NCBI GenBank assembly: GCA_029260635.1
Contig: JAJDCW010000192.1
Coordinates: 1-33,393 of the forward strand
Direction of reading: 5' to 3'
Length of the DNA: 33,393 bases
DNA from: Phycisphaeraceae bacterium
GTDB lineage: Bacteria > Planctomycetota > Phycisphaerae > Phycisphaerales > Phycisphaeraceae
Shown in pieces: positions 1-33,393 of this stretch. Below the pieces are notes generated by a model. That model made no database searches and was not told the DNA's origin. It worked only from the letters and a program-made list of their open reading frames with translations. Position numbers and translations under genes: made by a program. Each line of letters begins with the position of its first letter. The stretch's first letter is position 1.

Positions 1-115
1 CGGCACAACACAACAGCTGCCATGCCCGCGAAGCCCGACTCCCACCATCGGGGTCCGGCAGGCGGTCGCTGATCATCAGCAACGTCGGCAAGCTGTGTGA
101 TGTGTCTGTCCGCAT
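1..115 (-). CDS. Partial ORF at left edge, possible next gene of the exopolysaccharide operon
   Basis: An open frame runs leftward off the window; 38 codons are visible. The ATG at 113-115 is preceded by GAGG with a 6-base spacer, a good ribosome binding site. An in-frame ATG at 164-166, also after a G-rich stretch, is an alternative start. The visible residues are a polar leader (MRTDTSHSLPTLLMISDRLP) and then, near the edge, a more hydrophobic run (AWQLLCCA) that could begin a membrane segment. I do not recognise the protein from this much. In PEP-CTERM-type loci the genes next to the tyrosine kinase often include an exosortase, so a membrane protein of that kind is possible, but this is context only. 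It lies about 245 bases downstream of the kinase gene on the same strand. Confidence 0.45.
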   Translation of the reverse strand, partial: MRTDTSHSLPTLLMISDRLPDPDGGSRASRAWQLLCCA

Positions 116-360
116 CTCTTTCCTCGTGTCGGCACCGCCGACGTTTCTCCCCTGCGCCCCGTTCATGTCACCCCTCAACGACCTCCGTGCCGTCTCGTTT
201 GGTTCGGGCCTGGTGCCACGGTTTCTCTCTTACCCACTCCGCCCCGTTGTCGCACTCTCTGCCTGGGTCTGGTCAGCGTGAATGCTCATCGGTTTAATCC
301 TTACTGCTCGGGTTTCATCTGTCTCTGTGCCTGACTAATACTGCTGCTTAGGTCCTCGTG
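116..360. other. Pyrimidine-rich spacer, no gene supported
   Basis: This stretch separates the tyrosine kinase stop from the partial ORF at the left edge. On the plus strand it is rich in C and T, so a minus-strand transcript would be purine-rich. A short plus-strand reading frame at 97-297 is Ser/Arg/Pro-rich with no recognisable domain and is probably noise. I see no strong terminator, so the downstream partial gene may be co-transcribed. Confidence 0.4.
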
Positions 361-1410
361 TTATGCCGCCCGCTTGGCGTAGTAGCGGTATCGGTACCGG
401 TAGCCGTAGCGGTAGTAGTGGTAGCGGTTCTTGCCGCGTTCCTGGTCGGTGGCGATCACACCGGCGACCGGTGCGTTGTAGCTTCGGAGTGCTCGGATCG
501 CCTGCTCGATGAGCGGTTTGGGTGTCCGGCTGATCCGGGCGATCAGCATCACCTCGTCGCTGAGCCCGCCGAGGATCCCCGCGTCCGCCAGCTCAATGAC
601 CGGCGGGGTGTCGATGATCACGTGGTCGTACTTGGTCCGCAGCATCTTCAGCAGGTTTGTCATCCGCTGGCTGCTCAGCAACTGCACCGCATCGTTACTC
701 GCCCGGCTGCCCGCGGTGATGATGTGCAGGGCGCTGCCCTCGATCTCCTGGATCACCTCGCTGAGCTCGGCTTCACCACGGAGGTACCCGATCATGCCCT
801 TGGATTCATCCAGGTGCAGCAGCTTGTTAAACGTGGGCAGACGCAGGTCCGCTTCGATCACGATCGTCTTGCGGTTGCGAAGCTCGGCCATGATCAGGCC
901 CAGGTTCAGGCTGGTGATCGTCTTGCCCTCCTGGGGCGTTGCGCTGGTGATCGTGTGGATCAGGTTGCGCTTGTGCTCCCAGCGTGCCAGCAGGGTGGTG
1001 CGGATGCCCCGGTATTCCTCGGCCAGCTGCGAAGACGGCTCCGTCAATGCGATAAGCCTGTCGTCAAGATTTTGAGCCCAGTCCGAGGTAATACGCAGCG
1101 GTGGGGCGATGTTTTCCTCGTCCGGATACGTGTTGCTATCCATCACCTCATGTGACGGGATCGACACCGGTGGGGGGGTGATGCTGTTGCGTGCATCTTC
1201 GAAATTATAGACCGGCGCCTCGTTGCCGTTGTCTGGGTGGTCGCTGATCGGCTGAGTCTTCTCCGACAACGTCGGAACGGGCTCATGCGTAGCACCCGCG
1301 TCGGACACGGGGCCCGTCGGTATCGGGGGCGGTGACGATGGGGGCAGGCCGTCCTTCTCAGGGCGGTTCTCATCGTCGGGCCGGTTCATGGCGTCAAATA
1401 CATATCCCAT
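361..1410 (-). CDS. Exopolysaccharide tyrosine autokinase (CpsD/CapB, BY-kinase type)
   Basis: This is a cytoplasmic BY-kinase of 349 residues that would work with the chain-length protein to control polysaccharide polymerisation and export. Residues 1-110 are Pro/Ser-rich and probably disordered. The kinase domain follows, with Walker A SATPQEGKT near 156-164, a Walker A' strand IVIEADLR near 183-190 and Walker B VIIDTPP near 264-270. The C-terminus ends in a tyrosine cluster, nine Tyr within 15 residues (330-344), the usual autophosphorylation tail. A GTG at 1425 overlaps the stop of the upstream ATPase gene, but the ATG at 1410 has GAGGTG seven bases upstream, so I prefer it. The gene order (export, chain length, ATPase, kinase) matches the PEP-CTERM/exosortase polysaccharide locus. 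The tail is encoded by a degenerate hexanucleotide run at about 373-430. Confidence 0.9.
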   Translation of the reverse strand: MGYVFDAMNRPDDENRPEKDGLPPSSPPPIPTGPVSDAGATHEPVPTLSEKTQPISDHPDNGNEAPVYNFEDARNSITPPPVSIPSHEVMDSNTYPDEENIAPPLRITSDWAQNLDDRLIALTEPSSQLAEEYRGIRTTLLARWEHKRNLIHTITSATPQEGKTITSLNLGLIMAELRNRKTIVIEADLRLPTFNKLLHLDESKGMIGYLRGEAELSEVIQEIEGSALHIITAGSRASNDAVQLLSSQRMTNLLKMLRTKYDHVIIDTPPVIELADAGILGGLSDEVMLIARISRTPKPLIEQAIRALRSYNAPVAGVIATDQERGKNRYHYYRYGYRYRYRYYAKRAA

Positions 1411-1421
1411 TAGTCTGCACC

Positions 1422-2294
1422 TCACCCAGCGAGACTGAGTCTCGGCTCGTTGTTCTGTATCGATTCGCTTTCGCCGAAGCAGGGCACCATGTCATCCAGG
1501 ACCTGGCGGACCATCACCGGGTTGATCCGGCGCTGCTCCTTGACGAACCCAAGCAGCAGGCAATTATCGCAGACCACATTAATCAGCCGTGGGATGCCGC
1601 GGGTCGCGTCATACATGGCCGCTATCGCTTCGCCGCTGAAACTTACCGCGACGTTCTTGGGGTCCTTGCTCGCCGCCTTGAGGCGGTGCGCGATGTAACC
1701 GGCCGTATCCTGGATGCCCAGGGGCCTTAACTGTTTAGCCATCACGATGCGTTGGCGCAGGGCGCTGAGCTTCGGCGAGGCGATCTGTTCACGCAACTCG
1801 GGCTGGCCAACCAGCACAAGCTGAAGCATCTTGGTCGTGTTCGTGTCGAAGTTGCTGATCAGGCGCAGTTCTTCTAGTGCCTCGTCCGACAGTGTCTGTG
1901 CCTCGTCGATGAACAGCACGACAGGACGTTTTTCGTTGGACTGGCTCTTGAGGTAGGTCTCGAGACGCTCCAGCAGGCGTGCGTGGTCGTCGCTCTCTTC
2001 GGTCTTGATTTCAAGCGAGCGCAGGATGTGCTGGATCAGTTCCAGTCCCGTGCGGTGGCCGTGGACCAATTGCACAATGGTCGCGTCCCCGCCGCATCGT
2101 TGGAGCATGGTTCGGCCGACCGTGGTCTTGCCCGAGCCGATATCGCCCGTCACCAGGACGATGCCTTTACGCATGCGGATCGTGTACTCGATCGCGGCCA
2201 GCGCTTCTCGGTGCTGTTCACTGGCGTAGAAGAAACGCGGGTTGGGCGTGTTCTCAAACGGCATCCGTGCGAAGTTGTAGTATGTGTCGTACAT
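1422..2294 (-). CDS. ExeA/GspA-like AAA ATPase of the polysaccharide (PEP-CTERM-type) locus
   Basis: This is a 290-residue P-loop ATPase of the ExeA family (AAA_22), of the 'putative secretion ATPase' type often found beside exosortase-linked polysaccharide genes. It opens with the family's typical start (MYDTYYNFARMPFENTPNPRF). Walker A GDIGSGKT lies near residues 50-57, Walker B VVLFIDEAQ near 125-133, and GIPRLINVVCDNCLLLG in the C-terminal part is also typical. A GTG at 2306 directly abuts the upstream stop and would add four residues. The ATG at 2294 is preferred because it aligns with the family start. The stop overlaps the region of the next gene's GTG/ATG starts, so the two are co-transcribed. 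The exact role is not established for the family; an energising or regulatory role in envelope polysaccharide export is inferred. Confidence 0.88.
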   Translation of the reverse strand: MYDTYYNFARMPFENTPNPRFFYASEQHREALAAIEYTIRMRKGIVLVTGDIGSGKTTVGRTMLQRCGGDATIVQLVHGHRTGLELIQHILRSLEIKTEESDDHARLLERLETYLKSQSNEKRPVVLFIDEAQTLSDEALEELRLISNFDTNTTKMLQLVLVGQPELREQIASPKLSALRQRIVMAKQLRPLGIQDTAGYIAHRLKAASKDPKNVAVSFSGEAIAAMYDATRGIPRLINVVCDNCLLLGFVKEQRRINPVMVRQVLDDMVPCFGESESIQNNEPRLSLAG

Positions 2295-2306
2295 CGTGTA
2301 TTCCAC

Positions 2307-3968
2307 TTATTCCGTGTCGTTCGTATCGTTCGTGTCCGAGGCTTCAGCCGAGGGCAGCTGGAAGACCCATGATGCTTTCGCCCGGAGCCCGGCCAGGGTG
2401 TCCGGCTTCTCGAGGTCCAAGTAGAGGACCGTGGCCATTGCGATCAGCGCCGCCACCATTAGCGCCGCATTGGTCGGGTAGAGAATCATGTTGCGGACCC
2501 GGCGTGTCTGGCGGTGCTGCCGGCTGATCAGCTCGCTGACCGTACCGAGCAGGGGCAGATCAAACGCCTTGGCCAGCTCGGCCCCGGACCCGAAGGACTC
2601 ATCCGTACGGTGTGCGAAGAAGACACTTAATGCACCGGCCATCAGGCCGAGACCGATCGCGGCCATCAGCACCTGTGCCAGGTTGGGTGATACCGGCTTG
2701 GCACCGATCCCGCCGGGCTTGATGAAGTCCAGCTGGATGCCGCGGTTGCCCGACTCGGCGGCCAGGGTCATGTCCACGCGACGCAGGTTGTCTTCCCAGA
2801 ACGCCAACTGACGCTGGGCCTGCTCGACCTGACGGTTGAGTTTGCGGTAGCTGCTGCGGACCGGGAACATGTCGCCGGTCTGGGCGGACATCTTCGCGAC
2901 CTGGTCGGTGACGACCTCGATCTGCCGGGTCAACGCCTCACGTTCACCGACCGCCTGGGTGTATTGCAACTCCAACTCGGCGAGCTTGGGGTTGGATTTC
3001 AGCTGTTCCTGAGCGACAATCGTCTTGTCCGTGCTGTCGATGACGGCCTTAAGCTCAGCGACTCTTTGTTTCAAGGCGATCACGTCCGGGTGTGCCGGCC
3101 GCATCTTCAGGACATCCGTGAAGTTTGTCAGCTCCTCCGTAAGTTTGCGGTATTTATCATTCAGCCGGGTCAGCTCGGGGTTTGGCGCGGTGATATTCTC
3201 AACGATCGTGGGGGGGGTCTCGTCGATTGCCTCTTTGAGATTCCTGGCGCGGACGATGGCGGCGTCACGCTTGGCGATGGTTTCCTGCAGCTCGGTCTCA
3301 CGTGCGCCCAGCCGTTCCTGCATGCTGTTGGCGCTCTCGGGGAGCAGATCGCCGTTGTTGATCTCGAACTCAAGCAGCTTCGTTTCAAGTTCTTCGATAA
3401 CCTGCCGGTTGTTTGCGACTTCCTGCCTGAAGAACTCACCGGACTCCTTGAGCCTTTGGTCCATCGAGTCCTGGGTGCGCTTGATGTAGTTGGTCACCAG
3501 GCCGTTGACGACTATCTTCGAGACCTGGGGGTTTGGGTTGACGTACTCAACACGCACCCGGTCCAGGGCACCGCTGGCGATGTCCCAGTGCACGATCGTG
3601 CCACGGACAATGTTGGACTGTAATACCTGGCGATCCAACTCACTCTTGATCAGGCCCATCTTCTCGAGCCTGGGTTCGATCTGCGAGATCAGTTCATCCA
3701 CCGCACGCCGACCGGTGATCTCTTCGACCAGCGAGGTGCGGGGTTCCTGGAAGTTCTTGGTGGCGCCCTTGGCGGTCATCTCGGTCAGGACCATGTCGGT
3801 ACGGCGTTCGAACGTGGCTTCGGACTTGTACTTACGTGGCAGGAACAGGCTCATCGCCAACACACCCAGCGTCACCGCGAACGCGGGCAGGATAAACCGC
3901 CAGCGGTACCGCAGCAGCAACTCCCACAGCTCGAGCACAGCGTTTTGTTGGGTGTTCTTATCGCTCAT
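2307..3968 (-). CDS. Polysaccharide chain-length determinant (Wzz/GumC family)
   Basis: This is a 553-residue inner-membrane co-polymerase. The first transmembrane helix is near residues 25-43 (FILPAFAVTLGVLAMSLFL) and is followed by the Wzz-type periplasmic start (PRKYKSEATF). A long Glu/Arg/Gln-rich coiled-coil region runs over roughly 170-400. A second helix lies near 430-450 after PVSPNLAQ, the conserved proline-containing entry of Wzz/GumC proteins, and a further hydrophobic segment is near 505-522. The length and layout fit the PEP-CTERM-locus chain-length subfamily. It contains no kinase domain of its own; the kinase is the separate gene two positions downstream, so the pair forms a split BY-kinase system. 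It starts at ATG 3966-3968, 18 bases after the export gene. Confidence 0.9.
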   Translation of the reverse strand: MSDKNTQQNAVLELWELLLRYRWRFILPAFAVTLGVLAMSLFLPRKYKSEATFERRTDMVLTEMTAKGATKNFQEPRTSLVEEITGRRAVDELISQIEPRLEKMGLIKSELDRQVLQSNIVRGTIVHWDIASGALDRVRVEYVNPNPQVSKIVVNGLVTNYIKRTQDSMDQRLKESGEFFRQEVANNRQVIEELETKLLEFEINNGDLLPESANSMQERLGARETELQETIAKRDAAIVRARNLKEAIDETPPTIVENITAPNPELTRLNDKYRKLTEELTNFTDVLKMRPAHPDVIALKQRVAELKAVIDSTDKTIVAQEQLKSNPKLAELELQYTQAVGEREALTRQIEVVTDQVAKMSAQTGDMFPVRSSYRKLNRQVEQAQRQLAFWEDNLRRVDMTLAAESGNRGIQLDFIKPGGIGAKPVSPNLAQVLMAAIGLGLMAGALSVFFAHRTDESFGSGAELAKAFDLPLLGTVSELISRQHRQTRRVRNMILYPTNAALMVAALIAMATVLYLDLEKPDTLAGLRAKASWVFQLPSAEASDTNDTNDTE

Positions 3969-3986
3969 ATCGTGCAGTCTTCTAAC

Positions 3987-4760
3987 TTAATTACCGGTAT
4001 CTCTCGGGCCGTAGTTGGAGGTGCCCTCAGCTTCGTATTGGATGTCCGCGGGGCCTGCGATCGTGCTAGCGATCGGCTGGAACGGCAGCAGCAGCTGCTG
4101 GAAACCGAGGCCGACAGCGGCCAGTGTTGTCGGCGGGACATAGATGATGTCGCCTTCCTCCAAGACCGCATCCAACAAGGTGTCGCCTTCCTTGACCATC
4201 CGATCCAGGTCCACGGTCATCTTGCGGATCATCTCGCCGTCGGCGTTGGGGCGGAGCACCGTGATTTTTGATGGGTCCGCGATGCGGGTCGGCTGTGCCT
4301 TGGACAGCGTGTCCAGCACCGTGTTCGCGCCGTTGTAGGCGTAAGGCCCGGGACGGCTGACTTCGCCGAAGACAAAAATCTTCTTGCTGGAGTAGCGTGT
4401 CACGCGAACACTCACGTCCGCGTCTTCATAAAACTCTTGTGCCAGTATCTCCAACTCCGCGGTGACCTCTTCCGTGGTCTTGCCGGCGACGAAGACTCTG
4501 CCGAGCAGCGGCAGGGTCAGCTTCCCGTCCGGGCTGATCGCCTCGGTGTGAAGGTGGATCTCACGCACACGCTTGGAGTAGATCTGCACCGTGTCGGGCG
4601 GTGACATCCGGTAATCCGTCGCCGTCACCACGGGGCGGGGCTCTGCGATGAACGAACTGTAGTCGGTGTACGTCTTGGTGCACCCGCTCGCGGTCAACGC
4701 GCAGACAACCATTAGCATTGTCATGACCAGCCTGTGATGTACTGCCATACGTTTTGGCAT
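3987..4760 (-). CDS. Outer-membrane polysaccharide export lipoprotein (Wza/Poly_export family)
   Basis: This is a 257-residue export protein. It has a lipoprotein signal peptide ending in LTASGC, so Cys27 would be lipidated. The Poly_export domain begins near residue 48 (YRMSPPDTVQIYSKRV) with the typical ISPDGKLTLPLLGRVFVAGKT segment. One SLBB-like segment follows (KKIFVFGEVSRPGPYAYNGANTVLDTLSKA) and then a GDIIYVPPT end motif and a short tail. It is shorter than E. coli Wza (about 380 residues) and has one clear SLBB repeat, as in the PEP-CTERM-locus export subfamily. The ATG is preceded by GAGGAG with eight bases of spacing. The product would form the outer-membrane exit of the system encoded by its neighbours. 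Confidence 0.92.
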   Translation of the reverse strand: MPKRMAVHHRLVMTMLMVVCALTASGCTKTYTDYSSFIAEPRPVVTATDYRMSPPDTVQIYSKRVREIHLHTEAISPDGKLTLPLLGRVFVAGKTTEEVTAELEILAQEFYEDADVSVRVTRYSSKKIFVFGEVSRPGPYAYNGANTVLDTLSKAQPTRIADPSKITVLRPNADGEMIRKMTVDLDRMVKEGDTLLDAVLEEGDIIYVPPTTLAAVGLGFQQLLLPFQPIASTIAGPADIQYEAEGTSNYGPRDTGN

Positions 4761-4795
4761 CTAAAGTCTCCTCACGGTCAAACGGGACCGCGGCA

Positions 4796-5461
4796 TCAAC
4801 ACGCCGTGGGGTCCCAGACCCTCGGGATCGTCTCGAGGATCAGCTTCAAATCTTTCACCAGGCTACGGCTGCGCAGGTAACGCAGGTCGTAAGCCAGCTT
4901 CCGCCGCATCCCCGCGACATCGTTGGTGTACCCGTTGCGGACCTGGGCCAGACCGGTCAGGCCCGGCGCTGCCGCCAGGCGGCGTTCGATTCTTGGCAGG
5001 TCTTCACGCAGTTCTTCGATGATCTCTGGCCGTTCCGGCCTCGGTCCTACCAGGCTCATCTGCCCCAGCAGGATGTTCACCAATTGGGGCAACTCGTCGG
5101 CATGGCACTTACGGACCCACTGGCAGCCCGGCAGCACACGTGGGTCGGCGTTGGTCGCACATTGCGCGCCGTCCTGTTCCGCGTTCATCGTCATCGTGCG
5201 GAACTTGTAGATGTTGAATAACCAGCCGTCACGGCCGACACGCCACTGCTTGTAAAGCACCGGCCCGCCGTCCATCAGTTTGATCCATACGCCGCACAGC
5301 ACCATCACCGGCATCAACGCGATCAGCCCAGCCAATGCCGCGACGATATCCACCGCCCGTTTGCAGGCCTCGAACCCAAGGCCGGGTGAGCGCAGTGACC
5401 GTCGGCGGGGGGCGTCCCCGGCAGGCTTCGTTGGGTGTGAGTGTCCGTATTCGGCGTGCAT
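4796..5461 (-). CDS. Undecaprenyl-phosphate sugar phosphotransferase (bacterial sugar transferase family)
   Basis: This 221-residue monotopic enzyme of the PF02397 family would transfer a sugar-1-phosphate to undecaprenyl phosphate, priming the polysaccharide repeat unit at the inner membrane. Visible motifs are KRAVDI at 34-39, a membrane hairpin or helix at about 40-60, KFRTM at 86-90, the DELPQLVNIL segment near 122-131 and GPRPE at 139-143. It lacks the N-terminal multi-helix domain of WcaJ/WbaP and so is of the short PglC-like type with a basic, low-complexity leader. It is the first gene of the minus-strand operon. AAGGGA lies about nine bases before the ATG. The sugar specificity cannot be read from the sequence. 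Confidence 0.92.
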   Translation of the reverse strand: MHAEYGHSHPTKPAGDAPRRRSLRSPGLGFEACKRAVDIVAALAGLIALMPVMVLCGVWIKLMDGGPVLYKQWRVGRDGWLFNIYKFRTMTMNAEQDGAQCATNADPRVLPGCQWVRKCHADELPQLVNILLGQMSLVGPRPERPEIIEELREDLPRIERRLAAAPGLTGLAQVRNGYTNDVAGMRRKLAYDLRYLRSRSLVKDLKLILETIPRVWDPTAC

Positions 5462-5477
5462 CTACTAAATCCCTTGC

Positions 5478-5495
5478 CGGGCCGTTCTTGGCCCG
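5478..5495. promoter_or_regulatory. Perfect hairpin in the leader of the exopolysaccharide operon
   Basis: CGGGCC and GGCCCG form a perfect 6-bp stem around the loop GTTCTT, 17 bases upstream of the first gene of the operon (minus strand). It could be a 5' leader structure or an operator. It has no following T-run, so it is not an obvious intrinsic terminator. Confidence 0.35.
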
Positions 5496-5791
5496 TCATC
5501 CTCGATATCGGTGTGTCGGTAGCGCTACTTAATCAATCTGCGACTGTGGTGCGGGATATAACGCCCGGGCGGACGGGGCAGGGTATGCCGGACGCTCCTA
5601 TCGGACCGCAAAAACCAGATAACCGGCTGATTCCGGATATACCGGGCGTCGGGGCCGGATGGAGCCACACGCAATCCGTTTGGCCGACCACGGCACGCCC
5701 GGTAGACTGCCTCACCGTAAGAGCGGTTGGCTATACGCCGAGCGTGCCAATCTATATAGAAGCCCCGACTGACAGCTTTGAGAGACGCCGG
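5496..5791. other. Divergent intergenic region between the polysaccharide operon and the transporter
   Basis: About 300 bases without a supported gene. The transporter frame stays open upstream to 5441, but that extension has no membrane or family similarity. An AT-rich run (TATATA near 5753-5758) about 35 bases before the transporter start could be a -10 element; the nearest TTGGCT (5727-5732) is 20 bases away, so the promoter call is weak. Promoters for both flanking units must lie here. Confidence 0.35.
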
Positions 5792-7597
5792 ATGACATGG
5801 GAAGCCTGGGTAACGCTTGCGACGGTGGGGCTGATCGCCCTGGCGTTGGTGCGCGGACTGGCCGGGCCGGACACCGTATTGCTCGGCGGCCTGGCTCTGC
5901 TGATGACGTTCGGCCTGTTCTCGGACGCTTTCCCGACGCCCGCCCAAGCCGTCGCAGGCTTCGGGAATGAGGCCGTCATCACCATCGGTGTCCTTTTTGT
6001 GATCGCCGAAGGGCTCAGCCAGACCGGTGCGATGGCCCTGGTCACTCAACCGCTGCTTGGACGCCCGGGGTCGGTCCGCGCCGCGCTGGTCCGGCTGACC
6101 ATGCCCGTCGCGCTGCTCAGCGCCTTCCTGAATAACACCCCGATCGTCGCGATGTTCATGCCCGTCGACAGCGACTGGTGCAAGAAGATCGGGCTGGCCC
6201 CGTCCAAGCTGTTCATCCCCCTGAGCTACGCCGCGATCCTAGGCGGGTCCTGCACGCTGATCGGCACCGCGACCAATGTGTTCGTCGATGGCCAGGTGAC
6301 GCAGGCCCAGAAGGGTGGCGAGTTGCTGGATATCGAGATCAGCATGTTCACCGTCTCCGCGATCGGGGTCCCCAGCGCGATCCTCGGCCTGCTGTATCTG
6401 TTGCTGATCGCGCCCCGCCTGCTGCCGGACCGCCGCGCCGCCGATCAGGCCGACAACGACGCCCGGCGGTACACCGTCGAGATGATCGTCGAGCCCAAGA
6501 GTCCGATCGCCGGCAAAACCATCGAAGAGGCGGGGTTGCGTGCCCTGCCCGGGGCTTACCTGGTCGAGATTGAGCGCAAGGGCGAGCGTATCGCCGCCGT
6601 TGGCCCCGAACAGGTCCTGCATGAAGCCGACCGCCTGATCTTTGCGGGCATCGTGGACTCGGTTGTTGACCTGCAACGCACGCGCGGCCTGGTCACGGCG
6701 ACCGAGCAGGTCTTCAAGCTCAGCGACCCGCGCCCGGACCGCAGGCTTGTCGAAGCCGTGGTCAGCGACAACTGCCCGCTGATCCACAAGTCCATCCGCG
6801 AAGGGCAATTCCGCACGGTTTACGGAGCGGCTGTGATAGCTGTGCACCGAGGCGGTCAGCACCTGGGCCAGCAGAAGATCGGCGACATCGTCCTCCAGGC
6901 CGGCGACACGCTTCTGTTGGAAACCCACCCCCGCTTCGTCGAGGCTCAACGCAACAGCCGCGACTTCTTCCTGGTCTCGGCGGTGGAGGGCTCCAAACCC
7001 ATCCGCCACGACCGCGCATGGGTCGCGCTGCTGCTGATGGTCGCGATGATTCTGTCGGTGACGTTTACCCCGATGCGCCTGGTCAACGCCGCCCTCCTTG
7101 CCGCCGGGCTGATGATCCTCTCAGGCTGCTGCTCCACCGGCGAGGCACGCCAGAGCATCAACTGGCGCGTGCTGCTGACGATGGGCGCGGCGCTGGGCGT
7201 GAAGTCTTCGCTCGAATCTACCGGCGCGGCGCAGAGTGTTGCCGAGGGGATCATTCAGCTATTTCAAGCCGCTGGGCCGCGTGGCATCCTCGTGGCGATT
7301 TATCTCATCGGGATGGCGCTGACCTCGCTGATCGGTCCGATCGGGACCGTCGGCCTGCTCTTCCCCGTCGCCAAGGCCGTCGCGCTCACGCAGGGCTACA
7401 GCTTCATGCCCTTCGCCATGGCGTTGATGACCACCAGCGCCGCCAGCTTCGCCACACCCACCGCCTACCAGACCAACCTGATGGTCTACTCCGCCGGCGG
7501 CTACAAGTTCACCGACTACGTCCGTGTCGGCCTGCCGCTGAACCTCATCGTCATGGCGGTCACAATTACGTTGGCGCCGTGGGTCTGGCCGTTCTAA
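5792..7597 (+). CDS. SLC13-family (DASS) permease with two TrkA-C domains
   Basis: This is a 601-residue inner-membrane transporter. Hydrophobic helices begin at residue 5. The first DASS hallmark NNTPIVAMFMP is near 114-124 and GTATNVFVDGQ near 158-168. A cytosolic insert then carries two RCK_C/TrkA-C units (about 220-290, starting VEMIVEPKSPIAGKTIEEAGLR, and about 300-390, starting VEAVVSDNCPLIHKSIREGQFR). The second membrane half contains NWRVLLTMGAALGVKSSLESTGAA and the mirrored TPTAYQTNLMVYSAGGYKFTDY. This layout matches the YfbS/SLC13-TrkA_C group; substrates in that group include sulfate and dicarboxylates, and the substrate here cannot be assigned. The ATG at 5792 is chosen because family similarity begins there. 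Upstream codons in the same frame look non-coding. A hairpin follows the stop. Confidence 0.9.
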   Translation: MTWEAWVTLATVGLIALALVRGLAGPDTVLLGGLALLMTFGLFSDAFPTPAQAVAGFGNEAVITIGVLFVIAEGLSQTGAMALVTQPLLGRPGSVRAALVRLTMPVALLSAFLNNTPIVAMFMPVDSDWCKKIGLAPSKLFIPLSYAAILGGSCTLIGTATNVFVDGQVTQAQKGGELLDIEISMFTVSAIGVPSAILGLLYLLLIAPRLLPDRRAADQADNDARRYTVEMIVEPKSPIAGKTIEEAGLRALPGAYLVEIERKGERIAAVGPEQVLHEADRLIFAGIVDSVVDLQRTRGLVTATEQVFKLSDPRPDRRLVEAVVSDNCPLIHKSIREGQFRTVYGAAVIAVHRGGQHLGQQKIGDIVLQAGDTLLLETHPRFVEAQRNSRDFFLVSAVEGSKPIRHDRAWVALLLMVAMILSVTFTPMRLVNAALLAAGLMILSGCCSTGEARQSINWRVLLTMGAALGVKSSLESTGAAQSVAEGIIQLFQAAGPRGILVAIYLIGMALTSLIGPIGTVGLLFPVAKAVALTQGYSFMPFAMALMTTSAASFATPTAYQTNLMVYSAGGYKFTDYVRVGLPLNLIVMAVTITLAPWVWPF

Positions 7598-7602
7598 TCA
7601 AT

Positions 7603-7626
7603 GCGGCGCTAGCGTCTAGGCGCCGC
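7603..7626 (+). terminator. Hairpin after the SLC13 gene, possible terminator
   Basis: GCGGCGC (7603-7609) pairs with GCGCCGC (7620-7626). The inner TAG/CTA bases extend the stem past a one-base bulge to a 3-base loop. It lies 5 bases after the stop codon. There is no T-run, so termination may be inefficient or factor-assisted. Confidence 0.5.
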
Positions 7627-7641
7627 CGGATACCCACACGC

Positions 7642-7669
7642 TTGGTATTATCTGCTTTTCGCGTATGAT
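7642..7669 (+). promoter_or_regulatory. Sigma70-like promoter for the DUF1328/PqiA pair
   Basis: TTGGTA (7642-7647), a 16-base spacer and TATGAT (7664-7669) resemble a housekeeping promoter. The predicted transcript would have a leader of about 65 bases before the ATG at 7743. Confidence 0.45.
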
Positions 7670-7742
7670 GAACCGGTCATAGGACAGGCCGGGTAATGTG
7701 AGCCCGGATAAATCTCCACACAGCACACACAAGGGGCAGGGC

Positions 7743-7904
7743 ATGCTTTACTGGACAGTCGTCTTTTTTGTGATTGCGATTATCGCGGGCATCTTCGGGT
7801 TTTGGGACATCTCCGCCGGGGCGACCTATATCGCGAAGATCCTGTTCTTCGTCTTCATCGTGCTGTTCGTGTTGTCGTTGGTGGCCAGGATGATCAAGAA
7901 GTAG
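7743..7904 (+). CDS. DUF1328 (YtjA-family) small membrane protein
   Basis: A 53-residue microprotein with two transmembrane segments: LYWTVVFFVIAIIAGIFGF, then a short loop (WDISAGATYIA), then KILFFVFIVLFVLSLVARM. Length and sequence match the DUF1328/YtjA family, small inner-membrane proteins of unknown function in many bacteria. The ATG at 7743 is chosen over an earlier in-frame ATG at 7698. The family starts at MLYW, and an AGGGGC element precedes this ATG. It is separated by one base from the PqiA-like gene, suggesting an operon and a shared envelope role. Confidence 0.85.
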   Translation: MLYWTVVFFVIAIIAGIFGFWDISAGATYIAKILFFVFIVLFVLSLVARMIKK

Positions 7905-7905
7905 C

Positions 7906-8424
7906 GTGGCCCAAGACGCCTCCCGCATGGCCACACAGTCTCTCCACCAGATGAACAAGCGTAGCCACGACGTGCCGATCGTCCTGGCCACCGCATTCGT
8001 CGGCCTTGTCGTCGGCCTGTCGCTGCCGTTCATGAAGGTCAACCAGCTGGTCTTCTGGCACGACGAGTACTCGCTGTTCACGAGCATCAAGGGGATGTGG
8101 TCGGGCGGGCACTACGGGCTGGCGGCGCTGATCTTTTTCTTCTCGATCATCTTCCCCTTCGCCAAGCTGCTGGCCCTGCTGGCGGTCTGGTACCGACCCA
8201 TGCCCGCGGACCGCCGCGACCACGTGCTGCACTGGCTGAGCCTGCTGGGCAAGTGGTCGATGCTGGACGTGTTCGTGATCGCGGTTCTGATCGTCCTCAC
8301 CCAGTCCAAGAGCTACGTCAACGCCGAGGCCCAGGCCGGGCTCTACGTCTTCGCCGCCGCCATCCTGCTGTCCATGGCCGTGTCGTTGCGCATCGAACAC
8401 CTGGCGAAGAAGTCAGACGCTTAA
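7906..8424 (+). CDS. PqiA-like integral membrane protein (single unit)
   Basis: A 172-residue protein matching one PqiA repeat. Family-like features are LSLPFMKVNQL after the first helix, YSLFTSIKGMWSGGHYGLAALIFFFSIIFPFAKLLALL, and KWSMLDVFVIAVLIV. About four membrane helices are visible. E. coli PqiA has two such units and works with MCE proteins in lipid transport between membranes. No MCE gene is seen here, so the partner is unknown. The start is uncertain: the GTG at 7906, one base after the upstream stop, is listed, while ATGs at 7927 and 7951 would remove 7 or 15 polar residues. None has a strong ribosome binding site. It converges with dciA. Confidence 0.8.
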   Translation: MAQDASRMATQSLHQMNKRSHDVPIVLATAFVGLVVGLSLPFMKVNQLVFWHDEYSLFTSIKGMWSGGHYGLAALIFFFSIIFPFAKLLALLAVWYRPMPADRRDHVLHWLSLLGKWSMLDVFVIAVLIVLTQSKSYVNAEAQAGLYVFAAAILLSMAVSLRIEHLAKKSDA

Positions 8425-8472
8425 AGTATTATCGTATTGTCCAGTTCAAGTCGGTCGCAAGACCCCGCCCGT

Positions 8473-8835
8473 CTAGGGGCCTTTTACCTTGCCGATTTTT
8501 AGTACGACCCGCCGAAGCGCCTTGCCCTTGTGGCGGGTGACCAGTTCATCAAACACCCCGCCGCGCAGCAGCCGGTCCAGCTCGTACAACCGTCCGCTGG
8601 ATTCTACCGCCACGCGAAGCACGCCGCGCGTCAGCCCCATCAAACGCGTGTGTTCCGCCAACTCGGTCGGTACCAATTCCAGCCATATCTCCGCCAACGC
8701 CCCCAACTGCTCATAAGGCTTCTGCACTTCGCGCTTGAACTGTTCGGTCATAAACCCCAACGACAGGTCCGGGTCCTTGCGGTTCCGCCGGTCACGCAGC
8801 CCGTCGAGGTGAGATTGGTACGGGTCGCTGGGCAT
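8473..8835 (-). CDS. DciA-like DUF721 protein
   Basis: A 120-residue protein of the DUF721 family; characterised members (DciA) help load the replicative helicase. The domain occupies roughly residues 40-118, with the pattern WLELVPTELAEHTRLMGLTRGVLRVAVESSGRLYELDRLL and a basic end. The ATG at 8835 is chosen because longer in-frame extensions run into the C-rich repeat tract and look non-coding. There is no Shine-Dalgarno. A TACCCT hexamer lies seven bases upstream of the start codon, consistent with a leaderless transcript, though that tract holds several similar hexamers. It is divergent from aroK. Confidence 0.72.
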   Translation of the reverse strand: MPSDPYQSHLDGLRDRRNRKDPDLSLGFMTEQFKREVQKPYEQLGALAEIWLELVPTELAEHTRLMGLTRGVLRVAVESSGRLYELDRLLRGGVFDELVTRHKGKALRRVVLKIGKVKGP

Positions 8836-8995
8836 GGGGTACAGGGTACAAGGATCAGGGGGCGGGGAACAGGGTACGGGGCACAGGAGCCGGGGATCAG
8901 CCGGGAACTGCGTTGCCCGGCACGCTGAGGCATGACCAACCACCAAGCACCAAGCACCCGCTCCCCGATCCCTGAACCCTGCCCCCTAACCCACT
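8836..8995. repeat. Degenerate C-rich repeat tract between dciA and aroK
   Basis: On the minus strand, 8838-8900 reads as units like CCGTACCCTGTTCCCCG and CCCCCTGATCC. On the plus strand, 8958-8992 reads ACCCGCTCCCCGATCCC followed by TGAACCCTGCCCCC. The two halves are thus loosely inverted copies of one family. A related copy lies inside mgsA at about 13700-13735 (minus strand), where it is translated as TRSPNPEPRP. The tract contains the -10-like elements of both flanking genes. Confidence 0.6.
8843..8848 (-). promoter_or_regulatory. -10-like hexamer of dciA (TACCCT, spacing 7)
   Basis: TACCCT on the minus strand ends seven bases before the dciA ATG, the position expected for the -10 box of a leaderless mRNA. 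Confidence is limited because the surrounding repeat contains further TACCCTG units. Confidence 0.35.
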
Positions 8996-9000
8996 ACAAT
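8995..9000 (+). promoter_or_regulatory. -10-like hexamer of aroK (TACAAT, spacing 7)
   Basis: TACAAT is followed by CCCGCCC and the ATG at 9008. There is no Shine-Dalgarno, so transcription starting at or next to the ATG would give a leaderless mRNA. Confidence 0.55.
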
Positions 9001-9007
9001 CCCGCCC

Positions 9008-9532
9008 ATGAATGTGATCCTCTTTGGCTACCGTGGCTGCGGCAAGACGACCCTGGGCAAGAAACTCGCTGCCCAGCTCTGGAAAGACTTCGTCGATGTC
9101 GACCATCAGACCTGCAAACGCTTCGACAACCGCTCCATCGCCGACATCTGGGAGACCGAGGGCGAGCCCGCCTTCCGCGCCGCCGAGGCCGAGGTGACCG
9201 CCGAGTTGGTCAAGCGGGCGAACCACGTCATCGCCCTGGGCGGCGGCACGCTGATGCACCCCGACGCCCGCCAGGCCGTGATCGACGCCCCGGACGCCAA
9301 ACGCATTTATCTGGAATGCGTCCCCGAAGAGCTGGAACGCCGCATCCACGCCGACGCCACGACCACCGCCACCCGCCCGGCGTTAACCGGTGCCGGTGGT
9401 GGCTTGGAAGAGATTAAAAACGTCCTCGCCGAACGCGACCCCATCTACCGCGAGGTCGCCGACGGCGTCTTCAACGTCACCCACACCAACCCCGCCGAGG
9501 CTGCGCGATTTATCGTGGCGCAGTTTTTGTAG
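9008..9532 (+). CDS. aroK: Shikimate kinase
   Basis: A 174-residue cytoplasmic enzyme that phosphorylates shikimate at the 3-position in chorismate biosynthesis. The P-loop GYRGCGKT is at residues 7-14, the substrate-binding DVD at 30-32, and EGEPAFRAAE supplies the conserved Arg57. GGGT is at 78-81, the lid-like RPAL at 123-126, and the C-terminal ERDPIYREVAD is typical. The length is normal for AroK. No Shine-Dalgarno is present; TACAAT lies seven bases upstream. The gene stands alone and is divergent from dciA, with no other aromatic-pathway gene in the window. Confidence 0.93.
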   Translation: MNVILFGYRGCGKTTLGKKLAAQLWKDFVDVDHQTCKRFDNRSIADIWETEGEPAFRAAEAEVTAELVKRANHVIALGGGTLMHPDARQAVIDAPDAKRIYLECVPEELERRIHADATTTATRPALTGAGGGLEEIKNVLAERDPIYREVADGVFNVTHTNPAEAARFIVAQFL

Positions 9533-9580
9533 TCCGCGCCGAGAAGATAATCGGAATCCCGATCGTGGATGAGACCGGGC

Positions 9581-9592
9581 ATACGGCCGTAT
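9581..9592. promoter_or_regulatory. 12-bp perfect palindrome upstream of the PH-domain pair
   Basis: ATACGGCCGTAT lies about 150 bases before the first PH-domain gene and 49 bases after aroK. The 211-base spacer also holds an ATCGG/CCGAT hairpin near 9550-9563 and AT-rich stretches (TTATAGT near 9619; TACAAT near 9680) that could be promoter elements. It may be an operator; a chance palindrome is also possible. Confidence 0.3.
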
Positions 9593-9743
9593 CAAGAAAA
9601 CGCCATGAGCGGGCCGTAATTATAGTTGTGAGATTTTTTAATCGTACGCAAGAACAAGCGTGTGATCTCGACTATCCATACAATGCCCGGGTCGATGACT
9701 CGCCATGTAACGTCCCGTCACATAGTTTCGTGGATGAAAACAC

Positions 9744-10304
9744 ATGCCCGAAAACCCTCAGACGCCACCGTTTGACCCCGCGACAACCACCCGGCCTATC
9801 GGAGCGTTGCTCCGGTACTACACGATCGTTTCGCTGATGACGGTGATCGGGTTCCCGTTTGTCTTCCTGCCGATGTACTTCAAGTACCGATCGCTGCGGT
9901 ACAAGTTCGATGACCAGGGCGTGTCCATGTCTTGGGGCATCCTGTTCAAGCGAGAGGTCTACCTGACCTACCGCCGTATCCAGGACATCCATGTGTCGCG
10001 CGGGATCATCCAGCGTTGGCTTGGCCTGGCCACGGTGTCTGTCCAGACGGCGTCGGGCTCCGCCGGGGCGGAGATGTCGATCGAAGGCATAGGCAACCCC
10101 GAGGGGTTACGCGACTACTTGTATTCACGGATGCGTGGGAGCAAAGAGGAGCCTAAAACAAATGAGGCCGGGCAGCAGGAAGGCACGCTTGCAGGTGCGG
10201 ATCAGGGTGCTAGTGATGAAGCCCTGGTGCTGTTGAACGAGATCCTCGGGCAGGTGAAGGCGCTGCGAGAAGACCGCGACTCCGGGGAGGTGGCCGATGG
10301 CTGA
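9744..10304 (+). CDS. PH-domain (bPH_2, YdbS-like) membrane protein
   Basis: A 186-residue protein with membrane helices near residues 25-46 (YYTIVSLMTVIGFPFVFLPMYF). A bacterial PH domain (PF03703) then covers about 48-130: YRSLRYKFDDQGVSMSWGI, then the signature RRIQDIHVSRGIIQRWLGLATVSVQTAS. An acidic, low-complexity linker and a short helix (ALVLLNEILGQVKALRED) end the protein. YdbS/YdbT-type pairs are widespread membrane proteins of unclear function. Its last 8 bases overlap the next PH-domain gene, so the two are translationally coupled and likely form a complex. Confidence 0.82.
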   Translation: MPENPQTPPFDPATTTRPIGALLRYYTIVSLMTVIGFPFVFLPMYFKYRSLRYKFDDQGVSMSWGILFKREVYLTYRRIQDIHVSRGIIQRWLGLATVSVQTASGSAGAEMSIEGIGNPEGLRDYLYSRMRGSKEEPKTNEAGQQEGTLAGADQGASDEALVLLNEILGQVKALREDRDSGEVADG

Positions 10305-11055
10305 GCGTGACAGCGTGACCGATCGTGCGGGGGAGTGGGTCTACTCGGGCGTGTGGCGGGTGCTGAGCAACCGGTTTAACGTTCCGGAGACGCCGCCGAC
10401 ACTGCCCTGTGAACCGGGGGAGACGCCTGACGCGTTTAAGCCCACGCGGGGGTTCCTGGGTTACATGAAGCTCGAGTTCCTGATCGGCATGACGGTGGTC
10501 AGCGTCGCGATCTTTATTGGCTGGGCCGTGTTGTTGATCGCTTTGTGGTGGGCCGGGCTGCTGGTCATGATCCCGGCAGCGGTGCTGGTCGTGGTGCTGT
10601 GGGTGGTTGGCTACCTCGCGTTGCATTTGAAGTACGACACGACCTGGTACGTGATGACGGACCGCAGCCTGCGGATCCGCCGGGGCATCTGGGTGATCCG
10701 TGAGATGACGTTCACGTTTGAGAACGTGCAGAACGTGAAGGTCCGACAGGGCCCGCTGCAGCGGATGTTTGGCGTGTCGGACCTGCTCGTTGAGACGGCC
10801 GGGGCCGGGAGCGATCCCAATGGCAAAGGCGGGCCTGCATTGAATCAGGGGGTCGTGCAAGGGGTCGCCGACGCCTGGGCGTTACGCGATCGTGTGCTGG
10901 TAAAACTCAAGGCGTCACAGACCGCGGGCTTTGGTGACGACTTGGCTGCTTCAACACAAATGGTGCAAGGCGCTGCGGGAGGCTGGTCTACCGAGCATGT
11001 CGAGGCCTTGCGTTTGATACGGGATGAGTTGGGCACCATGACCCGGCCTGGGTGA
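10297..11055 (+). CDS. Second PH-domain (bPH_2) membrane protein
   Basis: A 252-residue partner of the preceding protein. A polar N-terminus (1-50) is followed by two strong helices (about 58-80 and 85-108) and then a bPH_2 domain (YDTTWYVMTDRSLRIRRGIWVIREMTFTFENVQNVKVRQGPLQRMFGVSDLLVETAG). The C-terminal 70 residues are soluble, with an Ala/Gly-rich stretch and a helical end. The FENVQNVKVRQGPLQRMFG segment is the same motif as RIQDIHVSRGIIQRWLG in its neighbour, so the two arose from one family. The function is unknown; an envelope or membrane-organisation role is only a guess. A hairpin with a T-rich tail follows. Confidence 0.82.
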   Translation: MAERDSVTDRAGEWVYSGVWRVLSNRFNVPETPPTLPCEPGETPDAFKPTRGFLGYMKLEFLIGMTVVSVAIFIGWAVLLIALWWAGLLVMIPAAVLVVVLWVVGYLALHLKYDTTWYVMTDRSLRIRRGIWVIREMTFTFENVQNVKVRQGPLQRMFGVSDLLVETAGAGSDPNGKGGPALNQGVVQGVADAWALRDRVLVKLKASQTAGFGDDLAASTQMVQGAAGGWSTEHVEALRLIRDELGTMTRPG

Positions 11056-11088
11056 ACAGCCAACTCGGTTGGACTATTTGTTGCCTCG

Positions 11089-11124
11089 CATGGAGGCCCA
11101 CGGCGTGGCCTTCCATGTTCTAGC
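11089..11124 (+). terminator. Terminator-like hairpin after the PH-domain pair
   Basis: CATGGAGGCC (11089-11098) pairs with GGCCTTCCATG (11107-11117) with one bulged base, followed by the T-rich TTCTAGC and then ATTCTT. It lies 34 bases after the stop. A smaller CCAAC/GTTGG hairpin is at 11060-11072. Confidence 0.6.
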
Positions 11125-11160
11125 ATTCTTATGAGATGATCATCAGTCCGGTCGGCGCAT

Positions 11161-11197
11161 AAAAAAAGGCGGCCGGGGCGATATCTCGCGCCCGGTC
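11161..11197 (-). terminator. Intrinsic terminator with seven T residues
   Basis: On the minus strand a GC-rich stem (CCGGGCG with CGCCCCGG, one bulge, about 9 bp) is followed by CCGCC and TTTTTTT. This is the clearest evidence that a minus-strand transcript ends here, more than 430 bases from the nearest minus-strand gene. Confidence 0.8.
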
Positions 11198-11447
11198 ACC
11201 ACGGAGGGGAGAAAGCTTAGTCGAGATACGATCAGTCCTGCCGGGGAGGGCAGGATTTGAGGGTATCACAGAATCCTAAAGTCACACGGGCAGGGATGTC
11301 CGTGCGTAAACGCTGCCCCATACGGATTCCCCTCCGGAGGCGGCGCTGCAGTGTGCGGAATTAAACCATCGGCGGGCCAAAAGACTCGCTGGCAGTTCGA
11401 TTGGTGGGCGGTGGCTTCTCCTCCTCCGTTCACCCCTCCGCGTCTGC
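11161..11447 (-). ncRNA. Candidate structured non-coding RNA of about 287 nt
   Basis: This gene-free stretch has a promoter-like pair upstream (11454-11481, minus strand) and a strong intrinsic terminator at its far end (11161-11197). The predicted RNA would close on itself: CGGAGGGG at its 5' end (11440-11433) pairs perfectly with CCCCUCCG near its 3' end (11209-11202), and the helix extends a few pairs on both sides. Internal helices include TCCTGCC/GGCAGGA (11255-11236), GCGT/ACGC around 11300-11315 and a CACGG/CCGTG stem. It lacks the conserved cores of RNase P RNA, tmRNA and SRP RNA, and I could not match it to 6S RNA or a riboswitch class. An alternative is a long 3' untranslated region of the L,D-transpeptidase gene upstream. 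Confidence 0.5.
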
Positions 11448-11453
11448 AGTTAC

Positions 11454-11481
11454 ATAATAGCTTAGGCTGAACGAGATTCAA
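11454..11481 (-). promoter_or_regulatory. Sigma70-like promoter for the candidate RNA
   Basis: On the minus strand TTGAAT (11481-11476), a 16-base spacer and TATTAT (11459-11454) precede a predicted transcript start near 11447, right before the purine-rich 5' strand of the closing helix. Confidence 0.5.
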
Positions 11482-11546
11482 CCGGTAAGGCTGAAATTCT
11501 ACTGATTTTTTCCCTGTCACCCCCAACCCGGGCAGGCCTTATCGAT

Positions 11547-11569
11547 GGGGGGATGCCTACAGAGCCCCC
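11547..11569. terminator. G5/C5 hairpin downstream of the L,D-transpeptidase gene
   Basis: GGGGG (11547-11551) and CCCCC (11565-11569) can pair around a 13-base loop, about 65 bases after the L,D-transpeptidase stop on the minus strand. There is no T-run, so it may only slow or stabilise the 3' end of that message. The rest of 11482-11633 has no supported gene. Confidence 0.35.
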
Positions 11570-11633
11570 AGATTACCCCGGCTGTCGATTGTACGGCTCA
11601 ATAGGCTGTGTAAACAGGCTTTCCAGCATGAGG

Positions 11634-12842
11634 CTACCAGGTGATCCGGACGGTGCTCCCGCCGCCTTCGAGCATGTGGTAGATCAGTTCGATGTCTATG
11701 TCGCTCATCCGGATACAGCCCATGGAGGCCTGCCGCCCGATGGAGGTCGGGTCGATGGTGCCGTGGATCCCGTAGCCGGTGGCGGATTCGGTGTTGGCGT
11801 CGGTGCCTTTCAGGGCCAGCCAGTACTCGCCGATGGGGTTCTTCGGGTCGTCCTTGCCGAAGAACTCGCCGGTGCGGGGGTTACGCCAGGACGGGTTCTT
11901 GACCTTGGAGTTCGGGGTGACGATGAACGAGCCCATCGGGGTTGAGTCTGTCTTGCCCAGGCCGACGGTGAAGCTTCGGATGTATAGCGGCTGGCCGTCG
12001 GGGTCGTTGACGAAGATATCCATGCGGTAGTTGCTCTTGCTGATGCGCGCGTGGAAGGGGCCTTTGATGACCTTGATCTTCTTCCCGGCCTGGAGGCGAT
12101 TGGCGGGGGTGCGGTTGATCAACTCGATGAACTGATACGGCACGTTGTATCGGGGCGCGATTCGTGAGAGATAATCGCCGCTCTGCACGAGATACGATTC
12201 GGCGATCGGGTCGCCGGGCACGACCTCATCGGAGAAGACCAGGTGCTTGTTCACGCTGGAGAGTGTGTCGCGGACGGTCTGGGCGTCGAGCGGAGAGAGG
12301 TTGGCGTCCTCGGTAAACAACAGCCCGCTGAGTTCACGTCGGCCCTGGACGAGCCGGCCCTCGCGGATCATGTTCATGCCGCGCGTAAGCTTCGAGCCCG
12401 CCTGGGCGGAGGTGGGGCCGGCAGTGGCGCGTGGTGCGGGTGTGTGGTCGATTTCGGTGTAGGCAGAAGCCGGGGGGGGCGTGGTGTTGCCGCCGGTCCC
12501 GGGCCGGACATCGCCGATGCGGATCGTGTCGACGACAGGCGCAGTGGTTCTGGATGCACCCAGTTCTTTGGCGGGCGGCAATTCCCGCGTTGTCCTGGGT
12601 GTATTGGCGGGTTCTTGGCCGGGGTTGACCCCCGCGGACTGGTCGGGGCGCACGCCGGCCTGTGCCTGATCGGGTGCGGTGATTCTGTTGGTGTTGTCCC
12701 CGCCGTCCGACCAGACCAGAAACATCAGGCCCAGCACGAAGCCGATCCCGGCGATCCAGCGCCAACTGATGCCTTTGCGTGGTCGCGAGGACATGTATTG
12801 TCGTGAGGAGCCTGCGCGTGGGGTTTGTGAGCTGAGCACCAT
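11634..12842 (-). CDS. LysM and L,D-transpeptidase (YkuD) cell-wall enzyme
   Basis: A 402-residue envelope protein. Residues 1-25 are polar, a signal-anchor helix (WRWIAGIGFVLGLMFLVW) lies near 27-45, and a Pro/Thr/Ala-rich linker follows to about 150. A helical region precedes a LysM module (YLVQSGDYLSRIAPRYNVPYQ...LQAGKKIKVIKG), which binds glycan strands. The C-terminal YkuD domain forms 3-3 peptidoglycan cross-links or attaches proteins. Its catalytic signature is HGT followed by SMGCIRM, with His near 360 and Cys near 376. The ATG at 12842 is preferred because AGGAAGG lies about ten bases upstream; a longer frame to 12875 lacks this. Planctomycetes do make peptidoglycan, so the activity is plausible. 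Confidence 0.9.
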   Translation of the reverse strand: MVLSSQTPRAGSSRQYMSSRPRKGISWRWIAGIGFVLGLMFLVWSDGGDNTNRITAPDQAQAGVRPDQSAGVNPGQEPANTPRTTRELPPAKELGASRTTAPVVDTIRIGDVRPGTGGNTTPPPASAYTEIDHTPAPRATAGPTSAQAGSKLTRGMNMIREGRLVQGRRELSGLLFTEDANLSPLDAQTVRDTLSSVNKHLVFSDEVVPGDPIAESYLVQSGDYLSRIAPRYNVPYQFIELINRTPANRLQAGKKIKVIKGPFHARISKSNYRMDIFVNDPDGQPLYIRSFTVGLGKTDSTPMGSFIVTPNSKVKNPSWRNPRTGEFFGKDDPKNPIGEYWLALKGTDANTESATGYGIHGTIDPTSIGRQASMGCIRMSDIDIELIYHMLEGGGSTVRITW

Positions 12843-12974
12843 ATTTAGCTGACCTTCCTGGCCGGTGTGGGCCAATCCCTGGCCTGGGTGTGAATGAGAT
12901 TACGTAACTATAGCCTATCCCCTCAGGGGTATTTCGGCGAAACCGGGGTTTTTTCGCCAATGTGGGGCAGGGGA

Positions 12975-13008
12975 TAAGCTGGAAAGCTGGAAATTAGAAA
13001 AGCTGGAA
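12975..13008. repeat. Three copies of an AAGCTGGAA decamer
   Basis: TAAGCTGGAA (12975-12984), AAAGCTGGAA (12983-12992) and AAAGCTGGAA (12999-13008) are closely spaced in the gap between the L,D-transpeptidase start and the mgsA stop. The role is unknown; it is a simple degenerate repeat next to the 12-base tandem repeat. Confidence 0.6.
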
Positions 13009-13020
13009 ATAGGGCGGGGA

Positions 13021-13068
13021 TTATTCCAGGGGTTACTCCGGGAGCTACTCTGGGGGCTACTCCGGGGG
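13021..13068. repeat. 12-base tandem repeat overlapping the mgsA stop codon
   Basis: Four contiguous units on the minus strand: CCCCCGGAGTAG, CCCCCAGAGTAG, CTCCCGGAGTAA and CCCCTGGAATAA. The mgsA stop codon TAG is the end of the first unit. The same family occurs at 28614-28673 within the CapD-like gene. Confidence 0.75.
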
Positions 13069-14514
13069 GGGTGTTTTGGGTTTGGCGCGTTGGGCGTCGA
13101 TCCACTGCATGTATTGGCGGATGGTCTTTTCGTAGCCGCGGTCGGTCGGGTGGTAGAAGGTGGTCTCGACGCCGAGGTAGTCCTGATCGACGAAACCGGT
13201 ATCGGAGTCGTGGGCGTACTTGTAGTCGGTGCCGTGACCGAGTTGCTTGGCCCCTGCGTAGTGCCCGTCGCGCAGAGCCATCGGGACCGGGACCGTGCGG
13301 TTGGTGCGGACGTCTTTCATGGCTGCACCGATCGCCAGCGTCGCGGCGTTGCTCTTGGGCGCGGTGGCCAGGTAGGTCACCGCCTGGGCGAGAATCAGCT
13401 GGCACTCCGGCAGCCCGACACGGTGGGTCAGGTCGTACGCGGCGGCAGCGACCTGGATGGCCTGTGGGTCGGCGTTGCCGATGTCTTCGCTTGCCAGGAT
13501 CGCGACCCGGCGGGCGATGTACATCGGGTCCTCCCCGGCGTGCAGCATCTTGGCCAGCCAGTACACCGCGGCGTCCGGGTCGCTGCCTCGGACGGATTTG
13601 ATCATTGCGGAGATCGCGTCGTAGTGCTCATCGCCCGTGCCGTCGTAGACCGGGGCCTTCTGCTGGATGGATTGCTCGGCAACCGCGAGCGTGACGTGGA
13701 TGGGTGGTCGGGGTTCGGGGTTCGGGGACCGGGTATCGGGGGAACTGTCGTTTTCATCGGTCCCGTAGCCCCCGGCTTGGCCGGGGGATGGGTCAACGTG
13801 CGTGTGATCCTCCTGCGAAGCGGGGGGCTGAGGGGCGGAAGAAAGGACCGCGATTTCAAGGGCGGTCAATGCACGGCGGGCGTCGCCGTCACAGGCGGTA
13901 GACCAGTGATCGAGGGCGTCGTTGTCGATCTTGATGTCGAGCCCGCCGTAGCCGCGTTCTTTGTCGGCTAAGGCGTTGTGGATCAGATCGGTAATAGCGT
14001 CCTGATCCAACGGCTGGAACTGGAAGACCTGCGAGCGGCTGACCAGCGGGGAGTTGATCGCGAAGAACGGGTTCTCAGTTGTAGCGCCGATCAACGTAAT
14101 GACGCCGCGCTCGACGTCGCCTAGCAATACATCCTGCTGAGCGCGATTGAACCGGTGGATCTCATCCAGGAAGAAGATCGTGCGTCGTCCATCGTTTTCC
14201 AGGCGCTTGCGCGCGTGGTGCAGGATGTCGCGGACGTCCTTGACGCCGATGGCCGCGGCATTGGCGCGGTCGAAGTGGCGCTTCGTGTAAGCGGCGATGA
14301 GTTCCGCGAGCGTGGTCTTGCCCGTGCCCGGCGGGCCGTAGAAGATGACGCTGGTGAGCCGGTCGGCCTGGAGCATCCGCCGCAGCAGCTTGCCCTCACC
14401 CAGAAAATGCCTCTGCCCCGCAAATTCATCGAGAGACCGGGGGCGCATGCGCACCGCCAGCGGCTGGGCGGCGCGGAGGTGGTCCTGACGTTTTTCCTCC
14501 CACAGGTCGGGCAT
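13057..14514 (-). CDS. rarA: MgsA/RarA-type replication-associated recombination ATPase
   Basis: A 485-residue cytoplasmic AAA+ ATPase that acts at stalled replication forks and is related to clamp loaders. Walker A GPPGTGKT is at 60-67, Walker B FFLDEIH at 114-120, and the sensor-1 region TTENPFFAINSPLVSRSQVF is clear. The C-terminal MgsA/RarA domain starts near 295 (HYDAISAMIKSVRGSDPDAAVYWLAKML, then SEDIGNADPQAIQVA and APKSNA). Residues about 229-271 are a Pro/Asp/Ser-rich insert absent from the E. coli protein and encoded by repeat-like DNA. The ATG at 14514 is chosen because MPDLWEEKRQ matches the family start. It has no Shine-Dalgarno but TATCAT six bases upstream. It is divergent from the cysG-like gene. 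Confidence 0.93.
   Translation of the reverse strand: MPDLWEEKRQDHLRAAQPLAVRMRPRSLDEFAGQRHFLGEGKLLRRMLQADRLTSVIFYGPPGTGKTTLAELIAAYTKRHFDRANAAAIGVKDVRDILHHARKRLENDGRRTIFFLDEIHRFNRAQQDVLLGDVERGVITLIGATTENPFFAINSPLVSRSQVFQFQPLDQDAITDLIHNALADKERGYGGLDIKIDNDALDHWSTACDGDARRALTALEIAVLSSAPQPPASQEDHTHVDPSPGQAGGYGTDENDSSPDTRSPNPEPRPPIHVTLAVAEQSIQQKAPVYDGTGDEHYDAISAMIKSVRGSDPDAAVYWLAKMLHAGEDPMYIARRVAILASEDIGNADPQAIQVAAAAYDLTHRVGLPECQLILAQAVTYLATAPKSNAATLAIGAAMKDVRTNRTVPVPMALRDGHYAGAKQLGHGTDYKYAHDSDTGFVDQDYLGVETTFYHPTDRGYEKTIRQYMQWIDAQRAKPKTPPPE
13702..13830 (-). repeat. Repeat-derived insert inside mgsA
   Basis: The DNA encoding residues 229-271 of MgsA contains two elements found elsewhere in the window. 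One is the palindrome CCCCCGGC-TTG-GCCGGGGG (13769-13787), related to 30628-30705. The other is a C-rich tract (about 13700-13735) matching the aroK upstream repeat. Both are in frame and read as PSPGQAGG and TRSPNPEPRP. Confidence 0.75.
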
Positions 14515-14520
14515 ACCCGG

Positions 14521-14526
14521 ATGATA
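14521..14526 (-). promoter_or_regulatory. -10-like hexamer of mgsA (TATCAT, spacing 6)
   Basis: On the minus strand GTGC-TATCAT-CCGGGT precedes the ATG. The TGC before the hexamer also fits an extended -10 (TGn). Transcription would begin at the start codon. Confidence 0.6.
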
Positions 14527-14600
14527 GCACCGGACGAGGCGGAGGAAATAACCCATCAAGTGCCACGGATCATGGGGGCCACAAAGAGGCGTCGAGGGGC

Positions 14601-14606
14601 TACACT
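14601..14606 (+). promoter_or_regulatory. -10-like hexamer of the met8/cysG-like gene (TACACT, spacing 7)
   Basis: TACACT followed by GGTCCCT lies directly before the ATG at 14614. There is no Shine-Dalgarno in the 20 bases upstream. Confidence 0.5.
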
Positions 14607-14613
14607 GGTCCCT

Positions 14614-15243
14614 ATGCCAGGTTTCCCGGTCATGTTGGATATGAAGGGCAGGCGCTGCGTCGTTATTGGCGGCGGTTCGGTCGCGTTACGGCGGGCCCGG
14701 TCGTTGCTTGAGGCGGGCGGCGAGGTTGTGGTGATCGCCCCGGATATCGAGCCGCAACTTTCAGTGCTATCCTTCGAGACCCATCGGCGGGCCTACCAAC
14801 CCGGTGACCTGAAAGGGGCATGGTTGGTGGTGGTGGCGACCAGTGATACCGCGGCCAACGAGGCGGTCGCTCAAGAGGCAAGGTCGGCCGGGATACTGAT
14901 TAACCGTGCCGATGCACCCGAGGCGGGGGATTTCACCGTGCCTGCGGTAGCGCATCACGGGCCGATCACTCTCGCGGTCGACACCGGCGGCGCCTCGGCT
15001 TCGGCGGCGGCTACAATCCGGGATGAGCTTTCCCGGGCGTTGGACCCCGATTGGCCCCGCCTGATTGAGCTAGCCGGGCCTTGGCGAGCTATACTCCAGT
15101 CGCGGTTTCCCGACCCATCGCAGCGGCTGCCCCGGCTGAAATTGCTGTGTGGACCCCGGGCCCGATCCATCCTTAAACAACAGGGTGAGTCGTCCTTGCA
15201 GGCGTACTACCAAGCCCTGACAGACGATGGCGATGTTGAGTAA
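14614..15243 (+). CDS. Precorrin-2 dehydrogenase / sirohydrochlorin ferrochelatase (Met8/CysG-N type)
   Basis: A 209-residue NAD-dependent enzyme that converts precorrin-2 to sirohydrochlorin and may insert iron to make sirohaem. The Rossmann motif VVIGGGSVALRRARSLLEAGGEVVVIAP is near residues 16-43. It is followed by VVVATSDTAANEAVAQEA and by INRADAPEAGDFTVPAVAHHGPITLAVDTGGASASAAATIRDEL, typical of CysG-N/Met8. It lacks the methyltransferase half of E. coli CysG, so it is the stand-alone form. The frame stays open far upstream, but the protein family begins at the ATG at 14614, which also has the leaderless-type hexamer. It heads a cluster with the hemX/ccsA-like gene and hemA. Confidence 0.88.
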   Translation: MPGFPVMLDMKGRRCVVIGGGSVALRRARSLLEAGGEVVVIAPDIEPQLSVLSFETHRRAYQPGDLKGAWLVVVATSDTAANEAVAQEARSAGILINRADAPEAGDFTVPAVAHHGPITLAVDTGGASASAAATIRDELSRALDPDWPRLIELAGPWRAILQSRFPDPSQRLPRLKLLCGPRARSILKQQGESSLQAYYQALTDDGDVE

Positions 15244-15288
15244 GCCGGCCCCACCAGGGCCGCTGATCCACCTGACCCACAGACCCCC

Positions 15289-16200
15289 ATGGCCAACCCC
15301 CTGACAACCTGGATGCTGCTTACGCTCACCGTGCTGACGTTGATCGCGTCGGTCACGGCCGTGCAGCGTTTGCGCTCCCCCGAACGCTCGAAGACCCCGG
15401 GCGTTGGTCAGTGGCTGATCGTGGCGGTGGTAATGGTCGTCACCCTTGGTCTGTTCACGCGGTTCTGGTTGTTTGATGCGGGCTGGCAGCCGGTGTCTTC
15501 GCACCGCGATGGGTTGCTGCTGATGTCGTTCCTGCTGGCGGGGTCGGTCTTGTATATCCAGAGCCGGCCCCGGCTGGTGGGGTTGGCGGCGTTCGTGCTG
15601 CCGGTGCTGGCGTTCGTACTGACCTGGGCGTTCTGTGCTTCGGCGTGGACGTATCAAGTATTCGACTTGCCGGACCTGCACCCGGTCTGGCGTGGGGTCC
15701 ACCTCGTGGGCGTCTATCTGGGCACGGCCTGCTGCGGCGTCGCGACGGTGGCGGGCGTGATGTACCTCTACGTCCACAGCCGGCTGAAACACAAACAAAA
15801 CCTCGGCGGGCTGGGCAAGATCGCTAGCCTTGAAGCACTCGAGGGAACCATCATCCGTGCGGCCGCGGTTGGATTCCTGCTGCTCACACTCGGTCTTGTA
15901 AGCGGGGTCGTCGTGGTCAGCGAGGACGGCGTCCGTCAGGCGTGGGGCCAGTGGTTCGTTACTAAGGTCGTGCTGGGTGTCCTTGCGTGGGTGGTGTACG
16001 CGGTGTTGATGAATGTGCGCTACGCCAGCGCGTTCCGCGGACGCCGTGCCGCGTGGCTGAGTATCGTGGGGTTGGTGCTGCTGTTGGCGGTATATCTGGT
16101 CGTGACCAGCCTGCCGACGGAGCCAACGACGCGACAGGCCGAGGGGCAGAACTTTATATGGCATGATGCGGTCCACGCCGTGCCGATGGAGGGTGGCTGA
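15289..16200 (+). CDS. CcsA/HemX-like cytochrome c assembly membrane protein
   Basis: A 303-residue integral membrane protein with about eight helices, matching the PF01578 cytochrome c assembly family (CcsA/HemX). Helices are near 6-24, 42-60, 75-92, 98-118, 135-160, 195-215, 228-248 and 258-275. Histidines at helix ends (for example SSHRDG and RGVHLVG) are candidates for haem handling, but specific ligands cannot be confirmed. In other bacteria HemX is encoded beside hemA and modulates glutamyl-tRNA reductase levels. Here the stop codon overlaps the hemA start (TGATG), so they are coupled. That context favours HemX over a CcsA acting with ResB; no ResB gene is present. It has no clear ribosome binding site. 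Confidence 0.82.
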   Translation: MANPLTTWMLLTLTVLTLIASVTAVQRLRSPERSKTPGVGQWLIVAVVMVVTLGLFTRFWLFDAGWQPVSSHRDGLLLMSFLLAGSVLYIQSRPRLVGLAAFVLPVLAFVLTWAFCASAWTYQVFDLPDLHPVWRGVHLVGVYLGTACCGVATVAGVMYLYVHSRLKHKQNLGGLGKIASLEALEGTIIRAAAVGFLLLTLGLVSGVVVVSEDGVRQAWGQWFVTKVVLGVLAWVVYAVLMNVRYASAFRGRRAAWLSIVGLVLLLAVYLVVTSLPTEPTTRQAEGQNFIWHDAVHAVPMEGG

Positions 16201-17606
16201 TGCGTGTGCTCTTTACCGGCATCAACCACCACACCGCCCCGGTCGAGCTGCGCGAATGCTTCGCATCGGCAGGCGATACCGAGTCGCATCTGGACGCCTT
16301 GCGTGAGCGGTTCCCCGGTTGTGAGTGCGTCATCGTATCGACGTGCAACCGGTTCGAGCTGTACGTCGCGCGGCCCGCGCAGGGCAGCCCGGACGCCGAT
16401 GACCTGCTTGTCTTCATGTCCGAGCGTTTCAACGTCCCGATGAGCCGTGTCGCCTCGGCGGCGATCCACCGTGAACAAGATCAGGCGGTTGCTCACCTGT
16501 TTCGGGTCTGCTGCGGGCTGGACTCGATGGTAATTGGTGAGGCCCAGGTGCTTGGGCAGGTACGCCGGGCCTACAAGACGGCGGCGGGCTGCGGTGCGGC
16601 CGGTCCCGTGCTGCACCGTGTCTTCCAGCAGGCGATCGCCACCGCGAAGCAGGCACGGACTCAGACGGGCATCGACGCCGGGCGTGTCTCGGTCGGTTCG
16701 GTCGCTGCCGACCTGGCGCGTCAGGTGTTCGCCGACTTCACCGACAAGACCGTGCTTGGTATCGGTGCCGGCGAGGTCGCCAAGCTGACGCTGCGGAGCA
16801 TGAAATCGCTGAACCCCAAGCGCCTCTGGCTGGTGAACCGGACACAGCGCAACGCCGCCGAGTTGGCCGAAGCGATCCACCTGCCTTCCGACCGTGGCGG
16901 GGCGCAGCCCTTCGAGCAGCTGGACGAACTGCTCGTGCAGGCGGACATTGTCATCACGAGCACGGGATCAACAGACCCGATCCTGACGCTTGACCGCCTC
17001 AAGCCGATCCTCAAGCGGCGTCGGTACCGGCCGTTGTTCGTGATCGACCTGGCCGTCCCACGCGACGCGGACCCGCTGATCGGGTCGATGACCAACCTGT
17101 ATCTTTACAACATCGACGACTTGCGTTCGGTGGTCAACAACAGCCTCGGCCAGCGCGGCGAGCAGACGGAGGCCTGCGAGACCTACATCGCGCCCGCGGT
17201 CGCCGCCTGCATGAGCCAGATCACCCACGCCGACCTCGGGCAACTGATCCGCAAGCTACGCACCAAGCTGCACGGGATCGGGGATGACGAGAAACAACGC
17301 ACGCTCAAGAAATTGACCGACACGCACGACACCGACGCCTTGGACCTGGCCATCAGCGAGCACACCCAGCGTCTGATCAACAAGATCCTCCATCTGCCGT
17401 TGAATCAGCTCGGCCAACACGACGGGGACGCGCCGCTGGGCTTCTACGCCGCGGCTCTCCGGCGGTTGTTTGATCTGCAGGATCGTGATCCACACCAAAC
17501 CCGGGATACGGCGGGGCCCCATCCGGGCCCAACGCCGGAATCCGATTACAAACAATCACCGTCACCCCGTGTGGACGAGGTGAAATCACACCAGAAGATG
17601 TCCTGA
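16200..17606 (+). CDS. hemA: Glutamyl-tRNA reductase
   Basis: A 468-residue NADPH-dependent enzyme that reduces glutamyl-tRNA to glutamate-1-semialdehyde, the first step of C5-pathway tetrapyrrole synthesis. GINHHTAPVELRE is at 7-19 and the catalytic Cys49 sits in STCNRFELYVA. The glutamyl-site segment GEAQVLGQVRRAYKTA is followed by the nucleotide-binding GIGAGEVAKLTLRSM and the dimerisation domain to about residue 425. The last 40 residues are polar and Pro/Ser-rich and look dispensable. The ATG shares its A with the upstream TGA stop, indicating translational coupling with the HemX-like protein. With the Met8-like gene this forms a small tetrapyrrole cluster; hemC/B/L are not in the window. 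Confidence 0.94.
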   Translation: MRVLFTGINHHTAPVELRECFASAGDTESHLDALRERFPGCECVIVSTCNRFELYVARPAQGSPDADDLLVFMSERFNVPMSRVASAAIHREQDQAVAHLFRVCCGLDSMVIGEAQVLGQVRRAYKTAAGCGAAGPVLHRVFQQAIATAKQARTQTGIDAGRVSVGSVAADLARQVFADFTDKTVLGIGAGEVAKLTLRSMKSLNPKRLWLVNRTQRNAAELAEAIHLPSDRGGAQPFEQLDELLVQADIVITSTGSTDPILTLDRLKPILKRRRYRPLFVIDLAVPRDADPLIGSMTNLYLYNIDDLRSVVNNSLGQRGEQTEACETYIAPAVAACMSQITHADLGQLIRKLRTKLHGIGDDEKQRTLKKLTDTHDTDALDLAISEHTQRLINKILHLPLNQLGQHDGDAPLGFYAAALRRLFDLQDRDPHQTRDTAGPHPGPTPESDYKQSPSPRVDEVKSHQKMS

Positions 17607-17646
17607 CCCAGCCGCCTCGCTCGGGGCGCGGCGGGGCGACGTGGTG

Positions 17647-17652
17647 TAAACT
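17647..17652 (+). promoter_or_regulatory. -10-like hexamer of the GT-C gene (TAAACT, spacing 6)
   Basis: TAAACT followed by CTGGCC lies directly before the GTG start at 17659. No Shine-Dalgarno is visible. Confidence 0.5.
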
Positions 17653-17658
17653 CTGGCC

Positions 17659-19800
17659 GTGACAGCAGACACGCTCACCAAAGAAAAGAAGCCACGTCCC
17701 GGGTACACCCCCGTGTTTTTAACGGGGGTTGTATCCGCCTTAGCCTTGCTGTGGTTCGTGACGCAGAACGGCATCGCCGCGCAGGACATCGAGGCCTTCA
17801 CCGCAGTGTTCCTCATCCTCGGAGGGGCACTGCCGGTGCTCGCGGCCTTGTGGATCGGCGCATTGGGGTATGGGTACGCGCTCAAGCTCCTGTTGCTGCG
17901 AAACCGTATGACCGGGACTTTGATCGAGGAACTCGCGCTGGGCATCACAGGCCTTCTGATCGTGAACTGGCTGGTCGCTTCGATTGGGCTCCTGTCGCCC
18001 AACGGCGCGATCTCGGTGTTTGGTGCGGGTTGTCTGCTGAACCTGCTGAAGTTCTTGCCGGGTAAGGAATCAATTCGGCGTGAGGGTGCCGGGCTCGAGA
18101 TCCCCTGGGCGGCGATGCTGCTGGTGCCGGGCCTTGTGCTATTAATCGTCGCGGCGTGCTGCCCGCCGGGGGCGATCTGGCGTGTCGAGGCGTTTGGGTA
18201 CGACGTTACCAGCTACCACCTCCAACTGCCGCGTGAGTGGATGGCTGCTGGCGCGATGGTCGGGCTTGAACACAACGTGTACAGCTTTTTGCCCAGCCTG
18301 ATTGAAGGTGGGTACCTGCTGATCGGCGTGCTCAGCGGGACGGTGGTGGATGGGGTCTACACCTGTCAGCTGTTTCATATGACGCTGGCGCTGCTGGGTG
18401 CGGCGTCGATAGGCAAACTGGTCGCAACCCACGCGGGTTCAGCCACAGGGATCGGTGCGGTGGCACTATTCCTGGCGCTGCCCTGGGTTACGATCACCGG
18501 GTCGATGGCCTACAACGAGATGGGCGTGTTGGCGTTCGGTGCAGCGGCGCTGCTCATCGCCTTCGGCGAGTCAGGCACGACACGCGGCGGCGCGTTCGCT
18601 ATTGGATTGCTGGTGGGTGCCGCCACGCTTTCAAAGCTGACCGCCGGTGTGATGGTCGCCGTGCCCATAGGCCTGATCCTATTGTTAGGACTGAATCAAG
18701 CAGTCGATACTGAAGCAACGGCAAGACGGTTGAAGCATCTTCAGCTTGCGGCGGTCGCGGCGCTGGCGGGTGTCTTGATGCTCAGCCCCTACCTGGCGCG
18801 GAACTACGCCGCGACTGGTAACCCCGTCTTCCCCTTCGAGGCGGAGCAATTTGGCGCGGGGCACTGGGATGAAACCTTGGTAGCACGGTGGGACACCGCC
18901 CACGGGCTGTCGCCCAAAGAAGAAGGCAGGCTCGACGCACTTGGCCGGCAGTGGCTTTTCAACACCGGCTACGGCGCGGTCGGCGGCCAACCAACGCCGC
19001 GCGAGACCGAGAATATGGCCCGGTTCGACCGGGAGGGCGGTGTGCCCGCGCTCTGGATCGTGGTCGTGGTGGGTGGCGTGCTGCTCTTTAAGCATCGCGG
19101 GACCCGGCGGGTTGTCTGTGCCATGGGGTTGATGCTCGGGGTCCAGGTGTTGTTCTGGATGCTGGCGACGCACATGCAGAGCCGGTTCCTCCTGCCGACG
19201 GTACTGCCCGCGTGTGTGATCGTCGGTCTCGGATACGCCCGGTTTGCTGAACTTACCAAAGAAAAATCCCCCTCGGTCGGCCCGTTGATCGGTTCGACGG
19301 TCGTGGTGGCACTCGGCCTGATCAACTACACCACGATGGCCGGGCAGACGCGGACCGTGACCGACCCGCAGACACAACAACAGCTAGCGGTGCCAATGTA
19401 TGTGTCGATCGATGCACCGATCGTGACCTCACCGGTCGACCCCAACGCTCACCCGATCAACCGCCTGCCCGCCGACAGCAAGACGCTGCTGGTCGCAGAC
19501 AACTCTGGGCTGTTGTACCTGAACCGCCCGATCGTTTACGCGACCGCGTTTGATGAAGCGCCGCTGGGTCGGGCGATCCGTGAGGCAGGGGGTGATGCCG
19601 ATGCGGTCACGGCTGAACTACGGGCAAACGGCGTGACCCACGTCTGGGTCCACTGGGCCGAACTGTCCCGCCTGCACGAGACCTACGGCCACGACGCGGA
19701 GGTCACGATCGAACGGCTTGAACAACTGATCGAATCTGGCTGGGTACCCCTGGAGTCGGTCGGCCGCAACGCCACTTTGTTCGCCCTCCCGGCACGCTAA
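17659..19800 (+). CDS. Large polytopic GT-C-type glycosyltransferase-like membrane protein
   Basis: A 713-residue membrane protein with about 12-13 helices over residues 15-540 and a soluble C-terminal domain of about 170 residues. The luminal motif FGYDVTSYHLQLPREWM near 179-194 has the Asp and His arrangement (D182, H187) seen in GT-C enzymes of the ArnT/PMT type, which use lipid-phosphate sugar donors. The region around KLTAGVMVAVPIGLILLL and YLARNYAATGNPVFPF fits the same fold. The C-terminal part (RELPADSK-like start, then GVTHVWVHW near 650) is typical of many such uncharacterised proteins. Donor and acceptor are unknown; surface polysaccharide or protein glycosylation is plausible given the neighbouring loci. 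It starts with GTG, apparently without a leader. Confidence 0.75.
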   Translation: MTADTLTKEKKPRPGYTPVFLTGVVSALALLWFVTQNGIAAQDIEAFTAVFLILGGALPVLAALWIGALGYGYALKLLLLRNRMTGTLIEELALGITGLLIVNWLVASIGLLSPNGAISVFGAGCLLNLLKFLPGKESIRREGAGLEIPWAAMLLVPGLVLLIVAACCPPGAIWRVEAFGYDVTSYHLQLPREWMAAGAMVGLEHNVYSFLPSLIEGGYLLIGVLSGTVVDGVYTCQLFHMTLALLGAASIGKLVATHAGSATGIGAVALFLALPWVTITGSMAYNEMGVLAFGAAALLIAFGESGTTRGGAFAIGLLVGAATLSKLTAGVMVAVPIGLILLLGLNQAVDTEATARRLKHLQLAAVAALAGVLMLSPYLARNYAATGNPVFPFEAEQFGAGHWDETLVARWDTAHGLSPKEEGRLDALGRQWLFNTGYGAVGGQPTPRETENMARFDREGGVPALWIVVVVGGVLLFKHRGTRRVVCAMGLMLGVQVLFWMLATHMQSRFLLPTVLPACVIVGLGYARFAELTKEKSPSVGPLIGSTVVVALGLINYTTMAGQTRTVTDPQTQQQLAVPMYVSIDAPIVTSPVDPNAHPINRLPADSKTLLVADNSGLLYLNRPIVYATAFDEAPLGRAIREAGGDADAVTAELRANGVTHVWVHWAELSRLHETYGHDAEVTIERLEQLIESGWVPLESVGRNATLFALPAR

Positions 19801-19833
19801 GCGGCCCAGAGTAAAAGAGTTAGGAAATTGTTC

Positions 19834-19862
19834 TTGACGCCGCCCCGATTCAAGTCGATAAT
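19834..19862 (+). promoter_or_regulatory. Strong sigma70-like promoter of a small transcription unit
   Basis: TTGACG (19834-19839), a 17-base spacer and GATAAT (19857-19862) give five of six consensus matches in each box with optimal spacing. This is the best promoter in the window. Predicted start is near 19869. Confidence 0.75.
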
Positions 19863-19900
19863 ATAGTTGGATAGACTAAAGAAAGGAGGCCCGTAGCCAC

Positions 19901-19936
19901 GTGATCGCACAACTTGATGTTCGTACCGCCGAGTGA
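19901..19936 (+). CDS. 11-residue ORF with strong ribosome binding site
   Basis: GTG start, product MIAQLDVRTAE, with GGAGG eleven bases upstream. The spacing is a little long but this is the only start in reach of that site. I do not recognise the peptide. The alternative ATG at 19917 opens a 67-codon frame that passes through the terminator and into antisense of bioD, and is therefore less likely. Confidence 0.4.
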   Translation: MIAQLDVRTAE

Positions 19937-20002
19937 GGCGCAGAGTTATATCTGGATTGAACGTTATTTTTTATTCATCATTCATCCTCGCTCGGTTTTT
20001 TT
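19929..20002 (+). terminator. Intrinsic terminator of the small transcript
   Basis: CCGAGTGAGG (19929-19938) pairs with CCTCGCTCGG (19986-19995) over ten pairs with one G-U, closing an AT-rich 47-base loop, followed directly by TTTTTTT (19996-20002). Confidence 0.75.
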
Positions 20003-20073
20003 ATACGCGTGCCGAGCAGGTTTCTTCGAAGATTCAATTGTAATTTACGAGCGAAGTCAGTCACGTCCACATA

Positions 20074-20880
20074 TCACCGGCCGACTCGCTTGTGCCCCGA
20101 CGCTGCTTTGGCGGGCTTGAATACATCGGGCCAGTACGTCATCTCCACCGCTTCGAGTACGGCCGGGTCGATCCGCCCCTTCTGAGGCTGTGCGCCCACG
20201 GCGTCTACCTTCGGCACGACCGCCAGCGTCTTCACCCCCGTTAGCTTTTCGAGCCAGACACGGTTACTGGCGATCGAAGGGTCGTCCGTCCCGATCGGGT
20301 CGACGACGTAGCCATTGAGTACGAGCCCGGCGATCCTGCAGCCCGCGTGTTTGAGGATGCGCACCGTCATCGCGGTGTGGTTCAACGTCCCGAGCTCCGC
20401 CCGCGTGACGATTACGACGGGATACCCAAGCATCGCGATGAAATCCAGCACCGTGTACTTCGGGTGCGCCGGGTCCAGGGGCACCATCAGCCCGCCGACG
20501 CCTTCGATCAGCAACGCGTCCGACTCACGTTCGAGTAGCCCCAGGCTGCGGCCAAGCGTGTCCCAGTCGATCGGCTCACCCGCTTCCTGGGCCGCGACCG
20601 CCGGGGCGAGTGGGGCGGCGAAACGGATCGGGTTGACCACGTTCAATGGCTGCTTGCAGTCCGCAAAATGGGCGAGCGCCTCGGCGTCCTCGTTGACCAG
20701 CCCCTCCCGGTCGTGCCGACACCCGCTGGCGAAGGGCTTGCTCACCCCCAGTGTGATCCCGGGCAGCTGGCGACGGATCGCCGACGCGATCGCACAGGCG
20801 ATCAGCGTCTTACCCACCCCGGTGTCCGTCCCGGTGACAAAGAGCCCCGGTTTACTGCCTTGAATCACGGCCTTATCCAT
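20074..20880 (-). CDS. bioD: Dethiobiotin synthase
   Basis: A 268-residue ATP-dependent carboxylase that forms the ureido ring of dethiobiotin from 7,8-diaminopelargonate and CO2. The P-loop GTDTGVGKT is at 17-25, the catalytic KPFASGC segment at 48-54 (Lys48), and EGVGGLMVPLDP carries the conserved glycines. VIVTRAELGTLNHTAMTVRIL is also typical. The protein is about 30 residues longer than usual, with a basic C-terminal tail. It stands alone; no other biotin gene is present. It has no Shine-Dalgarno and TATCAT lies six bases upstream, exactly as in mgsA and tatD. Confidence 0.92.
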   Translation of the reverse strand: MDKAVIQGSKPGLFVTGTDTGVGKTLIACAIASAIRRQLPGITLGVSKPFASGCRHDREGLVNEDAEALAHFADCKQPLNVVNPIRFAAPLAPAVAAQEAGEPIDWDTLGRSLGLLERESDALLIEGVGGLMVPLDPAHPKYTVLDFIAMLGYPVVIVTRAELGTLNHTAMTVRILKHAGCRIAGLVLNGYVVDPIGTDDPSIASNRVWLEKLTGVKTLAVVPKVDAVGAQPQKGRIDPAVLEAVEMTYWPDVFKPAKAASGHKRVGR

Positions 20881-20886
20881 ACCTCA

Positions 20887-20892
20887 ATGATA
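20887..20892 (-). promoter_or_regulatory. -10-like hexamer of bioD (TATCAT, spacing 6)
   Basis: On the minus strand TATCAT-TGAGGT-ATG. The TGAGGT spacer abuts the ATG, too close to serve as a normal Shine-Dalgarno, so leaderless initiation is favoured. Confidence 0.55.
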
Positions 20893-20991
20893 CCGGGCCG
20901 TACATCATGGCGTAAGTTCAATAAAGACAACTAAATAAAGTTGTATGTGGCCGTTTGGGTACATTTTTCGAGTCAGTTATACACATCAAAT

Positions 20992-21004
20992 GAGATTGAA
21001 TCTC
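20992..21004. promoter_or_regulatory. GAGATT-G-AATCTC palindrome upstream of the prepilin-like gene
   Basis: A perfect 6-bp inverted repeat with a one-base centre, 78 bases before the prepilin-like start. The octamer CTCAACAA occurs both at 21002-21009 and again at 21059-21066, just before the gene. These may be binding sites in the bioD/prepilin divergent spacer. Confidence 0.35.
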
Positions 21005-21081
21005 AACAAGGTTGCAAGTTGTAACGGCCTCCAGTAATATTCCTTTACTGACACTCAGTCTCAACAAAGGGTTTTTATATT

Positions 21082-22023
21082 ATGCCTACCCAATCGGCTG
21101 CAACATCATTAACAGCAACCACGCTCACCGCCCGACCAACCAATTCACATGGATTCCATTGCGGAAGGTCTGCCGGGTTTACGTTGATCGAACTGCTGGT
21201 CGTGATCTCGATCATCGCGTTGCTGGTCGGCATCCTGCTGCCGGCGTTGGGTGCCGCACGCAGGTCGGCTTTGTCGATCAAAAGCGTCAGCAACCTGCGC
21301 CAGGTCGGCATCGGTATGGCTTCCTACAACACCGAGCGCATGGGTTTTTACCCGATCCACTCTTCGGCGATCCCCAGCATTGCCGGTAGCAAGCCGCGAT
21401 GGGCAGACTACCTCTTTGAGTACCTTAACAATGTTGAGGTGTACCGGAGCCCCAACCTTGACGAACGCGAGATCGTAGAGCTGACCAAGCCTTTCTGGCA
21501 CGAGGTCAGCAGCACCAATGCCGAGGCGGCGGTACGCACCGGAGCCGGTGTGCCCTTGCCGGTTTTACCGAATGACCCCGCGGTGCATGGCGGCTACGGC
21601 TACAACTTCCAATACCTCGGCAACGCACGAGCCGGTGTCATGTTCAACGGGCACGAGTCAGATATTATCGTGCCTACAAACACGGTCGTGATCGGCGATA
21701 CCGCCGGCTCGGCAAAGAACGGCGAACCCGGAGACGGGGGGGCGGCTGCTTACGCACTGGATCCGCCGCTGGGTTCGGCACGCGGCAGCGGCAAAGGGTC
21801 GTATTACGAGGGCGGCACTGACGAGAACACCGGGACGTACGACCCCGACTTCGAGTACGCACTCCGATCCGCCCCGGCCGAACGCAATAACGGCCAAGCC
21901 GGTGTCGTCTTCGCCGACGGCCACGGCTCAAACCTCAACCGCGAGCAGATCGACGACTACAACCAGGACGGTCTGGCCGACAACGGCTACTGGAACGGCC
22001 TGGGGAACCCGAACCAACGCTGA
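21082..22023 (+). CDS. Prepilin-like (type II secretion pseudopilin style) protein of planctomycete type
   Basis: A 313-residue exported protein. The type IV prepilin motif is AGFTLIELLVVISIIALLVGILLPAL, with predicted cleavage after Gly32, so Phe33 is +1 and Glu37 is the +5 residue. The 32-residue leader is unusually long for a prepilin and Thr/Ser-rich. The rest is a soluble domain. Near its end AGVVFADGHGSN resembles the H-X9-DG end motif of the large planctomycete DUF1559/prepilin families. It is followed by DDYNQDGLADN, a calcium-loop-like sequence. No pilus assembly genes are nearby; such orphan pseudopilins are numerous in planctomycetes. AAAGGG lies about twelve bases before the ATG, and a strong terminator follows the gene. 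Confidence 0.85.
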   Translation: MPTQSAATSLTATTLTARPTNSHGFHCGRSAGFTLIELLVVISIIALLVGILLPALGAARRSALSIKSVSNLRQVGIGMASYNTERMGFYPIHSSAIPSIAGSKPRWADYLFEYLNNVEVYRSPNLDEREIVELTKPFWHEVSSTNAEAAVRTGAGVPLPVLPNDPAVHGGYGYNFQYLGNARAGVMFNGHESDIIVPTNTVVIGDTAGSAKNGEPGDGGAAAYALDPPLGSARGSGKGSYYEGGTDENTGTYDPDFEYALRSAPAERNNGQAGVVFADGHGSNLNREQIDDYNQDGLADNGYWNGLGNPNQR

Positions 22024-22068
22024 ACCCCGCATCATCGAGGTGGTTGTATCAACGACTGATATCACCTG

Positions 22069-22102
22069 CCGCGTGTCTTTGAAGTAAAGACACGCGGTTT
22101 TT
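22069..22102 (+). terminator. Intrinsic terminator after the prepilin-like gene
   Basis: CCGCGTGTCTTT and AAAGACACGCGG form a perfect 12-bp stem around GAAGT, followed by TTTTT. It makes the prepilin-like gene a single-gene unit. Confidence 0.95.
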
Positions 22103-22244
22103 GCTAAACACCTTATCCAACAGGGGAATAAACCGGCCGGTTTCTTGATTCACCTATCAGAGCACAGATTGCACGGATTGGCCGTGCCAGTTCCAGCTCA
22201 CGACTCGGTTTTGATCGTTTGATGTTGAGATAGGGACCGTCAGC

Positions 22245-23381
22245 ATGGGATGGATGTTGTTTCTGGCCGGCCTGGCGGCTCTTGTGCTCGCCTTCGCCAA
22301 CGGTTCGAATGACAACGCCAAGGGTGTTGCGACCCTGATCGGCAGCCGATTGGTCCCCCTGAATAAAGCCATCATGTTCGCCGCGGTCATGACGTTTATC
22401 GGTTCCGTCGCCGCGATCTTCCTGGCCGGCGAACTCGCCAGCCGGTTTGGTGGCAAGGGCATCGTTGATGCCGCGCTTGTCGCCAACACGTCCTTCCCCA
22501 TCAGTGTCGGCATCGGCGCATCCCTGACCGTCTTGCTCGCAACCGTCATCGGTATGCCCATATCAACAACCCACGCGATTGTCGGCTCGATTGTCGGCAT
22601 CGGCATATCCTCAAGCGCGCTGGACTGGTCCGCCGCCGCCAGCAAGTTCTTTATCCCGCTGCTGATTTCCCCGCTGATCGCGGTGAGTCTGGCGGCGGTC
22701 GCGTACCTGTTCTTCCGCACTTCTCGGAGACACTTGGGCGTCACCCGCCAGACATGCCTCTGCGTCGGCAAAGACTATCAACCCGTCATCATTGGAGCCG
22801 ATGGCGCAATGACCATGCGGTCCACCGGGGTTACGCTCAAGGCCGATCAGGCCGACGCCTGCCAGCAACGCTACACCGGCAGGTTCGTCGGCGTTGATGC
22901 ACAACGCACGCTCGATGTGGCACACGTCCTGAGCGCCGGTGCGTTGAGCTTTGGCCGTGGCTTGAACGATACGCCCAAGATCGCCGCGGTGATGATTGCC
23001 GCAGGCGTATTCGGCGGCTCCGGTTTGTCGGGCAGCCTCGGCTCCTCGGGCGCACTGTTTCTAACGGGTATTGGCATCGCGCTCGGCGGCGTCCTCGCCG
23101 TCAAGCGTGTCGCCCGCACGATGAGCTACGGCATCACCGAGATGAATGACGGCCAGGCCTTCACCGCAAACTTCATCACCGCGGGCCTGGTCATCTTCGC
23201 CTCGCGATTGGGCCTGCCGGTCAGCACGACTCACGTCAGTTGCGGCAGCCTCTTCGGTATCGGGCTGGTCAATCGCAAGGCCCACGGGGGCATGATCGGA
23301 AAGGTCCTGCTCGCCTGGGTCACGACGTTGCCCGTGGCAGCGGTCCTCGCCGGAATCACCTGGTGGTTACTGGGCGGGTAG
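22245..23381 (+). CDS. Inorganic phosphate transporter (PiT/PHO4 family)
   Basis: A 378-residue inner-membrane permease of the PF01384 family, which takes up phosphate with protons or sodium and can admit arsenate. The first signature is ANGSNDNAKGVATLIGS near 19-35, with GMPISTTHAIVGSIVG near 105-120. The second, inverted half has GRGLNDTPKIAAVM and GLPVSTTHVSCGSLFGIG. A hydrophilic loop between the halves holds TCLCVGKDYQPVIIG, whose two close cysteines are unusual but not informative. About ten helices fit the family. An ArsM-type gene follows after 82 bases on the same strand. The start is the only suitable ATG; AGGGA lies about ten bases upstream. Confidence 0.93.
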   Translation: MGWMLFLAGLAALVLAFANGSNDNAKGVATLIGSRLVPLNKAIMFAAVMTFIGSVAAIFLAGELASRFGGKGIVDAALVANTSFPISVGIGASLTVLLATVIGMPISTTHAIVGSIVGIGISSSALDWSAAASKFFIPLLISPLIAVSLAAVAYLFFRTSRRHLGVTRQTCLCVGKDYQPVIIGADGAMTMRSTGVTLKADQADACQQRYTGRFVGVDAQRTLDVAHVLSAGALSFGRGLNDTPKIAAVMIAAGVFGGSGLSGSLGSSGALFLTGIGIALGGVLAVKRVARTMSYGITEMNDGQAFTANFITAGLVIFASRLGLPVSTTHVSCGSLFGIGLVNRKAHGGMIGKVLLAWVTTLPVAAVLAGITWWLLGG

Positions 23382-23406
23382 CCAAAGCCCGGCTATGATT
23401 GGGTTC

Positions 23407-23449
23407 TGGCTTAGAAAGCCATCAATTTTGTATGACGACACACCGTCGT
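23407..23449. promoter_or_regulatory. Two small hairpins between the phosphate transporter and arsM-like genes
   Basis: TGGCTT-AGA-AAGCCA (23407-23421) and ACGAC-ACACC-GTCGT (23435-23449) lie in the 82-base spacer just before the Shine-Dalgarno of the methyltransferase gene. The first is followed by ATTTTG and could be a weak terminator; either could be an operator. They do not match the classical ArsR box. Confidence 0.35.
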
Positions 23450-23463
23450 AAGGACTTGGCAAC

Positions 23464-24690
23464 ATGAGTGATACCTATACCGAAAATGAGAATCAGCAAG
23501 CGACCGCCGCCGTCACGGCTCGGGTCGGCTTTAACGTGGAAGAGGTCGTTAAGGACCGGTACGGGGCCGGCGCGAACCAGCGCGAAGCCGCCCTCTGCTG
23601 CCCAACCTCCTACGACGCCTCGTTCCTGAAAATCCTCCCTCAAGAAATCCTCGAACGCGACTACGGCTGCGGCGACCCATCCGAACACGTCGGCGAGGGT
23701 GAGACCGTCCTGGACCTGGGCTCCGGCGGCGGGAAGATCTGCTACATCCTCTCGCAGAAAGTCGGCGCTGGTGGCCAAGTGATCGGCGTTGATGTCAACG
23801 ACGAGATGCTTGCGCTCGCCCGCAAGTATCAGTCCGAGATGGCGGACAAGATCGGCCACGGCAACGTCCAGTTCTTCATGGGCAAGATCCAGGACCTGAC
23901 CCTGAGCCTTGATAAGGCCGAGGCCTGGCTTAAGCAATCACCTGTCACGGAGACGACCACCCTCAACGCCTTCCAGGCCGAGTGCGAACGTCTCCGGCGA
24001 GATGAGCCGATGATCCCAGACAACTCGGTCGATGTGGTGGTATCCAATTGTGTATTGAATCTGGTCGCGCCCGCCGAGAAGCGCAGGCTTTTCGCGGAGA
24101 TCTTCCGTGTTCTTAAGCGCGGCGGCAGGGCGGTGATCTCTGACATCGTCTGCGACGAGCCGCCGACGCAGACGATCATTGACGACCCGGACATGTGGAG
24201 CGGCTGTATCTCCGGCGCGTTCGGTGAGGCCGAGTTCCCGCACATGTTTGAGGACGCCGGGTTCCACGGCATCGAGTTGCTCAAAAGAGAAGAAACACCC
24301 TGGCAGACGATCGACGGCGTCGAGTTCCGCTCCGTCACGATCCGCGCCTATAAGGGCAAGCAGGGGCCCTGCCTTGATCGCAATCAGGCGGTCGTGTACC
24401 TGGGGCCGTGGAAGCAGGTCCAGGACGACGATGGACACACCTATTTCCGTGGGCAACGCATGGCGGTCTGCGACAAGACCTTCAAGCTCCTGACCGACCC
24501 GAACGGCCCGTACGCCGGACAGTTCGCGGGGATCGAACCTATTAAAGAAGTCCCGCTGGATCAGGCCACGGACTACGACTGCCGACAGAACGCCATCCGC
24601 GATCCCAAGACCACCAAGGGCCGGGACTACCACGTGAATACCCCGATCGACAACGGCGGCGATTGCTGCTCTACTCAGGGCTGTTGCTGA
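23464..24690 (+). CDS. arsM: ArsM-like arsenite S-adenosylmethionine methyltransferase with Cys-rich tail
   Basis: A 408-residue cytoplasmic methyltransferase. The SAM fold begins at [21 protein letters not shown] (81-101). The cysteine pattern matches ArsM: YGCGDP (Cys69), [10 protein letters not shown] (Cys196) and WSGCISGAF (Cys248), the residues that bind As(III) in characterised enzymes. Extra cysteines are Cys45-Cys46 and Cys230. An insert of about 30 residues (146-180) interrupts the core. After the core comes an extended domain ([20 protein letters not shown], then [13 protein letters not shown]) and a terminal DCCSTQGCC. This longer form resembles the ArsM of arsenosugar-type loci, but the usual radical-SAM partner ArsS is not next to it. 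AAGGA lies upstream of the ATG; the next gene begins one base after the stop. Confidence 0.85.
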
Positions 24691-24691
24691 G

Positions 24692-27157
24692 ATGCGCACC
24701 CGCTTACAACTCGGCGTCCTGACGTTGCTGTTCCTGACGGCCGGATGGTTCACCATGAATAGCAAAGCCGCCAACGACAACCATCCCCACGCAGAAAAAC
24801 TCAAGAACGAAGACGGCTCCTGGCGTTTTTCCAACCACCTGGTGGACGAGACCAGCCCGTACCTGTTGCAGCATGCGCACAACCCGGTGGACTGGCATCC
24901 CTGGGGGCAGGCCGCATTCGACGAGGCCCGCGAACGCGACGTCCCGATCTTTCTTAGTGTCGGCTACTCGACCTGTTACTGGTGCCACGTCATGGAGCGG
25001 CAGGTCTTCGAGGATCCGGACATCGCCGCAAAGATGAACGAGTTGTTTGTCTGCGTCAAGGTCGATCGTGAGGAACGCCCAGATGTCGACGACATCTACA
25101 TGATGGCGACGCAACTGATGACCGGCTCGGGTGGCTGGCCGATGAGTGTCTTTCTCACGCCCCCCGGTGCGGCGGGTGAAGACGATCCCGGCCTCAAACC
25201 TTTTTGGGCGGGGACGTACATCCCGCCGACGCCTCAGCACGGCCGGCCAAGCTTCCCGATGGTCCTGGACGGCCTGTCCGGGGCTTGGCATGAGCAGCGC
25301 GATGACATCATCGAGCAGGGCAACAAGCTCGCCGACGCGGTGAGTCTGGCGCTGGTTAAACAGGGCGAGCCCGGCCCGGTCGATGCCTCGATGATACAGG
25401 CCGCCACCGATCAGCTCCTGAACATGTACGACCGCGGGCACGGCGGATTCGGCAATGCGCCCAAGTTCCCTCAACCCGCCTATCTCGATTTTCTCCTGGC
25501 CGTCTACGAGAACAACCCGGCCGACGCGCTCTGGCAGGTCATCGGGCACACCCTCGAGAAGATGGCTCGCGGCGGGATGTACGATCAGGTCGGCGGGGGG
25601 TTCCACCGCTATTCGACCGATGAACGCTGGCTGGTCCCGCACTTCGAGAAGATGCTTTACGACAACGCCCAGCTCGTCGAACTCTACGCGCGGGCCCTTG
25701 AGAAGAAACCCACCGACGCCAGCGCCGCCCTATACGAACGGGTCATCCGCGAAAGTTGTGACTACGTCCTACGCGAGATGACCGACCCGACCGGTGCGTT
25801 CTGGTCGGCCCAGGACGCCGAGGTCAATGCGCGTGAGGGCGAGAATTACGTCTGGACCGAGTCGCAGGTCCGTGACGCGATCGAAGACACCGTTCTGGCT
25901 GATCTTGCGATCAAGATGTACGGCCTGAATCACGGACCAAACTTCCAGGACCCACACGACCCGGCATCGAGTCCGGTCAATGTGTTGTACCTGCCCGTGC
26001 CGTTAGCGGACCTGAATGCCAAGTCAGGCGGCAAGATGTCGGCCATGCTCGATAAACGCCGAGAGATTAATACCGCGCTTAAAGCCGTGCGCGATCAACG
26101 TGACCAGCCAGGCACGGATGACAAGTCGCTGTTGAGTTGGAACGGCATGATGATCGCCGCGCTGGCGGATGCGGGTCGTGTGCTGGATGAGCCTAAGTAC
26201 ACCGACGCCGCGGCCCTCGCCGCCGACGCGGTCCTCGCTCACATGACCAGTGACAACGGCGGGCTCTTCCGCACCATGCGCCAGGGCGAGGCCAAGATCC
26301 CCGCCTTCCTGGAAGACTACGCCTGGTTCACCCATGGCCTGCTTGCCCTGCATCACGCCCAACCCGATCAGACCAAGTGGCTGGAACTCGCCAAGCACTA
26401 CACCCGCGCCGCACAGGAACGTTTCGGCGCCGACACCGGCGGATACTACGACACCCTCGCCGACCAGCGAGACCTTTTTGTGCGTGTCCGTGGGGTGCAT
26501 GACGGCGCCATCCCCAGCGCCAACGGTCGGATGATTCACAACCAGTTGTCGCTATACGAATTGACGGATGATGCGCATTGGCTCGACCGCGCGGAAAAAG
26601 ATCTGCGAAGTTTCGCAGACCCGTTGGCAAGAAGTGGGGCGGGCATGGTCCAGATGCAGGCCGCGCTGCTGCGTGCCCTGGAACTCGACCCCGCGCGCTT
26701 CGGGGATTCGGCTCAGGTGGCTATGGCTACGCAAGCGTCTGAAGCACTAGCCGACCAGCCCGTTACGGTCAACGTTGAACCGGCGGCGCCTGTATTCAAG
26801 GATGGCGTAGCTGAAATCACCGTGACCCTCGACATCCACCCCGACTTCCACATCAACTCCCACGAGCCCAGTCAGGAATTCCTGATACCTACGACCCTGA
26901 CGCTCGCCAATGCCGACGGCTACGAGTTGGACGTGAAGTATGCTGAACCCGTGTTGGAAAGCTACGACTACGCCGACGAACCCCTCTCGGTGTTCCATGG
27001 CCGAGTGCGGTTTCATGTCACGCTCCGTCAGGCGCCGGGTACAATCGGCACGTTACCGGCTGATACCGTCTTGTTGCTGAACTACCAGGCCTGCACGACC
27101 TCGGCCTGCCTCCAGCCCGCGACCGAACGCATCCCGTTGACTGCGGCTGGCGACTAA
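24692..27157 (+). CDS. Secreted DUF255 thioredoxin-fold protein fused to a DsbD-alpha-like domain
   Basis: An 821-residue protein with an N-terminal signal peptide (about 1-27), so probably periplasmic. Residues about 45-205 are the DUF255/YyaL thioredoxin-like domain ([24 protein letters not shown]). The redox motif CYWC is at 95-98, and the family's [13 protein letters not shown] segment follows. An (alpha/alpha)6-barrel-like region follows, including [47 protein letters not shown] and [16 protein letters not shown]. Residues about 690-815 resemble the DsbD N-terminal domain and end in [12 protein letters not shown] with Cys801 and Cys806. The first two parts alone match the usual family; the added DsbD-like domain suggests thiol exchange in the periplasm. 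It is spaced one base from arsM, so the two are an operon. Confidence 0.85.
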
Positions 27158-27176
27158 CAAGCCCCGTCAATATCGT

Positions 27177-27182
27177 TATCAT
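27177..27182 (+). promoter_or_regulatory. -10-like hexamer of tatD (TATCAT, spacing 6)
   Basis: TATCAT-CCCCGG-ATG. The hexamer lies in the 31-base gap after the DUF255 gene, so tatD probably has its own leaderless transcript as well as any read-through. Confidence 0.55.
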
Positions 27183-27188
27183 CCCCGG

Positions 27189-27965
27189 ATGATCGACACG
27201 CATTGCCACCTGACCTACGACGGCCTGCACGAGCGAGCTGAGCAAGTTATCAAGGACGCCGGTGCCGCCGGGGTTGACCGGATGATCACGGTCGGGACCT
27301 CGCCCGCCGACGCCCGCAAGTCCATCGCTCTCGCGCAACGCTTCAACAACGTCTACGCCACTGCGGGCCTGCACCCACATTACGCCGGCGATTGGCCAAA
27401 CCTCACGACGCTTACCGAGGCCCTGCGTGACCTGTTGGCTCAGCCCAAGGTCGTCGCGATTGGCGAGATGGGGCTTGACAAGCACTACCCCGACCCCTCA
27501 ATGGAGATGCAGAGGGCGGCTTTTGCGGCCCAGCTCGAGTTAGCCAAAGAGCTGGCCGCTTTGCCCATCATCATCCACAACCGTGAAGCCACCGACGACA
27601 CGCTGGCCATGATCGCCGACTCGGGCATTCCCGGTGAGCGTTTCGTCTTCCACTGCTTCACCGGCACGACCGACGAGATCGAGAAGATCCTCGCGATCGG
27701 TGCGATGGTCAGCTTCACCGGGATCGTCACGTTCAAGAGCGCGGCGGGGGTCGCCGAGGCCAGCGATCGGGTCCCGCTGGATCGGTTGATGATCGAGACC
27801 GATAGCCCATACCTCGCGCCGGAGCCGCACCGCAAGGTCCGTCCCAACGAACCGAAGTACGTGGTCCACGTCGCCGAGTTCCTGGCGAAGCGGCGGGGGA
27901 TGTCCGTAGCGGATTTCACCGCCGCAGTAGATGGCAACGCGGAGCAGCTCTTCCAGCTAACGTAG
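27189..27965 (+). CDS. tatD: TatD-family metal-dependent hydrolase / DNase
   Basis: A 258-residue TIM-barrel hydrolase. Metal ligands are visible: His5 and His7 in DTHCH, Glu93 in IGEMGLD, His130 in IIIHNREA, His155 in FVFHCFTG and Asp205 in MIETDSPYLAPEPHR. Length and motifs match TatD/YcfH, which have 3'-5' exonuclease activity on DNA and RNA; the physiological role varies. The gene has no Shine-Dalgarno and carries the TATCAT element. It converges with the PilZ gene on a shared terminator. Confidence 0.92.
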   Translation: MIDTHCHLTYDGLHERAEQVIKDAGAAGVDRMITVGTSPADARKSIALAQRFNNVYATAGLHPHYAGDWPNLTTLTEALRDLLAQPKVVAIGEMGLDKHYPDPSMEMQRAAFAAQLELAKELAALPIIIHNREATDDTLAMIADSGIPGERFVFHCFTGTTDEIEKILAIGAMVSFTGIVTFKSAAGVAEASDRVPLDRLMIETDSPYLAPEPHRKVRPNEPKYVVHVAEFLAKRRGMSVADFTAAVDGNAEQLFQLT

Positions 27966-27983
27966 ATGTCGATACCTATAGAA

Positions 27984-28009
27984 AAACCCCGCCCAAGCTG
28001 ACGGGGTTT
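27984..28009. terminator. Bidirectional terminator between tatD and the PilZ gene
   Basis: AAACCCCG (27984-27991) and CGGGGTTT (28002-28009) form an 8-bp stem. On the minus strand it is followed by further T residues (GGGGTTTTTC); on the plus strand by TTTCTTCC. It serves both convergent genes. Confidence 0.85.
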
Positions 28010-28037
28010 CTTCCAAGTGTAAGTGCGGGGAGGGCCT

Positions 28038-28418
28038 TTAGGCCGCTTTCAACCCGCTGTGATTCAGGTAGATGTTCAGGCGTTGGCGGTCGATGTCGTG
28101 GTTGAATTTGGTGAAGGTCATGCCCATGCGTGTCGGGCCGACCTCTTCATCGTCGTGCATCCGGACGATCCGGCCGGCGGCGTGGAAAGTCACCTGATGG
28201 TGGCCCGGCAGCATCCCGCGGACCTCGACCTCGGTCCCGGCGGGCAGGGGGGTGTCCAGCTCGAAACGCATCCCGGTCTCGCTGATGTCGTAGATGTGCC
28301 CGGTCCAGCGGTACCGTTGATCGCCGACGTGTCTGACCCGCAGAAGGGTGTACATCGCTGGGAGCCGTAGGCGTTGGGTGCGTCGGGCTTCAGCGCTGTG
28401 GTCTGCGGATTCGTGCAT
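28038..28418 (-). CDS. PilZ-domain protein (probable c-di-GMP receptor)
   Basis: A 126-residue single-domain PilZ protein. The c-di-GMP-binding RxxxR is seen in RRTQR (12-16), and the second motif is DISETG (44-49), matching D/N-x-S-x-x-G. The remaining beta-barrel pattern (MRFELDTPLPAGTEVEVRGMLPG, then HAAGRIVRMHDD, then RMGMTFTKF) is typical. Such proteins act as cytoplasmic c-di-GMP effectors, often on motility or polysaccharide. It lies next to a CapD-like surface-sugar gene, transcribed divergently. AGGGAG lies about seven bases before the ATG at 28418. Confidence 0.85.
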   Translation of the reverse strand: MHESADHSAEARRTQRLRLPAMYTLLRVRHVGDQRYRWTGHIYDISETGMRFELDTPLPAGTEVEVRGMLPGHHQVTFHAAGRIVRMHDDEEVGPTRMGMTFTKFNHDIDRQRLNIYLNHSGLKAA

Positions 28419-28561
28419 CGGGAACTCCCTGGCGAATTGGTTTACTTATGTATGGGTCACATCGGCTGGTAGGGGAACACTGTTTAGGTGTATCAGGGGG
28501 TTACGGCCGGTTATTTGTGATTGCTGTAGCGCCGGGCTCAGGCTGGCCGATAACAAGGTGT

Positions 28562-30226
28562 ATGCCGCGAGTCAGACCCGAGAAGCCCGTTTCGATCGAC
28601 CTGCAACACTTGGCCCCCGGTACCTCCCCCGGTACCTCCCCCGGTACCTCCCCTGGATCAACCCCCGGTAAGGCCTCGCCTGCCGAGTCGTCCGCCACCT
28701 CGCACGCCCACCCCTTGGAGGGCAGCCGGGTCCTGCTCCTGGGGACCGACCGCGGCACCGCTCAGCTTTATCACGCCCTGGGTGCCTTGAACCCCGCTCC
28801 CAGTATCGTTGGCCGCATCCTTATGGATCACGCGACCCACGGCATCGAATCGGATTGCGAGGTCCTCGGCGGCATCGACCTGCTCACCGAGACCTGCCAC
28901 CGCACGCAGGCGAACCTGATCCTGCTGAGTATGCCCGTTTCCATGCCCCGCCGTACTACGATCGCCACCGACCTGCTCACCCAGTCCGGCGTCGCCTGGC
29001 GGGCCATCCCCACCCTCGAAGACCAGCTCGCCCCCCCCGGATTTCAACCGGGTGCAGCGGGGGATTCAACCAATTCCGCGACCGGCAAACCGGCATCGCC
29101 AACGATCGGCGACCACGGGCTGCACATCGACCTGGCACAACTCATCGACCGCCAGCCTCGCCCGCTCGATGAGAAACCCATCCAAGACTGCCTCGCGGGC
29201 AAGGTCGTGCTGATCACCGGAGCCGGCGGATCGATCGGGTCGGAGCTTGCTCAGATCGTCTGCCGGTTCAACCCCGCGAAGCTTGTGCTCGTCGAGCGTG
29301 CCGAGAACTCGCTATTTCAGATCGACCGCGAGATCGCCCGGGCCTTCCCCGATCAGGAACGCTGTGCCGAACTGCACGACGTCACCCACGCCCCGCGCAC
29401 GCTCGACCTGGTCGATCGTCATCAGCCGCACGTCATCTTCCACGCCGCGGCCCACAAGCACGTCCCCATGATGGAGGACCACCCGGCGGCCGCCATCGAG
29501 AACAACTTCTACGGCACACGCTCCATCGCAGACGCCGCCCACACCTGTGGCGTGCAACGCTTCGTGATGATTTCCACCGACAAGGCGGTCAACCCCTCGT
29601 CCGTGATGGGCGCAAGCAAACGTCTGGCCGAGCTCTACATCCAACACGAGAACAGGCTCAGCCCGACGATCTACTCGATGGTCCGGTTCGGCAACGTGCT
29701 CGGCTCGGCGTGCAGCGTCCTACCCATCTGGAGCAAGCAGATCGCGCAGGGTGGCCCCGTCACCGTGACCCACCCGGACATGACCCGGTACTTCATGACC
29801 ATCCCCGAGGCCGCATCGCTGGTCCTGCAGGCCGGCGCGTACGCCAGGGGCGGCGAGGTCTTCCTTTTAGATATGGGCGACCCCGTCAACGTACTGCAAC
29901 TCGCCGAGCGCTTCATCCAGCAGCACGGCCTGACCCCGGATGAAGACATCCAGGTCGCCATCACAGGCGTCCGCCCCGGCGAAAAAATGTTCGAGGTCCT
30001 GGCCTACGAGGGCGAAGACATGACCCCGACCCCGCACCCCTCGGTCCGCATCTGGGAATCCACCCCCCCCGAGAGCGCCCGCCTCCAGCAGATCGCCCTC
30101 ACCTTCGACCGCCTCCGCGAAAAGAACGCCGGCCACGAACACGCCTGGCGCGGCATCACCAAGGACGCCATCCAGAACGCCCTGCGCAACGCCCTGCCGG
30201 AGATGGTCGAATCCGCGGCGGGGTAG
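28562..30226 (+). CDS. CapD/FlaA1-family nucleotide-sugar dehydratase-epimerase without N-terminal membrane helices
   Basis: A 554-residue SDR-type enzyme (PF02719 family) that would act on UDP-sugars, for example 4,6-dehydration of UDP-GlcNAc. The Rossmann motif is GAGGSIGSE at 220-228. The catalytic region STDKAVNPSSVMGASKR (338-354) has Met in place of the usual Tyr (S-M-K triad), as in CapD/FlaA1. GVRPGEKMFEVL in the C-terminal part is also typical. Residues 50-160 resemble the CoA-binding-like cytosolic domain that precedes the SDR in long CapD proteins, but the four transmembrane helices are missing. The start is uncertain: the ATG at 28562 is used, and an open frame extends upstream to 28448. 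Residues 19-39 are a repeat-encoded (PGTS)n stretch. Confidence 0.82.
   Translation: MPRVRPEKPVSIDLQHLAPGTSPGTSPGTSPGSTPGKASPAESSATSHAHPLEGSRVLLLGTDRGTAQLYHALGALNPAPSIVGRILMDHATHGIESDCEVLGGIDLLTETCHRTQANLILLSMPVSMPRRTTIATDLLTQSGVAWRAIPTLEDQLAPPGFQPGAAGDSTNSATGKPASPTIGDHGLHIDLAQLIDRQPRPLDEKPIQDCLAGKVVLITGAGGSIGSELAQIVCRFNPAKLVLVERAENSLFQIDREIARAFPDQERCAELHDVTHAPRTLDLVDRHQPHVIFHAAAHKHVPMMEDHPAAAIENNFYGTRSIADAAHTCGVQRFVMISTDKAVNPSSVMGASKRLAELYIQHENRLSPTIYSMVRFGNVLGSACSVLPIWSKQIAQGGPVTVTHPDMTRYFMTIPEAASLVLQAGAYARGGEVFLLDMGDPVNVLQLAERFIQQHGLTPDEDIQVAITGVRPGEKMFEVLAYEGEDMTPTPHPSVRIWESTPPESARLQQIALTFDRLREKNAGHEHAWRGITKDAIQNALRNALPEMVESAAG
28614..28673 (+). repeat. 12-base tandem repeat in the CapD-like gene
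   Basis: Five contiguous 12-base units: CCCCCGGTACCT three times, then CCCCTGGATCAA and CCCCCGGTAAGG. They encode PGTSPGTSPGTSPGSTPG near the N-terminus. The family matches the tandem repeat at 13021-13068. Confidence 0.85.
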
Positions 30227-30269
30227 AGACTGTGCAATAGCTGTCCGCGTTGACATACCAACAGGTATA

Positions 30270-30284
30270 GAGAAAATTTTTCTC
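30270..30284. promoter_or_regulatory. AT-rich inverted repeat directly before the zinc-ribbon gene
   Basis: GAGAAAA and TTTTCTC form a near-perfect palindrome one base before the ATG at 30286. TTGACA is present at 30250-30255 but no well-spaced -10 box follows. It could be an operator or a structure over the start codon. Confidence 0.4.
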
Positions 30285-30285
30285 A

Positions 30286-30624
30286 ATGGGATATCGACTG
30301 AAAGTATTTGCTCTTTGCACCGGCACTGTGTGCGGAGGCATAGTGGCAGCTTTCTTTGCTTTCGTGATTACCACTTTGATTGGGGTTGTCGTCGTAGATG
30401 CTCTTGGCCTTTATAGCTCCATAAAGATGGTGGCTGTGATAATTGCGGCGTTAGTTGCTGGATTTGTCATGGCTGTTCATATCGTGATTGCTTACCGTCT
30501 ATGGACTGGTCCGAATGCCACTTTGAAATCTGGTTTCTGTATAAGTTGTGGGTATGATCTTCGTGGTAATCCATCAGCGAATAAATGTCCGGAGTGTGGG
30601 AAAATCCAGTACATTCCTAAGTAA
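30286..30624 (+). CDS. Two-helix membrane protein with C-terminal zinc ribbon (CGYDLRG type)
   Basis: A 112-residue protein with two transmembrane helices (about 10-36 and 46-70) and a C-terminal zinc ribbon. Cys85, Cys88, Cys101 and Cys104 sit in CISCGYDLRG and CPECG. The CGYDLRG ribbon is a recurrent tail of uncharacterised planctomycete membrane proteins; its function is unknown. Base composition is clearly less GC-rich than the neighbours (many A/T third positions), which suggests a different origin or relaxed selection. It is followed immediately by a pair of inverted palindromic repeats and then rph. Confidence 0.65.
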   Translation: MGYRLKVFALCTGTVCGGIVAAFFAFVITTLIGVVVVDALGLYSSIKMVAVIIAALVAGFVMAVHIVIAYRLWTGPNATLKSGFCISCGYDLRGNPSANKCPECGKIQYIPK

Positions 30625-30627
30625 TCT

Positions 30628-30705
30628 CCCGGCTAAGCCGGGGGCTGATGGACCCCAGCGATGCGCCCACACAATCTTTCCCTCAGCCCCCGGCTTTGCC
30701 GGGGG
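30628..30705. repeat. Pair of inverted palindromic repeats (REP/BIME-like) between the zinc-ribbon gene and rph
   Basis: Copy 1 is CCCGGC-TAA-GCCGGG (30628-30642). Copy 2 is CCCCCGGC-TTT-GCCGGGGG (30687-30705). The 14 bases AAGCCGGGGGCTGA (30635-30648) recur inverted at 30684-30697, so the two copies face each other as in bacterial BIMEs. A third related palindrome lies in mgsA (13769-13787). Confidence 0.8.
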
Positions 30706-30774
30706 ATTCTTTGGGGGTCGGATTCCCTGCGTATCCGTTTGCGATTGCATCGCGATCCTGTTACTACCTTCCCC

Positions 30775-31491
30775 ATGCCAACCAAACCCAAAGCCCGTAA
30801 ACGTGCCGAACTCCGTCCCACGGCCATCAAAAAGTACCCGACCGCGGCGGCGGGGTCGGTGATGATTGAGGCGGGCAAGACCAAGGTCTTGTGCACCGCC
30901 AGCATCAGCGCGAGCCCGCCGAAATGGCTGCCGCGTGATGATGAGGGCAACTACACCAGCGGGTGGGTGACGGCCGAGTACAACATGATGCCCGGTTCGA
31001 CGCCCGACCGGAAGCGTCGCGGGCCCGACTCACGGGGCACGGAGATCCAGCGGCTGATCGGCCGGGTCCTGCGGGCGGGGGTCGATATGGACAAGATGCC
31101 GGGGTTGGCGATCACCTGTGACTGTGATGTGGTCATGGCCGATGGCGGGACACGCACGGCGTCTATCACCGGGGCGTGGGTCGCGCTGGCGCATGCGATC
31201 AAAGCCGCGAAGAAGCAGGGGCTGATCACCAAGGACCCGCTGATCGGGCCGGTCGCCGCGGTGAGTGTGGGTGTCATTGATGGGAAGCCGACGCTTGATC
31301 TGGACTACCCGCTGGATGTGCGTGCCGAGGTCGATATGAACGTCGCGATGAACCACAAGGGCGACTTCATCGAAGTGCAGGGCACCGGTGAGAAGGGGAC
31401 GTTCAGCCGGGAAGAGTTGGACTCACTGCTTGACCTTGCGGGCAAGGGGATCCGCCAACTGATTAAGATTCAGCGCGCCGCGGTGAAGTAA
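30775..31491 (+). CDS. rph: Ribonuclease PH
   Basis: A 238-residue phosphorolytic 3'-5' exoribonuclease that trims tRNA 3' ends. Hallmarks are GSVMIEAGKTKVLCTASI, GWVTAEYNMMPGSTPDRKRR, RGTEIQRLIGRVLRAGVDMDKMPG, DCDVVMADGGTRTASITGAWVAL, and DMNVAMNHKGDFIEVQGTGEKGTFSREEL. Length is the family norm. The ATG at 30775 is chosen because MPTKPKARKRAELRP leads into the family's RPxxI start; an open frame upstream runs through the palindromic repeats. It has no Shine-Dalgarno. No rdgB gene, its frequent partner, is adjacent. Confidence 0.95.
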   Translation: MPTKPKARKRAELRPTAIKKYPTAAAGSVMIEAGKTKVLCTASISASPPKWLPRDDEGNYTSGWVTAEYNMMPGSTPDRKRRGPDSRGTEIQRLIGRVLRAGVDMDKMPGLAITCDCDVVMADGGTRTASITGAWVALAHAIKAAKKQGLITKDPLIGPVAAVSVGVIDGKPTLDLDYPLDVRAEVDMNVAMNHKGDFIEVQGTGEKGTFSREELDSLLDLAGKGIRQLIKIQRAAVK

Positions 31492-31500
31492 GAAGTGTGT

Positions 31501-31536
31501 TTGTGGGTGGCACGGAAATAATCTGACCGCCCACAA
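31501..31536 (+). terminator. 10-bp hairpin after rph
   Basis: TTGTGGGTGG (31501-31510) pairs with CCGCCCACAA (31527-31536) with one G-U pair, around a 16-base loop. It lies nine bases after the rph stop and has no T-run, so it is an imperfect terminator or a 3' end stabiliser. Confidence 0.5.
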
Positions 31537-31655
31537 CTACCACCGCCACAAGGTCGCCCTGAAACATTAATACTCACACGCCGACTTCCCCCGCCACAAA
31601 CAACGCAAGCATCAAAACCCACACGCCATCGCCTTACACCATAATGATCAATTAT

Positions 31656-31671
31656 AGATTAAAATTAATCT
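31656..31671. promoter_or_regulatory. AT-rich palindrome AGATTAA-AA-TTAATCT
   Basis: A perfect 7-bp inverted repeat in an AT-rich island (about 31640-31680) within otherwise GC-rich DNA, followed by TTTAGG. It lies between convergent rph and the UPF0104 gene. It may be a terminator arm or a protein-binding site. The remainder of 31537-31757 shows no gene. Confidence 0.45.
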
Positions 31672-31757
31672 TTTAGGTTTGTTTCAAGAGGCTGCGGGTG
31701 CTGCCGGGTTCACTTGTTGTGCGTTCTGGTGAGTGGGGTGACGTCGGGTGCGTATTT

Positions 31758-32990
31758 TCAGGCTTGCCCATTGGGAGTGGGCACGCCGCCGTTGGCCTTG
31801 GGCACGGCCGTACCCGTCAGCAAGAGTACCGCACCGGGCAGCGTGGACAGCACGGCACACACACCGATCAGCAGCGACATCGCCAGGACAAGGTCTTTGT
31901 CCGCGCCGTAGAGCGAGAACAGGCTGACGAACATCGCCTCACGCACGCCCCAACCGGCCATCGAGATCGGGATCAGCATGGCGAAGATCACTGCGGGCAC
32001 GACCACAAAATACGCACTGACAGGCAGCTCGATCCCGACGGCCATCGCGCCCGCCCAGACCACGAGTATGCGCAGCACGTTAAAGACCAGCGACTGCACC
32101 ATCCCATAGGCCAGCAGCCCCGGCCGGCCCCGGTAGGCATCCAGGCTCTGGTAGACCTTGTTCTGCTTGTCGCGGACCATCTCTAGTATTTTGATTGAGA
32201 CCCGGCAGATGGCGTTGGACATACGGAAAAAAGCACGTATCCCACCACGTATCACTCCACGTAGCACACGTAGAATAAGCTTGTCTGACTGTCTTGTTTC
32301 GTTATCTCGCCTTCGTTCGAAATAATGGTGCATTCTTTTTACGACACTCAGTTTTAATACGATGACTATGTCGGTCAGCTTACGGAAGGCCGGGTTCATG
32401 ATCGCAAGCCAGCCCGCGAGGATCAGCATCAGTGCGCCGATGGCCCAGAATTCGATCCCGGCGACGCGTTCGCGCGACTCCATGACGACGCCGATCAGGA
32501 TCATCAGCGATAAACCTGTCAGGCCCAGCAGCCGGTCCATCAGGATCGAGGTGAATGACATGGCCAGGTCGCTGGTGTAGCGGGCGAGTCCGTACATGCG
32601 CACCAGTTCGATGGTCACCGCGCCCAGACCGAACGTCCCGATGAAGGCGCTGAGGTATCGGATCTTGAGCATGGGCCAGAACGGGACGTTGCTGGCGGTG
32701 TGCTTCAGGAGGATCATCCACTTGTAGGTGCCGTGCACGTGCTCTACGAACATCAGCGCGAAGATTACCCCCACCATCCACGGGTCCGCCGAGCGGACCG
32801 CGTATAAGATATTCTCCGGCCCCACCTTGTAGAAGAGGAACGCCAGCAGGCCGACGCTGACCACGATGCGGACCGCGGTCATCAGGTGCTTCTTTTTACC
32901 CGGTGTGGGTTTGTTCTCAGACAAGGCGGCGGGGTCCTGGGTCGTGCCGGGGTGGATACATAGTGACAGCACCACCCGGCGGATGGTCAC
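31758..32990 (-). CDS. UPF0104 / lysylphosphatidylglycerol synthase transmembrane-type protein
   Basis: A 410-residue membrane protein with about eight helices. It starts with a polar N-terminus (1-36) and a first helix (TAVRIVVSVGLLAFLFYKV). Family-like features are YKWMILLKHT, RYLSAFIGTFGLGAVTIELVRMYGLAR, SILMDRLLGLTGLSLMILIGV and the C-terminal FVVVPAVIFAMLIPISMAGWGVREAMFVSLFSLYGADKDLVLAMSLL. PF03706 includes MprF-like flippases and many uncharacterised proteins often encoded near glycosyltransferases. No synthase domain is present. A middle basic loop (HYFERRRDNETRQSDK) is cytosolic. The start is uncertain: GTG at 32990 or ATG at 32882, which would begin right before the first helix. Confidence 0.82.
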   Translation of the reverse strand: MTIRRVVLSLCIHPGTTQDPAALSENKPTPGKKKHLMTAVRIVVSVGLLAFLFYKVGPENILYAVRSADPWMVGVIFALMFVEHVHGTYKWMILLKHTASNVPFWPMLKIRYLSAFIGTFGLGAVTIELVRMYGLARYTSDLAMSFTSILMDRLLGLTGLSLMILIGVVMESRERVAGIEFWAIGALMLILAGWLAIMNPAFRKLTDIVIVLKLSVVKRMHHYFERRRDNETRQSDKLILRVLRGVIRGGIRAFFRMSNAICRVSIKILEMVRDKQNKVYQSLDAYRGRPGLLAYGMVQSLVFNVLRILVVWAGAMAVGIELPVSAYFVVVPAVIFAMLIPISMAGWGVREAMFVSLFSLYGADKDLVLAMSLLIGVCAVLSTLPGAVLLLTGTAVPKANGGVPTPNGQA

Positions 32991-33103
32991 GTACTCTTTT
33001 GATCGACACAGCGGGGGCCGGGGCTTTGAGGATCGTGGATTTTCAGGCTCTACGGACGTCCATGGGGTCCCCGGGACGTTACAAACTGCCTAACCCGACT
33101 TGT

Positions 33104-33120
33104 CGGAGGCTTTGCCCCCG
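33104..33120. terminator. Hairpin between the deacetylase and UPF0104 genes
   Basis: CGGAGGC-TTT-GCCCCCG forms a 7-bp stem with one mismatch, 11 bases past the deacetylase stop on the minus strand. An overlapping CCGAC-TT-GTCGG hairpin (33095-33106) is an alternative. The GGC-TTT-GCC core is the same as in the palindromic repeat at 30687-30705, so this may be a decayed copy. Confidence 0.4.
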
Positions 33121-33130
33121 GTATTTTCTG

Positions 33131-33393
33131 TTAAGGCTGGCTTCGTCGTCTTCCGTATCGGGTTCTGAGAATACGTGACAGGCTGATCCGTCCCTCGCCG
33201 GGCAGGCGTCTGACAAACTCACCGCTCACCCGGACAATTCGGTCGGCTGAGTCATCGGTACGGTTGATCGGCCGTCTTGGCAAGACGCCCCACCAGAACC
33301 CGTGGTACCCGATCTCGCAAGCTGATTGGATCACCGCATCGGTGCCGTCGTACTGGGGGAAGGCCATGTGTTTGCAGTTTTTATCCAGACGCC
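33131..33393 (-). CDS. C-terminal part of a probable polysaccharide deacetylase (partial)
   Basis: The frame enters from the right edge and ends at the TAA at 33131-33133; 86 codons plus stop are visible. The sequence KHMAFPQYDGTDAVIQSACEIGYHGFWW followed by RRPINRTDDSADRIVRVSGEF fits the late motifs of NodB-fold deacetylases (FAFPxG, then EAGY, then the R-N-x-D-x-x-x-I-x-R ending). The catalytic Asp-His-His motifs would be outside the window, so activity cannot be judged. Its neighbours include surface-polysaccharide genes, which fits. Confidence 0.55.
   Translation of the reverse strand, partial: RLDKNCKHMAFPQYDGTDAVIQSACEIGYHGFWWGVLPRRPINRTDDSADRIVRVSGEFVRRLPGEGRISLSRILRTRYGRRRSQP

Follow-up and report, generated by a model that had tools for sequence, protein, structure and literature searches.

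A compact transcription unit lies on the forward strand, at positions 19834 to 20002, of the 33,393-nt stretch of Phycisphaeraceae DNA analysed here (hereafter, the window). Does it serve a short reading frame and a neighbouring gene, or does it encode an RNA with a role of its own? An earlier note on this DNA had proposed the former, with ribosomes on an 11-codon ORF blocking the terminator hairpin and thereby controlling read-through toward the antisense strand of bioD.

Parts of the transcription unit

The promoter, Shine-Dalgarno (SD)-like motif, GTG ORF, stem arms, and T7 tract were all found as the earlier note had described them. The sigma-70-type promoter TTGACG-N17-GATAAT (19834..19862, + strand) consists of a -35 element, TTGACG, at 19834-19839, a 17-nt spacer, and a -10 element, GATAAT, at 19857-19862. 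In the homologs described below, the family promoter is TTGAC-N17-TATAAT-like, and TTGA(C/T) was found 16-18 nt from the -10 element in 33 of 36 homologs; one further -35 match, in G036, was visible by eye. The search models begin near the -10 element and exclude the -35 element. It is probably this strong promoter of its own that drives the predicted RNA. It is not uniquely the best in the window, since a consensus scan placed it level, at 10/12, with TTGACA-N16-GAAAAT at 30250.

The predicted noncoding RNA of ~134 nt (19869..20002, + strand), with its start taken from the -10 spacing and its end from the T-tract, begins with the motif GGATAGAC (19869..19876, + strand; alignments A2 and A8), for which the family consensus is near AGACGGAC; outside the genus, conservation of the GG of this motif is lost. 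The stretch AGAAAGGAGG follows at 19880-19889 and includes the most conserved block of the RNA, GAAAGGAGG (19881..19889, + strand). The GTG ORF of 11 codons (MIAQLDVRTAE; 19901..19936, + strand) starts 11 nt 3' of GGAGG, a long spacing for a start codon, and its TGA stop at 19934-19936 does lie, as had been pointed out, within the 5' arm of the terminator stem. Three elements are constant across the family: the promoter with the AGACGGAC-like stretch, GAAAGGAGG, and the terminator.

The terminator comprises the 5' arm CCGAGTGAGG (19929..19938, + strand), a 47-nt loop (19939..19985, + strand) with a conserved AU-rich stretch CGTTATTTT...CATTATTC (alignments A7 and A8), and the 3' arm with its T7 tract (19986..20002, + strand), of which CCTCGCTCGG occupies 19986-19995 and the tract 19996-20002. 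The 10-bp hairpin, including one G-U pair, and the T7 tract had been recognized before; the long loop had gone unmentioned. Because of this loop, a standard terminator scan (loop 3-8) misses the hairpin. In the covariation analysis, both sides had changed in 8 of 10 stem pairs, and 95.5% of cells were paired, compared with 28-37% in slid-partner controls. A 19-sequence MAFFT alignment, which was not model-fitted, likewise contained both-side changes in 6 of 10 pairs, and the AU-rich stretch of the loop was retained across homologs in the alignments. The whole predicted RNA folded no better than shuffled sequences (z 0.01); its overall folding energy is uninformative. The covarying stem and the T-tract indicate that the predicted RNA ends at an intrinsic terminator whose conserved loop is unusually long.

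The T-tract is followed by ATGCGC at 20003-20008. T-tracts of intrinsic terminators followed by ATGCGC were seen here and in other Phycisphaerae, as well as elsewhere in this genome, e.g., at 11155-11166 of the window (- strand). The pattern TTTTTNNTGCGC occurred 20 times against 5 times for the reversed pattern, and 10 of 11 inspected ATGCGC sites followed a hairpin, including one after 16S rRNA. Perhaps ATGCGC, which we take to resemble the TGYG of the elemental pause consensus, is a termination enhancer. It was rejected as part of the RNA because many other terminators also precede it.

Distribution, reading frame, and neighbouring genes

In a BLAST search of 61 genomes, the unit was found in all five congeners with E-values of 1e-23 to 1e-48 (8e-39 to 5e-48 in three of them and about 1e-24 to 1e-26 in two), and both BLAST and the alignment placed the start of conservation at the promoter and its end at the T-tract. 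A covariance model built from the five congeners (R1) gave matches in further genera of the window's family f1, one per genome; some of the weakest spanned the terminator half only, and that of G036 was replaced by a better match elsewhere with model R2. With R2, 38 of 400 genomes of the order matched, once each (32 in f1 and 6 in f6), and model R3 matched six genomes of f9, which belongs to another order of the class, and G034. The arrangement of promoter, SD-like motif, and hairpin, which the earlier note had suggested seeking in related genomes, was thus present in about 45 genomes of the class Phycisphaerae (families f1, f6, and f9) spanning more than 20 genera, with one covariance model match per genome. 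E-values from such short-calibrated models are only approximate, and models built iteratively may drift; the conserved -35 box and synteny, both of which lie outside the models, argue against drift.

No match was obtained by covariance search in the near-complete f1 genomes G008, G010, G018, G023, G068, and G071 or in families f2, f3, and f5 of the same order, so the RNA either is not universal or has diverged beyond the model. Among 392 genomes of the phylum, the RNA was not found in other classes, except for one partial terminator match. Weak class- and phylum-level matches in f8, f19, f20, f23, f24, and f92 were rejected, the inspected ones being ordinary terminators; f24, f92, and G615 were judged from partial or weak matches alone. 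A 16-nt promoter match in C211 proved to belong to the promoter of an unrelated gene. Rfam 15 gave no match in the window at the gathering threshold, nor did seven homologous loci yield any even at E ≤ 1; a literature search found no small RNAs described for Phycisphaerae. These results suggest an undescribed, ancient, single-copy noncoding RNA family of Phycisphaerae. The compact, independent unit proposed earlier is therefore borne out by its homologs: its conservation extends beyond close strains to another order, and it is no decayed remnant of a longer gene. Chance, which the strength of each signal had been said to make unlikely, is excluded by this conservation and not by that strength.

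The reading frame is not part of what is conserved. Of the six species in the genus, only G000, G001, and G003 have an 11-codon ORF that ends inside the stem; in the sister species G002, G004, and G005, it has 7 codons. Beyond the genus, most family members either lack the ORF or have one of 1-14 codons; G015, for example, has GTG-TAA, and G032 has no start codon. A start codon 2-14 nt after GAAAGGAGG was present in 17 of 44 homologs, compared with 16.1 expected from shuffled sequence, and a stop codon lay in the stem in 3 of 37. The ORF lengths within the genus and the chance-level start codons rule out a conserved peptide, for which a search had been proposed, and we judge the ORF not to be a gene. 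The stop codon inside the stem is a local accident.

The common gene order in f1 is GT39 - nfo - RNA - upp - aroK(-) - DUF721, and GT39-nfo-RNA-upp-aroK is the ancestral order. Because the nfo-RNA-upp order is conserved, orthology is supported independently of the models. In f1, upp comes next, on the same strand, in about 19 genomes; its first matched position there is 11-471 nt beyond the terminator, and G030 has the upp SD directly after the terminator. Given this position, there may be read-through into upp in the f1 genomes that carry it. G011 and G016 have no upp at this place, and a comparison of the window's genus (L030-L032 and L034) with L069 and other f1 loci showed that this locus has lost nfo and upp in that genus but retains the RNA. 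The four members of the genus tested yielded no UPRTase above the cut-off; even so, the RNA persists there at 75-84% identity. The convergent neighbour is bioD in the window and aroK in the sister species; in f6, it is a radical-SAM gene. Read-through into upp cannot explain the retention of the RNA elsewhere, and, the neighbours being variable, the family shares no downstream gene that read-through could regulate. Since the RNA is kept through the loss of its neighbours, it is independent of them, and the unconserved ORF together with the changing neighbours points to a stand-alone noncoding RNA.

Complementarity to the 16S rRNA tail and rival explanations

The positions of GAAAGGAGG are each 84-100% conserved in 44 homologs, compared with 30-52% for the immediately flanking bases. 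The 16S end of the window's genome reads GGATCACCTCCTTTCT, to which AGAAAGGAGG is perfectly complementary over 10 bases; the anti-SD tail CCUCCUUUC of the same genome is matched exactly by the nine complementary bases of GAAAGGAGG, and the conserved block has sharp edges that line up with this tail. The predicted duplex has an energy of about -15 kcal/mol in most homologs. At inner positions 2-8, G016, G021, G057, and G078 carry A-to-G changes, so that pairing to the 16S tail is preserved as G-U; G022, G045, G074, and G482 are exceptions to such pairing-preserving substitution. The predicted accessibility of GAAAGGAGG is moderate (mean unpaired, 0.53; overall, 0.45). GTGATC was considered as a second half of the 16S complement (GATCAC) and rejected; it occurs in the genus and is unconserved outside it.

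We infer that pairing through GAAAGGAGG takes place most likely with 30S subunits and otherwise with C/U-rich mRNAs. The near-invariant block would form a 9-10 bp duplex with CCUCCUUUC, by which the predicted RNA would capture 30S subunits without translation; in consequence, the RNA would protect itself, or initiating ribosomes would be tied up. To a stand-alone ~134-nt noncoding RNA with its own promoter and terminator that captures 30S subunits via GAAAGGAGG, we assign a probability of about one-half. We are more tentative about a dedicated ORF-less RNA that binds 30S via its full-length anti-SD complement and acts as a ribosome decoy or 30S storage RNA. The cry3A mRNA of Bacillus thuringiensis is stabilized by a STAB-SD in its 5' UTR, which blocks the 5'-3' exonuclease RNase J1 (PMC4113751). 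The Phycisphaerae RNA resembles this element in having, near its 5' end, an SD-like sequence that is complementary to 16S rRNA and, judged here by sequence only, does not initiate translation. Unlike STAB-SD, however, it is no mRNA 5' UTR, being followed by a terminator and, in the window's genus and f6, by a convergent gene. Moreover, RNase J (TIGR00649), against which such a barrier would act, was found above the cut-off in none of 51 family genomes, which gave sub-threshold matches only, and the family thus lacks the mechanism through which free SDs are known to protect RNAs.

Against the 30S reading, the partner of GAAAGGAGG could be a protein or any C/U-rich RNA. The main rival is a trans-acting base-pairing sRNA whose GAAAGGAGG and AU-rich loop pair with C/U-rich mRNA sites, altering translation or stability, with an incidental 16S match. 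Such sRNAs typically share with the unit an own promoter, a length of ~100-150 nt, short, single-stranded conserved segments, an intrinsic terminator, changing neighbours, and the lack of a conserved ORF. However, the coincidence of the block edges with the 16S tail speaks against this explanation, the conserved core is SD-like and not an anti-SD-like (C/U-rich) seed, and Hfq (PF17209) was found in none of 51 family genomes, with positive controls, so that another chaperone, or none, would be needed. We regard it as doubtful. A protein partner could be CsrA, encoded in all 51 family genomes and usually twice, whose dimers would be sequestered by the GGA motifs (GACGGAC and AAGGAGG); as in CsrB/RsmY, these lie in single-stranded regions, and in some members they are about 15-18 nt apart. 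The several GGAs and repeated GGA hairpins of CsrB/RsmY are lacking, however. The sole conserved GGA lies within GAAAGGAGG, the 5' one often being AGACAGAC or AGACGAAC, and this single motif speaks against a CsrA sponge, as do the conservation of nine bases, which exceeds the ANGGA requirement, and G016, in which GAAAGGGGG breaks the GGA. CsrA sequestration is accordingly unlikely. The CsrA copies of f1 genomes are usually two clearly different ones, of about 90 and 50 bits.

Two explanations link the unit to transcription termination. As an attenuator of upp (pyrimidine salvage), SD, ORF, and terminator would form a UTP- or translation-sensing leader, as in pyrBI. The promoter, the SD, the short ORF of some members, the U-rich loop, the terminator, and the frequent position upstream of upp all recall such leaders, and upp provides a same-strand regulated gene in many f1 genera. 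No such gene follows in the window's genus or f6, however, G011 and G016 lack upp at the locus, and a conserved leader ORF overlapping the terminator was not found. We consider attenuation of upp improbable and, since the RNA persists at loci that have lost upp, reject this as its main role. The model of the earlier note, in which translation of the 11-codon ORF blocks the hairpin, agrees with the stop codon in the 5' arm in G000, G001, and G003. It is contradicted by the variable ORF, the start codons at chance level, and the changing neighbours, with no downstream gene to serve, and we give it very little credence.

Significance

To our knowledge, the small RNAs of Planctomycetota are almost unexplored. 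Elsewhere in the window's genome, around position 185 of L054 (G000:C45), a short hairpin with TTTTTTTATGCGC forms a unit that is preceded by a promoter-like CCATTGCCAAG...TAGCATGG stretch and is possibly a second small RNA. An RNA that has stayed single-copy across two orders while neighbouring genes were lost is probably of some importance for the cell. Because its core is an exact complement of the anti-SD with no reading frame behind it, the predicted RNA raises a testable question: could a bacterium capture ribosomal subunits by means of a noncoding RNA?
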